This document shows positions 1-64,000 of a stretch of 64,000 nt of DNA, piece by piece. The notes beneath the pieces are model-generated. The model made no database searches. It was given only the letters and a program-made list of their open reading frames with translations, and had not been told where the DNA came from. This DNA is from Thermoplasmata archaeon. Lineage in GTDB: Archaea > Thermoplasmatota > Thermoplasmata > Lutacidiplasmatales > UBA184. The stretch's first letter is position 1; each line of letters begins with the position of its first letter. The stretch covers positions 67,350-131,349 of the forward strand of contig JAKIVX010000001.1 in NCBI GenBank assembly GCA_022750335.1. The letters are read 5' to 3'. A program made the position numbers and the translations under genes.

Positions 1-759
1 GGCTCCGGCCCAGTCATTAAGGTCGACCAGGGCCGCGACCAAGTGCGCACGCACTTCGAGCCGAGCCTGATCTTCCGCGAGGAGCGCCCGATACATCTCG
101 ATCTCGTCGCGGGGACGCGCTCGGGCCCCGTACGCGGCCGCCAGACCCAATCGGGCCTCGACGTTGTCGGGGCGGTTCGCGGCCAATTCCCGGAACACGC
201 GCTCGGCGTCGTCCACGAGTCCGAGACCGAGCAAGGATCGCCCGATCCCAATCTTCGCGGGCGCGTACTCCGGCTTGAGGGTGGCAGCCTGTCGGTAGAA
301 TCTGAGGGCGAGTGCGGGCACGCCCCAGTCCAGCCAGGTCCGGGCTCGGCTCATCACCGCGTCCAACTGGTGCGCGCTGGGCAAGAGGCGGCGGGGGCGC
401 GCGGCGAGCGCCCTCGGTTCCTGTCCGAGGTAGGCCTCGAGTCCCAATTGGCGGGCGAGCTCGAGGAACCGCGTCCCCTCGACCACCGTCGCACCCCGCC
501 GAAGGACCTCTTCGGTAATCGCGAGTGGGAGTCGCCCGGGGGTCAGCACCACGAGGTGGACGGGAAGTTCGTCCCCCTCCCCGAACAGTCGGCGAATCGT
601 CTCGAGCGATACCTGGTCGGGATCCTCGAGGAAGGCGTAGAGGAAGCCATCCCCCGTCCGGACGGTCAGGCCCTCGGGCGTGGGTCGGGCCGCGTCGAGT
701 CGTTGGCCCATCGCCTCCACCAGGCCACTCGCGAGTTCGACGAAGGGTCCGGTCGCCAT
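1..759 (-). CDS. TPR-repeat protein (3' end outside window)
   Basis: The frame is open from an ATG at 759 to the first base of the window, giving 253 codons without a stop, so the C-terminus is missing. The first 130 residues or so match nothing I recognise. From about residue 135 helical repeats of TPR type follow, including the stretches LALRFYRQAATLKPEYAPAK and DDAERVFRELAANRPDNVEA, with the usual Ala/Gly/Pro spacing. TPRs bind proteins, so a scaffold role is likely, but the partner is unknown. The gene is divergent from the prenyl synthase, with only 29 bases between the two starts. The overlapping plus-strand frames at 43-786 and the 5' part of 525-788 have shadow-type Arg/Gly/Pro composition and were not chosen. 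Confidence 0.75.
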   Translation of the reverse strand, partial: MATGPFVELASGLVEAMGQRLDAARPTPEGLTVRTGDGFLYAFLEDPDQVSLETIRRLFGEGDELPVHLVVLTPGRLPLAITEEVLRRGATVVEGTRFLELARQLGLEAYLGQEPRALAARPRRLLPSAHQLDAVMSRARTWLDWGVPALALRFYRQAATLKPEYAPAKIGIGRSLLGLGLVDDAERVFRELAANRPDNVEARLGLAAAYGARARPRDEIEMYRALLAEDQARLEVRAHLVAALVDLNDWAGA

Positions 760-782
760 CGAGAATGCGAACGCCGGGTGTG

Positions 783-790
783 TTAAATAT
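783..790 (-). promoter_or_regulatory. TATA-like box for the TPR gene
   Basis: On the minus strand the sequence ATATTTAAC lies about 24-31 bases before the ATG at 759, the distance expected for a leaderless archaeal transcript. The box touches the ATG of the divergent prenyl synthase at 789. Confidence 0.5.
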
Positions 791-1877
791 GATGGCCGTC
801 AAGCGGCAACTTGCCGTGGACCTCGCCGCGCTGTATCGGTACCTCCCCGCGCTGGAGCGCGAGCTGCAAAAGGACTACGCCGCCGCCCGCCGTCAGGCTC
901 CTCCCGTCCTACGACCGTACGTCGATGTCAATCGAGACTTCACGCTGCGCGGCGGGAAGCGCTTTCGTGCGATCCTCGTGCTCGCGGGGTACCATCTGGC
1001 CACCGGCCGCGCCCCGCGATCGGCGATCTCGGCCGCAGCCGCGCTCGAACACTTCCAGAGTTGGATGCTCATCCACGATGACATCATCGACCACTCCGAG
1101 GAGCGCCGAGGAGGCCCCGCGGTCCATCGCCAACTCGCCACCGAGCACCGCTCCTCGGGACGCGACGGCTCGAGCGAGGACTATGGGATCGGGATCGGGA
1201 TCACACTCGGGGACCTCGAAGAACCGTTCACGGTCGAAGCGATCCTCGGGACGCAGGCTCCTCCCTCGGCTCGCCTCGCCGCGCTCGCGGAGTATGTACG
1301 GATGACGCGGCTGACCGCCTACGGCCAGCTGCTCGACATCCGGAACGGAACCCTCCCTCCCGGGGACGTCAGCGAGCGGGACGTTCTGGACGTCCATCGG
1401 CTCAAGTCGGCGATCTACACCGTCGTCTCTCCGCTGCGGGTGGGCGCCCTTCTCGGTGGAACCAAATCGGATTCCCTCACCGACCTCGAAGCGGCCGGGA
1501 CCGATCTCGGGATCGCGTTCCAACTCCGTGACGACGTGCTCGGCGCCGGGTTTGACGCCGACGAGTCGGGGAAGAGCGCGAACGACCTAGTCGAGGGCAA
1601 GCGCACGTTGCTGGTAGTACGCGCCTGGCAGAAAGGCTCCGCCGAGGACCGCGCCCGGCTCGAGCGGGTCCTGGGACACCCGCAGGCGGCCCCCGAAGAT
1701 GTCGCGCGCGCTCGGGAAGCGATCCGGTCGACGGGGAGCCTCGAGTACTCGGAGCATCGGATCGCCCAATTGACCCAACGTGCGCTCGAGAAACTGGATA
1801 AAAGTCGTCAGATCCCCGCGCGCGGGAAGCCGCTCCTGCACGAGATCGCGGACAAGTTGGTCCGCCGACGATCGTAG
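789..1877 (+). CDS. idsA: trans-isoprenyl diphosphate synthase (geranylgeranyl/farnesyl diphosphate synthase family)
   Basis: This enzyme condenses isopentenyl diphosphate with allylic diphosphates to build the C15-C25 chains of archaeal ether lipids. The 362-residue product has the GGKRFR substrate motif near residue 55, the first aspartate-rich motif DDIID at 97-101, and the second motif as QLRDDVLG followed by GKRT. ATG codons at 789 and 792 are both possible starts. The longer frame back to 525 is antisense to the TPR gene and has no family similarity. The mevalonate kinase at 33.2 kb belongs to the same lipid pathway. Chain length cannot be read from the sequence by eye. Confidence 0.93.
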   Translation: MMAVKRQLAVDLAALYRYLPALERELQKDYAAARRQAPPVLRPYVDVNRDFTLRGGKRFRAILVLAGYHLATGRAPRSAISAAAALEHFQSWMLIHDDIIDHSEERRGGPAVHRQLATEHRSSGRDGSSEDYGIGIGITLGDLEEPFTVEAILGTQAPPSARLAALAEYVRMTRLTAYGQLLDIRNGTLPPGDVSERDVLDVHRLKSAIYTVVSPLRVGALLGGTKSDSLTDLEAAGTDLGIAFQLRDDVLGAGFDADESGKSANDLVEGKRTLLVVRAWQKGSAEDRARLERVLGHPQAAPEDVARAREAIRSTGSLEYSEHRIAQLTQRALEKLDKSRQIPARGKPLLHEIADKLVRRRS

Positions 1878-1889
1878 CGCGGACGCGAA

Positions 1890-2276
1890 TTATTCCGACG
1901 ATGCCCCGCCGGGGGCTGGGCCAGCGGCCAGACCCTGCGCCTGTAGGGCTTGAGTCAGTTCCTGCTGCATCGAGGTGTAGCGCTCTTTGAGGTGGTTTTC
2001 CTGGCGCTCGATCGCCTTCAACCGGACCTCGAGCGTCTCCTTGTCATCGGCCAGCAGGTCCTCGACCTCTTTCTTGGCCTTGGCGCGAACGAGCAGGCCG
2101 CCGATGGGTCGGTAGACGATGGAGTCGTCCGAGAGGGTCTTCAGCTCCTCGAGCGTGTGACCCAGTTCGCGGACCCGCAGGTCGATCTGGAGGCGTTGCT
2201 GCTGCACCGCTCCGAGCTCCTGCTGGAGTCGCTGGAACTGCTTGATATCGTTCTGGAGCTTCGCCGGGATTGCCAC
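1890..2276 (-). CDS. pfdB: Prefoldin subunit beta
   Basis: This 128-residue protein has the prefoldin beta pattern: an N-terminal coiled coil (KLQNDIKQFQRLQQELGAVQ), a central beta-hairpin region containing VYRPIGGLLV, and a C-terminal coiled coil ending in a Gly/Ala/Pro-rich tail. Prefoldin is a hexameric chaperone (two alpha, four beta) that holds unfolded proteins for the thermosome. The alpha subunit is encoded separately at 13.0 kb. The gene is last in a minus-strand run after purB and pcc1, 48 bases after pcc1, and it converges on the prenyl synthase with a 12-base gap. Confidence 0.95.
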   Translation of the reverse strand: MAIPAKLQNDIKQFQRLQQELGAVQQQRLQIDLRVRELGHTLEELKTLSDDSIVYRPIGGLLVRAKAKKEVEDLLADDKETLEVRLKAIERQENHLKERYTSMQQELTQALQAQGLAAGPAPGGASSE

Positions 2277-2324
2277 GGGCCGTGGGACCGGGGGACGGAG
2301 ATAACGGCTTCGGAGCGGCTAGCG

Positions 2325-2618
2325 CTAGCGGTCGTTCTTGGCGGGCAAAGGTTCGGCGGCCCCCGCGCTACCCACGGTCGCGAGGGCGAGGTGGACCCAT
2401 CCCAAGTAGGTGTTCATCGCGGCCCGGACCGACCCGGTGTCGCGCGCGGTGATCTCTACTTCGACCGTCGATCCCGTCGCCCGGCGAATCGCGGCCCGCG
2501 CCCGAGGAACCTCGCGCGATGCCTCGGGGCCCAGCGCTCGTTCCAGCCAGGTGGCGAGCGACTCCTGGGGAAGGCGCACGGAGACCACCGCGGTCCAACC
2601 GGCGTCGTCCGCGGTCAT
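2325..2618 (-). CDS. pcc1: KEOPS complex subunit Pcc1
   Basis: The 97-residue product matches the small archaeal Pcc1 family: a beta strand, a helix containing LERALGPE, then VEVEITARDTGSVRAAMNTY, where the A-D-x-x-x-x-R-A-x-x-N-x-Y pattern is diagnostic. Pcc1 is the dimerisation subunit of KEOPS, which together with Kae1, Bud32 and Cgi121 makes the t6A modification of tRNAs. The start ATG overlaps the purB stop by 4 bases (ATGA), so translation is probably coupled to purB. Confidence 0.85.
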   Translation of the reverse strand: MTADDAGWTAVVSVRLPQESLATWLERALGPEASREVPRARAAIRRATGSTVEVEITARDTGSVRAAMNTYLGWVHLALATVGSAGAAEPLPAKNDR

Positions 2619-3982
2619 GCGGAGAGCTCGCGCTCAAGGTGGGCGAGGATGCGGTCCGTCTTCTCCGTCGCCGCCCGGACGTACGCGGCCGGGTCGAGGA
2701 GGCGGTCGATATCCGAGGGTTCGAGCCACTTTCGAACGCCCGGGTCCGTCTTGGCCCGCTCTGCGAGCGAAGGGCCCGCCGCGGGATTCTGGGTGAGTCG
2801 GCGGAGCAGTTCGTGGGCTTCGGCCCGGGGAAGACCGCGACCGGTCAGCGCGAGCATGAGGCTCTCCGTCATGGAACCCCCGGCGGAACGGTCGACTTCG
2901 GAGATCATCCGGGCCTCATCGACGCGCAGGCCCGTGAAAACCACGGTAAGTTTCGTCAGGATCTCGTCGGTGAGAAGGATCGAGTGAGGCAGAACTATCC
3001 GCTCATTGGCCGAATTGGCGAGGTCCCGTTCGTGCCACTGGACCATATTCTCGAGGGGAGGTAGGGCTAGCGCCCGCACCAATCGTGCGAGGCTGGTCAC
3101 GTTCTCCGAGATCATCGGGTTCCGTTTCTGGGCCATGGTCGAGCTGCCCACCTGGTGTTCCTCATCGAAGGGCTCCGAGACCTCGGCGATCTCGGTCCGC
3201 TGAAGGTTCCGAACCTCCGTCGCGAGTCGCTCGGCGGTTCCGGCGACGAGGGCGAGCCAGTTGGTGAACTCTGCGATCCGGTCCCGACCGGTGATCTGGG
3301 TGGGGGCCTCGTCCGCGGAGAGGCCCAACCGGTGCATGACGCCCTGCTCGACCGCGACCGCCTGCGACCCGAATCCGGCCCCGGTACCGACCGCGCCGGC
3401 CATCTTGCCCACCAAGAGCCGGGGAAGAAGTTCGTCCAGGCGACGGCGGTGCCGCATGACCTCGGCCGCCGCAACGGCCATCTTGTAGCCGAAGGAGATC
3501 GGCACGCCGTGCTGCCCGTGCGTTCGTCCCACCTCGGCCGTGGCCCGGTGCGAGCGGGCGAGGCCCGCTAAGGCTCGGGCGAGGCGGGTAAGGTCTGTAC
3601 GGAGGGTCGCGCACGCCTCCTTTAGTTCCAACGCGAGGGCGGAGTCGGTGATGTCGGCGCTCGTCGCGCCATAATGCACCCACCGGCCCGTCGGGCCCGC
3701 GGACTCGGCCAGGGCACGGGCGATCGCCATGACGTCGTGTTTCAACTCCCGCTCCAGGTCGTCCACGCGACCGATCGTAACCGTCTCCGTGTTGGCAACC
3801 GCCGCGATCGCGGCACCCGCCTCGGGCGAGATCAGGCCGAGTTCGGATTCGGTGAGTGCCAAGGCCGCCTCGACGCGGAGCGCCCGCCCCAATCGCGCAT
3901 CGCGAGAGAACAGAGCGCGAACTTGCGCACGTCCGTAGCGGAACTCGAGGGGGCAGAACAGTGCGGCGTCGTCGTCCGCCAC
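2615..3982 (-). CDS. purB: Adenylosuccinate lyase
   Basis: PurB removes fumarate from SAICAR and from adenylosuccinate in purine synthesis. The 455-residue product carries the superfamily signature GSSTMAQKRNP, the THGQHGVPISFG region and the HYGATSADITDS motif, all in the expected order. I place the start at the GTG at 3982-3980 because a TATATA box lies about 21-28 bases upstream and because the frame further upstream (to 4372) is antisense to the epimerase gene. It heads an operon with pcc1 and pfdB. PurF is encoded at 27.2 kb. Confidence 0.93.
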   Translation of the reverse strand: MADDDAALFCPLEFRYGRAQVRALFSRDARLGRALRVEAALALTESELGLISPEAGAAIAAVANTETVTIGRVDDLERELKHDVMAIARALAESAGPTGRWVHYGATSADITDSALALELKEACATLRTDLTRLARALAGLARSHRATAEVGRTHGQHGVPISFGYKMAVAAAEVMRHRRRLDELLPRLLVGKMAGAVGTGAGFGSQAVAVEQGVMHRLGLSADEAPTQITGRDRIAEFTNWLALVAGTAERLATEVRNLQRTEIAEVSEPFDEEHQVGSSTMAQKRNPMISENVTSLARLVRALALPPLENMVQWHERDLANSANERIVLPHSILLTDEILTKLTVVFTGLRVDEARMISEVDRSAGGSMTESLMLALTGRGLPRAEAHELLRRLTQNPAAGPSLAERAKTDPGVRKWLEPSDIDRLLDPAAYVRAATEKTDRILAHLERELSA

Positions 3983-4002
3983 GCCCCCGGACCCGGGGCC
4001 GC

Positions 4003-4010
4003 GTATATAT
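4003..4010 (-). promoter_or_regulatory. TATA box of the purB operon
   Basis: The sequence ATATATAC on the minus strand lies 21-28 bases before the GTG at 3982. This supports that start and a leaderless transcript. Confidence 0.6.
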
Positions 4011-4130
4011 CGCTCCCGCCCGCGGGCCCCGTGGGGGTGGCCCACCGCGGTCGTTTCGGAAAGCCTATGGCGGGGAGGTCGCTTCCCTGCTTGGCGGGCC
4101 TGAGCGCGCGGCCGCCGGTGGGTCTTCACG

Positions 4131-5069
4131 GTGCAGCGAGTCCATGTGGTGGATTCCCACACGGCCGGCGAACCGACCCGGGTCGTGCTTTCCGGGGGCC
4201 CGGACTTGGGCACCGGCTCGATCGAGCACCGGTTGCTGCGCTTCCGCGAGTTGCATGACGAGTTCCGGCGGTCGGTCGTCCAGGAGCCTCGAGGTTCGGG
4301 GGCCGTCGTCGGCGCGCTCGTGGTACCCCCCGACCGGCCAAAATCGACCGCCGGCGTGATTTTCTTCAACAATGCCGGCTACCTCGGGATGTGCGGACAC
4401 GGAACGATCGGGCTGGTTGCCACCTTGGCCCACACGGGCCAGATCCGGCCCGGGCGGCACACGATCGAGACCCCCGTGGGAACGGTCGAAGCGGAGCTCC
4501 ACGCGGTGGGCGATGTGAGCGTCCGGAACGTGGCGTGCCGCCGGACTCGGACCGGCGTAGAGGTCGAGGTTCCTGGGTACGGTCCCGTGGTCGGCGACAT
4601 CGCCTGGGGCGGAAACTGGTTCTTCCTGAGCGAAGGGGCTCCCTGCGACCTGACCCTGGCCAACGTCGAGCCGTTGACGGCCTACACCAAGGCTATCCGG
4701 GCCGCATTGGATTGGGGTCGAATCACCGGGAGCGACGGCGCCACGGTCGATCATATCGAGATTTCCGGCCCCCCCGCTCGAGCCGAGAACCAGAGCCGGA
4801 ACTTCGTGCTGTGCCCCGGAGGGGAGTACGACCGTTCGCCCTGCGGCACCGGGACGAGCGCTAAGGTCGCGTGTCTCATGGCGGACGGACGGCTCCGGGA
4901 TGGTCAGGTTTGGCGACAAGAGGGTATCCTAGGGACAGTGTTCGAGGTCCGAGCGGACCGAGTCGGCGACGAACTCCGACCGAGAATTCGGGGGTCCGCG
5001 TACATCACGGGTGAAGGCGACTTGCTTTTCGATTCCCGCGACCCGTTCGTGGAGGGGGTCGCCCCGTGA
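4131..5069 (+). CDS. Proline racemase family protein, probably 4-hydroxyproline 2-epimerase
   Basis: The family interconverts L- and D-forms at C-alpha using two cysteines. Both are present here: C88 in MCGHGT and C238 in DRSPCGTGTSAK. The Met-Cys-Gly-His form of the first motif, together with a DapA-family gene next door, favours trans-4-hydroxy-L-proline 2-epimerase over proline racemase or hydroxyproline dehydratase (which replaces the first Cys). The start is a GTG at 4131, 312 residues in all. A TATATA at 4004 could also serve this strand but lies more than 120 bases away. Substrate is inferred from motif and neighbour. Confidence 0.85.
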   Translation: MQRVHVVDSHTAGEPTRVVLSGGPDLGTGSIEHRLLRFRELHDEFRRSVVQEPRGSGAVVGALVVPPDRPKSTAGVIFFNNAGYLGMCGHGTIGLVATLAHTGQIRPGRHTIETPVGTVEAELHAVGDVSVRNVACRRTRTGVEVEVPGYGPVVGDIAWGGNWFFLSEGAPCDLTLANVEPLTAYTKAIRAALDWGRITGSDGATVDHIEISGPPARAENQSRNFVLCPGGEYDRSPCGTGTSAKVACLMADGRLRDGQVWRQEGILGTVFEVRADRVGDELRPRIRGSAYITGEGDLLFDSRDPFVEGVAP

Positions 5070-5152
5070 GGTTTCCGAGTGACTCCGATGCGACCGCGGC
5101 ATTCTCAACGAACGGAGGGGAAAGAGAGGTCCACCGGGAGATGGGGGAACAC

Positions 5153-5158
5153 AGGAGG
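5153..5158 (+). promoter_or_regulatory. Shine-Dalgarno site for the DapA-family gene
   Basis: AGGAGG lies 8 bases before the ATG at 5167 and fixes that start. It also suggests the gene is read from a shared transcript with the epimerase, since lead genes here look leaderless. Confidence 0.6.
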
Positions 5159-5166
5159 GTCTCCCC

Positions 5167-6093
5167 ATGACCGATTGGGACCCGCGTGCGCTGTGGCGTG
5201 GAGTCCTCGTGGCCCAGACCACGCCGTTCGACCTCGACCTCAACATCGACCGACCGTCGGTGGTCACCCATGCCCGGTGGCTTCTCGACCAAGGGGTGCA
5301 CGGGTTGGTTTCGGGAGGTTCACTCGGGGAAGGGGCGACACTGTCGGCGGAGGAGCGCGTCGCGCTCGTCGGAGACCTCGTTACCGCGCTTGAGGGTCGC
5401 GGGCCCGTGATCGCGGCGATTGCGGCCACCCGGACGTCCGAGGCCGTGGACCTCGCCCGGCGCGCCTCCCAGGCCGGGGCGAGCGGGCTCCTGGTCCTGC
5501 CGCCCTACCTCTACCGGAGCGACCCTCACGAGACACTTTCTCACTTCGGCGCCGTGCTGGGCGCGACCTCGCTCCCCTGCATGCTGTACAACAACCCGAC
5601 CGCGTACGGGACCGACGTCCGGCCCGGTCAGATCCTGGCCCTGGCCGAGGAGCACTCGGTGCTCACGGCGGTCAAGGAATCGAGCGGAGACGTCCGGAGA
5701 ATCACGGGGATCCGCGAGTTGCTTGGGGACCGGATCGAGATCGCCGTGGGCCTCGACGACGCGATCGTGGAGGGGGTTCGGGCTGGGGCCGTTGGATGGG
5801 TTGCGGGCCTGGCCAACGCTTTCCCGACGGCCTCGTTGGAACTCTTCCGCCGAGCGCAGCAGGGACCCGCGGAGTCGGCGAACGCGCTGTACTCGTGGTT
5901 CCTGCCCCTCTTGCGGATGGATACGGGTGTGAAGTTCGTGCAGGAGATCAAGTTCGTCCAATCCGAGGTCGGTCGTGGTTCGACGCGGGTGCGACCGCCG
6001 CGCCTCGCGCTCGAAGGCGAAGAACTCGCGATGGCCCGCCAGACTCTCAGGGACGCGTTGTCCCGACCTCCGCCCGGCGTGCGTCTCACGTAG
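5167..6093 (+). CDS. DapA/dihydrodipicolinate synthase family lyase, possibly pyrroline-4-hydroxy-2-carboxylate deaminase
   Basis: The 308-residue TIM-barrel protein has the DapA family landmarks: GGSLGEGATLS, the LPPYLY segment, YNNPTAYGTD with the catalytic Tyr at 141, and the Schiff-base lysine K170 in VKESSGD. Members include dihydrodipicolinate synthase, N-acetylneuraminate lyase, sugar-acid aldolases and the hydroxyproline-pathway deaminase. Its position 97 bases after the hydroxyproline epimerase points to the last of these. No D-hydroxyproline oxidase or ketoglutarate-semialdehyde dehydrogenase is present in the window, so the pathway is only partly visible. It overlaps the convergent neighbour by 8 bases. 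Confidence 0.85.
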   Translation: MTDWDPRALWRGVLVAQTTPFDLDLNIDRPSVVTHARWLLDQGVHGLVSGGSLGEGATLSAEERVALVGDLVTALEGRGPVIAAIAATRTSEAVDLARRASQAGASGLLVLPPYLYRSDPHETLSHFGAVLGATSLPCMLYNNPTAYGTDVRPGQILALAEEHSVLTAVKESSGDVRRITGIRELLGDRIEIAVGLDDAIVEGVRAGAVGWVAGLANAFPTASLELFRRAQQGPAESANALYSWFLPLLRMDTGVKFVQEIKFVQSEVGRGSTRVRPPRLALEGEELAMARQTLRDALSRPPPGVRLT

Positions 6094-6865
6094 TACGGTC
6101 CGGCCGCGCCGATTCGCGCCGGAGGAGTCGATCGATGCCGGTGCCGTATTGTAGTGCCCTTTTGGGCCGAAGCGCGATGGAATCGGGGAGTCCCCGCCGC
6201 CGAGCGTAGTTCCGGAGGGCCTGCTTCGGGGAGGGTCCGGCCAGTCGTTCAGAAAGCGGGATCGCCTGGGCCGCCTGAACAAACTCCGATGCGAGGTACG
6301 GAGCCTCGACCTGTCGGCCCGCCGCGGTGGCGATGCGGCGCGCCCGGGGCCACGCCTCCGTCAGGAGGTACTCGAGGTCCGAGTCCGCCCGCTGCTGGGC
6401 CACCGGCGGTTCGAGCCCGCGAAAGTGGGCGTAGCCGAAGAACAGCTCGTCCGCGCCTTGGCCGCAGAGAACGACCCCTGGCGGCGCGCATTCGATCGCG
6501 AGCGAGAAGGCCACATCCACCGCTCGCGCGGTTGGGCCTAGGTCGCGGGTTTCGCTTTCGATCCGCTGGGCCGCGGAGAGGACCTCGGAGGCTGTGACGA
6601 TATGGGGGGACCAAGCAAGGCCAAGCGCGCGAGCCGCGCTTTCGGCCGCCGCAAGATCCGGACTCCCCTCAAGCCCGATGGTCGAAAGCAGGAGGGTCGG
6701 ATCCTCGCGGAGTTCCCACGCAAGCAAGCCCGAGTCGAGCCCGCCGGAAAAGAGCACGCTCGGGGGACTCCCCGCGGGAAGTCTCTCGAGGGCGCTCCCG
6801 ATCGCGCGGGTCAGTTCGGATTCCCACGGTCGGGCTTCCGACGGGGTTTCGGGATCGTCGGCCAC
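6086..6865 (-). CDS. Free-standing asparagine-synthase-type ATP pyrophosphatase domain
   Basis: The 259-residue product has the PP-loop SGGLDSG at 40-46, the CGQGADELFFGY motif and a C-terminal KQALRNYARRRGLP segment, all typical of the synthetase domain of asparagine synthase B. The N-terminal glutaminase (Ntn) domain with Cys2 is missing: only about 35 residues precede the PP-loop. It therefore either uses ammonia or another glutaminase, or adenylates a different carboxylate. The start is a GTG at 6865, divergent from the HAD phosphatase with a shared CTTAAG box between them. Confidence 0.8.
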   Translation of the reverse strand: MADDPETPSEARPWESELTRAIGSALERLPAGSPPSVLFSGGLDSGLLAWELREDPTLLLSTIGLEGSPDLAAAESAARALGLAWSPHIVTASEVLSAAQRIESETRDLGPTARAVDVAFSLAIECAPPGVVLCGQGADELFFGYAHFRGLEPPVAQQRADSDLEYLLTEAWPRARRIATAAGRQVEAPYLASEFVQAAQAIPLSERLAGPSPKQALRNYARRRGLPDSIALRPKRALQYGTGIDRLLRRESARPDRTT

Positions 6866-6890
6866 CGGCGGAACAGGGCTCGCCTGAACC

Positions 6891-6896
6891 CTTAAG
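6891..6896. promoter_or_regulatory. Palindromic CTTAAG, likely shared core promoter
   Basis: The only AT-rich element between the divergent starts at 6865 and 6919 is CTTAAG. It lies 26 bases from one start and 23 from the other, which suits a TATA-like box serving leaderless transcripts in both directions. Confidence 0.45.
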
Positions 6897-6918
6897 CCCG
6901 CCGGCGCTGCGCGGGTCT

Positions 6919-7500
6919 GTGCCCGACCCCACCTCCGCGCGCGCCTCCCCCCTCCGTCGGGCCTTGTTCGTGGACCGGGACGGTACGCTGAACCCAGACT
7001 TGCACTACCTGAAAGAGGCGGACCGGGTCGAACTGTACGCGGGAGTCGGCGCGGGGTTGGCGCTGGCGCACGCCCACGATTACCTCGTCGTGTGCGTGAC
7101 GAACCAATCCGGCATCGAGCGGGGGCTGTACACCCGGGAGGAGGTCGAGCAGATCCACGTCCGCATCAACGAGCTCCTCCAACCCTACCGGACCCAGGTG
7201 GATGCGTTCTATTACTGCCCGCATGCCCCCGAGTCGAATTGCCGCTGCCGAAAGCCCGCCACCGGCTTGTTCGAGGACGCCCAGCGAGACCTCGGGATTG
7301 ATTTCGGTCCGAGTGCGATTCTGGGAGACCGTCCGCTCGATATCCAAGCGGGAGTCCGGCTCGGCCTGCTTACCGCGTTGGTCGTGCCTCCCGGACACGA
7401 AACCACCCTCACTTCGGAAGTCCGTTCGACGGGCGTCCGACCGGACCTGGTGGCCTCGACGTTCCTCGGCGCCGTTCTCCGCGTCCTCGCGCGGGGATGA
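6919..7500 (+). CDS. HAD-superfamily phosphatase of the GmhB / histidinol-phosphatase type
   Basis: The 193-residue product has HAD motif I FVDRDGTLN (nucleophile D19, acid/base D21), motif II in CVTNQSGI, the zinc loop CPHAPESNCRCRKP (C-x-H-x5-C-x-C) and motif III/IV GDRPLDIQAG. These define the D-glycero-D-manno-heptose-1,7-bisphosphate 7-phosphatase / HisB-N family. In archaea such proteins act in sugar-nucleotide or histidine synthesis. No heptose or his genes are nearby, so the substrate is open. The start is a GTG at 6919, placed by the CTTAAG box. Confidence 0.85.
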   Translation: MPDPTSARASPLRRALFVDRDGTLNPDLHYLKEADRVELYAGVGAGLALAHAHDYLVVCVTNQSGIERGLYTREEVEQIHVRINELLQPYRTQVDAFYYCPHAPESNCRCRKPATGLFEDAQRDLGIDFGPSAILGDRPLDIQAGVRLGLLTALVVPPGHETTLTSEVRSTGVRPDLVASTFLGAVLRVLARG

Positions 7501-7555
7501 ACGGCCGAGAAGCCGTTAAACCCCTCGCCCCCTCGACCCCCGGGAGCCGACCGAC

Positions 7556-8314
7556 ATGCTCCCCCTCCTCCCAGCGGTCGTCGCCATTCTGGTGACGGTT
7601 GCCCTTGCACTCGCTGCCACTCTCGCCCGGGCGCTCACCCCCGCGGCGGGGATCGTCGCCGCCGTGTTCGGTGCGGTGATCGTCGTCGCGGCGGGGTATG
7701 CGTTCCTCGCGCTGCTAATTCTGTTCGTGGTGGCCAGCGTGCTCGCGACACGCTACCGGTTCTCCGAGAAGAAAGCACGGCAGGTCCAGGAAGGAAAATC
7801 GGGAGAGCGGGGCGTTTCGAACGTCATCGCGCACATCCTGATCCCCACGGGTCTGGCCCTGGCCGTGGTCCATAACCCCCCGCTCGTTCCGGTGCCTGCG
7901 ATCGCGGTGCTGTACGCGTCCGCCCTCGCGTTCGGAGCCGCGGACACGTTCGGGAGCGAATTCGGAGTGCTGGCCGGGAAGGCACGGAGCATTCTGACCC
8001 TACGACCCGTCACTCCCGGAACGAACGGGGGGGTGTCAGCGACGGGCCAACTTTGGGCGGCGATCGGTGCCGGGACGACCGGGATCGTGGGGTGGGCCCT
8101 CTTCCTTCTGTTCGCTACCCCCGCACCTCCCGGTGCCATCCTCGTGGGAGTCGTCGGGGTTTCGGGATTTCTCGGCTGCCAAGTGGATTCCATCCTCGGG
8201 GAGACGCTCGAGAATCGACACTACCTAACAAAAGGCTCCACCAACTTCCTCGGGATGCTCTCCTCGGTGGGCATCGCCGCCGTCCTGCTTGTGGCGTTGG
8301 GGTGGGTCCGGTGA
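7556..8314 (+). CDS. DUF92/TMEM19 family membrane protein (polyprenol-phosphate kinase-like)
   Basis: The 252-residue protein has about seven hydrophobic segments and the DUF92 landmarks: RYRFSEKKARQ, GERGVSNVIAH, ADTFGSEFG, PGTNGGVSATG and the C-terminal QVDSILGETLENRHYLTKGS. The plant member VTE6 is a phytyl-phosphate kinase, so a role in isoprenoid phosphate recycling is plausible but inferred. A GTTAAA at about 7516 may be its promoter. The stop overlaps the queC start by 4 bases (GTGA), so the two genes are probably cotranscribed. Confidence 0.88.
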   Translation: MLPLLPAVVAILVTVALALAATLARALTPAAGIVAAVFGAVIVVAAGYAFLALLILFVVASVLATRYRFSEKKARQVQEGKSGERGVSNVIAHILIPTGLALAVVHNPPLVPVPAIAVLYASALAFGAADTFGSEFGVLAGKARSILTLRPVTPGTNGGVSATGQLWAAIGAGTTGIVGWALFLLFATPAPPGAILVGVVGVSGFLGCQVDSILGETLENRHYLTKGSTNFLGMLSSVGIAAVLLVALGWVR

Positions 8315-9051
8315 GCACCCGCGCCCGCGCGAAAGGCAGCGTCGTTCTCCTGTCCGGAGGAATGGACTCGGCTACCTGCCTCGCCGTCGCGGCACGGGAC
8401 GAGGCACCGGTCCACGCACTGACCGTCCTCTACGGGCAACGCCACGCTCGCGAGGTTTCGTCCGCTCGGGCTCTCGCCCGTTACTTCCACGTCGCCCGCC
8501 ACACGGTGCTTCGGCTACCGCTCGGGCCGCTCCTCGATTCGACGTTGACCCGACCGGACCGGCCCCTACCCCGGGCCGCCGGCCGATCCGCCGCCATCCC
8601 GTCCACCTATGTCCCCGCTCGGAACACGATCCTGCTCGCTGTAGCGCTCGGCTACGCCGAAAGCCACCACCTCCGATCGATCTACATCGGAGCCAACGCG
8701 ATCGACTATTCGGGGTATCCCGATTGTCGTCCCCCGTTCCTGCGAGCCTTCGAGCGGGTGGCGCGGCTCGGCACTCGCGCGGGCGTGGAACGGGGTGAGA
8801 GAATCCGGGTCAAGGCACCCCTGCTCCGACTTTCGAAGGAACGAATCGTGCGATGGGGAAATCGGCTGGGCGTGCCGTGGAAGCTCACGTGGAGTTGCTA
8901 TGCCGGTGGACAGAAACCCTGTGGGGCATGCGACGCGTGCCGGTTGCGGGCGCTCGGATTCGCCGCAGCGGGGACCTTCGATCCCACTTTGGGCCGAAAG
9001 CCCAAACCCAAGGGTCGAAATCGGGGCCGCCGCGGCGATCCCATCTCGTAA
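8311..9051 (+). CDS. queC: 7-cyano-7-deazaguanine (preQ0) synthase
   Basis: QueC converts 7-carboxy-7-deazaguanine to preQ0 with ATP and ammonia, in archaea for the tRNA base archaeosine. The product has the PP-loop LLSGGMDSAT at 13-22, the conserved YVPARNTI and GANAIDYSGYPDC segments, and the zinc site CYAGGQKPCGACDAC. I use the GTG at 8311, which overlaps the upstream stop, and reject the longer frame from 8053, which is a shadow of the DUF92 gene. The last 25 residues are an extra Lys/Arg/Gly-rich tail. Confidence 0.93.
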   Translation: MSTRARAKGSVVLLSGGMDSATCLAVAARDEAPVHALTVLYGQRHAREVSSARALARYFHVARHTVLRLPLGPLLDSTLTRPDRPLPRAAGRSAAIPSTYVPARNTILLAVALGYAESHHLRSIYIGANAIDYSGYPDCRPPFLRAFERVARLGTRAGVERGERIRVKAPLLRLSKERIVRWGNRLGVPWKLTWSCYAGGQKPCGACDACRLRALGFAAAGTFDPTLGRKPKPKGRNRGRRGDPIS

Positions 9052-9057
9052 GTCTGC

Positions 9058-9504
9058 TTAGGCCGCGGGCGCGGCCGGCGCCGCGGGGAGGACGGGCGGG
9101 AGGGTCGAAGTGCAAAACCCGCATCGTGTGGCCGCGATGGGTACCGTGTTGCAGCACGCGGGGCAGGTCCGGGTCGTGGGAGGAGCCGCCGCCGCTTTCG
9201 CCGCCACCCGGTCCGTGTGCATTTCGTAGGGGTAGGCGATGAGGAAGAACACGACCAACATCAGGATGAGGAATGTGACCAGTGCGCCCAGCAGGGAACC
9301 GAAGAGGACGTGGCTTCCGTTGATCGTCACGACGCCGAGGGAGGCGAAGTTGACTCCACCGGCAGCTCCGATCAGCGGGTCGATGATGTCGGTCACGAGG
9401 GCCCCGATGAGCGCCACGATCGCGAGACCCACCACGAAGGCGACCGCCATCGAGATCAGCGAGCCCGAGATCAGAAATTTCTTGAAGGCGGCTACAACTC
9501 CCAT
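9058..9504 (-). CDS. mscL: MscL-like mechanosensitive channel with C-terminal zinc ribbon
   Basis: Residues 1-105 follow MscL: an amphipathic start (FKKFLISGSLISMAVAFVVG), TM1, a short periplasmic loop and TM2 ending FFLIAYPYE. MscL opens a wide pore on osmotic down-shock. After TM2 comes an Ala-rich linker and then a zinc ribbon, CPACC...CGFC (two CxxC pairs about ten residues apart), in place of the usual cytoplasmic helix bundle. A Pro/Ala tail ends the protein at 148 residues. It converges on queC and is preceded by a TTTAAC box at 9535-9544. Confidence 0.85.
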   Translation of the reverse strand: MGVVAAFKKFLISGSLISMAVAFVVGLAIVALIGALVTDIIDPLIGAAGGVNFASLGVVTINGSHVLFGSLLGALVTFLILMLVVFFLIAYPYEMHTDRVAAKAAAAPPTTRTCPACCNTVPIAATRCGFCTSTLPPVLPAAPAAPAA

Positions 9505-9534
9505 CGGTGAGCCTCCGCCGGCGCTATCGAGTTC

Positions 9535-9544
9535 GGTATTTAAC
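9535..9544 (-). promoter_or_regulatory. Promoter box of mscL
   Basis: The minus strand reads GTTAAATACC about 31-40 bases before the mscL ATG at 9504. It is the only AT-rich stretch in the gap. Confidence 0.45.
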
Positions 9545-9615
9545 GTGCGCCAAAAGGTCCCCGAGGTAGACCGGGTTTCCCCACGGGCGCCCGAGCACAG
9601 GGATGTCCCAGAGGT

Positions 9616-11412
9616 TCACATCGCTTCGAGCCGCGGGATCCCGAGAAGGTCAAGGGTGTTGCCGAGTGTCTGTCGGACCGCGGCCACGAGGGCGACTCGG
9701 CTCGGACGTTCGTCCCCGGAGCGGAGCACGGGCACGGCGTGGTAGAACCGATTGAACTGCTCGGCGAGGTCATGGGCATACCCTGCGAGGGCGTGGACGT
9801 GCGCCCGTCGGCCCGCGTACTCGACCGTCCGAGGCAATCGTGCGATCACGCGGACGAGCGCCGCCTCCTCGGGATCCGAGAGCCGGGCGGCGTCGAACGG
9901 ATAGGGGGGCTCGGCTGCTTCGGCTTTGCGCAACACGCTCACGGCCCGGACGTAGGAGTACTGGCAGAACGGCCCGCTCCGGCCTTCGAAGGAGAGGGCG
10001 TCCTCCCAGCGAAAGACGACCGGTTTTTCCGAAGCAACCCGGACGATATGGTAGCGGACCGCGCCGGTGGCGACGGCCTCCGCGATGTGATCCACCTCCC
10101 CGGACCCAAGGTCCTCCCGGCGGGCCAAAACCTCTCTTCGGGCGCGTTCGACCGCTTCGTCGAGGAGTTGGTCCAGCCAGACCGCGGAGCCTCCGCGCGT
10201 CGACATTCGACCGCCGTCGGGAACCGTGATGTCCTGGTAGATCACGAACTCCGGTCGTCTCGGCTCGCCGATCTCGGAGAGGAGGGCATCGAGGGTCACC
10301 GCGTGGAGACGATGGTCCTGGCCGAGGACGTCGACCACGCGCTGGTAGCGGACGAACTTCGAGAGATGGTAGGCGATGTCGCGCGTGACGTAGAGGCTGG
10401 TGCCGTCGCCGCGTTGGACCACGACCGACTTCGATTCCTTGGGGAGCCCGTAGGAGGTGGTATCGATCGACCACGCGCCGTTCTCCTCACGAAGGGCGTG
10501 GGGCGCGTGGTGGAGCCGTTCGAGGACCGCACCGACCGACCCGTCCCGCAAGAAATCGGATTCCCAGACGAACTCGTCAAAACGAATCCCTAGGCGCGCG
10601 AGCGACTCGAGCATCCCATCCAGGATCGCCTGGGAGAGTTGCCGGTGCTGCGGGGGTGGAGTCCCGGACTCGCTCTGCTGAACGATCGCGGCCACCTCGG
10701 CTTGGGCTTCGGGGTGGGTCTTCAGATACGCACTCGCGACCGGGTACGGGCGACCGTGGTGCGTGTCGACCTTCTCCCCCGGAACCTCGAACCCGTCCAC
10801 GGCCGCGCGGATCTCGGCGGGCCACTCGGCCCGGGGCTTCGACCAGATCCACGTGATCATGGCCGCCTGGCGTCCCATGTCGTCCACGTAGTAGTGGGTC
10901 GTTACGGGGGTCCCGGAGGCCCGGAGCGTCCGGGCCAAGGTGTCCCCGATGATGGCGTTGCGTACCCGCCCGATGTGGAACGGTCCCGTCGGGTTCGCGC
11001 TCGTATGCTCGACGCACGCCGCGGTTCGTCCCTCGTCGGCATGACCGTACCGATCGCCTCGTTCCAGCACCATCTGGATGGTGCGCTGAGTCAACCGGAA
11101 TGTGTCCGCTCGGAAGTTGAGGTAGGCCCCGGCCGCATGGACTTCGCTGATCTCCGGATCGCTCGGATGGGTCGCGGCGAGCTTCTGGGCGAGCTCTGCG
11201 GGAGCGAGCCCCGAACCGCCCGCAAATCGGTGGAGGGGAAACGCGGCGTCCCCCTGCGGGCCCCCATCCAAGTTCAACTGCTGGGCGATCATCCCGGCCT
11301 CCGTCGAGACCCCGGCACCTCGGAGACCTGTGGCCAGGAACGTCTGTACCGCCGCGACGAAAGGTCCCCAGGGATCGGACGAAAGGGAAGGGGTCGCGGT
11401 CGCTTCGGTCAC
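9616..11412 (-). CDS. argS: Arginyl-tRNA synthetase
   Basis: This is a class I synthetase that charges tRNA-Arg. The 598-residue product has an N-terminal additional domain, the HIGH motif as HIGR at 146-149 preceded by SANPTGPF, a KMSKS-like GGRMSTRGG, and a helical anticodon-binding domain ending in LDLLGIPRLEAM, a typical ArgS C-terminus. The start is a GTG at 11412. It is divergent from the THUMP protein with a shared TTTAC box between them. Confidence 0.96.
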   Translation of the reverse strand: MTEATATPSLSSDPWGPFVAAVQTFLATGLRGAGVSTEAGMIAQQLNLDGGPQGDAAFPLHRFAGGSGLAPAELAQKLAATHPSDPEISEVHAAGAYLNFRADTFRLTQRTIQMVLERGDRYGHADEGRTAACVEHTSANPTGPFHIGRVRNAIIGDTLARTLRASGTPVTTHYYVDDMGRQAAMITWIWSKPRAEWPAEIRAAVDGFEVPGEKVDTHHGRPYPVASAYLKTHPEAQAEVAAIVQQSESGTPPPQHRQLSQAILDGMLESLARLGIRFDEFVWESDFLRDGSVGAVLERLHHAPHALREENGAWSIDTTSYGLPKESKSVVVQRGDGTSLYVTRDIAYHLSKFVRYQRVVDVLGQDHRLHAVTLDALLSEIGEPRRPEFVIYQDITVPDGGRMSTRGGSAVWLDQLLDEAVERARREVLARREDLGSGEVDHIAEAVATGAVRYHIVRVASEKPVVFRWEDALSFEGRSGPFCQYSYVRAVSVLRKAEAAEPPYPFDAARLSDPEEAALVRVIARLPRTVEYAGRRAHVHALAGYAHDLAEQFNRFYHAVPVLRSGDERPSRVALVAAVRQTLGNTLDLLGIPRLEAM

Positions 11413-11432
11413 GGCCTACCTTCCGGGAACCG

Positions 11433-11439
11433 CTTTACG
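11433..11439. promoter_or_regulatory. Putative shared core promoter of argS and the THUMP gene
   Basis: CTTTACG (GTAAAG on the other strand) lies 21 bases before the argS GTG and 25 bases before the THUMP gene ATG. A second AT-rich site, CTTAAGG at 11451-11457, is too close to the plus-strand start to act for it. Confidence 0.35.
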
Positions 11440-11463
11440 GGTGCGCTCATCTTAAGGTTCTCC

Positions 11464-12363
11464 ATGCCGGCGCTCCTTCTGGTTCGGTACGGGGAGCTCG
11501 CACTCAAGTCTCCCCCCGTCCGACGGGAGTTCGAGAGCACGCTGCGACGGAACATGCTGGACCTGTTCGTAGCGGCCGGACTCGAGGGCCGGGTCCGGGC
11601 CGATCACGGCCACATGTACGTCGAATCCTCCGATGCCGAACAGGCGATCCACCTCGTCTCCCGTGTGTTCGGGGTCACCTCGGTCAGTATCGTCCACGAA
11701 GTTCCGACCGACCGCGCGACCATCACGAGCCGGTTGCTCGAACTCGCCGAACCGCGCCTGTTTCCAGGAGCTCGATTTGCGATCCGCGCGCGACGCACCG
11801 GGCAACACACGTTCACCAGCCAAGAACTCGGTCGGGATCTGGGCGGGGACATTCTCGATCGATTTCCCACCCTCGGGTTGAAGGTGGATCTCGAACATCC
11901 CGAGGTCGAACTCTTCGTCGAAGTGCGGGGGCCGCGCACGTACCTCTACTTCGACCGACTGCCCGGGCCGGGGGGCCTCCCCCTCGGGGTGGCGGGCCGC
12001 CTCGTCGCCCTCGTCGATAGCACCCGCGGCGCGCTCGGAGCGTATCTCATGATGAAGCGCGGGTGCCGGGTCGGGTTCGTCACGCCGGTCGGGGGTGCGG
12101 CGCTGGCTACGAACATCCTCGCCCGCTACGACCCGCATGCCCGGATCGTCGCGGTGGGAGAGGGAGCCGAGAACTGGGCCACTGCGGTGGGTGAGGTCGC
12201 CGAGGCCACCCACGCGGACGGAGTGGTGCTGCCGCTCGTGGTCGAGGACTACGCAGCGGTTCGGGACCGCTGGGGGGATCGGGTCATTTTCTCGCCCACC
12301 GTCGGGCTGACCGACGAGGAGGTGGCTGAGCGATGGGAGCGCGTCGTCTCACGGGCATCGTAG
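11464..12363 (+). CDS. THUMP-domain protein, ThiI-like with lost PP-loop
   Basis: The N-terminal LLVRYGELALKSPPVRREFE and the following ferredoxin-like and THUMP regions (to about residue 165) are those of ThiI, which makes 4-thiouridine at position 8 of tRNA. After GLPLGVAGRL, where ThiI has SGGIDSPVA, this protein reads VDSTRGALG (184-192) and then resumes the family pattern with AYLMMKRG. The ATP-binding loop is therefore gone while the fold seems kept. It has 299 residues and no rhodanese domain. It may bind tRNA without thiolating it. The ATG at 11464 fits ThiI N-termini. Confidence 0.85.
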   Translation: MPALLLVRYGELALKSPPVRREFESTLRRNMLDLFVAAGLEGRVRADHGHMYVESSDAEQAIHLVSRVFGVTSVSIVHEVPTDRATITSRLLELAEPRLFPGARFAIRARRTGQHTFTSQELGRDLGGDILDRFPTLGLKVDLEHPEVELFVEVRGPRTYLYFDRLPGPGGLPLGVAGRLVALVDSTRGALGAYLMMKRGCRVGFVTPVGGAALATNILARYDPHARIVAVGEGAENWATAVGEVAEATHADGVVLPLVVEDYAAVRDRWGDRVIFSPTVGLTDEEVAERWERVVSRAS

Positions 12364-12593
12364 GCCAGACGACACTCGGCGAGACCGCCGGGCTGGCCCC
12401 ACCGGATTTGCCGACCACTGACCCACTACCACCTCCCAAGGAAGGCCCCGCTCCGAGGGTGGATCCCGGACTCGCTTCTTCGAGCGCGGCGCTTCGTGAA
12501 CGCCAGTTGCGCTGGTTCAAGGAGCGGGAGCGACGTCGGGCAAGTGCCGAACCGCCCGCTCCCCCGATCGACCCCGAGGGGCTCGTTCCGTAG
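12333..12593 (+). CDS. Small hypothetical protein
   Basis: This 86-residue frame starts with an ATG 31 bases inside the end of the THUMP gene and ends 50 bases before rpl18a. It is Pro-rich in the middle with a charged helix RERQLRWFKERERRR and a proline-rich end. I recognise no domain. Its place in the gap between two plus-strand genes and the lack of a better frame support it, but the composition is only moderately protein-like. Confidence 0.4.
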   Translation: MGARRLTGIVGQTTLGETAGLAPPDLPTTDPLPPPKEGPAPRVDPGLASSSAALRERQLRWFKERERRRASAEPPAPPIDPEGLVP

Positions 12594-12643
12594 CCCGGTT
12601 AGCGTTAAGAGGCATACCTCTGTGGCCGCGGCCCGAGGTCCCC

Positions 12644-12841
12644 GTGCCGACGTTCCGCGTGAAGGGAAGTTTCTACGCCCGTCGGGACTATTGGCAGGCC
12701 TTTTCGAAGCAGCACGAGGCGGACTCGCTAGCCATCGCGACCGACTGGGCCCTGTCCGAGATCGGGGGCTGTCACAGCGTCAAACGCCATCTGATCCGGA
12801 TTGAGTCGGTCTCCGAGATCTCGGTCGCTCCGCCCGCCTAA
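12644..12841 (+). CDS. rpl18a: 50S ribosomal protein L18Ae / LX
   Basis: The 65-residue protein shows the archaeal LX pattern: FRVKGSFYARRDYWQAFSK, then ALSEIGGCHSVKRHLIRIES. LX is a small archaeal/eukaryal large-subunit protein. The start is a GTG at 12644, with GTTAAGAGG about 37 bases upstream. In many archaea this gene precedes prefoldin alpha and ftsY, as it does here, which strengthens all three calls. Confidence 0.92.
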   Translation: MPTFRVKGSFYARRDYWQAFSKQHEADSLAIATDWALSEIGGCHSVKRHLIRIESVSEISVAPPA

Positions 12842-13000
12842 GGTTAGTTCAATCCCCCGGACGTCGAGCGGATATTCTCGAGCCGATAGGCTCCGGCCGC
12901 GGTCTCGGAATACACTGATCGACGACACGGCAAAGGACCGACCCTTGGTCCCCGTTGGCCGAGACGTTATCTGGTCCAAATCGCCTCCCAAGCCGGTTCA

Positions 13001-13465
13001 ATGGCCGGCAACGACATGGAGTCCCAGGAGAAGATGGAAGCTGAGGTCCAGGAGGACCTCATGCGGCTCGAAGCCTACCGAAACCAACTCTCGGCCAGCC
13101 TTCAACAACATCAGCTCCTCACCGGCTCGAGGGCCGAACATGACCGGGCGCGTGAGAGCCTCGAAGGGGTCGACCGCGCGACCGCGGACGCCGAGCTCCT
13201 CATTCCGCTGGGGGGAGAGACCTTCGTCCGAGGTACGGTGGACCGATCGGCGCCGGTCCTCATCGGGATGGGGTCGGGGGTCGTGGTCGAGATGGAGCGC
13301 CCGAAAGTCGTGGAGCTTTTGGCGGACCGTCTCGTCAAGATCGACCAGGCGATCCGGGACCTCGAGGGCCAGATGAACTCCCTGGACGAACGTATCCAAC
13401 TGCTCTCGCGACGCCTCGAATCCGTCTCACACGATCCTGCGTCCGGCCATGTGGGCGGCGATTAA
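13001..13465 (+). CDS. pfdA: Prefoldin subunit alpha
   Basis: The 154-residue protein has two long coiled coils flanking a beta region with LLIPLGGETFVRGTV and GSGVVVEM, typical of prefoldin alpha. It forms the dimer core of the hexamer with four beta subunits (encoded at 1.9 kb). It overlaps the ftsY start by 17 bases. The 159 bases between rpl18a and this gene hold no recognisable gene. Confidence 0.93.
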   Translation: MAGNDMESQEKMEAEVQEDLMRLEAYRNQLSASLQQHQLLTGSRAEHDRARESLEGVDRATADAELLIPLGGETFVRGTVDRSAPVLIGMGSGVVVEMERPKVVELLADRLVKIDQAIRDLEGQMNSLDERIQLLSRRLESVSHDPASGHVGGD

Positions 13466-14492
13466 AGCCCGCCTGCGACGATCCTCGGACTCCGACGCGC
13501 CGGAGGCCGACCCCGCCGGCCCACCTTCCGGCGGGGGAACCGCTCCCCCTTCGAATCGTCCCACGTCCTCTCCTTCCGCGACCCACGGGGAAACTGCTTC
13601 GGACGAGGGGTTGTTCACCGAAGGGTTTCTCGGCCGAAAACTTCGCGAGGCGACCGTCGACGAGGTATTCGACGACCTCGAGGTCGCTCTGCTTCAATCC
13701 GACGTTGCCCTCCCCGTGATCGACAAGATGCGCAAGGATCTTCGCCGCGACCTGGCCGGTCGAAAGCTCCGGTTCGGCGTGGATTCTGAATCGGCGATCC
13801 GGTCCTCCCTCATGCGCTCGGTCCGCTCGATCCTCGCTCGACCCCCCATCGACCTGGCGGCCCAGGTCCGCGCCCAGGCGGACAAGCCGTTCGTGATCCT
13901 CTTTGTCGGGGTCAACGGGACCGGGAAGACGACCTCGCTCGCGAAACTCGCCGGATGGCTGGGCTCGCAGGGGTTGACGAGCGTCATCGCGGCGGGGGAC
14001 ACCTTCCGCGCGGGAGCCATCGAGCAACTCCTCGTCCATGGGGAGCGCCTGGGAATCCGTGTCATTCGGCAGAAGGAAGGTAGCGACCCGGCGGCCGTCG
14101 CGTTCGACGCGGTCGAGCACGCGAAGGCGAAGAAGGTCGATGTAGTCTTGGTCGACACTGCAGGGCGCCAGCATACGAACGACAACCTCATCGAAGAGGC
14201 GAAGAAGATACGGCGGGTCGTGAAGCCCTCCCTCACCCTCTTCGTCGGCGACGCCCTGAGTGGCCACGACGTGGTCGAGCAGGGGAAGGAGTTCAATGCG
14301 GCGTTGGGGATCGACGGCCTCATTCTCACGAAGCTGGACGCGGACGCGAAAGGGGGTTCCGCCCTCAGCCTGACCTACATCCTCCAAAAGCCGATCCTGT
14401 TCGTCGGCACCGGCCAGGAGTATGCCGACCTCCATCCTTTCGACCCCGACTGGATGGTGGAGCGACTGTTCGCCGAGGGGACCGCCGCGTGA
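13449..14492 (+). CDS. ftsY: Signal recognition particle receptor FtsY
   Basis: FtsY is the membrane-associated SRP GTPase that docks ribosome-nascent chain complexes. The 347-residue product has a short acidic/Pro-rich A region, an N domain, then the G domain with GVNGTGKTT at 154-162, DTFRAGAIEQL, VDTAGRQHTN and TKLDADAKGG. It lies in the conserved rpl18a-pfdA-ftsY-trmJ order and overlaps both neighbours (17 bases with pfdA, 4 bases with trmJ). Confidence 0.96.
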   Translation: MWAAIKARLRRSSDSDAPEADPAGPPSGGGTAPPSNRPTSSPSATHGETASDEGLFTEGFLGRKLREATVDEVFDDLEVALLQSDVALPVIDKMRKDLRRDLAGRKLRFGVDSESAIRSSLMRSVRSILARPPIDLAAQVRAQADKPFVILFVGVNGTGKTTSLAKLAGWLGSQGLTSVIAAGDTFRAGAIEQLLVHGERLGIRVIRQKEGSDPAAVAFDAVEHAKAKKVDVVLVDTAGRQHTNDNLIEEAKKIRRVVKPSLTLFVGDALSGHDVVEQGKEFNAALGIDGLILTKLDADAKGGSALSLTYILQKPILFVGTGQEYADLHPFDPDWMVERLFAEGTAA

Positions 14493-15226
14493 CCGCGCGC
14501 CTTGCCATCGTCCTCGTCCGGCCGAAAGAGGACGGGAACATCGGGGCCGTCGCCCGGATCGGACGGAACTTCGGGGCCGAGCGCCTTGTCCTCGTCGCGC
14601 CGCGGGCCAAAGTCGGGCCGGAGGCACAACGCCGCGCGATGGCCGGAGTGGTGCTGCTGAAAGCGGCCAAGCGGGCGCGCACGCTGGAGGAGGCCGTGAT
14701 CGATGCCGACCTCGTGGTCGGTACCACGGACCTCTCGACGGGACGCTCGAACACCTACCTTCGACGTGCGATCACGCCGGAACGGCTCGGCGAGGCGCTT
14801 CTATCCTTGTCGGGGCGCGTGGCGCTCGTGTTCGGTCCCGAAGACAATGGCCTCAATCGCGAGGAGCTCGGCCGCTGTGACCTGTTGGTCCACATCCCTG
14901 CCCGACGCGAGTTTCCCACCCTCAACCTGTCCCACGCGGTCGCCATCGTCCTGTACGCGACCCACCGGGCGCGCGGCCCGGCGGACCCCGAGAGCACCCC
15001 GGCTCCCCTCGAACTCGAGTTGAACGGACGGGAGAAGGAACTGGCCCTGGAGCGCATCGAGGAGCTTCTGGCCCGCACGCGCTACCCCGCGCACAAACGA
15101 CGGGGTTTAATCCTCCTGTTTCGTCGAGTGTTCGGCCGGTCCACGCCCACTGAGGCGGAGTACCGGATGATGCTCGGGCTCTTCAAGAGCCTCGCGCGTG
15201 AACTGGATCGTGGAAAACATGGCTGA
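14489..15226 (+). CDS. trmJ: TrmJ-like tRNA 2'-O-methyltransferase (SPOUT)
   Basis: This SPOUT-class enzyme has the N-terminal VRPKEDGNIGAVARIGRNFG (the N-I-G-A-x-A-R motif), the SAM-knot segment VFGPEDNGLNREEL and the NLSHAVAIVLY motif. Archaeal TrmJ methylates C32 of tRNA. The C-terminal region from about residue 175 is helical and charged, as in TrmJ. The GTG start overlaps the ftsY stop (GTGA). Confidence 0.9.
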   Translation: MTARLAIVLVRPKEDGNIGAVARIGRNFGAERLVLVAPRAKVGPEAQRRAMAGVVLLKAAKRARTLEEAVIDADLVVGTTDLSTGRSNTYLRRAITPERLGEALLSLSGRVALVFGPEDNGLNREELGRCDLLVHIPARREFPTLNLSHAVAIVLYATHRARGPADPESTPAPLELELNGREKELALERIEELLARTRYPAHKRRGLILLFRRVFGRSTPTEAEYRMMLGLFKSLARELDRGKHG

Positions 15227-15635
15227 AGGCAATGGCGATTGGCTGCGCGTCCGAGGGATCGGGCGGGAGCGATTCGCGGGGTACGTCGGCGACTTCCTCG
15301 CCAGCGTCGGCTATGCTGTCGAGCGCTCGGAGGCGACCGAGCCGGTCGAGACGCGGATGACGTGCCGTCTCCAGAAGATGAGTCCCGCGCTGCCGCCCGC
15401 GGCGCACTCCCTCCAGTTCCGTCTGTATCCGACCAGCGGCGGCGCCGCCCTGGTCTGGGAAGCCCCGACCGATGTCCCGGACGATCAGCGCTCGCGGATG
15501 GACCGATTCGTCCGAGAGATCGAGGGCCACCTCACACGGGCCGTCGCGACAGAGAGTCATGCCACCGCGAAGGTCGTTCGACCGGCTGACCCCCATCTTC
15601 CCTGGACCAGCGCCGCCCGCTCGAGCGCCGCGTAA
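15219..15635 (+). CDS. Conserved-looking hypothetical protein
   Basis: The 138-residue product begins at an ATG overlapping the trmJ stop by 8 bases; a GTG at 15198 is an alternative. It has mixed alpha/beta character with an early RVRGIGRERFAGYVGDFLAS segment, a beta-like SLQFRLYPTSGGAALVWEAP and a polar tail. No catalytic motif is visible and I cannot name a family. Tight coupling suggests an accessory role with the upstream genes. Confidence 0.6.
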   Translation: MAEGNGDWLRVRGIGRERFAGYVGDFLASVGYAVERSEATEPVETRMTCRLQKMSPALPPAAHSLQFRLYPTSGGAALVWEAPTDVPDDQRSRMDRFVREIEGHLTRAVATESHATAKVVRPADPHLPWTSAARSSAA

Positions 15636-15849
15636 GCGCCAGGTCCTCCGGGAACCGGCTCGCTGCGAGCGGTCGGCGGCCCTGAGTTCCACGGACCCGA
15701 AGGCGAACCGCCTCGGAAACGAGCAGCGCTGTGAAACCTTCCACCTGCTCGCAGACGGACGTATTCTTGGCGTTTCGGGGAAAGTTTCCAAGGACGAATT
15801 TGGGCTATCCCGGGCGTTCGGAGGGGCCGCCAAAAAATCTGTCGGCAAC

Positions 15850-15857
15850 TTTATAAT
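15850..15857 (+). promoter_or_regulatory. TATA box of rpl15e
   Basis: TTTATAAT lies 27-34 bases before the ATG at 15884 and is the clearest box in a 248-base gap that otherwise shows no gene. Confidence 0.6.
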
Positions 15858-15883
15858 CAGTACCCGAGTCCCCCGCCCGCTCC

Positions 15884-16498
15884 ATGACAACCTCGGCCTA
15901 CCGGTACATGGCCCAATCGTTCCAGCAAACGCTGGGGGACGAGGGCTCGGAACGCCGGCACGAGCGATTGCTGACCTGGCGTCGGGAGCAGACCGTCACC
16001 CGACTCGAGCGTCCCACCCGTCTCGATCGGGCCCGGGCGATCGGTTTTCGTGCGAAGGGGGGGTTCGTCGTCGTCCGCGTGCGCGTGCGCCGCGGAGGCC
16101 AACGCAAGCGGGCGATCATCGCCGGTCGACGCCCGAAGCACAAGGGGATCAACAAGATGACCCTCTCGAAGAGTCTCCGCTGGATCGCAGAGGAGCGCGC
16201 GCAAAAGCACTACCCCAACCTCGAAGTCCTGAACTCCTACTGGGTCGGCGAGGACGGCAAGCAGAAGTTCTACGAGATCGTTTTGGTCGACCCCGCCCAC
16301 CCCGAGATCCTGGCGGACAACAAGATCGCGTGGATCGCCGCTCCGAACCAGAAAGGGCGGGTCTATCGGGGTCTCACCAGTGCCGGCAAGGAAGGCCGCG
16401 GACTCCGCTGGAAGGGCAAGGGCGCCGAACGGTTCCGCCCCTCCTATGCGGCCAACCGACGGGACACCCGTCGTACCCAGTACAAGGCTATCCCGTAG
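15884..16498 (+). CDS. rpl15e: 50S ribosomal protein L15e
   Basis: The 204-residue basic protein follows L15e: SAYRYMAQSF at the start, VRVRVRRGGQRK in the middle, LEVLNSYWVGEDGKQKFYEI and the C-terminal GLTSAGKEGRGLRWKGKG. L15e belongs to the archaeal/eukaryal large subunit. The gene has its own TATA box and overlaps the convergent Toprim gene by 11 bases. Confidence 0.97.
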   Translation: MTTSAYRYMAQSFQQTLGDEGSERRHERLLTWRREQTVTRLERPTRLDRARAIGFRAKGGFVVVRVRVRRGGQRKRAIIAGRRPKHKGINKMTLSKSLRWIAEERAQKHYPNLEVLNSYWVGEDGKQKFYEIVLVDPAHPEILADNKIAWIAAPNQKGRVYRGLTSAGKEGRGLRWKGKGAERFRPSYAANRRDTRRTQYKAIP

Positions 16499-16955
16499 GC
16501 TCGTCGGCCGGCTCGACCGGACCGAGCAGCGCCTCGAGCGAGTCGCCCCCCTTTTCCGCCAAGCGACGGGCCCAGCTGTACAGCCCTTCGACGTGCACGA
16601 GCTCGCCACGGAGGATCCGCGCCAACCGCCGACGCGTCTCGAGATCGAGGTCGAGCCGTTCCGCCTCGAGGAACACGGCGAGGCGATGGGCGAGATGACC
16701 ACCCTCCGTGTCCCAGTCGGTGAGGATCACGACGCGCCTTCCGGTCCGGACCAGCCGCTCGGCGCTGCCGGCCAGCGTCCGACCTCCGTGCAGCACGAAG
16801 ATCGTCGCCGGAAGGCCGAGACGGGCCACTGAGCGGCGGTCCCGTTCACCCTCGACCACGACGAAGGTGCCCGGAGCCGCCGTCTGGGCTCGGAGACGCT
16901 GCCAGAGCTCGACAAACTCCTCGAGCGCGTCGGCGGCCTCCGCGCCTCGTACCAT
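16488..16955 (-). CDS. Toprim-domain protein (UPF0292 type)
   Basis: This 155-residue protein is essentially one Toprim fold: the glutamate motif VVVEGERDRRSV near residue 32 and the DxD motif ILTDWDTEGG near residue 77. Small archaeal Toprim proteins of this group are uncharacterised; relatives act in primases, topoisomerases and RNase M5. I use the ATG at 16955, because the frame continuing to 17411 is antisense to the GINS gene. Its divergent neighbour is a replication gene, which may hint at a DNA role. Confidence 0.85.
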   Translation of the reverse strand: MVRGAEAADALEEFVELWQRLRAQTAAPGTFVVVEGERDRRSVARLGLPATIFVLHGGRTLAGSAERLVRTGRRVVILTDWDTEGGHLAHRLAVFLEAERLDLDLETRRRLARILRGELVHVEGLYSWARRLAEKGGDSLEALLGPVEPADEPTG

Positions 16956-17060
16956 CGGTCGTGCCGGCCGGGGTCCGCCATGACCATCCCCCGCGCCAAG
17001 CCGGGGAGACCGCACACCTCCTATAGTCCTTCGGCGCTGAGGAGCCTCCCGCGGTGCGGC

Positions 17061-17726
17061 ATGCCCGACCAATTCTCTCTCCTGCTCGAATGGCGTCGCT
17101 CGGAAGCGGCCACCCGAAGCCTCGCGAAGATCCCGCACGACTTCTACTCTGGAACGACGGCCTACCTCCTGGAGGTCCGGCGGTCGTACGAGGCGGACCT
17201 CCGCGAGAACCCTTCGGGCCGCAAGGGCGAGATCTCCCGCCAAACGTACCAGCGGGCTGGCCAGATCGCGCGGGACGTGGTGGAGGCGCGCACCCAGAAA
17301 ATCCTCACATTCGCCTTCCAGACGAGCATCGGCGGTGCCCGCGAACTTCCGAACGCCCTTCCCGAGGAGCGCGAGGTCTACGAGCGGGTCCTTGCCGTGC
17401 TGTTCGAGCACCGGCGCAAGGACGCACCGTATCTGGAGACTCCCACGGCCGCGCTCACGCCCCCCGTAGCGCTTCCCGCTCCGTCGACCCCGTCCGCGAT
17501 CCCCGCCGTGGTCGCCTCCCGACCGTCCAGCCCGACGGCCCGCTCCGCGGCGCCGGTGTTCGTCCGAATCCTCCAGGACGGGCGCCCCATCGAGGTGGGG
17601 GCGGAGACGATCGACCTCCGAAAGGAGGACGTCCTTTCGCTGCCCCCCGAGACAGCGCAGTTGCTCATTCAGGCTCGCATCGCGGAATCGGTCGGGTCGA
17701 CCGACGGTCGTCCCAACGTTACGTAG
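17061..17726 (+). CDS. GINS complex subunit (archaeal Gins15/51 type)
   Basis: GINS joins MCM and GAN/Cdc45 in the replicative helicase. The 221-residue protein has the A-domain pattern LAKIPHDFYSGTTAYLLE and RAGQIARDVVEARTQKIL, a Pro/Ala-rich linker (about 130-165), and a short C-terminal B domain beginning VFVRILQDGRPIEVG. I start at the ATG at 17061; a CTATAG at 17021 may be its promoter. A longer frame from 16980 adds 27 residues without family similarity. It overlaps the convergent MidA gene by 8 bases. Confidence 0.88.
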   Translation: MPDQFSLLLEWRRSEAATRSLAKIPHDFYSGTTAYLLEVRRSYEADLRENPSGRKGEISRQTYQRAGQIARDVVEARTQKILTFAFQTSIGGARELPNALPEEREVYERVLAVLFEHRRKDAPYLETPTAALTPPVALPAPSTPSAIPAVVASRPSSPTARSAAPVFVRILQDGRPIEVGAETIDLRKEDVLSLPPETAQLLIQARIAESVGSTDGRPNVT

Positions 17727-18861
17727 ACGGACGGAACCGGTCGGCCACTCGAGCGGGCGCCAGTTCGATCACGCGGAAACTCTCGAACCCGAACAAGAGA
17801 TTCTTGACGGTCAGGCGGAGCTTCACTTCGTCCTCGGACGAGCGGGTCCGGGCTAGCGCTTCTTCGAACAGACGAGGATATCCCCACGCTCCGAGCGCCA
17901 TCGCTTGGGACCGGTCGGCGACCACTTCGAGGCCCGCCGCGCGAGCGACGCTCCGCAATCGGGTCCAATTGACGAAGGCGGAGAGGTCGTGCTCCCCCGG
18001 GGACTCCAACGGTTCGTCACCGGAGCGGTGCCCCCGGACGGTGGCGAGGGTGCCTTCGGGGTGGGCGCGCACGAGCTCGGTCTCCTCTAGGCCGTAGTCG
18101 TCGATGAGCCACACGCCGGCCACAAGATGATCGGCGATCTCCCTGACCAAGCCCTCGGCCGCGGGCGAGAATTCGACGACCGTGCCCTCGTCGGGCACCG
18201 CCGGCAAGGGGGGCGGCGGAATCGGATCGACGAGCGGAGCTTCGTCCGCCCGGAGGCCAGAAGCCGTCAAGCGCACGCCCAACTCCCGCCACTCGCGACC
18301 CGACCATCGCACCCGGCGCACGGGTTGGGCGTCGAGCAGTTCGTTCGCGACGATCGCGCCCTCGAACGGACCGAGCTCCGAGACCGATTCGACGGTCGAG
18401 ACCCGAAAGCCGAACGGCTGGGACGCGTGACGCGCTCGGCGGAGGGCGGCCGAACGGAGAGGGGTCGACCGCTCGACGAGGACGATCCGTAGGTTCGGGT
18501 CGTCGGTCCAGTGGGCTCCCAGCGCCGTGACGATCCCCGCCGTGAGCGTGCCGTCTCCCGGCCCGATCTCGAGCAGCGTGAACGGCCGGTCGGCCCCAAG
18601 CTGGACGCGGACCTCTCGGATCCGCTCCGCGAACGCGGCCCCGAAGAGAGGGTGCACGTAGGGAGCGGTGTAGAAATCTCCGGTCGGCCCGAGCGGGGAA
18701 CGGGGACGCGCGTAGTACCCCGCGCCCTCGGTGTACAGCACGAGGTCCATCCAGCGGTCGAAGGGGAGGAATCCGGTCGCATCCGCGCCGTCGCGGGCGA
18801 GCCTCAGGAGTCGGGCGCGCCGGTCCTCCGGAGCCGGGTCGGGGGTCGGGCTCGGGTCCAT
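17719..18861 (-). CDS. MidA/NDUFAF7 family SAM-dependent methyltransferase
   Basis: The 380-residue product matches the MidA family: GDFYTAPYVHPLFGAAFAE, LLEIGPGDGTLTAGI (SAM-binding), IVANELLDAQPVRR and a late LIDDYG. In eukaryotes the homologue NDUFAF7 dimethylates an arginine of the complex I subunit NDUFS2; the archaeal target is unknown. No complex I genes are in the window. It is downstream of the PAC2 gene on the same strand (18 bases), so may be in that operon. Confidence 0.88.
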   Translation of the reverse strand: MDPSPTPDPAPEDRRARLLRLARDGADATGFLPFDRWMDLVLYTEGAGYYARPRSPLGPTGDFYTAPYVHPLFGAAFAERIREVRVQLGADRPFTLLEIGPGDGTLTAGIVTALGAHWTDDPNLRIVLVERSTPLRSAALRRARHASQPFGFRVSTVESVSELGPFEGAIVANELLDAQPVRRVRWSGREWRELGVRLTASGLRADEAPLVDPIPPPPLPAVPDEGTVVEFSPAAEGLVREIADHLVAGVWLIDDYGLEETELVRAHPEGTLATVRGHRSGDEPLESPGEHDLSAFVNWTRLRSVARAAGLEVVADRSQAMALGAWGYPRLFEEALARTRSSEDEVKLRLTVKNLLFGFESFRVIELAPARVADRFRPST

Positions 18862-18879
18862 CGGACGGATTCGGACGCT

Positions 18880-19665
18880 TCAGCCGATGTAGCCGACGTC
18901 TTCCCGGGAAGGGGAGGCTCCGGGACCGGGCGAGTCGGAACTGCGTTGCTCCGCCTCGTGGATCTTGGTGGCGATGCGGTCGATCTCCTGCGCCTTCGAC
19001 TCGAGGGCGGCGAAGTCGAGGTCGAGGTGGAGGACCTTGCAGAGGACCTTCAGGACCGCTTCCGCGCTGCGGGGGTCGACGAAGTAGCCACTCGTCTCCC
19101 CCATGAGGCAGACCCCCTCCATGCCGAAGGTGCGTCCGAGACCGAGGAAGAGTCCGCTCGCGCCGATGAGTCCGCCGCCCGGGTCGTTGCGCGAGAACAC
19201 CACGCCGAACTTCTTCATCGTCTCGACGCGCTGCGAGCTCGTAGCCGCGCCGAGCACCCGCGGGGTTTCGATGACCTTGCCCTGCGCGAATCCCGCCAGC
19301 GTGAAGACGTCCTTGACGCCGAGGTCAGAGCAGTACCGCAGGACCCGCTCGGTGATCTCGTACTGGCCCTCCGGACTGATGCCCTGGTAATCTCCGCCGA
19401 GTACGAGGACGTCCCGCTGGGCGGACGCGGGCGCCTTCCAGTAATACAGTTCGTTGGAGACGAGCCGGATGATGCCTTCCTCGCTGACGTAGACCTGAGG
19501 GGGGAAGAACTTCGAGTGGATCGTGGCGAGGGGCTTGGCCGGCAGCTGGTCGCGGAGATAATCGGCGGCGAGCTTACCGACGTTCCCGACGCCCGGGAGC
19601 CCTTCGATCAGGACGGGGTCGCGAAGGGAAACTTTCTCGAGCGTACGGATTACGACGTCTTCCAC
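18880..19665 (-). CDS. PAC2-family proteasome assembly chaperone-like protein
   Basis: The 261-residue product has the PAC2 family opening (VLIEGLPGVGNVGKLAADYL), the VLVLGGDYQG and YCSDLGVKDVFTLAGFAQG segments and a GASGLFLGLG motif. Archaeal PbaA/PbaB assist 20S proteasome assembly or deliver substrates. The protein ends Tyr-Ile-Gly, which resembles but does not match the HbYX motif used to dock on the proteasome. A CTTTAT about 32-38 bases upstream could be its own promoter, though it also follows the ATPase genes by 63 bases. Confidence 0.85.
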   Translation of the reverse strand: MEDVVIRTLEKVSLRDPVLIEGLPGVGNVGKLAADYLRDQLPAKPLATIHSKFFPPQVYVSEEGIIRLVSNELYYWKAPASAQRDVLVLGGDYQGISPEGQYEITERVLRYCSDLGVKDVFTLAGFAQGKVIETPRVLGAATSSQRVETMKKFGVVFSRNDPGGGLIGASGLFLGLGRTFGMEGVCLMGETSGYFVDPRSAEAVLKVLCKVLHLDLDFAALESKAQEIDRIATKIHEAEQRSSDSPGPGASPSREDVGYIG

Positions 19666-19728
19666 TGTGGCCCTCGTCCGAGCAGCGGAACGGCGGCGAT
19701 AAAGGTTAGGTTACGGGGGGGTAGGCGG

Positions 19729-20496
19729 CTATCCCTTACCGTCCGGCAAGTCCTCGGTGGTCCAGCCGCTCTGCCCGATGCGGGCGCGGGCGATCCGCTG
19801 AAGGTCGGGACGGTTGCGAACCTTCTCGATGAAGAGCGTCGTCTCGTACCGGTTCCCCTTCGGTTCTGCCTTCAGGTGGAAGACGACATCCGCGAGGTCC
19901 TCCAACGCTCCGGTGAACGCGCTGCCATGGCTCGGAGAGTGGACGGCGAGCAGGGCTTGGCCTCCGACCGTCTGGCATCGGTAGCGGATCTGGCGGGCGA
20001 CCGTGGTGACCTCGGCCGGGGCGAGCACCTCCAGAAAGAAGTCGACCGAGTCCAGGACGAGCCGGAAGGGCGTGTCGATGGAGGCGAGGTCCGAGAGCAT
20101 GCGGCTGGTGAGGCTGAACTGGGATGCGACGCGGTCCTTGGGTCGGTCCACCCGCATCTGGTCCAAGGTGAGTCCCTGTTCCCGGGCCTGCGCGATCTCG
20201 AGACCTCGCATGAGGACCCGGTCGTAGTACTCGTCGGCCAGATTGACGATCTTGATGGCGGATGCGTCCCACCCGAACGCTTCGAACGCTTCCTCCACGT
20301 CCCGGGTCCTCTCGTAGGTCGTGTAGAACAGCACCGGGGTTTTCCCGACGCCGGCGTTCGCGAACTGTTTGGCCAAGAGGGGAGCGCCCGAACCGCTCGG
20401 GCCGGTCAATACGGCCATCCATCCCGGCGGAAGGGCGGTCGCGAGCGCCGGGTCCAACTCCGGGATCCCGAGGATCCGGTCGTCGTCGGGAGGCAC
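19729..20496 (-). CDS. RecA/KaiC-like ATPase-fold protein with altered Walker A
   Basis: The 255-residue protein has the layout of a single KaiC domain: ILGIPELDPALATALPPGWM, a P-loop-like stretch, YTTYERTRDVEEAFEAFGWD, then a Walker B-like RLVLDSVDFFLEVL. The P-loop reads GPSGSGAPLL, with Ala-Pro where KaiC proteins have Lys-Thr, so ordinary ATP hydrolysis is doubtful. Its GTG/ATG start shares one base with the stop of the preceding gene. It is the third of three related proteins in a row, only the first of which has an intact motif. Function unknown; archaeal KaiC-like proteins often act as signalling or assembly partners (for example ArlH). Confidence 0.75.
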   Translation of the reverse strand: MPPDDDRILGIPELDPALATALPPGWMAVLTGPSGSGAPLLAKQFANAGVGKTPVLFYTTYERTRDVEEAFEAFGWDASAIKIVNLADEYYDRVLMRGLEIAQAREQGLTLDQMRVDRPKDRVASQFSLTSRMLSDLASIDTPFRLVLDSVDFFLEVLAPAEVTTVARQIRYRCQTVGGQALLAVHSPSHGSAFTGALEDLADVVFHLKAEPKGNRYETTLFIEKVRNRPDLQRIARARIGQSGWTTEDLPDGKG

Positions 20497-21080
20497 TAGG
20501 ATCCCTCCCGCGCGACGTCGATCGTCTCGTCGACGATGAGGTTCAGCATCATCTCGACGGGACTGGTCTGCTCCTCGCCCACGTCCAGGACAACCGTCAG
20601 CACCTGACGGCTCTTCAACATGTTCAGTAAGATGTGGAAGAACTCAGTGAGGAGCTCGGGCGGGTTGTGGATCGCGAGCGAGTTCACGGAATCGATCACG
20701 ACGATCGCCCGCGGGTGCGGGTTCTTCCGCAGGAGGTACTCGACCCGAAGGATGATCGCCTCGAGTGCCCGGGGGCTCTCGATGTATGTCGCATTCGGGA
20801 GCGGGTTGCGATAGTCCATCATGATGTGACTGATCGCGTCCACGAAGGAGATCCGGTCGGGCGCAACGTCCAGGGCCTGGGCGAGGCCCCACACGAACGA
20901 GGCGGGGTTCGTCACGGTGACGTAGATCGTATGGGCGTCGGTCTCGGTCCCGACGTCGCGCAATGTGGCGTTCAGGACCGCAAAATAATGGTCGGCGTAC
21001 TCCTGCGGGTCGAGCTTCAGCGTCACCGCACTTCCCCCCGGGAGCGCCCGCAGGCGCTCACCGATGTCGACCGGCGGCAC
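20496..21080 (-). CDS. RecA-fold protein lacking a Walker A motif
   Basis: This 194-residue protein has a short acidic/hydrophobic start (VTLKLDPQEYADHYFAVLNA), a beta strand TIYVTVTNPASFVWGLAQAL where a P-loop would be expected, and a good Walker B-like strand AIVVIDSVNSLAIHN followed by FHILLNMLKSRQVLTVVLD. This is the core of a RecA/KaiC fold without the nucleotide-binding loop. It starts 3 bases after the intact KaiC-like gene and overlaps the next one, so the three are surely cotranscribed. I infer a non-hydrolysing partner. Confidence 0.7.
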   Translation of the reverse strand: MPPVDIGERLRALPGGSAVTLKLDPQEYADHYFAVLNATLRDVGTETDAHTIYVTVTNPASFVWGLAQALDVAPDRISFVDAISHIMMDYRNPLPNATYIESPRALEAIILRVEYLLRKNPHPRAIVVIDSVNSLAIHNPPELLTEFFHILLNMLKSRQVLTVVLDVGEEQTSPVEMMLNLIVDETIDVAREGS

Positions 21081-21083
21081 GTC

Positions 21084-21878
21084 CTACTGTCCCTCCATCT
21101 GTCCGCCCTTCAAGTGCGGAGCCAAGAGGAGTCCGATCGGAGTCAGCTCAATGACGTACTGGGCCTGCGAATGGGAAGTTCCCCGCATCTTGATGATCTG
21201 AAGGACGCGGAGGATGTCGCCTTGGCGGCGTGCGTTCCAGAGCAGCACGACCCCATCGACGATCGCCTCCTCCACCCCATGGAGGGAGTAGCGGCCCTGG
21301 GTCGGCCCGATCTCCGAAACGAGGAGGGACGTACAGCCGGCATCGCTTAACTCGAGACCGAGGCGGAGCATGAAATCACGGATCCGCTCGTCCCGCCGGA
21401 TCCGGTACCCGACCGACGTAAGACTGTCGAGCACGAGACGCTTCACGCCTAGCTGGCGGACCAGGTCGCGGATGGTACGGATGAGGATGCCGATCTCGTC
21501 CTCGGACAGCTCCTCATGCTCGAGCCCCAAACGCTCGTACAGGACCGGGAGGTCGACAAAGACGAGAGAACCGTTCGTGACGAGTTCCGGACGGAAGAAT
21601 TCGAACGTCGATAGGTTCTGGATCAATTTGTCCGAAGCCTCCGTTACCGAAAGAAAAAGCGACCGCTCGCCGCGCTCGGCGCCTCGAACGAGAAATTCGA
21701 GGCAGAGGGTCGTCTTCCCCGTGCCGACGCTCCCTGCGATGAGCACCATGTTGCCGAGGGGGATCCCTCCGGAGAGGATGTTGTCGAGACCTTCGATGCC
21801 CGTCACGCACCGCTCGAGTTGGGTCGCAGGAGCCATGAGGCCACCCCCGACCGGGGGCGTTGCCGGCGGTACTGCCAT
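21084..21878 (-). CDS. KaiC-like RecA-superfamily ATPase
   Basis: The 264-residue product is one canonical KaiC domain: CVTGIEGLDNILSGGIPLGN, Walker A GSVGTGKTT at 49-57, the catalytic glutamates in LSVTEASDKL, Walker B RLVLDSLTSV, and GVEEAIVDGVVLLWNAR near the end. Starts at residue 1 or at Met15 are both possible. It is 24 bases downstream of the HerA/VirB4-like ATPase gene and 3 bases upstream of the P-loop-less partner. Substrate unknown. Confidence 0.88.
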   Translation of the reverse strand: MAVPPATPPVGGGLMAPATQLERCVTGIEGLDNILSGGIPLGNMVLIAGSVGTGKTTLCLEFLVRGAERGERSLFLSVTEASDKLIQNLSTFEFFRPELVTNGSLVFVDLPVLYERLGLEHEELSEDEIGILIRTIRDLVRQLGVKRLVLDSLTSVGYRIRRDERIRDFMLRLGLELSDAGCTSLLVSEIGPTQGRYSLHGVEEAIVDGVVLLWNARRQGDILRVLQIIKMRGTSHSQAQYVIELTPIGLLLAPHLKGGQMEGQ

Positions 21879-21902
21879 CGGACGAAATGAGCCGACGCCC
21901 CC

Positions 21903-24314
21903 CTAAGAGGGTTGTGTTGTGCGAGCAGCCGAGGCGATCGGGGCCGCTGAGCTCCGGTTCGTGCAAAGTCGAAGGAACCGCTCGCGATCGAGGATCCAGC
22001 AGCGGCCCGCCTTGGAACGCTCCACTCGAAGAAGAGCCCCCTCTCGCGCGAGCAGGGACCCCGTTGTCCGCACCCACCCGGCCCCGGCATCGACCTGCCG
22101 ACGCAGCTGCGCGAGTTCGACGACGAACGGATCGGCTTCGGGGGTCGCTTGGCCGATTCGGTCGATTTCTTCGAGCACGCGTCCGACTCCCCCGAAATCT
22201 TCGGGGGCCGGAACGCCATCGTCCTCCGGACTCACATCGACCGTTGGCGCCACGAACCCCAGTCCCGCCCCATCGTGATGCGAATAACCTGGTTCCGCTC
22301 GGGAGCCGGACCCCACCGCCGACAGCCCCCGATTTGGGAACCGGGCCGTTCGTAACCAATGCACGCTCTCGCCCTTACCGATCAGCACGGCCGCCCGGCC
22401 CCGGGGGAGGGAGAGGAGGGCCGCCGCGTTAATCCCCGGCGCGACCCGGGCCATTTCGCGGGCCTCTTCCGGCGATCCGCGAAATGCGACGATATCGGAC
22501 ACGTTGGTCCAGACGGATTCCGCGACCTGTTCGGGCAGCGAGGCGATGGCCTGGGTCGCTAGGACGACGTGAACGTTCTTTCCCCGCCCCAGGCGGAGCA
22601 TCTCCGCAAGACTCTCGTGGGAGAACCACTGGGCCTCGTCAAGGAACACGAAGGCCTTCGGCGTCTCCGCGCGGGCGAGCAATTCGGACCAGACGAGAGC
22701 GAGCAACACGGACAGGAGGTAGCGCGCGGTGGACTCTCCGACGCGCGCCGCGTCGCCCGAGATCAACACGATTCGCCCGGGTGCGACCAGATCCCGAGCC
22801 CGGAGGGTCGGATGCGGAGCGGCGAGCATCCGGGAGAGCACGGGACTGCGCACTACCTCATGCAGGAGCCGACGAGCCCCATCGGCATCTTCCGGTCGAT
22901 CGCGGATACGATCCGCCAACTCGCGCACCACCTCGCTCGCGACCCCAGGAATCGGGCGTCCTAGGCGCGTCGACGTCGAGAGAAGGGTGTGCGCGTCGAC
23001 GAGCGTTCCTTCTGGAAGTGCGGAAGCCGCGCGAAGCGCGCGGGTGACCATCTCTTCCAGGCGGGGCCCCCAGTAACCGGAGTCCGTGTAGCGTCCGGAG
23101 CGCACCCGACGCAAGGCGTGTACGAGGTCGTTCAGTCGCCGCTCGGAACGGACCGAATCGTCCTCGGCCCCACCCCCGATTCCCTCGAGGGCGTTCAGCT
23201 CGACTCCCAATGACCCGGGCGAGATCCAGAGGCACCGGGCCCGCTCGCCCGCCCCCATCCCTTCGAAGAGCGACCGGACCGTGTCTCCGAGCGGGTCGAA
23301 GATCGTCCCTCCCGATTCCTTGAACGAACGCCGGGCCAGCGCGATCAGGAGCGAACTCTTCCCCATCCCGGTCTGCCCGAGGATGGCGATGTGCCGCCCC
23401 TGTCGGGGCTCGATGGCCGGACCCACGACCGTACCGGCATTCGTCCGACCGAACGGAAGCACACTGCCGAGAGAACCTTCCAGCGGGAGCTCCCCCCCGA
23501 CCGAACTGAAGAGACCGGGCCAGAAGGTGGCCCACTCTTCCAGCGTTACGGTGACGCATCGACTCCGGACCGGTCGGTTCCACGAGCGCGAACTTCCCCG
23601 ATGGAATGTGATCCCGTTCCCTTGGATCGTCCGACTCGCGGCCGAAAGTGCGTCTCCCAGTGAAATTGACCTTCGTGCGGCCGGGCTCCCTTCCGCGATC
23701 TCGAGGTGGACCTCCAACCTCCAAAATAGTGGATGGGCGGCCGAGGCGATCTCGGGGGACCTTGGGCGCTCCCGGGGGGAGTCCCGGTCTCCTCGGTATC
23801 CGACCCGGTCGACCCGCTCGCTCGCACGAGGTGGCCCGGTCCACCAGTAGATGGTGCGGGCCGGGCAGGCCTCCGCCCGAATTCGCACGAGCGCCCCGGG
23901 CGGAGTCGCTCGAAGTGTATCGACCCACCGGTCGAGCAGGGAAGAACACCCTTCGGGACCGAGAGGCTGGGGCCACTCGTGGATGCGTCGAGCTGTCCAC
24001 TCAAGAGGCGCGGCACTGAGTTCATTCCGTCCCGGTGTCACCAGCTCCCATTGGTGCGGGGCGTACGTCTCAGTCACAACCCTCGAAAACCAACGCGTGG
24101 ACCCCGGGTCGACCGTTCGGAGGGTAAGCACGGGGGTCGAACCCGACGTGAGGGCCAGTTCGAGATTCGGTCGGAGCCCTTGGCCGGACCGGAGGGCGTC
24201 GACCAGGGTGGAACGGAACCGGGCTTCTGCGCGAGGGTCCACGGCTTCGACGGCTCCGGGACGGAATCTCCAGATGTCGGCTCTTGGGGCGGAACCGGTC
24301 GATCGACCGTGCAT
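21903..24314 (-). CDS. HerA/VirB4/TraG-like ATPase (DUF87-type)
   Basis: The 803-residue protein has an N-terminal 300-residue region without a recognised domain, then an FtsK/HerA-superfamily motor: GRHIAILGQTGMGKSSLL (Walker A 313-321), TIFDPLGDTVRSLF, and Walker B AFVFLDEAQWF followed by LRLGRGKNVHVVLATQAIAS (the sensor region). These are features of archaeal TraG/VirD4- and HerA-like pumps that move DNA or protein. Residues 680-803 look like a linker plus a wHTH-like end. No NurA, relaxase or pilin gene accompanies it; the KaiC-like trio follows on the same strand. Confidence 0.8.
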   Translation of the reverse strand: MHGRSTGSAPRADIWRFRPGAVEAVDPRAEARFRSTLVDALRSGQGLRPNLELALTSGSTPVLTLRTVDPGSTRWFSRVVTETYAPHQWELVTPGRNELSAAPLEWTARRIHEWPQPLGPEGCSSLLDRWVDTLRATPPGALVRIRAEACPARTIYWWTGPPRASERVDRVGYRGDRDSPRERPRSPEIASAAHPLFWRLEVHLEIAEGSPAARRSISLGDALSAASRTIQGNGITFHRGSSRSWNRPVRSRCVTVTLEEWATFWPGLFSSVGGELPLEGSLGSVLPFGRTNAGTVVGPAIEPRQGRHIAILGQTGMGKSSLLIALARRSFKESGGTIFDPLGDTVRSLFEGMGAGERARCLWISPGSLGVELNALEGIGGGAEDDSVRSERRLNDLVHALRRVRSGRYTDSGYWGPRLEEMVTRALRAASALPEGTLVDAHTLLSTSTRLGRPIPGVASEVVRELADRIRDRPEDADGARRLLHEVVRSPVLSRMLAAPHPTLRARDLVAPGRIVLISGDAARVGESTARYLLSVLLALVWSELLARAETPKAFVFLDEAQWFSHESLAEMLRLGRGKNVHVVLATQAIASLPEQVAESVWTNVSDIVAFRGSPEEAREMARVAPGINAAALLSLPRGRAAVLIGKGESVHWLRTARFPNRGLSAVGSGSRAEPGYSHHDGAGLGFVAPTVDVSPEDDGVPAPEDFGGVGRVLEEIDRIGQATPEADPFVVELAQLRRQVDAGAGWVRTTGSLLAREGALLRVERSKAGRCWILDRERFLRLCTNRSSAAPIASAARTTQPS

Positions 24315-24431
24315 ACCGTCCTCCCCCGGGGCCTACACGATGAGCTCCACGGTGCGGCTGAACGTTGAAACCTGGCCACGAGTCAGTCTCAAGTAATCCG
24401 GGGACCACCGGCGAAGGAAGGCTCTGCGCCG

Positions 24432-25562
24432 ATGTCATCCCTCGAAGAGCACATTACCGAGGTCGAGGACGAGATCAGCCGGACCAAGTACAACAAGGCC
24501 ACCCAACTCCACATCGGCCGTCTCAAGGCCAAGCTCGCCGTCCTCCGACTGGAGAGGGAAACCCGAGCCAAGGGCAAGGGAGGCGGGACCGGTTACAGTG
24601 TCCGAAAGAGCGGGCATGCGACCGTGGGTCTCGTCGGCTACCCGTCGGTCGGTAAGTCGACGCTCCTGAATCGCCTCACCGCGGCCGAGAGTGAAACGGG
24701 CGCTTACGACTTTACGACGCTCACGATCATCCCCGGCATGCTTCGATGGGGCGGGGCCTCGATCCAGATCCTGGATATGCCGGGGCTCGTGCCCGGCGCC
24801 TCGAAGGGAAAGGGTCGGGGGCGGGAAGTGATCTCCGTCGTCCGGTCGACCGACCTCATCCTCTTTCTGATCGACCCGGATCATTCGAACCTTCGGGCCC
24901 TCCAGGCGGAACTGGAAGGGGCGGGAGTTCGGATCAACCAGCGGCCTCCCCGCATCGTGGTCCAGCGCGGGGATCGCGGTGGCCTCACCGTGTCGAGCAC
25001 CGTGCGCTTGACGCACCTGGCCGGCGGACTTGCGGCGCAGATCGCCCGGGAGTTCGGCGTGCACAACGGGTCGATCGTCATTCGGGAGGACGCGACCGCC
25101 GACCAGTTGATCGACGTGCTCGCCGGGAACCGAGTCTATGTGGTCGCACTCAACGCTGTCAACAAGGCAGAAGGTCTGACCGCCGACCAGCGCGCGAAGC
25201 TCGTCGTCGACCTCGCCCCCGCCGAGCCGATCTTCATTTCCGCGCGGGAAAAGCAGGGGCTCGAGGCGCTCGTCGACCGGATCGGGGGGTCGCTCAAGTT
25301 CATCCGGATTTACATGAAACCGCCGGGGCTGCCCCCCGACAAGGAGGAACCGCTGATCCTCCGCAACGGCGACACGATCACGGAGTTGCTCCGCCGGCTT
25401 CCGGGAGACCTGCATCGGACGTTCCGCGCCGCCCAGATCTGGGGACCGAGTGCCCGCTTCCCGGGTCAGACGGTCGGCCGCGACCACGTCCTGGAGGACG
25501 AGGACATCGTCACCGTCGTCGTCGCTCGCGGGACGGCTCGCGCCGTGGCCGAAGCACCGTAG
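24432..25562 (+). CDS. DRG-family GTP-binding protein with TGS domain
   Basis: The 376-residue product matches archaeal/eukaryal DRG: an N-terminal helical domain (EVEDEISRTKYNKATQLHIG), G1 GYPSVGKST at 69-77, G2 around YDFTTLTIIPG, G3 DMPGLVPGAS, an NAVNKAEG-type G4 region, and a C-terminal TGS domain (about 300-370). DRG proteins are ribosome-associated GTPases. Its end overlaps the convergent flpA by 53 bases. The ATG at 24432 is preceded by GAAGGAAGG, a weak ribosome-binding site. Confidence 0.93.
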   Translation: MSSLEEHITEVEDEISRTKYNKATQLHIGRLKAKLAVLRLERETRAKGKGGGTGYSVRKSGHATVGLVGYPSVGKSTLLNRLTAAESETGAYDFTTLTIIPGMLRWGGASIQILDMPGLVPGASKGKGRGREVISVVRSTDLILFLIDPDHSNLRALQAELEGAGVRINQRPPRIVVQRGDRGGLTVSSTVRLTHLAGGLAAQIAREFGVHNGSIVIREDATADQLIDVLAGNRVYVVALNAVNKAEGLTADQRAKLVVDLAPAEPIFISAREKQGLEALVDRIGGSLKFIRIYMKPPGLPPDKEEPLILRNGDTITELLRRLPGDLHRTFRAAQIWGPSARFPGQTVGRDHVLEDEDIVTVVVARGTARAVAEAP

Positions 25563-26280
25563 GCCGCGCGGGGCCGAGACGCCCCGCCCGAACCGAACCG
25601 CCGACGAGATAGTGCCCCTTGTGAAACGGGTCAAGGCGAACGGTCGGTTCGAGGTCGAGCAGGTCGGCGAGGAGCTCCTCCGCGCGACGCACGTGCTGCG
25701 GCGCGGTCGCGTCCCGGCCCATGCTGGCCGTCTTGAGTGCGACTAGGACCGAAGCCCCGGCACCCTCGAGGAGGAGGGTCGCGTTCGCGAGCACGATCTC
25801 CACCTGGTCCGCCTGCGCGATGTCGGCGTAGATCCCGTGCGCCGGAGGAACGAGCCCCGCATAGACGGTCGGCTCGCGCGCATCACCCAGGATCGGGAGT
25901 AAGTTCGGCCACCGATCGGCCAGGGAAACGAGTCGCGAGAACGGCCGCAAACTCCGCTCGACCGCGTAGACGCGTCCGGTCGGCCCGACCAGGTCCGCGA
26001 CATGGGACGCGGTGGTCCCACTCGCCGCGCCAAGGTACAACCAGCCTTCCCCCGGCGTGGGCACGGGACCGCTCCACCCTTTGACGATCGCCGCCGAAAG
26101 TTTGCTCCGGGCCGGTTCGAAGGATCGGTACGATCGTCCGTCCGACTCCGTCCAACGTTCTCCGTACACGGAGGGCTCCCGTCCGACGGTCTCGGTCCAG
26201 AACTCGGTGCGGTCGGGCCGCCGAAGGACGGCGAGGCGGGGGCTGTCCGGTGCGGAGTGGAACGAGCGGCCCTCTCTCAT
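25510..26280 (-). CDS. flpA: Fibrillarin-like rRNA/tRNA 2'-O-methyltransferase
   Basis: Fibrillarin is the methyltransferase of box C/D sRNPs. The 256-residue product has an N-terminal region with SVYGERW and YRSFEPARSKLSAAI, the SAM site YLGAASGTTASHVADLVG, VYAVERS, and the ADIAQADQVEI segment. The C-terminus carries about 30 extra Arg/Pro-rich residues that overlap the DRG gene. The start ATG overlaps the nop5 stop (ATGA), as expected because Nop5 and fibrillarin act together. Confidence 0.93.
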   Translation of the reverse strand: MREGRSFHSAPDSPRLAVLRRPDRTEFWTETVGREPSVYGERWTESDGRSYRSFEPARSKLSAAIVKGWSGPVPTPGEGWLYLGAASGTTASHVADLVGPTGRVYAVERSLRPFSRLVSLADRWPNLLPILGDAREPTVYAGLVPPAHGIYADIAQADQVEIVLANATLLLEGAGASVLVALKTASMGRDATAPQHVRRAEELLADLLDLEPTVRLDPFHKGHYLVGGSVRAGRLGPARPTVLRPRREPSRERRRR

Positions 26281-27200
26281 CGGTTCCTCTGGCGGAGCGA
26301 CTCGACGCGGCGATCGCGTCGTGCGATGAGGGCAAGAGCGAGGGGGCGACCGGTCGTCGCATCCGCGCGGGCCGCGATCACACCCAGGGCGGCCAGGCTT
26401 CGGGCGTACGCCCCCCGACGAGCCACGGGCACTTCTTCCATGCGGACCGCCCGGTAGATGATACCGAATCGAGGGCCCCGCTCCGGTGACGGCCGGCGCC
26501 GGGTGCCCAGAAGTTGCAGTCGCGACGACGTCATCCGTCCGAGCGGGCCCCGACCCCCGGCCGCCGCGACGAGCCGGGCCGCCACCTTCTCACCCAGCAC
26601 GGCGGAGAGGTTCGGGACGAGCGCGTGCGCGCTCTGTTCCAGCAATCGAACGAGTCCGGCGTGATGGTGGGCGAGCGCTTCCCGACTCGCATCCCACGAT
26701 CGCTGGTATTCCGCGAGCGGGGTTCCACTCACGGGAAGGAAGGCGGCGGCCGCCCGCTCCTCCCGACCGAGAGCCCGTTCGAGACGTTCCTCCTCGCGGG
26801 CGAGGGAGATGAGGACCTCCTCCGGCGAACGGAGCGCGCGTTCGAGGCCGAGCCGGGCGAGGACGAGGACGAATGCCCGGTCGTCGTGCGGTGGCCCGCG
26901 TCCAACGAGGGCCCGCGCGCTGCGCAACTCGTCCGTCGTGGCCGCACCCACGGGTCGACCGATCCGGACCGTAAGCGCTCGAGCGAGTCCTCCATCCCCC
27001 GCTGCCAGCCGGGCCGAGGGGGGAATCCGGGCGAGGGCGTCGAGGAGTCCCGGCGGAATGTCGGCGGGGCGCAGCTCCAGGAACCGTTCCGCCGCCCGGA
27101 GCAGGTCGAGGTCGAGGGGGTACGAGGCGCTCGGTTCGGCGCTTGCGAGATCGACCAGGTCGAGGCGAGGCCCGTCCGCGACGACGACCGCCGTCCCCAC
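26277..27200 (-). CDS. Nop5/Nop56-58-like box C/D sRNP core protein (short form)
   Basis: The C-terminal Nop domain is recognisable: ALVPNLSAVLGEKVAARLVA, then GRMTSSRLQLLGTRRR and GPRFGIIYRA. Nop5 bridges L7Ae-bound guide RNA and fibrillarin. At 307 residues it is shorter than many archaeal Nop5 proteins; the N-terminal fibrillarin-binding domain is weakly conserved and the usual Lys-rich tail is reduced to RRDRRVESLRQRNR. The start is a GTG at 27200, 3 bases after the purF stop. Confidence 0.88.
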   Translation of the reverse strand: MGTAVVVADGPRLDLVDLASAEPSASYPLDLDLLRAAERFLELRPADIPPGLLDALARIPPSARLAAGDGGLARALTVRIGRPVGAATTDELRSARALVGRGPPHDDRAFVLVLARLGLERALRSPEEVLISLAREEERLERALGREERAAAAFLPVSGTPLAEYQRSWDASREALAHHHAGLVRLLEQSAHALVPNLSAVLGEKVAARLVAAAGGRGPLGRMTSSRLQLLGTRRRPSPERGPRFGIIYRAVRMEEVPVARRGAYARSLAALGVIAARADATTGRPLALALIARRDRRVESLRQRNR

Positions 27201-27203
27201 GCC

Positions 27204-28610
27204 CTAGAACTCCGCGAGCGACTTCTGGAACCGATGCCGCTCCTCGGGGACCTCGAGGGGGTATCGGCCGGTGAGGCATCCGAGGCAGAGAGCGTCCGGA
27301 GAATGACCGATCGACTCGACGAGACCCGGCATTGAAAGGTAGTGAACGGAATCCGCGCCAATCAGCCGCGCGACATCGTCCTCGTTCCGCTCGTGGGCGA
27401 TGAGCTCCCTTCGTTCCTTCATGTCGATCCCGAAGTAGCACGGAGCGATGATGGGCGGGCATCCGACCCGGACCTCCACCTTCGTCGCCCCCGCGGCCCG
27501 AACCATCCCGACGATCTCCCGGAGGGTCGTGCCCCGCACGATCGAATCGTCGACCAGGGCGACGCGCTTTCCCTTAAGCAGCCCGGGAACGGGGTGGAGT
27601 TTCACGCGGACCTCGAACTCGCGCCGCTTCTGGTCGGGGATGATGAACGTCCGTTCGACGAATCGGTTCTTGATGAGCGCCTCGGCGTAGGGCACGCCCG
27701 TCCCTTCGGCGAATCCGAGCGCTTGCGGGCGCGCGGAATCCGGTACGGGGACCACGATGTCGACCTCCGCCGGGCTCTCCTTGGCCAGGCGGAGGCCGAT
27801 CCGGTGGCGGACGTCGTAGACGCTCTGTCCCTCGACGATAGAATCCGGTCGGGAGAAATACACCCATTCGAACATGCAGTGAGCTCGGCTTCCCGAATTC
27901 GGGACCCGCGACGTGCGGGCCAGCTGGCCCTTCTCGAGGACCAGGACCTCCCCCGGGAGGACGTCACGCACCGTGGTGCCCCCCATCAGTTCAAGCGCGA
28001 CCGATTCGCTCGCCACCGCGACCCCTCCCTCCACGGTGCCGAAGACGAGCGGACGCATCCCGAGCGGATCACGAAACGCGAACACGCGATTGCCGACCAG
28101 CATGACGACCGAATATCCCCCGACCAGCTCCACCGAGGCCCTTCGGATGGCCGCCTCGACGTCACGCGTCCGGCGGTACTCGAGCGCGATGGTCTGCGCC
28201 ATCGTCTCCGTGTCGGCGTTTCCGAGGAGGTCGACTCCCTGGGCCTGCAACCGGTGCCGGATACGATCGAAGTTGACGAGGTCGCCGTTGGCTCCCAGTG
28301 CGGCCTCCTCGGTACCGAGCTTGAAGACGATCGGCTGGACGTTCTCGATATCGGAGGAACCGGTGGTCGGGTAGCGGTTGTGACCGATCCCGGTGGAGCC
28401 CCGCAGCGAGTCGAGGAGGTCTTGATTGAACACTTCGTGGACGAGGCCGCTTCCCTTGCGGACGTGGAGGACCCCGTGGCTGGCTGTTGCCATTCCGCTG
28501 GCTTCCTGACCGCGGTGTTGGAGAGCGCGGAGTCCCCGATAGAGGTACGGGGCGGCTCCCTTGCCTTGGAGCGAGACCCCGACGATGCCACAGAACTCGT
28601 GCGGGGGCAT
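27204..28610 (-). CDS. purF: Amidophosphoribosyltransferase
   Basis: PurF makes phosphoribosylamine from PRPP and glutamine. The 468-residue product begins MPPHEFCGIVGV; Cys7 becomes the glutaminase nucleophile after removal of six residues. The Ntn domain shows GLRALQHRGQEASG and GHNRYPTTG, and the PRTase domain VALVDDSIVRGTT. Cysteines near the end (CLGCLTGRYP) agree with forms that carry a metal cluster. It leads the operon with nop5 and flpA. A CGTTAAG box lies about 53 bases upstream. Confidence 0.96.
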   Translation of the reverse strand: MPPHEFCGIVGVSLQGKGAAPYLYRGLRALQHRGQEASGMATASHGVLHVRKGSGLVHEVFNQDLLDSLRGSTGIGHNRYPTTGSSDIENVQPIVFKLGTEEAALGANGDLVNFDRIRHRLQAQGVDLLGNADTETMAQTIALEYRRTRDVEAAIRRASVELVGGYSVVMLVGNRVFAFRDPLGMRPLVFGTVEGGVAVASESVALELMGGTTVRDVLPGEVLVLEKGQLARTSRVPNSGSRAHCMFEWVYFSRPDSIVEGQSVYDVRHRIGLRLAKESPAEVDIVVPVPDSARPQALGFAEGTGVPYAEALIKNRFVERTFIIPDQKRREFEVRVKLHPVPGLLKGKRVALVDDSIVRGTTLREIVGMVRAAGATKVEVRVGCPPIIAPCYFGIDMKERRELIAHERNEDDVARLIGADSVHYLSMPGLVESIGHSPDALCLGCLTGRYPLEVPEERHRFQKSLAEF

Positions 28611-28695
28611 CGGTCGACCAGAACGCCGCAGAGCGGCTTCTGATCGACACTACCCGGCTACGGGTCTTAACGGGTGCGGCCCTGGCGAGGAGAAC

Positions 28696-29010
28696 CTAGC
28701 CAAAGAGAGCCGAAAGGCCCTCGGCCGCTTCCTCTTCGGAGACGCCCTTCTCTTCCTTCTTTTCCTCTTCCTTCTTTTCGCCCTTGCCGTCCTTCTTGTC
28801 GGCGGCGGCGGGTGCGGCGGCGGGGGCGGCGAAGGTCTCGGCCTTCGCGAGGACTTCGGCCAGGTTCACGCCGTCGAGCGACGCGATGAGCGCCTTGACG
28901 CGGGCGGCGTCGGGGCTCAAGCCCGCTGCAGTGAGAACCCCGGACAGGGCTTTCTCGTCGATCGGCTTACCGGCGGCATTGAGCAATAGCGCTCCGTACA
29001 CGTACTCCAT
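28696..29010 (-). CDS. rpl12: 50S ribosomal stalk protein P1/L12
   Basis: The 104-residue protein has the helical dimerisation domain ([20 protein letters not shown]), an Ala/Lys/Glu-rich hinge and the conserved acidic end EGLSALFG, which recruits translation GTPases. It is last in the L1-L10-L12 operon, 29 bases after L10. Confidence 0.96.
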
Positions 29011-29039
29011 CTTTCTCCCTCCGAGACAGCGGTTGACCC

Positions 29040-29909
29040 TCAGGTACCCTTGATGTTGGCGGCCTTCGAGACCGCCGCGGCCTCGCGCATCGCCTGCGCG
29101 AAGAGCGGTTCGATCGTCTCGGGGGTCGCGTAGCCGGCCGCGATCGCGAGCGCCAGGGCGGCGCGATGGGCCTTCGTGAGCAGGAGCGGGGCGGTGGCCG
29201 GAGTCGCGTAGCCAAGGGCGACCGCGAGTCCGAGCGCGCGGCGGGAGGCTCGAACGAGCTCGGCCCGTTGGGCGTCCAGGTCCACCGCGAGGACGCTGGG
29301 CGGGTAGAAGGTGTCTCCCTCCACGACGGCGCGGAGCGAGAGCCCCACTTCGAGCGGGAAGATGTCGAGCCGCGTGAGCATGGTGGCAACCTCGCGCGAG
29401 ATCACACCACCGGCCTTGACGATCGTGGTGTCCTTTTTCAGAACGACCTTGCCCTTTTCGATCGCCGCCGGGAAGCCGGCGTGCTGCAGTTCGCCGACGA
29501 TCGGGCCGGGCTTGAAACTGGTCGTGCCCGCCGGAACGAGGATGTCGGCCGGAGCGATCTCTCCGCCCCGCGCCGGGGTGGGAGAGCGGGTCTTGAGGAA
29601 CTGCTGGAAGAGGGCGAAGGGGTTGCCTTCGGCGGCGAGGACCGCGGTCTGGTCTTGCACCTGCGCGAGCAGGGGAGCGAGCGAGGGCCGCTCCAGGACC
29701 GCCTTCTCCAGCGCGTGACGGATCGCACTGTTCGTGGCCACGACGATCGGCTGCTTACGGTCGCGCAGGTCCCGGCGCATGTTTTGGAGGGCCGATGCGG
29801 GAACCCCGCGCAAGCCAACCAAGGCCGTCATCGGCCGTGCCAAGATGGACTGCGAAAGAGCCTCGACGTGGGCGAGCTGTTCCGGTCGGACCGATCCGCG
29901 TCCCGGCAT
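29040..29909 (-). CDS. rpl10: 50S ribosomal protein L10 (P0)
   Basis: The 289-residue product is the stalk base. It has the rRNA-binding N-terminal domain ([39 protein letters not shown]) and a helical C-terminal spine that binds P1 dimers. The acidic P-type tail is absent from the C-terminus, which ends KAANIKGT. It starts 8 bases after the L1 stop. Confidence 0.94.
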
Positions 29910-29917
29910 CGTGCTTC

Positions 29918-30556
29918 CTACCAGATCCGGACCGCGGGTCCCATCGACGTCTTGACGTAAACGGATTCGATGTTGGTGCGTCCGCGCTCGAGCTTGCCAA
30001 TGATCCGCTGCAGCACGGCGTCCACGTTCTGGGCCAACTCTTCGGCGGGCATCGTGCGAGTTCCGACGGGCGCATGGAAGGTCCGGTTGCTCTTCGTCCG
30101 GACACGGACAGAGCGTTTGAGTGCGTTTACGAGGTTTGTGGGGTCCGTGCCCGGAGGGACGGGGCGCGGCATCTTGCCCCGCGGACCGAGGACGACGCCG
30201 AGCCGCTTACCGATCGTCGGCATGAGCGGGGCCTCGGCGAGGAAGAAGTCGATTTCGGACGCGAGCAGCTTCGCGGCCTTGGGATCCTTCGCGAGTTCCT
30301 CCAATTCGGGGCCGGTCATGACCCGGTCGGCCACGCCGCGGACACGTTGGAGCAGTTCGGGAGAACCGAAGACGGCGACCTTGACGGTCGCTCCGCGACC
30401 GTTCGGGAGTGGAATGTCGTCCTCGAGACGGTTCTTGGGGATGGAAAGGTCAAGATCTTTGAGATTGATCGAGAGCTCGACCGACTCGGGAAACTTCCGA
30501 GGAGGCGCCTTCTCCAGCGCCTCGGTGATAGCCTCAACGGACGGACGATCGGGCAT
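29918..30556 (-). CDS. rpl1: 50S ribosomal protein L1
   Basis: The 212-residue product shows L1 features: KFPESVELSINLKDLDLSIP, the RGVADRVM region, GPRGKMPRPVPPGTDP and the C-terminal NIESVYVKTSMGPAVRIW. L1 forms the mobile stalk near the E site and often represses its own operon. The 60 bases before the ATG hold CTTAAGTAAG (30601-30610) as likely promoter and GGAGGG near the start. L11, often upstream in archaea, is absent here. Confidence 0.95.
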   Translation of the reverse strand: MPDRPSVEAITEALEKAPPRKFPESVELSINLKDLDLSIPKNRLEDDIPLPNGRGATVKVAVFGSPELLQRVRGVADRVMTGPELEELAKDPKAAKLLASEIDFFLAEAPLMPTIGKRLGVVLGPRGKMPRPVPPGTDPTNLVNALKRSVRVRTKSNRTFHAPVGTRTMPAEELAQNVDAVLQRIIGKLERGRTNIESVYVKTSMGPAVRIW

Positions 30557-30696
30557 CGATGTAGCACCCTCCGAGAAGGCGGCGCGCCGAGAAGGCCTCC
30601 TTACTTAAGGCTTGGCCGAGCTTGCGACTCAAAGTAGCTCCCGATTCCCCTCGGGAACGCACCCCTCGGCACACCCGGGCAACCGCGCCCCTAGAC

Positions 30697-30703
30697 ATAT
30701 ATA
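30697..30703 (+). promoter_or_regulatory. TATA box of the rpl44e operon
   Basis: ATATATA lies 25-31 bases before the ATG at 30728. The operon it heads runs through at least seven genes with overlaps or gaps below 20 bases. Confidence 0.65.
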
Positions 30704-30727
30704 CCGAACTCGTCTCCGCCGCGCCCG

Positions 30728-31012
30728 ATGCACTATCCTAAGGTCGTCTCGACGTATTGTCCGAAGTGCAAAGTGCACACGGACCATGATGTCGAGAAGG
30801 ACAAGAAACGCCCCGCTTCCGAGATGAAGTGGGGTCAGCGGCGATTCCGCCGAGCCACCGCTGGGTACGGAGGTTTTCCCCGCCCCAAGCCGGAAGGCCG
30901 CGCGAAAGCCGTCCGAAGGGTGAATCTCAAGTTCAAGTGCAAGAAGTGCAAGTACACCGTCAAGCCGGCGAGCTGGAGAGCGGGTACTCTCGAGCTCGTG
31001 GAGCACCACTAA
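30728..31012 (+). CDS. rpl44e: 50S ribosomal protein L44e
   Basis: The 94-residue zinc protein has CPKCKVHTDHDV at the start and CKKCKYTV near the end, with RRFRRATAGYGGFPRPKPEG between, all as in L44e. It heads the translation operon with S27e, aIF2-alpha and Nop10, a common archaeal order. Confidence 0.97.
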   Translation: MHYPKVVSTYCPKCKVHTDHDVEKDKKRPASEMKWGQRRFRRATAGYGGFPRPKPEGRAKAVRRVNLKFKCKKCKYTVKPASWRAGTLELVEHH

Positions 31013-31014
31013 AC

Positions 31015-31197
31015 ATGGCGGCACGCGCACCCTCGCCCTTCTGGATCGTAAAGTGCCCTGACTGCTCGACCGAACAGACCGTCTTCAGCCGTCCGGCGAC
31101 CACCGTGGTCTGCACGGTTTGCGGCGCCACCCTGGCGACGCCGACCGGCGGGCAGGCTCAGCTCCGGGGCGAACTCGTTCGCGCCGTTTCGAGCTAA
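31015..31197 (+). CDS. rps27e: 30S ribosomal protein S27e
   Basis: A 60-residue zinc-ribbon protein: FWIVKCPDCSTEQTVFSRP and VVCTVCGATLATPTGG carry the two CxxC pairs of S27e. The ATG at 31015 is 2 bases after the L44e stop; the frame upstream of it is antisense or out-of-frame L44e. Confidence 0.95.
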   Translation: MAARAPSPFWIVKCPDCSTEQTVFSRPATTVVCTVCGATLATPTGGQAQLRGELVRAVSS

Positions 31198-31216
31198 GCA
31201 GGAAGGCCTCCGGAAC

Positions 31217-31993
31217 GTGCCGCTCCGGGCGGAGTACCCCGAGGAAGGGGAACTGATCATCGGGACCGTCACATCGATCCGAAACTTCGGGGCGTTCGTC
31301 ACGCTGGACGAGTATGCCGGTCGGGAGGCGTTCATCCACCTCTCGGAGGTCGCCACCGGTTGGGTCAAGTACATCCGGGACCACATCCGCGAAGGTCAGA
31401 AGATCGTAGCGCGGGTGCTCCGCATCGACCTCGCCAAGAACCAAATCGACCTGTCGCTCAAACGGATCAACGACCACCAGCGCCGCGAAAAGGTCCAGGG
31501 CTGGAAGAACGAACAGCGCGCGATGCGATTGGTCGAGCAGGTGGGTGTCTCGCTGAAGACCACCGCCGACGCCGCCGTCGAACTGTTCGGGGCGGGGCTC
31601 ATCGAAAAGTACGGCTCCCTCTTCCAAGCGTTCGAAGTCGCCTCGGCCGACGCCCCCCGGTTCCAGAAGGAGAACGACAAGGCCCCCTGGGTCACGGCCT
31701 TCCTGAAGGTCGCCCAAGAGAACATCGAGCCTCCGCATGTCGCGATCCTCGGGATCCTCGAGATCCGCGACCCGGCGCCCGACGGCCTCGAGCACGTGCG
31801 CGCTGCCCTCCTCGCGGCCGAGAAGGTCGACCCGGAATCGGTCGAGGTCCAGTACGTGGGAGCCCCCCGCTACCGGATCCGCGTCGCGGCCAGCCAATAC
31901 AAGCAGGCGGAAGAAACGATGAAGCGCGCCACCGACGCGGCTCTGAAGTCGATCAAGGCCGCCGGCGGCGAGGGCGCGTTCACCCGGCCATGA
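31217..31993 (+). CDS. eif2a: Translation initiation factor aIF2 subunit alpha
   Basis: The 258-residue product starts with an S1/OB domain (GELIIGTVTSIRNFGAFVTL, GREAFIHLSEVATGWVKYI), then a helical domain and the C-terminal alpha/beta domain (YRIRVAASQYKQAEETMKRA) that contacts the gamma subunit. The start is a GTG at 31217. The stop overlaps the nop10 ATG. Confidence 0.96.
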   Translation: MPLRAEYPEEGELIIGTVTSIRNFGAFVTLDEYAGREAFIHLSEVATGWVKYIRDHIREGQKIVARVLRIDLAKNQIDLSLKRINDHQRREKVQGWKNEQRAMRLVEQVGVSLKTTADAAVELFGAGLIEKYGSLFQAFEVASADAPRFQKENDKAPWVTAFLKVAQENIEPPHVAILGILEIRDPAPDGLEHVRAALLAAEKVDPESVEVQYVGAPRYRIRVAASQYKQAEETMKRATDAALKSIKAAGGEGAFTRP

Positions 31994-32172
31994 CGGACTC
32001 CATGCTCCGGGTGTGCCGCGCCTGCGGTCGATACACGTTCCAGGCGGAGTGCCCCGAGTGTAAGTCGGGGACCCGTACCCCCCACCCGGCGCGGTATAAC
32101 CCGACCGACCGGTACGGGAAGTACCGGCGTATGTTACGGGCGTCGGGCCCGGTCCCGGCTCCGTCGGAGTAA
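31990..32172 (+). CDS. nop10: Nop10, H/ACA sRNP protein
   Basis: The 60-residue protein has the Nop10 zinc ribbon (CRACGRYTFQAECPEC) followed by HPARYNPTDRYGKYRR, which packs on Cbf5 in the pseudouridylation complex. The ATG overlaps the aIF2-alpha stop (ATGA), and this order is widespread in archaea. Confidence 0.95.
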   Translation: MTDSMLRVCRACGRYTFQAECPECKSGTRTPHPARYNPTDRYGKYRRMLRASGPVPAPSE

Positions 32173-32179
32173 AAGCAGC

Positions 32180-32704
32180 GTGTCCGCAGCAATCCACCGC
32201 ATCAAGGTCGTCAACGACGTCAGCGATCTCGTACCGATTCTGAGGGCCGTCGATTCGCCCCTCAAGCTGAGACTCGTCCACCGTTTGGGCGAGGCCTGGC
32301 TCACGCTCGAGGACGTGGAGGCCGAGTTCGGCAAGGAGGGGGTGAAGACGCTCGCCTTCTTCGAGAAGCTACGCCTCATCGACACCCGTTGGGTGGCCCG
32401 CGAGAACCGGAAGCAGCCGGACAAGAGTTACCATTTTTACTACTCGACCATCAACATCAACACGACCTCGCCGCTCAACGAGATCTCCGAAGTGCTCGCG
32501 ATCGCGACCATGCCTCTCAAGGACTACACGAAGATCGAGTCCAAGATCCACGACGCGGTCGGCAACGAAGGACGCTTCTTCTCCGACGTGGCCGAGGAGC
32601 TCGGGATGTCCCCGACCCGATTGAAGGGGCTCGTCAAGCGGTCCGAGCGACTGGAGTACCGTGGCCATCGCATCGAACGGTTCCAGGCGGAAACCGTCGA
32701 GTAG
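32180..32704 (+). CDS. Winged-helix (ArsR-like) DNA-binding protein
   Basis: The 174-residue product has a helix-turn-helix region near the N-terminus (VDSPLKLRLVHRLGEAWLTL, then EDVEAEFG) with a second, C-terminal winged-helix-like part (FFSDVAEELGMSPTRLKGLV). A regulator of the surrounding translation operon is possible but not shown. The start is a GTG at 32180, 7 bases after the nop10 stop. Confidence 0.65.
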   Translation: MSAAIHRIKVVNDVSDLVPILRAVDSPLKLRLVHRLGEAWLTLEDVEAEFGKEGVKTLAFFEKLRLIDTRWVARENRKQPDKSYHFYYSTININTTSPLNEISEVLAIATMPLKDYTKIESKIHDAVGNEGRFFSDVAEELGMSPTRLKGLVKRSERLEYRGHRIERFQAETVE

Positions 32705-33233
32705 GTCGCGTCCCGAGGTCTCGGTCCTCCGGGTGGGACATCGGGCCGGACGCGATCCCCGACTGACGACCCACCTCGCTCTCGCGGCCCGCGCCTTCGG
32801 GGCCCGCCGCATGTTCCTCCATCCGCCCGACCCGGATCTGGCGGCGCGCATTGCCGCGGTGGCCGAGCGATGGGGCGGCGAGTTCGAGGTGCTTCCCGCG
32901 GCGGAGTGGCGGGCGGCCGTGAAGGGTTTCGACGGGAAAGTCGTCCACCTGACGATGTATGGTCTCCCGCTTGAGCGGGTCCTCCCACGACTCGCTCGGG
33001 CTCGACGTATCTTGCTGGTGGTCGGGGGCGCGAAGGTCCCACCGGACCTATATCGACTGGCGGGGTACAACGTAGCAGTTGGCCACCAGCCTCATAGCGA
33101 GGTCGCTGCGCTCGCGGTCGCGCTCGAGCGGTTGCTGGGTCTCCCCGGTCCGGATCGGGAGCCCGGTGCCCGTCAGCGGGTCTTCCCGAGGGCTCGCGGC
33201 AAACGGGTCGTGGGGGGCCGAACTTCACGATGA
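32661..33233 (+). CDS. tRNA (cytidine(56)-2'-O)-methyltransferase, aTrm56
   Basis: The 190-residue SPOUT protein has the aTrm56 signature VLRVGHRAGRDPRLTTHLAL followed by ARAFGARRMFL, and the SAM-knot strands LLVVGGAKVPPDLYRLAGYN and VAVGHQPHSEVAALAVAL. It methylates C56 in the T-loop of archaeal tRNAs. The GTG start at 32661 lies 44 bases inside the preceding gene; no other start precedes the conserved region, so this long overlap looks real. Confidence 0.88.
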   Translation: MAIASNGSRRKPSSRSRPEVSVLRVGHRAGRDPRLTTHLALAARAFGARRMFLHPPDPDLAARIAAVAERWGGEFEVLPAAEWRAAVKGFDGKVVHLTMYGLPLERVLPRLARARRILLVVGGAKVPPDLYRLAGYNVAVGHQPHSEVAALAVALERLLGLPGPDREPGARQRVFPRARGKRVVGGRTSR

Positions 33234-34210
33234 ATGCGATCGAGGACGCCATCCCGTCGACGCCCCTGCCTCTCGCCGGGCGCGCTCCGGGCAAATGCAT
33301 CGTCTTCGGGGAGCATGCGGTCGTCCACGGCGCTCCTGAGCTCGTGTTCGCGATCGACCTGTACACGCAGGTCGGGGTCCGCTCCGGCCCGAGATTCTCC
33401 CTGAACGCCGACCCGCACGCCGCGGAGGAGCATCCGTACTTCCGGACGGCGCTCGCGCGCCGGTGGCCGGGGGGAGAACCCCTCGAGGTGCGGTCCACGT
33501 CGCGGATCCCTCGCGGCGCCGGCCTCGGCTCTTCGGCCGCGTTCTGCTCCGCCCTGGTTGCCGCCCTCGGCGCGGCCCGCGGCGGGATCGATCGGCCGGC
33601 CCTCGCGCAGGCGAGCTATGATGTCGAAAAGGGGGCCCAGGGCGTGGGAAGTCCGGGCGACACGAGCACCGTCGTGGCCGGCGGGTTCATCACGATCAAC
33701 GGGGGAGGCGGGGAGCGACTGTGGTCGATTCACGGGAGCGAGCGGGACTGGGAGGTCCGACGGGTCGACGATCCGGGGTGGATCTGGGTGGTGGCGCACA
33801 GCGGGATCCCTCGGTCGACGGGCGACGCGGTCCGAGAGGTCGGTGTCCGGCTCGCCAAACCGGACGGGCCGGAACTGCTCGCCGAATTCGCCCGGGTCGC
33901 GACCGCCGGGATCCGGGCACTCGAAGCCGGCGACCGGAAGGCAGTCGCGGAGTCGATGGTCTGGAACCAGGAACTGCTCCGAACGGTCGGGGTCTCCCAC
34001 CCACGTCTGGAGGCGCTGCTCGAGGCGGCTCGGCCGGCCGCGGAGGGAGCGAAGCTGACGGGGGCGGGCGCAGGCGGTTCGATCGTCGTGTTGCCCCGGG
34101 AGGGTCAGGAGGTCGACCTGGTCCGTCGACTCGCGCGCGCCGGCGGACTCCCGTTCGTCGTCCGACCGTCCGTCCAGGGCACTGCCCTCGTGACGGAACC
34201 GGATTCTTAG
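33230..34210 (+). CDS. mvk: Mevalonate kinase (archaeal type)
   Basis: This GHMP kinase phosphorylates mevalonate for isoprenoid lipids. The 326-residue product has GKCIVFGEHAVVHGAPELVF, the ATP-binding PRGAGLGSSAA at 94-104, VEKGAQGVGSPGDTST (the archaeal version of the catalytic Asp loop) and KLTGAGAGGS. The ATG overlaps the aTrm56 stop. The usual Thermoplasma route uses mevalonate 3-kinase instead; the motifs here favour a classical mevalonate kinase, though GHMP specificity is hard to prove by eye. Confidence 0.88.
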   Translation: MNAIEDAIPSTPLPLAGRAPGKCIVFGEHAVVHGAPELVFAIDLYTQVGVRSGPRFSLNADPHAAEEHPYFRTALARRWPGGEPLEVRSTSRIPRGAGLGSSAAFCSALVAALGAARGGIDRPALAQASYDVEKGAQGVGSPGDTSTVVAGGFITINGGGGERLWSIHGSERDWEVRRVDDPGWIWVVAHSGIPRSTGDAVREVGVRLAKPDGPELLAEFARVATAGIRALEAGDRKAVAESMVWNQELLRTVGVSHPRLEALLEAARPAAEGAKLTGAGAGGSIVVLPREGQEVDLVRRLARAGGLPFVVRPSVQGTALVTEPDS

Positions 34211-34221
34211 GGGGCGGCCGC

Positions 34222-35418
34222 CTATTTTCGGGACACGATCCGGATCACGGAGTTGGCCCCGACCGGCTGCTCGGCCCCGATGGCCCGGTGGGTCCGTCCG
34301 TCGATCGCCCGGATGAAGTTCTCGCCGAGGTCGGTGTGCACTCGATAGGCCACCACGCGCGCCGGCGTGTCGGCCGGCACCAGCAGCGCATCGGGGAGAA
34401 CGCGTCCCCGTCCGTCGGTCCAACGTGTCTCATCCTCGACTGGGTAGACGACGATCTGGTGCAGTCGGTCGTAGACCATCCGCTCTAGCGCGGTCTGGAC
34501 GCCCGTCCCACCCCACACTCCCATTGTCGTCCGGATTGCATCCAGGGCCTTGGTCTGGGGGGCCGAAAGCCGACCCGGGTCCCGGACCGTGAACGTGGGG
34601 TCGCCCGGCCGATAGTCGACGAGTCCTGCTCGCGCGGCGCGGCGGAGTGTGAGCTCCGCGTCCGCGGTCGTCGGAACGATGGGAATGGGTTCCACCTTCG
34701 AGGCCAGATCCGCCGCCTGTTCGCGGGTCGCGTGGTCGAGCTTGTTCGCGGCCACGAGCCGGGGTTTGGAGGCGGTGAGCATCCCCCGAGCGAGATCCAC
34801 GCGCTCCTCGGTCGACCAGTGACTGGGGCGCGCCCGGTCCACGGGGCTGGCCCGCAGGGCGGCGGCGATGTCGGCGGGTGTCACCGCAAGACCCGTGAAC
34901 CGCTGGAGCAGGAAATCCTCGACCTTCTTCCCTTCCAGCTCGACGCTGCGGGCCTGACGCAGGAAGTCCCGACCGAGGATCTCGGTGACCCATGCGACCA
35001 ACTCCTCTTCGAGCCAGCGCACCTCCTCGGAGGGATCCTGACTCCCGGGGGCGGCCAAGCGCCCCTCCGCATCCGTCGCGCCGGAGAGGTCAACCACTTG
35101 GATGAACCCGTCCGTCGCCCGCAGGTCATCTAGGAACTTGTGACCCAGCCCCTTTCCCTCGTGGGCCCCGGGGACCAAGCCCGGGACGTCGACCAGGTTG
35201 ATGGGCACCCAGCGAATTCCGTCCACACACTTCGCATTCCCCGGCGTGCACGCCACGCCTTTCTCCGGGTGCGGGCACGCGGTCCGAACTGCGCCGACTC
35301 CCCGGTTGGGCTCGATCGTGGTGAACGGATACGGGGCCATCGGAACGTCGAGAAGGGTTAGCGCGTTGAAGAACGTCGATTTTCCGACATTCGGCTTTCC
35401 GACCAATCCGACCTCCAT
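34222..35418 (-). CDS. ychF: YchF/Obg-family GTP-binding protein with TGS domain
   Basis: The 398-residue product starts MEVGLVGKPNVGKSTFFNAL (P-loop 7-15) and has TTIEPNRGVG (switch I), LVDVPGLVPGAHEGKGLG (G3), VAANKLDHA (G4) and a C-terminal TGS-like domain. The ATG at 35418 directly precedes the P-loop strand; the upstream frame to 35685 is a shadow of pduO. It follows pduO by 14 bases. Confidence 0.93.
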   Translation of the reverse strand: MEVGLVGKPNVGKSTFFNALTLLDVPMAPYPFTTIEPNRGVGAVRTACPHPEKGVACTPGNAKCVDGIRWVPINLVDVPGLVPGAHEGKGLGHKFLDDLRATDGFIQVVDLSGATDAEGRLAAPGSQDPSEEVRWLEEELVAWVTEILGRDFLRQARSVELEGKKVEDFLLQRFTGLAVTPADIAAALRASPVDRARPSHWSTEERVDLARGMLTASKPRLVAANKLDHATREQAADLASKVEPIPIVPTTADAELTLRRAARAGLVDYRPGDPTFTVRDPGRLSAPQTKALDAIRTTMGVWGGTGVQTALERMVYDRLHQIVVYPVEDETRWTDGRGRVLPDALLVPADTPARVVAYRVHTDLGENFIRAIDGRTHRAIGAEQPVGANSVIRIVSRK

Positions 35419-35432
35419 GTCCACCGCCTTCC

Positions 35433-35987
35433 TTAGACCGAGTAGTCCGGGGCGACCTCGGGGATTCCGAGGGCGTGATTCGCCGCGAGTGCCGCCGCGA
35501 ACAGGAGGTCGCTCAGCCGATTGGTCCATTCGAGCAGTTCGGCCCGTTGAGGGTCCGTTCGGTGGAGGGCCCACAGCTCCCGCTCGGCTCGACGCGAAAC
35601 AGTCCGAGCTACATGGAACTCGGCGGCCGCCGGAGAGCCTCCGGCGAGGACGAACGTGGTGAGCGGGGGGTGGGCCGCATCCCATCGGTCGATCTCCGAT
35701 TCCAACCCCGCCACGTGGCGGGCTTCAATCCGGTGCTCGGGCGCGTGGCCGCCCGGACCGACCGCGAGTTCGGATTGGGCGATGAACAGCTCATGTTCCA
35801 AGCGGCGAACGAGACCGCGCAACTCTTCGAGAGCCGGTGGAAGGCTTGCCTGGAGGAGCCCCAGGTGGGCCCCGAGCTCATCCAAGGTTCCGTACGCCCG
35901 GATCCGGGCCGAATCCTTGTCTATCCGCGCCCCATGGGCGAGACCGGTCGTTCCGCGGTCCCCCGTGCGGGTGTAGAGACGCGGGAT
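35433..35987 (-). CDS. Cob(I)alamin adenosyltransferase, PduO type, with an apparent ATC start
   Basis: The enzyme attaches the adenosyl group to cobalamin. Translation of the minus strand gives PRLYTRTGDRGTTGLAHG, KDSARIRAYGTLDELGAH and the late RTDPQRAELLEWTNRLSDLL, matching the PduO family over its full 184-residue length. The first in-frame ATG or GTG is at 35885, which would delete the ATP-binding TRTGD region. Between an in-frame TGA near 36079 and the conserved start there is no ATG, GTG or TTG. A GGAGG at 35999-35995 stands 7 bases before ATC at 35987-35985, exactly where family members start. Confidence 0.8.
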   Translation of the reverse strand: MPRLYTRTGDRGTTGLAHGARIDKDSARIRAYGTLDELGAHLGLLQASLPPALEELRGLVRRLEHELFIAQSELAVGPGGHAPEHRIEARHVAGLESEIDRWDAAHPPLTTFVLAGGSPAAAEFHVARTVSRRAERELWALHRTDPQRAELLEWTNRLSDLLFAAALAANHALGIPEVAPDYSV

Positions 35988-36148
35988 GTTCTCGCCTCCG
36001 GTCGCCAGGGCAGCTGGTCCAATGGGGAACTCAGGCCGTGGACTGGGCAGAACGAGATGTGCAGCACCTCATTATGCTTGGCGTCCTGACGGCACAGTCG
36101 GCAAATAAATCCGCTCCGCTCGCTCCAGGCGATACCCATCTGTTCCAT
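35921..36148 (-). CDS. Small cysteine-rich (zinc-binding) ORF
   Basis: This 75-residue frame lies 27 bases after the RHH gene and overlaps the start of pduO by 67 bases. The first 40 residues look like a real protein with a compact metal site: ICRLCRQDAKHNEV, then SFCPVHG (C-x2-C ... C-x2-H). The rest has shadow-like composition from overlap with pduO. It may be a short zinc protein, or the N-terminus of a product joined to pduO by a frameshift. I favour a separate small gene. Confidence 0.45.
   Translation of the reverse strand: MEQMGIAWSERSGFICRLCRQDAKHNEVLHISFCPVHGLSSPLDQLPWRPEARTSRVSTPARGTAERPVSPMGRG
35995..35999 (-). promoter_or_regulatory. Shine-Dalgarno site of pduO
   Basis: GGAGG on the minus strand sits 7 bases upstream of the ATC codon at 35987. 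It decides the start of the adenosyltransferase although the codon is not a standard one. Confidence 0.55.
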
Positions 36149-36175
36149 GTTGCAACCCCACCTTGTGTCGAGGAC

Positions 36176-36574
36176 CTATGGCCCGAGGAGTCCCCGTCCC
36201 TCGCGGTCCGCTCGGCGTCGGTCCCTCCGCCGTTCGGAGGTCGACCGCGCCCGTTCGCGCAGGGCCGGCATCCGTTCGGTATGGGTCCGCGCAAGCTCCC
36301 GGAGCCCGAGGGTCAGGACGGTCGCGAGAGCGCCGTCCAGATCCCGGGCGTAGCCGTCCTCGACGATCTCCTCCAGTTCCGCGCGGAGCGTGGTCGGTAG
36401 TTCGACCGAGGCGACGGGAGCACCGCCCGCGCCCCGAACCAGCGACCGGACCGCCTCCGAGCGGTTCGGGAGTTCGTTCGTTGTTCGGAACTGTTCGAGG
36501 AGCGACTCTTCCTCAGCGCTGAGACGCACGCCGAGAAAGTAGGTCGCCGGAGCTGAGGCCCGAGCATTCCGCAC
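36176..36574 (-). CDS. Ribbon-helix-helix transcriptional regulator (possibly tandem)
   Basis: The 132-residue product starts with TYFLGVRLSAEEESLLEQF and NRSEAVRSLVRG, a typical CopG/MetJ-like ribbon-helix-helix. A second similar unit follows: SVELPTTLRAELEEIVEDGY, then DLDGALATVLTLGLREL. The C-terminus is Arg-rich. RHH proteins bind DNA as dimers; two units in one chain would make a pseudo-dimer. The GTG start at 36574 is fixed by a TATATA box 23-30 bases upstream. An ATTTGTAAAACATT sequence just behind that box recurs at 40.8 kb and could be its operator. Confidence 0.75.
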   Translation of the reverse strand: MRNARASAPATYFLGVRLSAEEESLLEQFRTTNELPNRSEAVRSLVRGAGGAPVASVELPTTLRAELEEIVEDGYARDLDGALATVLTLGLRELARTHTERMPALRERARSTSERRRDRRRADREGRGLLGP

Positions 36575-36595
36575 GTGTTAAACGACAAGTTAACC

Positions 36596-36604
36596 AATAT
36601 ATAT
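36596..36604 (-). promoter_or_regulatory. TATA box of the RHH regulator
   Basis: ATATATATT on the minus strand lies 22-30 bases before the GTG at 36574, next to TTAAC. This is one of the strongest AT-rich boxes in the window. Confidence 0.65.
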
Positions 36605-36814
36605 GCATTATGTAGATTTGTAAAACATTGGCGGCGCGGGCTCGTCCTCGAAGGCCCCGCACCTCGATCACCCTTCAAGGCGCTGTAGGGGCGGCGAAAC
36701 GACGGAGCGGGTTGCGGTCGACCTGGACATCGGGGAAAGACCCGGGGATCCATTCTTGTCAGCGCTCTGGAATTGGCGGCTGCAGAGAAGTTTGCCAGCT
36801 CGGCCTCTGAAGCA

Positions 36815-36892
36815 CGACGAACGATCGCACGTCATCCGTAGTTGCGTCGGGCGCACGCACCCCGGCCTCCTACCGACGGATGATGTTCGTCG
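36815..36892. repeat. Imperfect long inverted repeat
   Basis: CGACGAAC (36815-36822) and CATCCGT (36833-36839) pair with ACGGATG (36876-36882) and GTTCGTCG (36885-36892), leaving an asymmetric internal loop and a 36-base GC-rich loop. It abuts the hairpin element that follows. Confidence 0.5.
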
Positions 36893-36951
36893 GGTTTGGA
36901 GACGCCGTCTCCCCCTTGGTTAAACAAACGGGGTTATGGTCTCTCCAAACT
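36893..36951. repeat. Hairpin intergenic repeat, copy B
   Basis: The arms GTTTGGAGAC (36894-36903) and GTCTCTCCAAAC (36939-36950) face each other around CCCCC...GTTAAACAAACGGGG. The same arm and core sequences recur at 38407-38450 and 40783-40875. Confidence 0.65.
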
Positions 36952-37200
36952 CAGCCAGCCTTATCCGGCGGCAGATGCGCGCGGGTATAGGCCCCATGAA
37001 ACCCTTGGTGATCGCCAATTATTCGTCGTGACCAAAGATCAGAAACGGCCGACCTGTCCTCAGACTTCGAGAGCAGGGGTCTGAACCGGAGTGGGCACCG
37101 GGTGCGTTCCTCTAGGACAGGGTCGTATGCGACCTGCTGGGGGGGGTGGCGAATGCGCGATCCCTTAGCCGTGTCGGCGCCATTGCCCCCATCCAAACTG

Positions 37201-37208
37201 TTTACTAT
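37201..37208 (+). promoter_or_regulatory. TATA-like box of the G1-peptidase-like gene
   Basis: TTTACTAT lies 20-27 bases before the ATG at 37228. It supports that start, which also gives a clean signal peptide. Confidence 0.5.
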
Positions 37209-37227
37209 CCCATCGCCATGCGAGGAC

Positions 37228-37983
37228 ATGCGCACCCTGGCCCTCGGAGGTCTGGTCGCCATGTTGGTCCTAGTGGCGACGTTCCTCGCTCCGGCCGTGG
37301 CAGCCGCTCCCACGGCGGTTGCGGCCGGTCATGGACCGCTGGGCTCTCCGACCCAAGCTCCCACCACGGTCTGGGCCGGCTACGTGGCCCTCGGATCCGC
37401 CGGCTCGGTGACGAAAGTGTCCGGAACTTGGACCCAACCTGCGGTGACCTGCGGTTCGGCCACACGGTATGCACTCTTCTTCGTCGGAGTTGACGGTACT
37501 TCCTTATCGGACATTGAGGATATTGGTACGGCGGCTCAGTGCTCCGGCGGAACTGCCTCGTACCTGGCCGAATGGCAATTTACCTACGCCGGCGGGCCGA
37601 TCTCTTCGATCACGATCCACCCGGGCGACACAATCTCGGCCTCCATCGTCTACTCATCGGGCAATTTCACGATCAAGCTCACCGACGGTAGCCACACTTT
37701 CTCGAAGAAGGTTTACCAACCAGGGGACGCCCGCGATTCCGCAGAATGCATCGTCGCGCGACCCACCACCATTTCCGGCGCGCTGCATCTCGCAAATTTT
37801 GGCACGGTGACGTTTTCCTCCTGCAAGGCAACCATCAGTGCCGTCTCGGGCGGCATCGGATCGTTTGCGAGCGTCTTCGAACTAACGATGACTCAAACGA
37901 CCTCTACCAAGCCACTCGCCGTCCCGTCCGCGCTTCAGACGGGGAAGAAGGGCTTCTCCGTGGCGTGGAAGAGGGCGAACTGA
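37228..37983 (+). CDS. Secreted G1-family (eqolisin, glutamic) peptidase-like protein
   Basis: The 251-residue product starts with a signal peptide (MRTLALGGLVAMLVLVATFL, then APAVAAA). The mature part follows eqolisins: WAGYVALGSAGSVTKVSGTW, FVGVDG, YLAEWQFTYAGG, ITIHPGDTISASIVY and a late DSAECIVARP with the conserved Glu. Family catalysis uses a Gln and a Glu. By my alignment the Gln (in the family's IxQxG region) is replaced: this protein reads DIEDIGT there. It may be inactive or use a different pair. Starts upstream at 37102 are rejected because the TATA box and signal peptide fit 37228. Confidence 0.75.
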   Translation: MRTLALGGLVAMLVLVATFLAPAVAAAPTAVAAGHGPLGSPTQAPTTVWAGYVALGSAGSVTKVSGTWTQPAVTCGSATRYALFFVGVDGTSLSDIEDIGTAAQCSGGTASYLAEWQFTYAGGPISSITIHPGDTISASIVYSSGNFTIKLTDGSHTFSKKVYQPGDARDSAECIVARPTTISGALHLANFGTVTFSSCKATISAVSGGIGSFASVFELTMTQTTSTKPLAVPSALQTGKKGFSVAWKRAN

Positions 37984-38507
37984 GTCGGGCCGCCTTCAGC
38001 GCTCCGACCCGCAAGACCCGAATGATCGTTCCCCTTTTGGCGAGCGCGGTCCGGTTTGGTCAAAGTCGACCCCCGTCCTCTGGTCTTTCCGACTGGCCCT
38101 CCTTTGGTAGACAGAGGAAAACGATCCGCGGTTTTTGGTGCGTTTGGTGCCGGCCTCCCTTTGCCCACACGTCCTTACTTCCTCTCTTCTGACGCCAAAG
38201 GACGAAGCAGTCCCTACGACCAACCCTACCGTGAGTGCAGCAGAGCGATCCGTCGTACAAGAGGGGTCGGATATTGTCTCAATTCCCGACCTGTCCTCGA
38301 TGCGCACACCAGCCCCTCGCGGCCGATCGGGCGCCTTCCCGAGAGAGTTTTAGGTCTGCCGCTCGAAAGATCGCACGAAGGGAGGGGTCGGTGGTCGGCG
38401 GCGCTGCCCCTACGGTTTAACAAACGGGGGGCATAGTGTCTCCAAACCGGCGAGTTGTAAGGTGGCGGTGCGCTGCTCGGGGAGGGGTTCGCGCGGTACC
38501 GCACCAA
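37984..38507. other. Gene-free stretch between the peptidase-like gene and arsR
   Basis: About 520 bases with no supportable gene on either strand; the small frames here share no protein-like pattern. The base composition is more T-rich than neighbouring DNA around 38060-38200. It contains one hairpin-repeat half unit at 38407-38450. Confidence 0.55.
38407..38450. repeat. Hairpin intergenic repeat, copy C
   Basis: CCCCTACGGTTTAAC followed by AAACGGGGGGCATAGTG and TCTCCAAAC. Read on the minus strand it gives GGTTTGGAGACAC, ATGCCCCC and GTTTGTTAAAC, almost identical in order to the left arm of copy D. Confidence 0.65.
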
Positions 38508-38543
38508 ACATATCGTGTACTTTATATAAATCAATAGATATGT
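38508..38543 (+). promoter_or_regulatory. arsR promoter with flanking inverted repeat
   Basis: The TATA box TTTATATAAA (38521-38530) lies 21-30 bases before the ATG at 38551. It is enclosed by ACATATC (38508-38514) and GATATGT (38537-38543), an inverted repeat well placed as an operator for the ArsR protein encoded just downstream. Confidence 0.6.
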
Positions 38544-38550
38544 CAATTCC

Positions 38551-38904
38551 ATGTCGAATCTCTCCGAAGCCTTCGAGGTCCTCGCGGATCCGACACGACT
38601 TAGGATCGTCGAGGAGCTGCGTGGGGGTGAGAGATCCGTGGGATCAATCGTCTCCACACTGGGAGTTTGCCAGCCGGGGGTCTCTCGGCACCTGCGCATC
38701 CTGCACCAAGCCGGATTTGTCCAGTCCCACCCCGACGGCCAGCGGCGCCTCTACTCGCTCCAGCGGAAGCCGTTCCGCGCCCTCGACGCGTGGATCCACG
38801 ACTATCGGGATCTGGTCGAGGCCCGACTCGACCGGCTCGGTCAATTGGTCGGGGAAACCGGCCCTTCTTACCGCCCCGCAACGAAGAATCCGCGGAGGGA
38901 ATGA
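38551..38904 (+). CDS. ArsR-family winged-helix regulator
   Basis: The 117-residue protein has the full ArsR pattern: AFEVLADPTRLRIVEELRGG, VGSIVSTLGVCQPGVSRHLR, ILHQAGFVQSHPDGQRRLYS. The single Cys in the recognition region is not the CxC metal site of ArsR/SmtB, so the signal is probably not arsenite. ArsR genes beside SRPBCC (AHSA1) genes are a known pairing, found two genes downstream here. Its stop overlaps the next ATG (ATGA). Confidence 0.9.
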   Translation: MSNLSEAFEVLADPTRLRIVEELRGGERSVGSIVSTLGVCQPGVSRHLRILHQAGFVQSHPDGQRRLYSLQRKPFRALDAWIHDYRDLVEARLDRLGQLVGETGPSYRPATKNPRRE

Positions 38905-39881
38905 ACTTGGAAATTTCCGTGCGCGAAGCAGAAACCCGTGACGGGCCGACCGCTTTCTCAATTCGCCGGGACCTCGAGTCCCAGGCAACCCATGTGTTCT
39001 ATGTGCCACCGGTCCCTCCCACGAAGCTGCAACGCGACGCGGCCCGCAACATCGTGACCAAGTACCTCCAGGTACGGGCCGGAGAGAACGCGATCATCGA
39101 ATCGTGGAACCACACAATGCCGATGGCCACGGCGATGGTCGATGAGGTCCGCCGCGTGGGCGGCCATGCCGTTCTCATCCATGAGAACGAGGATGCGTGG
39201 TGGCGCGCGATTGACCGAAAGCAGAGCCGGCTCCTCGGCCAGTCGAGCGGCCCGGAATGGGCCGCGTTGAAAGCCGCGGATGTGTACGTGAACTTCTGGG
39301 GTCCGGGCGACACCGACCGGATCGAGAAACTGTCCGAGAAGACGTTCGACGAAGCGCTCGCCTGGAACTCGCCCTGGTACGAGGTGGCCCGGAAGGCGAA
39401 TCTTCGCGGGGGCCGGATGACGGCCGCATTCGTCACGGAGGGTCGGGCCAGGAAGTGGGGCCTCGACCGCGGGCAGTGGGAGGAGAACGTCTGGCGGGCC
39501 TGTCTGATCAGCCCGGACGAACTGGCCAGGACCGCGGCTCGGCTGGCGAAAGTACTCTCCCGGGGGAGGAAGGTACGGATCACCCACTCCAACGGAACCG
39601 ACCTGGAAGTCGCTCTAGCGGGGGTCGCACCGCTGCCGTACGACGGGAGACCCCACCCCAGGGACAAGAAATATGGCCAGTTTGGTATGCTGACCCAAAT
39701 CCCCGGCGGAAACCTCGACGTGGCCCTCGATTCGAAGACCGCGGAGGGGACCTTCCACGCGAACCGCCGGACCAATATCTGGTGGACCGTGCACTCGGGG
39801 GGCAAGCTCGAATTAACGGACGGCAAGCTTTCGTCGTACTCATTCGAACATGGAGGGGAGGAGTTTGCCCGTCAGTACTAG
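38901..39881 (+). CDS. M29-aminopeptidase-like protein, ending at an in-frame TAG
   Basis: The frame from the ATG at 38901 (overlapping arsR) resembles AmpS/M29 leucyl aminopeptidases: KYLQVRAGENAIIESWNHTM, a helical middle, RKVRITHSNGTDLEVALAG, IPGGNLDVALDSKTAEGTF and LTDGKLSSYSFEHGGEE. In active enzymes the IPxGE motif provides a metal ligand; here it reads IPGGN. Translation meets TAG at 39879-39881, 326 codons in, while the family pattern continues in the same frame for 77 codons (next entry). Confidence 0.75.
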   Translation: MNLEISVREAETRDGPTAFSIRRDLESQATHVFYVPPVPPTKLQRDAARNIVTKYLQVRAGENAIIESWNHTMPMATAMVDEVRRVGGHAVLIHENEDAWWRAIDRKQSRLLGQSSGPEWAALKAADVYVNFWGPGDTDRIEKLSEKTFDEALAWNSPWYEVARKANLRGGRMTAAFVTEGRARKWGLDRGQWEENVWRACLISPDELARTAARLAKVLSRGRKVRITHSNGTDLEVALAGVAPLPYDGRPHPRDKKYGQFGMLTQIPGGNLDVALDSKTAEGTFHANRRTNIWWTVHSGGKLELTDGKLSSYSFEHGGEEFARQY

Positions 39882-40115
39882 CACGGCACGGCAGGCAAGG
39901 ACCGTACAAGCGTTCTCAAGCTCGGGCTGAACCCGGCCGTCAAGGACGTCCCCAACCTGGAGACGGTCGAAGGCGGATCCGTTTCCTTGCAGCTCGGGGG
40001 AAACCGGTATCTTGGGGGCACCAACGGATCGAATTTCTTTACCTGGTTCTCGCTGGCCGGCTCCGAGATCGCGATCGACGGGGTTCCCGTTATCCGCGCC
40101 GGGAAAGTCCTCTAG
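39882..40115 (+). pseudogene. In-frame continuation of the M29-like gene after TAG
   Basis: After TAG the frame reads HGTAGKDRTSVLKLGLNPAV, then VEGGSVSLQLGGNRYLGGTN and a final EIAIDGVPVIRAGKVL, matching the C-terminal domain of M29 proteins (G-x-N, GGTN, DG-x-x-I-x-x-G) up to TAG at 40113-40115. The next gene starts only 5 bases later, so the operon spacing also fits the longer product. It is either a nonsense mutation, a readthrough product, or a sequence error. The HxD metal site of the family is also missing here (FFTWFS). Confidence 0.65.
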
Positions 40116-40120
40116 CATCC

Positions 40121-40609
40121 GTGAGCGAACGAACCGCGTCTCCGGAGCTGACCGCCTTCTCTCGCCCTAGCGACCTCGAGAACCAGGTGAGCCGACTCTT
40201 CCACGTGCCGCCGGAGCGGCTCTTCCATTTCTGGACCGACCCGAGCACGTTCGCGTTGACGTACACCACCGACCCGACTCGGGCCACGGTCGAAACGTAT
40301 GAATTCCGCCAGGGGGGAAAATACTCCATAGTGACCCGCGGAGGGGACGGGGGCGTGTACCGCTTCCAGGGGGAGTATCTAGAGATCGTCCCGCCGCGGC
40401 GAATCGTCAACACGTGGGAAGTGAGCATGTGGCCCGGCGTCCGGGCGGTCGAGACTGACGAGTTCGAGCGCGTAGGAGAGTCCACGCGGCTCACCATTCG
40501 ATGGAAGTACCCGTCCCGCGAGGACCGGGACCGGATGAAGGGAGTCGGAGGGAAGGGCGGGATCTCCGAACAGTGGGACTTCATCGCCGACCTGCTCGCC
40601 CGGACATAG
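40121..40609 (+). CDS. SRPBCC/AHSA1-domain protein
   Basis: The 162-residue product has the START-like hydrophobic-pocket fold: VSRLFHVPPERLFHFWTDPS, FRQGGKYSIVTRGGDGGVYR, FQGEYLEIVPPRRIVNTWEV and a C-terminal helix ISEQWDFIADLL. Such proteins bind small lipophilic ligands and are often encoded with ArsR regulators, as here. The start is a GTG at 40121. Confidence 0.85.
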   Translation: MSERTASPELTAFSRPSDLENQVSRLFHVPPERLFHFWTDPSTFALTYTTDPTRATVETYEFRQGGKYSIVTRGGDGGVYRFQGEYLEIVPPRRIVNTWEVSMWPGVRAVETDEFERVGESTRLTIRWKYPSREDRDRMKGVGGKGGISEQWDFIADLLART

Positions 40610-41050
40610 ACCCATCTGCCAAAACCAGGGCGGGGTCCTACAGCCGTCGGCCGCGCGGCTCCGCACTACATTCTTGGCGCGAGCCCGTTCCGAACGATTG
40701 GAGACCTCGGCAGATCGCGCATCACCAGGAGACGCCCGAGCGCACCAAGGTCCTCGCCCCCTCCCGCCGGTTTCGCATTGCAGGGTTTGGAGACACCATG
40801 CCCCCATTTGTAAAACATCGGGGGCGGGGATACCCCCATTTGTAAAACATCGGGGAGAATAGTGTCTGAAAGCCCAGAGGGTTTTCCCCGAAAGTCGATG
40901 GGACTCCGGATTGGATGCACCTGGTGCCGAACGTGGCCACGCCCGCGAGCCCTCGTCGCTCTGCTGGGGTCTCTGTTCCTGGGCGGGTAGGAGACCAGCG
41001 GATCTTCCCCCTGGGAGGGAACTCGAAGTTCGTCCTGGGCCCCCAGTCAA
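40610..41050. other. Gene-free stretch with hairpin repeat
   Basis: No supportable gene in about 440 bases. Short frames on the minus strand (40666-40940) only arise from the tandem repeat inside copy D. Apart from that element nothing stands out. Confidence 0.55.
40783..40875. repeat. Hairpin intergenic repeat, copy D, with internal tandem repeat
   Basis: Two perfect 23-base copies (40801-40823 and 40833-40855), each CCCCC-ATTTGTAAAACAT-CGGGG, are enclosed by arms GGGTTTGGAGACACC (40783-40797) and AGTGTCTGAAAGCCC (40861-40875), which are near-complements. Each 23-base unit can itself form a small hairpin. Confidence 0.75.
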
Positions 41051-41063
41051 GTTAAACCTTTAG
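41051..41063 (+). promoter_or_regulatory. Promoter box before the small anchored protein
   Basis: GTTAAACCTTTAG lies 17-29 bases before the GTG at 41080. Confidence 0.4.
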
Positions 41064-41079
41064 ATCCGGTTGTCCAGTC

Positions 41080-41541
41080 GTGGGCCAGCACCCGTTCGTC
41101 AACGAGATTGCGGGCCAACCCTCAACGATTCCTCCGCGGTCGTGGGCACGCCGGCTACGCCTACCCTGGGTCCTCACGGTGCTGGGGGTCGCCGTCGCCG
41201 TCTTCGTCCTGCTCGCGTATCTGCCCACTAGCCAAAGTTCGTCGTTCCAGATTTCCCCCTGCTCCGGCGGGAGTGGGTCGTTAGACGTTCCGATGGGCAC
41301 GGTCCTCTCGGTCAGCTGGTTGTACGTCTCGGGCTCCAACACCGGCATCCTGGTTTCGCAGGACAGCAGTCCGCTCTTCCAGTCCGCACTGCCTTCGGGG
41401 AACGCGTCCGTGGTGGTGGACGGGTACGGAGGAATCTCCGTCTACGGAAGCTCCGACGTAACGCCGTGTATCGAGGGCTTCACCCAGGTGCACGTTTCCT
41501 GGCAGGCCGCAGAAATGTGGTGGCTCGTCCACCCGGATTGA
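41080..41541 (+). CDS. Membrane-anchored hypothetical protein
   Basis: The 153-residue product has one N-terminal membrane segment after a basic stretch (LPWVLTVLGVAVAVFVLLAY), then an extracytoplasmic domain of about 100 residues rich in Ser, Val and Gly with two Cys (one after the membrane segment, one near the end) that could form a disulphide. No family recognised. The GTG start at 41080 follows an AT-rich box. Confidence 0.7.
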   Translation: MGQHPFVNEIAGQPSTIPPRSWARRLRLPWVLTVLGVAVAVFVLLAYLPTSQSSSFQISPCSGGSGSLDVPMGTVLSVSWLYVSGSNTGILVSQDSSPLFQSALPSGNASVVVDGYGGISVYGSSDVTPCIEGFTQVHVSWQAAEMWWLVHPD

Positions 41542-41639
41542 ACGGATTGGGGTCTACCAAACGCTATCGTCGGCCGAGAGGGAGGTTGGAGGACGACCCC
41601 GCCGGGTCGACCTGCCGATTTTCGCGCGCAGCCTCGGTC

Positions 41640-41987
41640 CTACGAGGCGCTTTGGGCCAACCGGGCGACTTCGGCCACCAACGGGAGGGCCGACTTTCCA
41701 AGATAGACGGCGACGGTGCCGCTGACGGCGATGAGGGGCAGGGCCCGATCGATCGTGGCTTGCCCGAGCTCAAGGAGGATGATCGAGGGGAGCGCGAAGA
41801 CGATCTCTGCGAGCGCGATTATTCCGGCCGCCAACTCGATCGAGAGCCATATGTAGAACAGTCGTCGAACCCTGCTTGGCCCCTTCGGTGGCTCTGGGCG
41901 GACGGGCCCGATGATGGCGAGCCTTTGAAATGCTGCGTCGGTGGGATCCAATTTCAGTAACCCCCCCCGGCCACGGGCGGAAGCCAC
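41640..41987 (-). CDS. Small membrane protein, hypothetical
   Basis: The 115-residue product has a basic, Pro-rich N-terminus and two hydrophobic helices (about 44-72 and 82-100; the first contains IELAAGIIALAEIVFALP). No motif is visible. The hydrophobic pattern and codon use support it as a gene. Confidence 0.6.
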   Translation of the reverse strand: MASARGRGGLLKLDPTDAAFQRLAIIGPVRPEPPKGPSRVRRLFYIWLSIELAAGIIALAEIVFALPSIILLELGQATIDRALPLIAVSGTVAVYLGKSALPLVAEVARLAQSAS

Positions 41988-42123
41988 GGACGTTAATGAG
42001 GAGTGATGTATAACCGGGCTCGTCGAGCATAGGACACCGGTCCAATCGAGGGCCGCTCACGCGGCGTGTCAGCTTTCCCGAACTCGGGTCGAACCTCGGC
42101 TGGATCCCCGCGGCAGGGGCCGC

Positions 42124-42663
42124 CTACTTTCTCAGCCGGCGGCGTCTCGGTTTCTGCCCAGAGGCTCCGGGTCGAAGCCCCATCCGGCGGTACAGGCGTC
42201 GGTGCTCGGTCGGCTGGATCCACTCGATCCTCAGGTACTCGATCAACTCGTCGTCGGTCATCCCGATCCGCTTTCCCTCCCGCACCGTGATCGAGTATGC
42301 CTCGATCTCGGACGGGGCGTCGACGTAGCTGAGCTTGGGATAGAACAAGGGTTTCTTGTCTCGGAACTGTTTCACGTGGCACAGCTCGTGAACGATGTCG
42401 AGATAGACATTCCGGAAATCTCCGTCGTTCAAGTAATGGCTGCTGATGATGAGATGCCCGTCCAGATCGCTGGTGCTCATGTAACCGAACCTCGCCGAGA
42501 AGAACTCGACCTTCAGATTTCGAAGTATCCGCGCGGTCTGCGGACCGAAAAGATCGCGGACCGTAGGGACCTCGGAAAATCCTCGAAAGAATCGCTCGAA
42601 GCGGTAGAGTTGGGTCGGGGCATGACGTTCAATCCGGACTTTCAGTTTCGACTCGAGGGCCAT
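42124..42663 (-). CDS. HExxH putative zinc metallopeptidase-like protein
   Basis: The 179-residue protein has DIVHELCHVKQFRDK, with HELCH at 92-96, the zinc-peptidase motif, followed 20-25 residues later by DAPSEIEAYSIT where a third ligand (Glu) is plausible. There is no signal peptide, so it is probably cytoplasmic, like SprT- or COG-type small metallopeptidases. The end is Arg/Lys-rich. I start at the ATG at 42663; the upstream frame to 42777 lacks protein character. Confidence 0.7.
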   Translation of the reverse strand: MALESKLKVRIERHAPTQLYRFERFFRGFSEVPTVRDLFGPQTARILRNLKVEFFSARFGYMSTSDLDGHLIISSHYLNDGDFRNVYLDIVHELCHVKQFRDKKPLFYPKLSYVDAPSEIEAYSITVREGKRIGMTDDELIEYLRIEWIQPTEHRRLYRRMGLRPGASGQKPRRRRLRK

Positions 42664-42767
42664 GACCGGGGAGGGTCGTTGGTCCCCATAGGTCCTTCTC
42701 CACGAGGGAACTCGCTGCTCGGAACTGCGGCAACGGTCCGGAACCGGTCTCCAACTCCCCGAACGGA

Positions 42768-44036
42768 GTGCGAGCATCGGTGAGCTCGACGGACCTCCCG
42801 AGCGCCTCGGGACGCCTCCTCCGAGGTCCCCGGAGCGCGTTTCGCTGGACGGCGTACGTCCTGGGCGTTACCTCGTTCGCCGGCGGGATTCCTACCCCGT
42901 TTTACCCCCTCTACGAACAGCGTTTCGGATTTTCCGCTGGGATTCTAGGGGTCGTGTTCGGGGCGTATGCCGCCGGGGTTCTGTTGACGCTCTTCTTCGT
43001 AGCCCCATTGGCGGAACGGGTCGGTCGGAGGAATCTGCTCTATCTCGGGATGGCACTGACCGCAGTCGGTGCGCTCGTTTTTGCCTTAGCGACCGGGGTG
43101 CTTTGGCTTGCGTTGGGGCGAGTCCTCGCCGGGATGGCCGTCGGGGCCACCACCAGCGTGGCTACCGCGGCCATGACCGACCTCGAACCCTACCGAGACC
43201 AGCACCATGTCGCGCGTGTCGCCGTCGCCGCTAATTTCGGTGGGGTCGCACTGGGCGTCACCCTGAGCGGTCTGTTCGCTCAGTTCGGTGCCGATCCGAG
43301 CCAAGTAGTCTACGTGCTCCCAATCCTCGCCAGCGTGCTCGGAGTCGTGGCGGTCCGTGCCACTCCGGAGACCGCCACGGCGATCAGGGCGAAGCTCCCG
43401 TGGCGGATCCAACGAATCTCGGTCCCGCGTGAACTCCGCCGCCCCTTCTGGGTCGCCGCGGGGGGAATCGCAGCGTGCTACTCCATCTACGGATTCTTCG
43501 CGGCACTCGTCCCGTCGTATATTCGGGTGGGGCTCCATGCCAACAGCCCCCTCGCCGCCGCCGGGGTCGTCGCCCTCATGTTCGGGGCGGCGGCATTCAC
43601 TCAAGTTGTCACGGGTCAGATCCGCGACCGACGCGCCCTCCTAGTCGGGTTCCCGTTGCTCGTGGGTGCGCTGATCGCCCTCGTGCTGATCCTACCACTG
43701 AGCTCCATGACGTGGCTGGTCCTCGTTACCGCAGGGATGGGGGGAGCCGTGGGCCTGACGTACATGGGGAGCGTCACGCTGGTCGACCGAGTGGCTCCCG
43801 AGGCGCAGCGGGGGGAGCTGCTCGCCGGATACTATTGCGCGGGATACCTCGCGCTCGCCATCCCGACTATCGGAGTGGCCGAAGCCTCGGACTGGGTCGG
43901 ACTCGCCGAGGCCGGTATTCTCTTCGGCGCCGTCCTTGCCGTGGCGGTCGCGATTCTGTTCGTGGGGGTCCTCCGAACGCCGACCCCGCCGGGAGGAGGA
44001 GGGCGACCCCGCTCCGGAACAAGCAAGGTCGATTGA
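42768..44036 (+). CDS. Major facilitator superfamily transporter
   Basis: The 422-residue product has twelve hydrophobic segments with the MFS loop motif between segments 2 and 3 (APLAERVGRRNLLYLG) and a related loop in the second half (TGQIRDRRALLVG). Substrate cannot be told; the closest look is to drug/sugar efflux MFS proteins. GTG starts at 42768 or 42780 are possible. Confidence 0.9.
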   Translation: MRASVSSTDLPSASGRLLRGPRSAFRWTAYVLGVTSFAGGIPTPFYPLYEQRFGFSAGILGVVFGAYAAGVLLTLFFVAPLAERVGRRNLLYLGMALTAVGALVFALATGVLWLALGRVLAGMAVGATTSVATAAMTDLEPYRDQHHVARVAVAANFGGVALGVTLSGLFAQFGADPSQVVYVLPILASVLGVVAVRATPETATAIRAKLPWRIQRISVPRELRRPFWVAAGGIAACYSIYGFFAALVPSYIRVGLHANSPLAAAGVVALMFGAAAFTQVVTGQIRDRRALLVGFPLLVGALIALVLILPLSSMTWLVLVTAGMGGAVGLTYMGSVTLVDRVAPEAQRGELLAGYYCAGYLALAIPTIGVAEASDWVGLAEAGILFGAVLAVAVAILFVGVLRTPTPPGGGGRPRSGTSKVD

Positions 44037-44144
44037 GCGCCCTCAGGTAGTTTCGGGTTCCTGTCCGTCCGTCGCGTCTCGGGCGAGGGCGCGACCTCCG
44101 AGACCTGCCGTTCAAGTAGGGGGTTCGCGCTCCGGAGGGGTCAG

Positions 44145-44780
44145 ATGCGGTCAGATCCTCGGGGATCGGTCAGCCCGCTTCCGGCTCCGCAGAACCTCGT
44201 GCAGAGCCGGTCGGCCCCCGGTTTCCCACGAGAGTTACTTCTCATGACGGTCGTCGTGGCGACCGCCGCTCTAATCCTAGCGGCCGCAATCTTGCCGAAC
44301 CCGCCGGCTCCGCGGGCGCTCGACACTGGGCCGACGGGTCCACATGGAGTCACGGTTGGAAATCCGATCTTGGGAATCTGCGGGCAGGGAACTCCCAGCC
44401 AGGCCCCGAGCTGCCTTTCGGGGGACTACGTCTACACACTTACCGTCGAGAGTTCCACGGAAGAGTTCGAGAATGTCGCGTTCCGAGTGCAGACCGCCAG
44501 CTTCTCGGTCTATTCGGCCTCGAGCGGGGAACCCGGATTCGCCATCTTGAACTCCAACGGAACGATCGCGGCGGCTTGGTCCTCGATGAATGGATCCCTA
44601 TTCATGGCGGCCTCCGATTGGAACTACTCGGACGGGGTCGCCCCCTCGACGCCGATGACCAACCTGTTCTCTATTGTCGTCGACATGGGAAGGGCCGACC
44701 CGATGGGCCAGGGCTACACATTTGTCCTCATCGGCACCGGATCGTATTCCGGAACGAGCAGCCCTCTCTCTCTTCCCTGA
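44145..44780 (+). CDS. Membrane-anchored secreted protein, hypothetical
   Basis: The 211-residue product has an N-terminal region with one hydrophobic helix (LLLMTVVVATAALILAAAIL), then a Ser/Thr/Gly-rich extracytoplasmic domain with two Cys early on (ICGQGTPSQAPSC) and beta-strand-like repeats. Its layout is like that of the 41080 gene and of the tandem pair at 62.6 kb. No family recognised; a pilin-like protein is possible but no processing motif is clear. Confidence 0.65.
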   Translation: MRSDPRGSVSPLPAPQNLVQSRSAPGFPRELLLMTVVVATAALILAAAILPNPPAPRALDTGPTGPHGVTVGNPILGICGQGTPSQAPSCLSGDYVYTLTVESSTEEFENVAFRVQTASFSVYSASSGEPGFAILNSNGTIAAAWSSMNGSLFMAASDWNYSDGVAPSTPMTNLFSIVVDMGRADPMGQGYTFVLIGTGSYSGTSSPLSLP

Positions 44781-45037
44781 ACGCCGAATCGAGATACCCG
44801 CGAACCCTTGACTCGATCAGTACCGCTCCCCCTGCGCGCTTTTGATGAGCAGTGGTATCGTTCGTGCCATGAGACTACGAACGGAGGCTCCATTTCCGCC
44901 CCGATTGGGAAGGTCGCCCCTCCGTCGCGCGAGATCCCCCGAGGGGTTGGACTCGCCTACCTCCGATGCCGGACCGTGGGTCCGCGGCAGGGGTGAGACC
45001 GATCGCGAGTGTTGAGTCAGGCCGGCGGTCTCTATCC

Positions 45038-46042
45038 GTGCCGGGCCCGACCTCCCCGCGCGAGACGGTCCTGCGTGTCGAACGGTTGGGGTATGCGTAC
45101 TCCCCCGAGCGGTTCGCGATCCGGGACCTGAGCTTCGAGGTGGGCCGAGGAGAGGTATTCGGCCTTCTCGGACGCAACGGTGCGGGGAAGACTACTACCG
45201 TCCGGGTTCTGACCACTCTGCTCCCGCCGACGGAAGGGACGGCCGAGCTCTTCGGCAAGGACCTGCATCGGTGCGGGCGCGCCGAACGGGCCCGGATCGG
45301 GGTGGTGCTCCAGGCCGAGAGCTTGGATTTCGTGTCGGTCGAACGCAACCTCACTCTCTACGGATTTCTATGGGGCGTTCCCCGGGAAGTCGCCAAGAGC
45401 CGAGCCGAGGAAATGCTGGCGCTCTTCGAACTCAACGAGGTTCGACATCGCAAACCCTGGGGCCTTTCTGGAGGAGAACGACGGCGGTTCCAGGTGGCTC
45501 GGGAACTCATGCACGAGATGGAGCTGCTCTTCCTCGACGAACCGACCGTCGGGTTGGACGCGCTCACCCGGAAGCGGATCCTCGAGTATCTCGCGCGGCG
45601 AGCACGGGACGGGCTGTCGATCGTATTCACGACGCACATCCTCCAGGAGGCCGACCAGCTCTGCCACCGGATCGGGGTCTTGCAGGGGGGTCGTCTCCGG
45701 GCCTCCGGTCCCCCGGCCGAGGTGAAGCGACGATACCGCGGCCCCCGGACCGTCGAGGCAGGATTCGAGCGGGCGCTCACGGATCCCGAGCGGACCGACC
45801 TCCTCGGGCTACTGACGCGCCACGGGGAGAAGTTCAAAGTAGTGAGCTTCGAACCGAGCGTCCTCACGTTCCAGGCCGGCAATGCGGAAGATCTTGTCGC
45901 TGAGATTTCCCGTTGGGCCTCGCCACGGGACCTCGACGTCGACCGGATCTCCGTGCGGGAAGCCACCCTGGAAGAGGCCTTCGTCAACCTTGTTTCCGAT
46001 GACGCACCGGCCGACCCCGGCCCACGTTCGGAGTTCGCGTGA
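45038..46042 (+). CDS. ABC transporter ATP-binding protein (DrrA/CcmA type)
   Basis: The product has Walker A GRNGAGKTT (45-53 from the chosen start), the signature LSGGERRRF, Walker B LLFLDEPTVGLD and the switch histidine in TTHILQEAD. The C-terminal 80 residues after the nucleotide-binding domain are typical of DrrA-like exporters. I use the GTG at 45038; an ATG at 44966 would add 24 unconserved residues. It is followed, with a 4-base overlap, by its permease. Confidence 0.92.
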   Translation: MPGPTSPRETVLRVERLGYAYSPERFAIRDLSFEVGRGEVFGLLGRNGAGKTTTVRVLTTLLPPTEGTAELFGKDLHRCGRAERARIGVVLQAESLDFVSVERNLTLYGFLWGVPREVAKSRAEEMLALFELNEVRHRKPWGLSGGERRRFQVARELMHEMELLFLDEPTVGLDALTRKRILEYLARRARDGLSIVFTTHILQEADQLCHRIGVLQGGRLRASGPPAEVKRRYRGPRTVEAGFERALTDPERTDLLGLLTRHGEKFKVVSFEPSVLTFQAGNAEDLVAEISRWASPRDLDVDRISVREATLEEAFVNLVSDDAPADPGPRSEFA

Positions 46043-46809
46043 AGCTCCCGCCGGTGGTGCGCCTGGTCGTTCGCAACTTCGAGGCGAACCTCGACCCGAT
46101 CACCCTCCTCGTCATGTTCGGGCAGCCGGCGTTCCTCATCGTCATCCTCGGAACGATGTTCAGCGGTCTCATCTCGTCGGTCGGGTCGTCCGGGTCGTAC
46201 ATCGCCTTCCTGGTCCCGGGGATGATCGCCTCGCAGATGATCACCGGTGCCGTCCTCTGCGGCCGCGTCTTCTGGCTCGACCGCCGCTGGGCGATGGTGG
46301 AGCAGATCTTCTCCGGACCGTTCCTGCGGGCGGAGTACCTAGCCGCCCTCCTCATCACGGCTCTTCTCTTTTCCCTGGTCGGCGTCGGGATCATGGTCCT
46401 GGTGGCCCTCCCCCTCATCGGGGTACCCGGACTCTCGGGGTTCGAGCTCTCGGTCATTCTTGGTACGATCGCGCTCGGAAGCCTGTTCTTCGGTGGACTT
46501 CTGATCGCGATCGGGGGTAGGATCCGGTCTGCAAACCTCTACTTCACCATCCAATCGGTGCTCCAGTACTTTCTGGTGTTCATATCGACCGTTTACTACC
46601 CCGTCTCCGCCAAGACTCCGCTCGTTCTGCGAGCGATCGTCTACGCAAACCCGCTCACCTACGCTGCCAACACGGTGCGGGATGCGTTCACCCACTCGTT
46701 CGGAGCCGGCGACCTAGTCGCGGGAGCCGTCCTGACCGGACTCGCGGTGGTTTCATTCGTCCTGGCCGTGGCGTCGTTCAACCGGCTGGAGCTTGGACCG
46801 GTTCAGTAG
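46039..46809 (+). CDS. ABC-2 type permease
   Basis: The 256-residue protein has six hydrophobic segments and DrrB/ABC-2 features: FLVPGMIASQMITGAVLCGR, RRWAMVEQIFSGPFLRAEYL and a late YYPVSAKTPLVLRAIVYANP. It forms the membrane part of the exporter whose ATPase it overlaps. Substrate unknown. Confidence 0.9.
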   Translation: MKLPPVVRLVVRNFEANLDPITLLVMFGQPAFLIVILGTMFSGLISSVGSSGSYIAFLVPGMIASQMITGAVLCGRVFWLDRRWAMVEQIFSGPFLRAEYLAALLITALLFSLVGVGIMVLVALPLIGVPGLSGFELSVILGTIALGSLFFGGLLIAIGGRIRSANLYFTIQSVLQYFLVFISTVYYPVSAKTPLVLRAIVYANPLTYAANTVRDAFTHSFGAGDLVAGAVLTGLAVVSFVLAVASFNRLELGPVQ

Positions 46810-46958
46810 CCGTATGGCCAAACCTCCCGCTCGTGCCGACGTGCGGTTCGGCGGCCTCACAATGGTGCGCAGGACGGGTGGGACAAGCGCCCCGAGCCTC
46901 CAGTGGGGGTGAGGTAGTGCTATCCCTCGGTCTCCTTCTCGCCTCGCAGGTAAATCCC

Positions 46959-47078
46959 ATGGCGGGCACTCCGAGGAAGCGACCGAGCCCCGGCGCGAAG
47001 AAACGAAACGCGAAGCAGCGGCAACGGCGGATCGCCGCGCGACGTCGCCGCGTTCCCCTCGGCGGCAAGAACCGTTAG
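46959..47078 (+). CDS. Very small basic protein
   Basis: This 39-residue frame is about 45% Arg/Lys (PRKRPSPGAKKRNAKQRQRR and on). It starts at an ATG and ends with TAG, 150 bases after the permease. A small RNA- or ribosome-associated protein is possible, but such frames also occur by chance in GC-rich DNA. No family recognised. Confidence 0.35.
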   Translation: MAGTPRKRPSPGAKKRNAKQRQRRIAARRRRVPLGGKNR

Positions 47079-47390
47079 TCCCGGCTCCTCTGATCGAGCG
47101 AGGGCGATGGTCCTCCCGGTGATGCTGGTCCCGGGGCGCTTCCGGAAGTCCAGACATTCCCGGGGGGCATCCAACCGGACGGACGCCGCGTGATCCTCGG
47201 GGGACGACGCGGGCGACCCGGGAACGGAAGGTCCAGGACGTTCCTTCTGCTTGCGCATCGCTAGGTCTATCGGGGGGAGCCGGTGTCGTCCACCCGTGCC
47301 TCTCGTTCGGCTCCCCGGCGACCGTTCGGAGCCGGCGGGACCGTTCGAGCCTCCACGACTCGGGAAAACACGACTGGGAAGGGTGATCTC
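47079..47390. other. Gap between ABC systems
   Basis: About 310 bases. The frame of the next ATPase is open back to 47283, but the N-terminal residues it would add are not conserved. I compared the rest with RNase P RNA, SRP RNA and box C/D motifs and found no convincing match. Confidence 0.4.
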
Positions 47391-48317
47391 GTGGACCTGA
47401 TCCGCACCGATTCGCTCACCAAACGCTACGGGTCGATCGTCGGTCTTTCGGGGCTTACGGTAACGATTCCCACGGGAACGATCGCCCTCGTCGGGCCCAA
47501 CGGGGCCGGAAAATCGACCTTCCTCCGTCTGCTCTTGGGTTTGCTTGAACCTACGCAGGGCACAGCCCAGGTGCTCGGTCAGGAAATCACACGCCAGGGC
47601 GTCGCCCTCCGGGAACAGGTCGGTTACATGCCCGAGCATGACTGCCTCATCCCGGCGATGACCGGGATCGGCTTCGTCGCCTACATGGGGAGGTTGAGCG
47701 GACTCCCGAAAAGTCAGGCGTTCGGTCGCGCCCACGACGTACTGCAATTCGTGGGACTCCGCGAGGAACGCTACCGGAAGATCTCGGAGTACTCGGTCGG
47801 CATGCGCCAACGAGTCAAGCTCGCACAGGCGATCGTGCACGATCCGGCACTAACCCTGTTGGACGAACCGACGGCCGGGCTCGACCCGACCGGCCGGGCG
47901 GAAATGCTCGCCCTCTTGAAGGTCCTCAGCGATACGAAGGACCGCAGCCTCGTCCTTTCTACCCACTTACTCCCCGACGTGGAAGGTCTGTGCGATTTCC
48001 TCGTGGTCCTCAATGACGGGCGGCTGCTCGCCGCGGCCCCGACCAAGGAAATCCTCTCCGGGGACGCGCGGGAGCTCGTCCTCCGAGTCAAGGGAGACCT
48101 CGCCCGATTCGTCCTGGCACTGGGCCACCACGGCGTCTCAGCCCGCCCCGCGCGACATGAGGTGCGCATCGACCGTCCTGTTGGCGGCGAGCGGGTCCTC
48201 TTCGAGGCGGCGGCAGAAGCGGAGTGCCAGATCCGCTACCTGGGGCCGGCGACCCGCAGCATCGAGGAGCTGTTCCTACAGTTGGTCCCGGGCGGAACGA
48301 GGGTGGCCCCTCCATGA
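47391..48317 (+). CDS. ABC transporter ATP-binding protein
   Basis: The product (308 residues from the GTG at 47391) has Walker A GPNGAGKST at 35-43, the Q-loop region VGYMPEHDCL, a signature YSVGMRQRVKLAQ, Walker B LTLLDEPTAGLDP and STHLLPDVE. It is the first of two ATPases in an ATPase-permease-ATPase-permease operon. Its stop overlaps the permease ATG. Confidence 0.92.
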   Translation: MDLIRTDSLTKRYGSIVGLSGLTVTIPTGTIALVGPNGAGKSTFLRLLLGLLEPTQGTAQVLGQEITRQGVALREQVGYMPEHDCLIPAMTGIGFVAYMGRLSGLPKSQAFGRAHDVLQFVGLREERYRKISEYSVGMRQRVKLAQAIVHDPALTLLDEPTAGLDPTGRAEMLALLKVLSDTKDRSLVLSTHLLPDVEGLCDFLVVLNDGRLLAAAPTKEILSGDARELVLRVKGDLARFVLALGHHGVSARPARHEVRIDRPVGGERVLFEAAAEAECQIRYLGPATRSIEELFLQLVPGGTRVAPP

Positions 48318-49147
48318 GCATCAACGCTCCCCGGTACACGATCGGATCGATCGCCCGAGAACCGCGATGGAACCGGGTCCGAGTCATTGTATTCGAAGGC
48401 CTGATGCGACGGCTGGCCGCGCTCAACATTGTGCTCATCGTGCTCGGATCCCTGATCGTCGGGGTCGAGGTCGTTATCTTCACGACGCCCGCGTTCGTGG
48501 AAATCCTCAACGCGGGCGGGTCGGTCGGTCTCTCCAACTTCGCGACTCCCTACCGATCGGTCGCGTATCTTTTGCTGGCCACCTTGTTGGTCGCGTCGGC
48601 CGGTGCGGGCGCCATCGCGGGCGACGTCGCGAATCGGTCGATCGCCCTCTACCTGAGCCGTCCGATCACCCCCCTCGACTACCTGATCGGCAAGGGAACC
48701 GCGGTCGGACTCGTCCTCGCCATCTTCTTCATCGTTCCCGGAGTCGGCGCATGTCTATTCGCCTATATCGTCGGCAACGTCTCGATCGGCCTGGCGGCGC
48801 TCGCGATGGGGGCGTTCATCGCAGTCGGTCTTCTGGTCGCCGTGGTCTTCACGTCCCTCTCCCTGTTCATGTCCAGCCTGACCCGGCGGCCGATCTTTGC
48901 TGGCGCCTCGATCTTCGGCGTCCTCGTCAGCGCCGAGGTCCTCGCCGCCCTCGTCCAAGGCGTGACCCGGAGCAATCAATCCCTCTACGTCAGCCCCATC
49001 GAAGACCTCCTGGCGGTGGGGCAGGCCACGTTCGGGGTGACCCCGACGATAAACGCCTCGGCGGCGCTGGTCATCGTCCTCGTCCTGACCGCGGTCTCGC
49101 TCCTGGTCGCCTACCTGCGAGTGCGCCAAGTGGAGGTGGTCGGTTGA
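48314..49147 (+). CDS. ABC-2 type permease
   Basis: The 277-residue protein has about six hydrophobic segments; AIAGDVANRSIALYLSRPIT is the conserved ABC-2 cytoplasmic motif (EL/D-R-x-x-G-T-x-x-x-x-L-x-x-P type). It pairs with one of the flanking ATPases. Its stop TGA overlaps the TTG start of the next gene. Confidence 0.9.
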   Translation: MSINAPRYTIGSIAREPRWNRVRVIVFEGLMRRLAALNIVLIVLGSLIVGVEVVIFTTPAFVEILNAGGSVGLSNFATPYRSVAYLLLATLLVASAGAGAIAGDVANRSIALYLSRPITPLDYLIGKGTAVGLVLAIFFIVPGVGACLFAYIVGNVSIGLAALAMGAFIAVGLLVAVVFTSLSLFMSSLTRRPIFAGASIFGVLVSAEVLAALVQGVTRSNQSLYVSPIEDLLAVGQATFGVTPTINASAALVIVLVLTAVSLLVAYLRVRQVEVVG

Positions 49148-50067
49148 CGACTCCGGTCGTGGTCGCGGTGGGGGCGACCAAGCGGTACGGGGAAGTGCTG
49201 GGACTGAACGGGTTCACCGCCGAATTCGGGCCGGGCATCACCGGTCTCGTTGGTCCGAACGGCGCCGGCAAATCGACTTTCTTCCGCGTCCTGGCCGGCC
49301 AATTGCATCTCGATGCCGGGACCGTCTCGGTGATGGGTCGGCCAACGTCCGCGCCGGTGCGGTCGAATCGCGAAGTGGGGTACTGTCCCGAATCGCCCAC
49401 GCTCTACGAGTGGATGACCGCGGAGGAGTTCCTGCGGTCCCTCCTCCTCCTGGACGGGTTCGATGCGACGGAGGCGCGACGTCGATGCGAGGACGCCTTG
49501 ACGACGGTCGATCTGCTCTCCGTGAAGGACCGCAAACTCGCCGGATTCAGTCGCGGGATGCGACAACGGGTCAAGATCGCCCAGGCGCTGGCCCACGAAC
49601 CCGCGCTCCTGCTCCTCGACGAACCGCTGAACGCCCTCGACCCGGTCAGTCGGGTGCACCTGCTCGACCTGTTCGCGCGCATCGCGCAGTCGGGACGCCA
49701 TATCATCCTCAGTTCCCACGTGCTCTACGAGGTGGAGCGGCTGACCGACCAGATCGTGATGGTCGCGAACGGGCGGGCGATCGCCCAGGGGGATCTGCAC
49801 CAGATCCGCGACCTCATCGACAGTCGTCCGCTCACGGTCGAGGTCACCACCGGAGCCCCCCGGGACCTGGGTCGAGCCCTCGCAGGTTGGGATCACGTCA
49901 CCGAGGTATCCTTCCCCGCGCCGGACAAAGTGCTGGCCCAGACTCGGTCGCCCGACGCGTTCTACCGATCCCTCGGGGAACTCGCTCGATCCGGGGCCAT
50001 CGAAGTACGCGGGGTCCGGGGCGTGGACGACAATCTCGAAGCAGTCTTCCGCCTCCTAGCCGGGTGA
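49144..50067 (+). CDS. ABC transporter ATP-binding protein
   Basis: The product has Walker A GPNGAGKST at 37-45, signature FSRGMRQRVKIAQ, Walker B LLLLDEPLNALDP and SSHVLYEVE. I choose the TTG at 49144 because it overlaps the preceding stop in the same way as other genes here; a GTG at 49156 or 49168 is the alternative. Its sequence is close to the ATPase at 47391, pointing to duplication of an ATPase-permease unit. Confidence 0.9.
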   Translation: MTTPVVVAVGATKRYGEVLGLNGFTAEFGPGITGLVGPNGAGKSTFFRVLAGQLHLDAGTVSVMGRPTSAPVRSNREVGYCPESPTLYEWMTAEEFLRSLLLLDGFDATEARRRCEDALTTVDLLSVKDRKLAGFSRGMRQRVKIAQALAHEPALLLLDEPLNALDPVSRVHLLDLFARIAQSGRHIILSSHVLYEVERLTDQIVMVANGRAIAQGDLHQIRDLIDSRPLTVEVTTGAPRDLGRALAGWDHVTEVSFPAPDKVLAQTRSPDAFYRSLGELARSGAIEVRGVRGVDDNLEAVFRLLAG

Positions 50068-50071
50068 TGAC

Positions 50072-50851
50072 GTGACGGGGCAACTCCGCCGGCTCGGCGT
50101 CATTGCAGCGATCACGTACCGTAGCATTTTCGTCGGGGGCCGACTCTGGATCTCCGCCCTCTTGGCGGCCCTGCCGCCCGTCCTGCTGGCGGCCTTCCTT
50201 TCCTACGGGGTGACGGGGTCGACCCTCATCAACGGTTGGGGGGCGATCCTGGTCACGCTCGTCCTGTCGGTCCAGATCCCGCTCACGACGCTCATCATCG
50301 GCGTGGGTCTGTTCCGGAACGAGATCGAAGACGACACGCTCCCGTACCTCACGCTGCGGACGATCGCTCGACCGTCCATCGTGATCGGCAAGTACCTCGG
50401 GGGATTGGCCGCGGCTCTCACGTTCCTCCTACCCTCGTTCCTCGTGGCCCTCGGCGTGACGGCCGCCGGCGCCAATGGCGTTGGATTCCCCATCGGGTAC
50501 ATCGCCGCGGGCCTCGCCATCCTCCTGCTGGGTACGGTCGCCTATCTCGCGGTCTACCTGCTCATGGGTCTCGTTACCCGCAGCGCGGTAGTGCTCGGGC
50601 TGGTCTATGCCTTCCTGTGGGAGTTCGTCCTCCAGAATTTCCCCGGGCATTTGCCTCAGGTCACCGTCTACTACTACCTCCGCACGGTCGGGGCCCACCT
50701 GACGTCCGGTGCGCCCCTCGGGTCCTATTCCACTTCGATCGCCCTCGCCGGTGCAGTTGCCGCTCCCCTCGGCGTCGCGGTGGTGGCGCTTTTGATCGCG
50801 AGCTTGGTGGTCAGCTCCGTGGAAACGGCCCCCGACCATTCTGACAGCTAG
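50072..50851 (+). CDS. ABC-2 type permease
   Basis: The 259-residue protein has six hydrophobic segments with FRNEIEDDTLPYLTLRTIAR as the cytoplasmic coupling motif. It starts with GTG 4 bases after the ATPase. It is less similar to the first permease than the two ATPases are to each other, so the complex may hold two different membrane subunits. Confidence 0.9.
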   Translation: MTGQLRRLGVIAAITYRSIFVGGRLWISALLAALPPVLLAAFLSYGVTGSTLINGWGAILVTLVLSVQIPLTTLIIGVGLFRNEIEDDTLPYLTLRTIARPSIVIGKYLGGLAAALTFLLPSFLVALGVTAAGANGVGFPIGYIAAGLAILLLGTVAYLAVYLLMGLVTRSAVVLGLVYAFLWEFVLQNFPGHLPQVTVYYYLRTVGAHLTSGAPLGSYSTSIALAGAVAAPLGVAVVALLIASLVVSSVETAPDHSDS

Positions 50852-51011
50852 GGCCTCAGCCGCAGCGGCGCGTGCCGCCGCACGGCCGCGGACAGGGTCG
50901 CTCGCCCGGTCTCAATCGAGATCCCAATCGAGCGCATCGGGGGCAGTTCGCGCGACCGTCGGTCCCTCAGCGGCACGATGTATGGATACGTACGAATGCG
51001 CTAAGGGAGCG

Positions 51012-51018
51012 GTATAAG
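51012..51018 (+). promoter_or_regulatory. Promoter box of the thermopsin-family gene
   Basis: GTATAAG lies 35-41 bases before the ATG at 51053, in an otherwise GC-rich 200-base gap. Confidence 0.45.
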
Positions 51019-51052
51019 GCCCCCCGGAACATCGACCGCTCAAGGTCTAGAC

Positions 51053-53605
51053 ATGGTGTATAACAAGCGACTTTTGGGACTGTTGGTATTCTCGATCGCG
51101 GCAATCATGCTGCTTCCGGCGGGCTCGGCCTCGACCGCTCCGACCCCTACGGCGATGCCACATTCGGTGGCTCCGGCGTCACTCCACAACGCTCCGGTGG
51201 CCCCCGCGGCGGACCCCGTGAGTCCGGCGGAGAAGGGTGCGGCAGCGACCGAGAGCCGCATTCTCGCTTCCCTGCAGTCCGATCACATCGCCGCGAGCAA
51301 AGCGTTCCTTCCGAATTTCGGGGCGCACTTCACCACCGCGGGCAACGTGATCACACCGCTCTACTCCCAAGCTCCCGCCCCGATGGGGCTCGGTGACTTT
51401 GGAGTCTCGGAGGTCCACGGCGTGAACGTCGGGACCATCAGCTACACCCAGAGCGTCGAGGGAGCCGTGACCCTCAACTCGGTCAACCCCGTCTACGTCA
51501 CCTCGTCCGACCCCGACGGGTTCACCATGCAGCTCAACACCGTGCTGACCCACACCGACATCCTCGGGAGCGCGTCCTACCAGTTCTGGATCCAGAACGT
51601 GCCCGTCTACCAACCCCTCTCGGGCACCCTCTCGTTCGAGGACAACATCTGGAACTTCTCGAGCCCCGCCACGTCCTTGCAGGCGAACTCGATCTACAGC
51701 GGGGACGGGTACACTGTTCCCGGAGTGTTCTACTACGCGATCGGGCCGTCCTACCACGTCCCGACGCCGTTCACCGTGGAGGTCTACAACAACGCCACGG
51801 TCATCAATGACCGACCGACGGTGTTCTTCAACTACACCGTCGTCAGCGGCAGCGGCTCGATCTCCGGCTCCTACGACCAGGTCGAGTTCAACTCCTCGGC
51901 GACCCCGCCGACGTCCCCGGCCCCTACCCCCTCGTTCCAGATCAACGGACAGTCCGCGGGCCCGACGAACTTCCTGCTGAACGATGCGGAGATCATGCTC
52001 GGCGGGCCCGGTGGCGGGTCTACGACCACCCTCCTCGGCATCGGCGGCTCGATGGGACTCTGGACGCTCCCGAACGGCTCGGCTACCTACAAGTCCGTGG
52101 CCTCGGCCTACGATTTCGGGACGGACACGGGAGAGACTTCCGAAGGGATCGCGGAGTACGCGACCACGGGCAGCAACCCGGTCGCCGAGCTCAACGCGGG
52201 ACCCTCGATCCTCTACCCGCTTTGGGGCATCAAGGGCGCCCATCAGGGCGTCGAGACGATCACGGTGAACCTCGCCCCGACCAACGCGTTCGTCTTCGCG
52301 AGCGTGGGCGGAAAGTTCACTGCGAGCGCCTCCGCCTGGGGACCGACGGCGGTCAGCGGTCCGACGACCTACTGGCTCAGCCCGAACAAGTACACGTTCG
52401 AGTTCCTCTTGAGCGACTACACCCCCGTGGTCGCCCATGTGGCTCGCGGGAGCTCGGCCACTCTGACGGTCTCGATGAGCTGGAACCCGAACGAGGGCGT
52501 ATACACCCCGCTGTGGGCCCAGTCGAATAGCCAGCTCGCCGCGATCTCCATCCCCGGCGGTATGGGCAATACCCTGCACCCGTACTATCTGTTGAACAAT
52601 CCGGGCACGATCAACCAGCTGTTCGCGTCGTTCAACGACTATGAGTTCCCCGTCTTCCCGGGAGTCTATCTGCTCCACACCACCGACCGGGTGAACATCT
52701 ACGACATGCCTAGCTTCGGAGTCTCGTACCCCAACACGGGCTTCGGATCCCCGCTCTCGAACCAGCTCAACATTGAACTGTTCGAGACAACGCATGTCTC
52801 CGTCGTGGACAACCCGGACCTCTCGGGATGGTTCTACAACGCGGACTCGTTCGGAGAGCCGGCAGCGGTCTACGTGTGGGACTCGAGCCAGACCCTGATC
52901 GCGGGCAACACGTTCTACGTGGAGTCCAACGGGATCAACATGGTCGATGCGACGGGGCTCGGCGGACACAATGTCATTTGGGGCAACGTGTTCTACCCGA
53001 CCACAACAGTCGCCGTCAACCCCGGCGCCGTCCTGAACGCGGGGAACACGGTCGGTCTTTGGGAGTTTGAGTCGAACGACGTCATCTACAACAACGCCTT
53101 CCTCACGCCCAACACTGCGCTGAGCTTCGACGAGAACTTCTACACGGGTTCCGGCGCGGCCTGGTTCGACACTTGGAACGTGCACTCGCAGCCCGCCACG
53201 AACGTGCGGGTGGTCAACGGCTGGGACCTCTCGGGGGACATCCTCGGACTCAGCTGGGTCGGCGGGAACTACTGGAACAACTACGGGACCTTCCCCAACG
53301 CCTACGGTCACCCCTACGACAACGGTGGGCTGATCCAGTCGGGTGAGGACCACCTCCCCCAGACGTTCGTCACGCTCTACCGAGTGTGGGTCCACGAGTC
53401 GGGCCTCCCGAGCGGGACCAGCTGGTCGGTCACGGTGAACGGATTCACCGAGAGCACGACCGGGGCCGGCGTCGGGTTCTGGATGGCGGACGGAGCGGCG
53501 TATGCCTGGAGCGCGGGCGCGGTCACGGGCTACACGGCGACCCCGGCGGTTGGAGCCGTATTGGTGAGTGGAGCGAACGCCCACTTCACCATCACCTACA
53601 CGTAG
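51053..53605 (+). CDS. Thermopsin-family (A5) acid protease-like secreted protein
   Basis: The 850-residue protein has a signal peptide (LLGLLVFSIAAIMLLPAGSA), a propeptide-like Ala/Pro stretch, then the thermopsin pattern: PAPMGLGDFGV, NTVLTHTDILG, YQFWIQNVPVY, FEDNIWNFSSP and YNNATVINDRPTVFFNYTVV. A middle part carries right-handed-helix-like repeats (NVIWGNVFYP, DVIYNNAFL) and the end holds an ESGLPSGTSWSVTVNG domain common on secreted Thermoplasmatota proteins. Thermopsins act at low pH outside the cell. The long form is likely surface-bound. Confidence 0.88.
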   Translation: MVYNKRLLGLLVFSIAAIMLLPAGSASTAPTPTAMPHSVAPASLHNAPVAPAADPVSPAEKGAAATESRILASLQSDHIAASKAFLPNFGAHFTTAGNVITPLYSQAPAPMGLGDFGVSEVHGVNVGTISYTQSVEGAVTLNSVNPVYVTSSDPDGFTMQLNTVLTHTDILGSASYQFWIQNVPVYQPLSGTLSFEDNIWNFSSPATSLQANSIYSGDGYTVPGVFYYAIGPSYHVPTPFTVEVYNNATVINDRPTVFFNYTVVSGSGSISGSYDQVEFNSSATPPTSPAPTPSFQINGQSAGPTNFLLNDAEIMLGGPGGGSTTTLLGIGGSMGLWTLPNGSATYKSVASAYDFGTDTGETSEGIAEYATTGSNPVAELNAGPSILYPLWGIKGAHQGVETITVNLAPTNAFVFASVGGKFTASASAWGPTAVSGPTTYWLSPNKYTFEFLLSDYTPVVAHVARGSSATLTVSMSWNPNEGVYTPLWAQSNSQLAAISIPGGMGNTLHPYYLLNNPGTINQLFASFNDYEFPVFPGVYLLHTTDRVNIYDMPSFGVSYPNTGFGSPLSNQLNIELFETTHVSVVDNPDLSGWFYNADSFGEPAAVYVWDSSQTLIAGNTFYVESNGINMVDATGLGGHNVIWGNVFYPTTTVAVNPGAVLNAGNTVGLWEFESNDVIYNNAFLTPNTALSFDENFYTGSGAAWFDTWNVHSQPATNVRVVNGWDLSGDILGLSWVGGNYWNNYGTFPNAYGHPYDNGGLIQSGEDHLPQTFVTLYRVWVHESGLPSGTSWSVTVNGFTESTTGAGVGFWMADGAAYAWSAGAVTGYTATPAVGAVLVSGANAHFTITYT

Positions 53606-53793
53606 GGTGCCACTAGAGTGCGCTGGGGTCGGCGAAGCCGACCCCGGCGCCCGGAACAACCCTTTCTCCCCTTTCTTTCATGGTCGGACGCACGGGGAGT
53701 CCGAGCGCCCACCGTCCGGCGCCCCGGGCCCTCAAGGTCCCCACCCTCGGAGGGGGCCCCGCCTTGTTTGGGGCGATTTCGCCTCGAAAGCCC

Positions 53794-54879
53794 TCAGACG
53801 ATCGGCGCGGGTGGCGGGATCGGGGGAGGAAGGATTGAACTCGCGAGGGGGGCCGACGCCGCCGGGTAGGCTCGTCGTAACCGAGCAAAGAATAGGATCG
53901 CGACCGCTACGAGTGGGAGGGTGTAGGGAAGACCGAGCGTGAGGAGCACTCCAAAGAAGGACTGCCAGAGCACGAAACCGAAGGCCAGGTTGACCAGCAG
54001 AAACTCGTTCTGGACCCGACCGATCCGGCGGCGGACCCGTTCGAGCAGTAGAGCGAAGACCACGAGCTCGACCGCGACGACCAGCGCGGGGGGCACGACG
54101 GAGTACGCGAGTCCGTACTCGAGCAGGAACGCGAGCGGGAAGAACGCGAAGCCGATCACCCCGACTTCTACGACGGAGGCGAGTGGTCGTTCGCTCGCGG
54201 GGGTCCAGAGGGTTGGGGGCGCCCGGTAGGCGAGCGCCACCAGCCCCCCGATCGCCAGCAAGCTCCCGACGAGGAGATAGGGCCCCATCCAGAAATGAAA
54301 CTCTCCGAAGACGAGGACCGTCTCGACGGATGTGGCGGCTGTGAGCGACAGCAACGCAAGGACAAGGCCCCGACGGGTGAGGAGGGAGCGACCCCGGGTT
54401 GCGGGGAGGGCCAGGCCGAGGAGCAGGATCGGAAGTCCGATAGAATAGATCACATGGAATGCGAGGACGCCGGTCGACCAGACCCAATTGACACCGTCAA
54501 ACCGACCGAACGAACCCAGGATACCGTCGGCGCTGTGGGCCGAATTGAAGAGCGTGTTGTCGCCCAAGCCCTCCTCCGTGATCCCGTAGGCCAACCCGAG
54601 GAGGAAGACCGATCCCCAACCCTTGTGCCAACGGATCATCGCCTCTCGGATGAGGAGCGCGCCGGCGGTGTACTGGCCAACGTTGATGGCGAGCTGGAGG
54701 GGGAAGAAGATGGGGTTGGTGACGGCCGAAAGGAGAGAGCTCGAGGTCGACAGGTATTCGGGGATGCCGGGCGTTAGGATGGCCAAGCACAGGATCGGGT
54801 TCGCCCTCAGAAACGTGAGGAGCCGGTGGGGTGGGTTCGGGGGCGATCGACCCGGAAGATTCCCTGCCAGGGCTCCCAC
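53794..54879 (-). CDS. Polytopic membrane protein, hypothetical
   Basis: The 361-residue product has about nine to ten hydrophobic segments. The loop YGITEEGLGDNTLFNSAHSA, with an EE pair and several polar residues between membrane segments, could be an active-site or binding loop (CAAX-protease-like proteins have an EExxxR motif, which this does not fully match). The start is a GTG at 54879 with GTTTGAAGTA about 27-36 bases upstream. No function can be named. Confidence 0.7.
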   Translation of the reverse strand: MGALAGNLPGRSPPNPPHRLLTFLRANPILCLAILTPGIPEYLSTSSSLLSAVTNPIFFPLQLAINVGQYTAGALLIREAMIRWHKGWGSVFLLGLAYGITEEGLGDNTLFNSAHSADGILGSFGRFDGVNWVWSTGVLAFHVIYSIGLPILLLGLALPATRGRSLLTRRGLVLALLSLTAATSVETVLVFGEFHFWMGPYLLVGSLLAIGGLVALAYRAPPTLWTPASERPLASVVEVGVIGFAFFPLAFLLEYGLAYSVVPPALVVAVELVVFALLLERVRRRIGRVQNEFLLVNLAFGFVLWQSFFGVLLTLGLPYTLPLVAVAILFFARLRRAYPAASAPLASSILPPPIPPPAPIV

Positions 54880-54905
54880 CGTGGTAGCGACATCCTCGGC
54901 GGAGG

Positions 54906-54915
54906 TACTTCAAAC
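54906..54915 (-). promoter_or_regulatory. Promoter box of the polytopic membrane protein gene
   Basis: The minus strand reads GTTTGAAGTA 27-36 bases before the GTG at 54879. Confidence 0.4.
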
Positions 54916-54998
54916 TCCCCGCGCACCGGAGGTGGCCGGACTCGGTCCTCGTGGACTAACCGGCAGCTTCGACTTGGGGGGGGCCAGTGCGACCGCCG

Positions 54999-57900
54999 TT
55001 ACTCGGGGGGCAGTCCATTCGGCGTGAAGGCGTACAAATTTCCGTCCTGAGCCGTCACCAAGACCGCCCCATCCTGCAATACCGGCGAGGTATCGAGCCC
55101 GGCCGCCGTCGAATACACCCAGCCGTCAGTCGCCACATTGGCCCGAGTGGCACTGATGAACCCGGAGGCCGTCTCGAAGACGGCCAGCCCCTTCTGAGTG
55201 GAGACTCCGACGATCGGCGATCCCATCGAGATGTTGAAGAGCATCGCTCCGTTCGAGGTCCGGAGCACGTAGAGCGTTCCGTCGTTGGAACCGATGTAGA
55301 GGTCGAGCCCGCTCGCGCTTCCGACGGAGAGTAAGGCTCCCGTGTCCTGCACGGCGCCTCCCGTCGTGAAATTCCAGATCAACCCGCCCGAACTCTGTTT
55401 GAGGGCGTAGACGTTGTGGTCGCTCGACCCCACGTAGACGACCCCACCGGAGACTATCGCCGCAGCGGTGACCGGACCGCCGGTCAGAAACTTCCAGAGG
55501 GTAGCTCCGGTGGAAAGGTTCACCGCCACCACGTCCCCACTGGAAACGCCGACCACCAGCAAGTGGGCCGTTTGGTTGACGGTGGGCGCGGCCGTGATCG
55601 TGCCCCGGAGGGTCTTCGTCCAGGAGACGGAGCCGGTGGACTCGGATAACGCGGCGATCTTTCCCGAGCTCGTGGTCGCATAAACGTCACCGTTGACCAA
55701 CGCCGGCGCGTTGACGTCCCCACCGAGCGTCGCGTTCCAAACCAGGAGGCCAGTCGAGAGGGACATCGCGTCGACCGTTCCGTCGTCCGCTCCGACAAAG
55801 ACCCGGCCCAGCCCGGGGTCGACCGCCGGGCTTCCGTCGATCGCCGCTCCCGACGTGAGCGTGAACGTCCAAAGGATCCCCCCGTTGGAGACGTCGATCG
55901 CGAAGAGTTGCCCTGCGGTGTCCGCGACGTAGGCCACCCCATCCACGACCGCGGGGGAAGCGTTGATGGCCGCTCCCGCATCGAAGTGCCAAGCCAGGTC
56001 GATCCACTGATTTCCGCCCGGGAAGATCACCTTGGTCAGCGAGGGGTCGTTTGGTTCGAGTCCGGTGTGTTCCGGGTCGTCTCCGAGCTGGTCCCAGCTG
56101 TTCGTGATCGTCACGGCGACCGTACTCGAGAGTCCGGACATGATCCCGACCGCGAGGAACGAGGTGAATCCGAACGCCGCGGTGGTCGGAACGGTCACCG
56201 TCTTGGAAGGGAGGGAACCGTTGGAGGTGGCCGTGACCGTCGCCAGGGTCTTGCCATACAGTTCCAACTTGACCTTCTCCAAAGTGGCGAATCCACCGCC
56301 GCTCAGCACGGCGGTGCTCCCGGGAGCGACGAAGGCGGAGGAGGTTTCGAGGTGCGGCCCGACCGTGCTGAACGTGACGGCGAACCCCGCGCGCGCGCCG
56401 ACCAGATCCGATTGGCCGGAGGAGGAGGCCGCGTTCGCGGTTACTTCGTACGTTCCCCCGCTCTTCGGTACAGGGAACTGGAAGTTCCACGATGTGGATC
56501 GCGCGCCCGTGCTCCCAAGTTGGGCCGGGTTATTGATGGGTCCCGCGGTCCACGTACGGGAGGAAGCATCCCACCATGGACCCCCCACTCCGTTCGCCTG
56601 AACCGCCACATTCACGGTGACCACTCCCTTCGAGTCCGTCGCGTTGCCAGAAACGCTCAGATTTCCGTTGGGGTTCGTCAACGCAGCGCCCTGGACGGGG
56701 GAGCTCAGGGTCGTGGTCGGAAGGGTCGCATCGTTCCCACCGCCGGGAGCGAAGTCGTAGAGAAAGCCGTCCGATGACGGGATCAGAATGTTCGTCCCGG
56801 ACACCGCGGGGGATCCCGTGATGTAGCCGCCGGTCGGATAGGTGTAGAGTTGCATTCCACCGGTCACGGAGATCACGTCCAGGTCGCCGCCGACATCTCC
56901 CGTGATCACGATTCCGTGACCGTGGCCACCCGCGATTGCGGGAGACGCGATCGATTCCGTGGAGGTGGGATCCTGGTACATCCAGATCTCCGCGCCGGTG
57001 GTGCCGTTCAGGTCGAAGAGCCCGTCCGCGAACCCGAAGATCACATTCGACCCGTCGAGCGCGGGGGTCGAGCGAGAAAGGTTGTCCAGGATGCCGTTTC
57101 CAGGAGGAATCGAAGCCAACGCGTTGAAGTTGGTCTGCCACAGGAGGGTCCCGTTGTTCAGGTCCAGGGCATAGGCTCGACCCGCCTTGTTGGTCACGTA
57201 GGCCACCCCCTGGGAAAAGTGGTTCTTTCCCGGCGGAGAAATCGCCGCCCCCGCCGCCACGTCAAAATCCGTCCCCGGAGGGCTGTAGGTTTGGTAGTGC
57301 CAGATCTCCGTTCCGGTGAGCGCGTTCAAGGCGTACACGGAGGAATCGGGGTTGTCCGTTCCGAACAGCACCATCGGAGTTCCGGCCCGGTTCACCACAT
57401 ACGACGCCGAGTCCCAGGAACCGGCGGTCTGGTTGTAACCGGTGAACTGCCATTCGAGGCTACAGTTCCCGGCGTTGTAGGCCAGGTAGGGGCCGGGGCC
57501 ACTTCCGTCGTCGAGGGAGCCGATGAAGACCGAGGAGACTCCGCCGGGCGGCGTTGCAATCGTTGGAGTCGCCTCGAAAGGCTTCGGGCTGACGATCGAA
57601 CAATCGACTGCCCCGGTGGTCGCGTTGAGTTTGAACAGGGCCGGATTCGAAAACGTCCCGACGAACAGGGCGCCGTTGCTGACTATCGGAGAGGAACGAA
57701 TCTGAGAGCCGAGCCAGACGCCCCAAACAATCTGGCCATTCGCCAAGTTGAGCGCGAGCACGTTTCCCGTCTCCGTCCCGATGTACGCGAGGGTTTCGCC
57801 GAGGGTCGGGTCGTAGGCGACCACGGGTGAGTCGAGCGCTGAGCCGTAGAGATTGGTATCCCAGGCCACTCCGAGAGTGGATGCGGTGAGCGAGGAAAGC

Positions 57901-58133
57901 CCACTGTTGGACGCGTACCCCGTAAGCTGAGGAGTCTGGTGCAGTTCGGGCCAATCGTCCCTCGAGCTCAGGACGACTTTCGTGTGAAATGCCGACGCGC
58001 GGCCGGCCGTAGCGAGTCCGCTCGAACGGTTGGACTCCCGCGGGCCCGAGGACATCGTACCCGCGAGACTCACGGAAGGGAATGTCATGACGAGTGCGAC
58101 AGCGATCACGAGCGTCGGGGCCCACCAGGTCAT
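54999..58133 (-). CDS. Secreted double PQQ-like beta-propeller protein
   Basis: The 1044-residue product starts with a signal peptide (MTWWAPTLVIAVALVMTFPS). Blades of the PQQ/YVTN type follow, recognised by AYIGTETGNVLALNLANGQI, ALFVGTFSNPALFKLN, VYVGSSDHNVYALKQSSGG and similar. Two blade sets (about 90-440 and 700-1040) flank an Ig-like region near 480-660. PQQ-binding residues were not checked; in archaea such proteins are mostly structural or bind surface ligands. The ATG at 58133 is preferred over the frame that runs to 58679. Confidence 0.85.
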   Translation of the reverse strand: MTWWAPTLVIAVALVMTFPSVSLAGTMSSGPRESNRSSGLATAGRASAFHTKVVLSSRDDWPELHQTPQLTGYASNSGLSSLTASTLGVAWDTNLYGSALDSPVVAYDPTLGETLAYIGTETGNVLALNLANGQIVWGVWLGSQIRSSPIVSNGALFVGTFSNPALFKLNATTGAVDCSIVSPKPFEATPTIATPPGGVSSVFIGSLDDGSGPGPYLAYNAGNCSLEWQFTGYNQTAGSWDSASYVVNRAGTPMVLFGTDNPDSSVYALNALTGTEIWHYQTYSPPGTDFDVAAGAAISPPGKNHFSQGVAYVTNKAGRAYALDLNNGTLLWQTNFNALASIPPGNGILDNLSRSTPALDGSNVIFGFADGLFDLNGTTGAEIWMYQDPTSTESIASPAIAGGHGHGIVITGDVGGDLDVISVTGGMQLYTYPTGGYITGSPAVSGTNILIPSSDGFLYDFAPGGGNDATLPTTTLSSPVQGAALTNPNGNLSVSGNATDSKGVVTVNVAVQANGVGGPWWDASSRTWTAGPINNPAQLGSTGARSTSWNFQFPVPKSGGTYEVTANAASSSGQSDLVGARAGFAVTFSTVGPHLETSSAFVAPGSTAVLSGGGFATLEKVKLELYGKTLATVTATSNGSLPSKTVTVPTTAAFGFTSFLAVGIMSGLSSTVAVTITNSWDQLGDDPEHTGLEPNDPSLTKVIFPGGNQWIDLAWHFDAGAAINASPAVVDGVAYVADTAGQLFAIDVSNGGILWTFTLTSGAAIDGSPAVDPGLGRVFVGADDGTVDAMSLSTGLLVWNATLGGDVNAPALVNGDVYATTSSGKIAALSESTGSVSWTKTLRGTITAAPTVNQTAHLLVVGVSSGDVVAVNLSTGATLWKFLTGGPVTAAAIVSGGVVYVGSSDHNVYALKQSSGGLIWNFTTGGAVQDTGALLSVGSASGLDLYIGSNDGTLYVLRTSNGAMLFNISMGSPIVGVSTQKGLAVFETASGFISATRANVATDGWVYSTAAGLDTSPVLQDGAVLVTAQDGNLYAFTPNGLPPE

Positions 58134-58548
58134 TGGGCCACCCCTTCTGCTCGCCGTTGTCCTCACCACGGCGCGCCCGACCCGGGGTAGAGGTAAGTAA
58201 GTGTCGGACGGCCTGGGATCTGAGTTGGGTCCCATTACCATGCCCCGAATGGGAGAGGGGTTCCGTTCGGGAAGCCAGAGGGGTGGCTCGCTCCCTACCG
58301 GGAACGTGGTCGATCCAGAATACCATTTCATCATGCCCATGAACTCGAGCCTCCCAGGGCCACGGGCTTCGGTCAACTCTGCTCGCGGGTACCGGCGAGG
58401 GGTGAGAGTCTTTCGGAATAGCGGGTCAGGGCGAGCCCAAGTCGGCGTAGGACTGAGTGGGCGGTTAACCCCCGAACCGCCACCGGTCGGAGTCAGCCCC
58501 CCGCTCCCCCAAAGGCCCAAAGCGCAATCCGTTCTGGGGCCGACTGAG
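58134..58548. other. Gap between propeller gene and glycosylase gene
   Basis: About 415 bases between divergent genes. Both flanking frames stay open into it but without protein-like pattern. It has TTACTTACC at 58192-58200 (minus strand) as a possible promoter for the propeller gene, and a small hairpin GGCGGTT/AACCGCC at 58461-58482 around TTAACC. No RNA gene was recognised. Confidence 0.45.
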
Positions 58549-59844
58549 ATGGGAAAAAAACTCCCAGCCCCTCGAGGCGGGCCGGTCGAGATTCCGGTAG
58601 AGAGAGCGCGCCAGTTAGCACTCGAGTGCCAGGGCTTCCGGCGGGAAGCTCGCCGGACCCGTCCCCGGAAAGCGGACATCGTCCGCTTGGTCGAAAAGAT
58701 CGGCTATCTCCAACTAGACCCGACCAACATCGTCCTCCGCAGCCACCTGCTCGTTCTCTGGAGTCGCATGGGGGAGTTCGATGTCGGGCTGGTCGATCAA
58801 CTTCTGGAGAAGGACAAGCGTCTGTTCGAGTACTGGGCCCACGCCGCCGCAATTGTTCCCTCGGCCGATTTCGCTTTCCACCGTCACTTCATGCGCAACT
58901 ACTCTTTTCCCGAGAATGGGTGGGGACGCCGAGTAAGGCAGTGGGCTCGCCAGAATTCATCGCTGCGCCACGAGATTCTGGAACGCCTGCAAAAGGACGG
59001 GCCGCTGGGCCTCGAGGCATTCGAAGACCGGGAGCACACAAGCTGGACTTCGGTCGGAGGACCGACCGGCCGGAACTTCAGCCAAATGCTCTTCATCCTA
59101 TGGCTGAAAGGAAAGGTCGCCGTCACGCGTCGAACATCCGGTCGGAGGGTCTGGGACCTCGCGGAACGACACTACTCCACGATGCTGCCGGTCCAGGAAG
59201 TGGACCCCCGGGAAGGGGCCCGCCGGGCGGTCGAACGGGCGATGGGGGCGCTCGGAGTCGCCACCGCCCGGATGATTTCGCAGTACGGATTCGCCGGGCA
59301 CTTTGGGGGCGTGCCGAAGGCCATCGATGACCTAGTCGGCGACGGCCGATTGGCCCCGGTCGGGTTGGTCGGGGCCCCGAGGAGGCGGTCCCAAACATGG
59401 TACGTGAGACGGGACGATCTTGCGGATTTGCTCGGGGGAGAGAAACGCGGGAACTGGAATCGATCGACCCTCCTTTCGCCGTTCGACAACCTCATCGCTC
59501 ATCGAGGACGAGCCGAGGCACTATTCGGGCTTCGGTACCGCATCGAAATCTACACTCCCCGATCGAAGCGGGTGCTCGGATACTTTGCCTTACCAGTATT
59601 GGCGGGTGATCGAATCATCGGAACGGTCGAGACCGAGCTCGACCGGAGGCGAATGAAGCTCGCCGTGCATCAGGGCCACCCGCTCTCGGTCGGCAGGTCG
59701 AACGATCTCGAAGGGAAGGCCGTCGATCGCGCGGTTCGGGGACTCGCCGCTTTTGTCGGTGCTCGAGAAGTTGTCTACGGCCCGCGCTTCCCCGAGGCCT
59801 GGGCTCGTCATCTTCGGAATGGGCCGATCGACCGCACCGACTGA
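58549..59844 (+). CDS. YcaQ/AlkX-like winged-helix DNA glycosylase family protein
   Basis: The 431-residue product begins with a helical domain that holds the catalytic QxD motif: YLQLDPTNIVLRSHLLVLWS, with Q55-L-D57. Members (AlkZ, YcaQ/AlkX) unhook interstrand crosslinks or remove bulky alkylated bases. Later landmarks are FEYWAHAAAIVP, the QTWYVRRDDL segment and LLSPFDNLIAHRGRAEALFG. The ATG at 58549 begins just before family similarity; the frame from 58201 adds 116 unconserved residues. Confidence 0.88.
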   Translation: MGKKLPAPRGGPVEIPVERARQLALECQGFRREARRTRPRKADIVRLVEKIGYLQLDPTNIVLRSHLLVLWSRMGEFDVGLVDQLLEKDKRLFEYWAHAAAIVPSADFAFHRHFMRNYSFPENGWGRRVRQWARQNSSLRHEILERLQKDGPLGLEAFEDREHTSWTSVGGPTGRNFSQMLFILWLKGKVAVTRRTSGRRVWDLAERHYSTMLPVQEVDPREGARRAVERAMGALGVATARMISQYGFAGHFGGVPKAIDDLVGDGRLAPVGLVGAPRRRSQTWYVRRDDLADLLGGEKRGNWNRSTLLSPFDNLIAHRGRAEALFGLRYRIEIYTPRSKRVLGYFALPVLAGDRIIGTVETELDRRRMKLAVHQGHPLSVGRSNDLEGKAVDRAVRGLAAFVGAREVVYGPRFPEAWARHLRNGPIDRTD

Positions 59845-60016
59845 TGGCACGGCCGAAGGCAGTACCCGCTGGTGAGCGGGCGATCCGCGGCGCGCCGGGT
59901 TGGCTCCGATGTCGGAGGGTGGATCGGGTTCCCATTCGGGAGCCATCCGTACCTTCCCGTCGGGCGGCGCAGTGGACAATAAGGAGTGCCGTATCGTCCG
60001 GGTCACCCGCACCCTC

Positions 60017-62449
60017 ATGTTCCGAGGTAAGATCCGTCCGCAGGGGCCTGGGCCCTACATCGCCCTCGTCGTCGGCTGCGCCCTCGTGCTGGCCGCGCTT
60101 TTGTCTGTGGCCACGGCGAACTTCGGGGTGGACTCTCGCTCGGGGGGCCGGTCAAGTTCGTTCACCGGCGGTCCCGTGGCCGGTGTGAGTCCCAATAATC
60201 GGAACGTACCCCTCGCTGTTCACGGGGGAGGCCGAGTTCCGGCCGGGGCTCACCCCCGCCCCGGGATGGGCGGGAGCTACTGGTCCAATATTTCATCCAG
60301 CGGCGCGGGCGCACCCGCCGGAACCCTCGGTGGGGCGATGGCCTTCGATCCCGGCATCAACGCCACCGTGTTCCTTGGCGCGTCCGGCTTCGACTACGCC
60401 AAGTATTCCGCGTCGTTCGAATATTCCCACTACAATTGGTCGTCGCTCCCCGTGAGCGTTCCGGACGAGTACGCCGCCCTCGGGTACGACAGTTCGAGTT
60501 CCGACCTCGTCGCGTTCGGAGGTGAGGCGCCCGTCACGAACGAACTCGGAAACACGATTTCCACCAACGCTACCTACGCGCTGGAAGGAGGGACCTGGAC
60601 CAATATCACGTCCGACCTTTCCAGTTCGCCTCCCACCTCGGGGGACCCGCTGATGGCGTCGGATCCTGCCGCGGGATATGCGCTCCTGCTCGAGCCCGGG
60701 GTCGCTACGAACACTTCGCAAACTTGGGCCTACTCGGCCGGGAGCTGGACGAATCTGACCGCTTCCGCGGGCCTTCCCCCGCCCGGCCCGGGAGGGTCGG
60801 ACAGTCTCTTGGTCTACGACCCGGCCCTCGGCGCGCCGATTTTCTTTGGAGGTTCATTGCCGGGACCCGGATATGCGAACGCGACGAATGAGACGTGGGA
60901 GTTCCGGTCCGGCCAGTGGACCAACCTCCACGTAGCCGGGCCGGATTTTGCGACGGGTTCTATCGAGTCGATGGCCTACGACGGGGCGGCCTCGGCACTC
61001 GTCGACCTCCTCGCCCCCGCAGCGTACTATTCCGCTAATGGAACTCCGACGTACCAGCAGTGGGATTTCACCGGTGGCGCCTGGATCAACGCGACGGCCA
61101 ACCTCTCAATCCTACCGCCCCTCGGGTACGACCCGCTGTCGGTGTGGGACGCGGTCGACGGCTATCTGATGTACATGTCCGGGGGGTACGACGCCCAGAC
61201 CTGGGCCCTCGGTCAAATTCCACTGACCGCCCTCCTGTCCGCGTCTCCTTCGCCCGTCGATGTGGGAAATGAGAGCACCATCCAGGTGGCCGCGACGGGG
61301 GGAGTTCCCCCTCTTCGTTACACGTATACGGGGCTCCCGCCGGGGTGTCCGACGTCCCCGGCATCGTCGTTCATCTGCGTCCCCACCGTTGCCGGCAACT
61401 ACACAATCCACGCCACCGTTGCGGATGGGAACAACACGACGGTCGATCTGTCGGCTCTTCTCGAAGTCGCCCCCGCGCTCGTCACGGCCGGGCCGCTAGT
61501 CGAGTTTCCGAGCGCCTATGTGGGAACGTCGGTCAATTTCTCGGTTTCCGTATCGGGAGGGGTTCCTCCGTACCGATTCAGTTGGAGCGTGCCCGCGACG
61601 AACTGTTCGACCCCGGATTCTGCCCGATTCAACTGTGTCGTCGACCAGATCGGTTCGTCGCTTGTCTCCGTATCCGTCACCGACTCCACTCCCTTCGCCG
61701 TCACGGTCGACAGTGCCACGCTCGCCGTAGTCGAGCCCCCCAACATTACGTCGTTCGCACCTTCGTCGGAGCAAATCGAGGTGGGGAGCCTGCTCGATTT
61801 CAACGTCACGGTCGGCGGAGGGGCGCTCCCGATCTCATACTCCTACGCGGGACTCCCACCCATGTGCGACTCGGCCGATACCCCGACCATCGGTTGCGAG
61901 GTGACCGAGGCCGGAGCGTTCAACACGACCGTGACCGTGACCGATGCGCTTGGCACCGTCCGTACGGCGACCGTTACGGTGACCGTCGTTCCCTTGCTTC
62001 AGATCACAGTGGTCACGATCACTCCGAACCCCGCTCCGCTCGGATCGACCGTGAGCTTCACCTACTCCCTGTCCGGAGGGCAATCCCCGTTCCATTCGGA
62101 CTGGACGGATCTTCCCGCCGGATGCGCCCCGGCCCAATCGACGTTCGTCTGTGCCATGAACATCAGTGGGTCGTTCGACATCGGGCTCACGGTCCGAGAC
62201 GGGCTCGACCGGGTCGCGGTCGCGAACGTGACCCTCGTCGTTCAGCCGGCCGCCAGCCCAGTAACGGCACCGGGCACCGGACCGGTCCCTCTGTGGGCTT
62301 GGGGGGCCGCGGGCGCCGGGGCGGTCATCCTCGCAGGACTGCTCCTGTGGAGACGTGGGGTCCGGCCGAATGATGATACGACCGAACCCGCGCCCGCCTC
62401 CGAAGGTGCCGACGAGATCGATCCTCCGACCCGATCGTACGGCCCGTAG
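60017..62449 (+). CDS. Surface protein with kelch-like and PKD/Ig-like domains
   Basis: The 810-residue protein has an N-terminal signal-anchor (YIALVVGCALVLAALLSVAT), a kelch-like beta-propeller (about 85-390; repeated MAFDPGINATVFLGA, YDPALGAPIFFGG and TWxF-type strands), then four PKD/Ig-like modules each with a YTGLPPGCP- or YAGLPPMC-type strand, and a C-terminal membrane helix (LWAWGAAGAGAVILAGLLLW) with a charged tail. Many Asn-x-Ser/Thr sites suggest glycosylation. It is likely a cell-surface or S-layer-associated protein. The ATG at 60017 follows CAATAAGG by about 33 bases. Confidence 0.82.
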   Translation: MFRGKIRPQGPGPYIALVVGCALVLAALLSVATANFGVDSRSGGRSSSFTGGPVAGVSPNNRNVPLAVHGGGRVPAGAHPRPGMGGSYWSNISSSGAGAPAGTLGGAMAFDPGINATVFLGASGFDYAKYSASFEYSHYNWSSLPVSVPDEYAALGYDSSSSDLVAFGGEAPVTNELGNTISTNATYALEGGTWTNITSDLSSSPPTSGDPLMASDPAAGYALLLEPGVATNTSQTWAYSAGSWTNLTASAGLPPPGPGGSDSLLVYDPALGAPIFFGGSLPGPGYANATNETWEFRSGQWTNLHVAGPDFATGSIESMAYDGAASALVDLLAPAAYYSANGTPTYQQWDFTGGAWINATANLSILPPLGYDPLSVWDAVDGYLMYMSGGYDAQTWALGQIPLTALLSASPSPVDVGNESTIQVAATGGVPPLRYTYTGLPPGCPTSPASSFICVPTVAGNYTIHATVADGNNTTVDLSALLEVAPALVTAGPLVEFPSAYVGTSVNFSVSVSGGVPPYRFSWSVPATNCSTPDSARFNCVVDQIGSSLVSVSVTDSTPFAVTVDSATLAVVEPPNITSFAPSSEQIEVGSLLDFNVTVGGGALPISYSYAGLPPMCDSADTPTIGCEVTEAGAFNTTVTVTDALGTVRTATVTVTVVPLLQITVVTITPNPAPLGSTVSFTYSLSGGQSPFHSDWTDLPAGCAPAQSTFVCAMNISGSFDIGLTVRDGLDRVAVANVTLVVQPAASPVTAPGTGPVPLWAWGAAGAGAVILAGLLLWRRGVRPNDDTTEPAPASEGADEIDPPTRSYGP

Positions 62450-62598
62450 CCCACGAATCACTCGGCCGGTGGTTGTCGTCGGACACGGAGACCCCGGCCC
62501 CGACGCGGTAAGATTTTCCAGTGGCCGGAAGGTGTTAAGACCCGAAGTTCGAACACGCCCCCGAGGAGGCACGCAACCGACCTCGCGCTCGAGCCCCG

Positions 62599-63186
62599 AT
62601 GAACGCATCCCTCGGCCTCCGCCGGACCACCCGGCGCCGGTCCCTGTTCCGTCGAAGGGGGTGGGCCGCGCTCGTCGCACTCGCACTGATTTCGCTCACT
62701 CTCGGGGCGGCCGTGGCCCTGCCGCTCCAGGTCACCCACCTGACCGAAACCCTGGTCGGGATCCGCGCGCCGGCCCAGTTCCTGGTCCACTGGCAACAGG
62801 TCGGCTCGGAAGCCGGGACGGTCCCTGCGCCAACCCCCGGGGTGTGGAGTGTGGGCGTCGGAACTCCGTCCCGACTCCCCCGCTTTTCGGGAGACTTCGC
62901 GATCAACACAGTCGTGTCCGGGGATGTGGCGCTCCTCTGGGTCTTCAACGAAACGGTGGGGATTGCCACCGGGACTGAACTCGAGGTCAGTTTCCACATC
63001 CAATACTCCGTGGGTGCCGTCACGACTTCGGTGGCGATCACCTCGTACATCGAGACCCAGCGTCGGGCCCTGGTCGGACCGCTCGCGTTTACCGTCTACT
63101 GGGATTCAGGATACACCGCCGGAGTCAGCTTCGTCAACCAACTCGAGGTAGCTCAGGCGTGCACTGCGGTCGGGGTGTGTCCGTGA
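62599..63186 (+). CDS. Membrane-anchored protein, tandem paralogue 1
   Basis: The 195-residue product has a very basic N-terminus, one hydrophobic helix (AALVALALISLTLGAAVALP) and a beta-rich extracytoplasmic domain ending AQACTAVGVCP. The next gene encodes a protein with the same layout and the same ending, so the two are duplicates. Function unknown; possible surface or pilus-like subunit. Confidence 0.72.
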   Translation: MNASLGLRRTTRRRSLFRRRGWAALVALALISLTLGAAVALPLQVTHLTETLVGIRAPAQFLVHWQQVGSEAGTVPAPTPGVWSVGVGTPSRLPRFSGDFAINTVVSGDVALLWVFNETVGIATGTELEVSFHIQYSVGAVTTSVAITSYIETQRRALVGPLAFTVYWDSGYTAGVSFVNQLEVAQACTAVGVCP

Positions 63187-63764
63187 CGGTTCCCCGTGCC
63201 CGTCCTTCTCGGGAAAAATCTGGGCGTGGGTGGGTCGTGCTTGCGGTGACCTTCGCCACTCTCGCGTTGGTCGTGACGATCGTGGGATGGACCCAGGCCG
63301 CCCCGGCCACCGTGGGACCCGGAACGACCGAACAAGGTCAGGGGGCTGATGTGGGCGAAAAGACCACGGCGTACTGGTTGTGGGAAGGTGCGCAACTTTG
63401 GCACATCCCGAACCCGGCCCCGACGGTGCTCTCGACGACGGCGACCGTTCCCACCCTTCTTCCGGCGCTCTCGGGTAGTTTCAGCATCAACTCGGCGACC
63501 GCGACGAACACCTCCGTTCGCTGGACCTTCGAGGAAACGACCGCGGCTCCGACTTCGACCGAACTCGAGCTACGGTTCACTGACGGTCTCACTCGGACGG
63601 CCGTCGTGATCACGGTCTACCTCGAGACCCGGACGACCGCCCCGACCGCGCCCCTCGCGTACTTCCTGTACTGGGATGCGGGGGCCTTCGCTCCGACCGG
63701 AATCACGGTCCAGACGATGCAGGTGACGGTCCAGGCCTGCACGAGCCTCGGTCACTGCCCCTGA
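63183..63764 (+). CDS. Membrane-anchored protein, tandem paralogue 2
   Basis: This 193-residue product starts with a GTG that overlaps the preceding stop (GTGA). It has a membrane helix (VVLAVTFATLALVVTIVGWT) and shares with its neighbour the SGSFSIN/SGDFAIN segment, the VRWTFEET/LLWVFNET strand, a YWDAG/YWDSG motif and the end ACTSLGHCP. Both may assemble together. Confidence 0.72.
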   Translation: MTVPRARPSREKSGRGWVVLAVTFATLALVVTIVGWTQAAPATVGPGTTEQGQGADVGEKTTAYWLWEGAQLWHIPNPAPTVLSTTATVPTLLPALSGSFSINSATATNTSVRWTFEETTAAPTSTELELRFTDGLTRTAVVITVYLETRTTAPTAPLAYFLYWDAGAFAPTGITVQTMQVTVQACTSLGHCP

Positions 63765-63878
63765 GCCTCAGCGGACCTCCGAGACCCATTTCGTCCTCTC
63801 AGTCGGGCGCTCGACCTTCCCACCCAAGCACAGGTTCTTCTACGTGCACCCACGAACGACGGGTCGAGGTGCCCTTTA

Positions 63879-64000
63879 ATGGCACAACCAAATCGCAGAA
63901 CCGGGAAAACACTTCGACTGAAGCCGCGTCACGTCCTCGGCGGAACCATCGTCGCCCTGCTCATCATCGGTGGGAGCTGGGTCATGGCGGCGTCCTTTGC
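63879..64000 (+). CDS. Membrane-anchored protein, start only (runs off window)
   Basis: From the ATG at 63879 the frame reads MAQPNRRTGKTLRLKPRHVL, then a hydrophobic stretch GGTIVALLIIGGSWVMAASF up to the window end. The basic start followed by one membrane helix repeats the layout of the two preceding genes, so it may be a third member of the family. Confidence 0.5.
   Translation, partial: MAQPNRRTGKTLRLKPRHVLGGTIVALLIIGGSWVMAASF

Follow-up and report, generated by a model that had tools for sequence, protein, structure and literature searches.

Organization of the Locus

The window, that is, the whole stretch of 64,000 nucleotides that was analyzed, is located on contig 22 of a 1.6-Mb assembly that comprises 37 contigs and is 72.5% complete. 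Within it, a frame at 38901–40115 that resembles peptidases of family M29 runs for 326 codons up to a TAG at 39879–39881 and then for another 77 codons up to a second TAG at 40113–40115. The frame and its neighbors are composed of the following features:

38551–38904, + strand: ArsR-family regulator (HTH_5, 54.7 bits), the TGA of which overlaps the ATG at 38901 (ATGA)
38901–39011, + strand: AHSA1-like N-terminal stub of 37 codons, in frame and 5′ of the M29-like part
38901–39878, + strand: M29-like frame 5′ of the internal stop, 326 codons, conserved part from ~39018
39879–39881, + strand: private in-frame TAG, a sense codon in 29 of 29 orthologs
39882–40115, + strand: 77 homologous codons 3′ of the stop, and the second TAG
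40121–40609, + strand: AHSA1 gene with a GTG start (PF08327, 80 bits)

An earlier note, made from the letters of this DNA alone, had claimed that the frame continues with family character for 77 codons past the internal TAG and that the next gene begins five bases past the second stop. Both claims hold: The GTG of the AHSA1 gene at 40121 is found at exactly this distance, and the 77 residues are identical at 69 positions to those of the nearest ortholog, L005, and at 68 positions to those of L006. It is the identity to L005, and not the open frame alone, that marks the stretch past the TAG as homologous coding sequence; the window is G+C-rich and contains 247 open reading frames (ORFs) of at least 100 amino acids, so that an open frame of 77 codons on its own is little proof. 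The sole in-frame ATG, GTG, or TTG past the TAG that is a candidate for re-initiation is a TTG at 39987, for which no clear ribosome-binding site was visible by eye. At the other end of the gene, translation may begin further 3′ than at 38901, as most orthologs are homologous only from residue ~35–40 onward; a GTG at 39003 provides an alternative start. Further upstream, at 37102–37983, the window contains a Peptidase A4 gene (80 bits); a passage of a study on the Lutacidiplasmatales (PMC9287336) names Peptidase A4 as one of the extracellular peptidase families with the highest prevalence in this lineage.

Conservation of the TAG Site among Orthologs

For the comparison of the TAG site we used 29 orthologs from other genomes (L005–L033; 64–80% identity) and set aside L003 and L004 from the window's own genome as well as L034–L039, which also carry sense codons and at least two of which repeat sequences of the G-numbered genomes. 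The 29 orthologs encode lysine (15), arginine (10), glutamine (2), alanine (1), or histidine (1) at this position, and the commonest codon among them, present in 14 of the 29, is a single base away from TAG. The internal TAG is thus private to the window's genome. This comparison, which had been proposed in the earlier note, also yielded no relative among the 29 that likewise ends at the TAG site without the 77 codons. Among the matches listed, three were flagged for a stop and considered as parallels, and all were rejected: In G020 (TAG) and G087 (TAA) the stop precedes the conserved part and falls into DNA that is not conserved, and in the more distant G035 (TAA) the conserved part is free of stops.

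Some match to the M29-like gene is present in 101 of the 103 genomes of the family, and orthologs of at least 61% identity occur in at least 42 of the 103, the window's own genome included, as counted from the listed rows. Because of this distribution of orthologs and because two additional M29-like copies reside in the window's own genome, the gene is to be regarded as accessory and dispensable. Among named genomes, the closest relatives of the M29-like protein come from the Thermoplasmata metagenome-assembled genomes (MAGs) AcS1-45 and SubAcS15-67 (6 loci found). The AcS1-45 locus contains the M29-like segment of L006 (genome G057, same genus as the window's genome) without a letter changed, and the SubAcS15-67 locus does so for the segment of L009 (genome G015, same family). 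Both MAGs are listed in a table of genomes in a paper on the Lutacidiplasmatales (PMC9287336), to which the window's genome therefore probably belongs as well. A DNA search for collinear relatives returned gene-sized matches only, among the matches listed.

TAG as a Stop Codon in the Lineage

The locus has in common with pyrrolysine-encoding archaeal genes that its frame contains a TAG and continues with homologous sequence beyond it, and pyrrolysine is known in the Thermoplasmata-related Methanomassiliicoccales (PMC3941956, PMC4153887). That UAG encodes pyrrolysine, or has otherwise been reassigned, in the window's lineage is nevertheless extremely improbable. TAG is a major true stop codon: It terminates 25 of the 29 orthologs (TGA and TAA two each) and 18 of 39 non-overlapping coding-like ORFs of the window, the M29-like one included (TGA 16, TAA 5), where the census of 39 results from a filter by codon-position G+C and length and not from gene calls. 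Moreover, profile searches for the N-terminal domain of PylS gave matches in 0 of 103 family genomes. Its C-terminal domain produced weak matches in 90 of the 103 genomes and in 13 of 14 controls, which exceeded the cut-off in none of the former and in one of the latter; for PylD, weak and short matches in 18 of the 103 genomes all remained below the cut-off, while 10 of the 14 controls matched, one of them above it. The positive control Methanosarcina acetivorans was over the cut-off in each Pyl search. Additionally, none of the 31 tRNA matches (RF00005) in the window's own genome, which is 72.5% complete, has a CUA anticodon. The tRNA-Pyl is an atypical tRNA. Because the genome is incomplete, the missing CUA tRNA carries less weight than the family-wide absence of PylS.

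TAG is consequently not reassigned but an ordinary, major stop codon here. The earlier note had pointed to TAG as a common stop in the window and had judged genome-wide recoding to pyrrolysine unlikely, and these results bear it out in both respects; of the search for pylS, pylBCD, and a CUA tRNA that it had suggested, PylS, PylD, and the tRNA were covered here. The difference from pyrrolysine-encoding genes lies in a stop that is not conserved, in Pyl machinery that was not found in these searches, and in the lysine or arginine that 25 of 29 relatives carry in its place.

The anticodons of the 31 tRNAs were assigned by several means: ARAGORN named 21, where its call at L075 is the neighboring gene that was counted as L060, and the remaining ten were obtained by intron-aware ARAGORN, from covariance alignments, or from the sequence by eye. 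One tRNA, L066, was read as CAU by eye, while intron-aware ARAGORN printed other anticodons and cmscan listed no match there. This gene (1501–1603 on contig 25 of the window's own genome) appears to encode an initiator-like tRNA-Met with an apparent intron in the D-loop region.

Family Assignment and Putative Metal Ligands

The label of an M29-aminopeptidase-like gene, which the earlier note had applied, stands insofar as the match to PF02073 (M29) is consistent, but the match is weak: It scores 25.2 bits up to the TAG and 24.5 bits over the whole frame, at a cut-off of 27 that two paralogs from the same genome exceed. The clade likewise matches the solved M29 structures of PepS and AmpS weakly (4icq, E 0.0023; 1zjc, E 0.004). 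The metal ligands of AmpS/PepS, which we take to be Glu, Glu, His, His, and Asp at positions 253, 319, 348, 381, and 383, may provide a further point of difference from the family. In a weak alignment, the second glutamate of the PTEEV motif of PepS, corresponding to Glu253, faces non-acidic residues. The C-terminal motif N-x-S-x-x-H-x-D of PepS, which contains positions 381 and 383, corresponds by eye to N-G-S-N-F-F-T-W in the window, so that Phe and Trp replace His and Asp. The tryptophan at the position of Asp383 is invariant in 20 aligned sequences, including the two paralogs. This apparent lack of metal ligands suggests that the M29-like clade may not be a metallopeptidase, a question that has no bearing on the stop. 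Structure predictions for seven sequences had a mean pLDDT of 40, and no conclusion was drawn from them.

Selection Downstream of the Stop

Past the TAG, the window protein shares 90% of its residues with L005 and 88% with L006, compared to 78% and 76% before it. The median pN/pS of the window against the 29 orthologs is 0.346 before and 0.355 after the TAG, whereas pairs among the other 29 have medians of 0.378 before and 0.426 after the site. Measured against these ortholog pairs, the codons past the TAG thus exhibit no relaxed selection of the kind that characterizes a broken gene. Columns that are invariant in the 29 orthologs lead to the same picture in the later part, as the window violates 0 of 15 past the TAG; before the TAG it violates 4 of 81, while each relative violates 0–2. 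The latter could be a weak hint of older relaxation, although it is small and unshared by the later part. In the protein tree, the terminal branch of the window (0.146) is within the range of the others (0.056–0.264). Without relaxed selection past the TAG, the stop would have to be of recent date, stem from an error of the assembly, or be bypassed; a nonsense pseudogene whose stop had arisen only very recently would be expected to show this pattern.

The similarity along 39018–40112 is uneven: L005 and L006 are the nearest relatives past the TAG, while L007 is equally near before it (79% vs 78% and 76%), and in its middle part the window protein has diverged further from each of the six relatives in the comparison. 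A mosaic origin of the M29-like gene is possible, judging from the alignments.

Possible Rearrangement and Decay in the ArsR/AHSA1/M29 Gene Set

Residues 1–37 of the frame are similar to the N-terminal part of the AHSA1 protein that is encoded downstream in the window (57% over 21 residues, E 1e-4) and to that of an AHSA1 protein of a relative, L136 (34% over 35 residues, E 0.005). With residues 1–26 and E values up to 1e-3, only the window's own genome was matched among the ortholog loci compared. The gene order is ArsR–AHSA1–M29 in L031 and L032, and in L010 the M29-like gene is divergent from ArsR–AHSA1. The best-supported reading of these sequences is that a rearrangement would have left the 5′ end of an AHSA1 gene in front of the M29-like gene and in frame with it. 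A second AHSA1 copy in the same genome (contig 34, 4398–4736; L001 3021–3356) is situated near an M29-like copy, carries an in-frame TGA, and is truncated, as it is matched over residues 38–153 of 162. If both stops are real, decay in the ArsR/AHSA1/M29 set is seen twice in one genome, and the M29-like locus looks unstable.

We additionally scanned for broken genes in 14 stretches of the window (12.5 kb) that have a homolog in 800 kb of two relatives; in this small sample, the M29-like stretch alone has a stop inside the gene. The stretch 1–861 (− strand) was rejected as a second broken gene: There the stop falls right where the match begins, ahead of the conserved part, and a Pfam search on both strands of it gave no match. 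Antisense and off-frame rows with stops were recognized by eye as shadows of real genes and discarded as well.

Origin of the Internal TAG

Of the options that the earlier note had left standing, namely mutation, readthrough, and error, the private nature of the stop favors either a nonsense substitution of recent date or an error in the consensus, while readthrough is favored by the intact frame alone. We consider it probable that the TAG arose recently through a nonsense substitution confined to this uncultivated member of the Thermoplasmata, in an M29-like gene that is accessory and present in several copies. This is supported by the site itself, at which all 29 orthologs have a sense codon and the commonest codon is one base from TAG, and by the genome, which holds a broken AHSA1 copy as well as an AHSA1-like stub fused to the M29-like frame. 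We infer that the organism does carry the substitution and that the gene product is inactive: Translation would be expected to end at the internal TAG, and the resulting protein, short of its last 77 residues, would probably be non-functional. There would have been too little time for further decay, in the form of either a frameshift or relaxed selection past the stop. With its single private stop, intact remainder, uninterrupted orthologs, and paralogs in the same genome, the locus resembles a recent nonsense pseudogene in a multi-copy accessory family; it differs in that no further decay has occurred yet, and from the assembly alone it is indistinguishable from an assembly error. What speaks against the nonsense allele is that the codons past the TAG look fully constrained, which only a stop of very recent origin, a stop that is not real, or a stop that is read through would explain.

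The second of these options would place the fault in the MAG, as a wrong consensus base, an assembly error, or a base from a minority strain, with the gene of the organism uninterrupted; it is less likely than the nonsense substitution. The fragmented state of the assembly (37 contigs, 72.5% complete), the one base that separates the TAG from the commonest codon of the relatives, and the unrelaxed selection past it are all in line with an error, as is the fact that none of the other 13 of the 14 stretches is interrupted by a stop within the gene, a second stretch having its stop in the leader just ahead of the conserved part. The independent rearrangement at the locus and the other broken copy in the genome, however, make real decay plausible. 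Tolerated or programmed readthrough of the lone UAG by a near-cognate tRNA, by which some full-length protein would be kept, is improbable. It would account for the intact frame and the selection past the TAG and for the position of the second stop five bases from the next gene. Moreover, a survey of prokaryotes describes in-frame stops with low dN/dS as widespread, for bacteria in particular, and suggests frequent readthrough, while many such events are held to be short-lived in the same passages (PMC7918605); as the TAG fits this description, low-level readthrough is possible. On the other hand, TAG occurs in 0 of 29 relatives, the stop hence being unconserved, and no RNA structure is apparent past it: The 100 bases that follow fold no better than shuffled sequences (z 0.54; the folding of 139 out of 200 shuffles was as good or better), and an Rfam search of 38500–40700 with E values up to 1 gave no match. 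A review of archaeal recoding, in the passages that deal with readthrough, names only selenocysteine and pyrrolysine as demonstrated events (PMC8211752). Still less probable is an efficient near-cognate readthrough of the lone UAG that would yield a 326-residue and a full-length M29-like protein from one gene.

In a member of the Thermoplasmata, a TAG past which the frame continues perfectly could suggest pyrrolysine, a suggestion that the 29 orthologs and 103 genomes remove. Of modest use to annotators may be the M29-like clade itself, which is apparently without metal ligands and tied to ArsR and AHSA1 in varying order.
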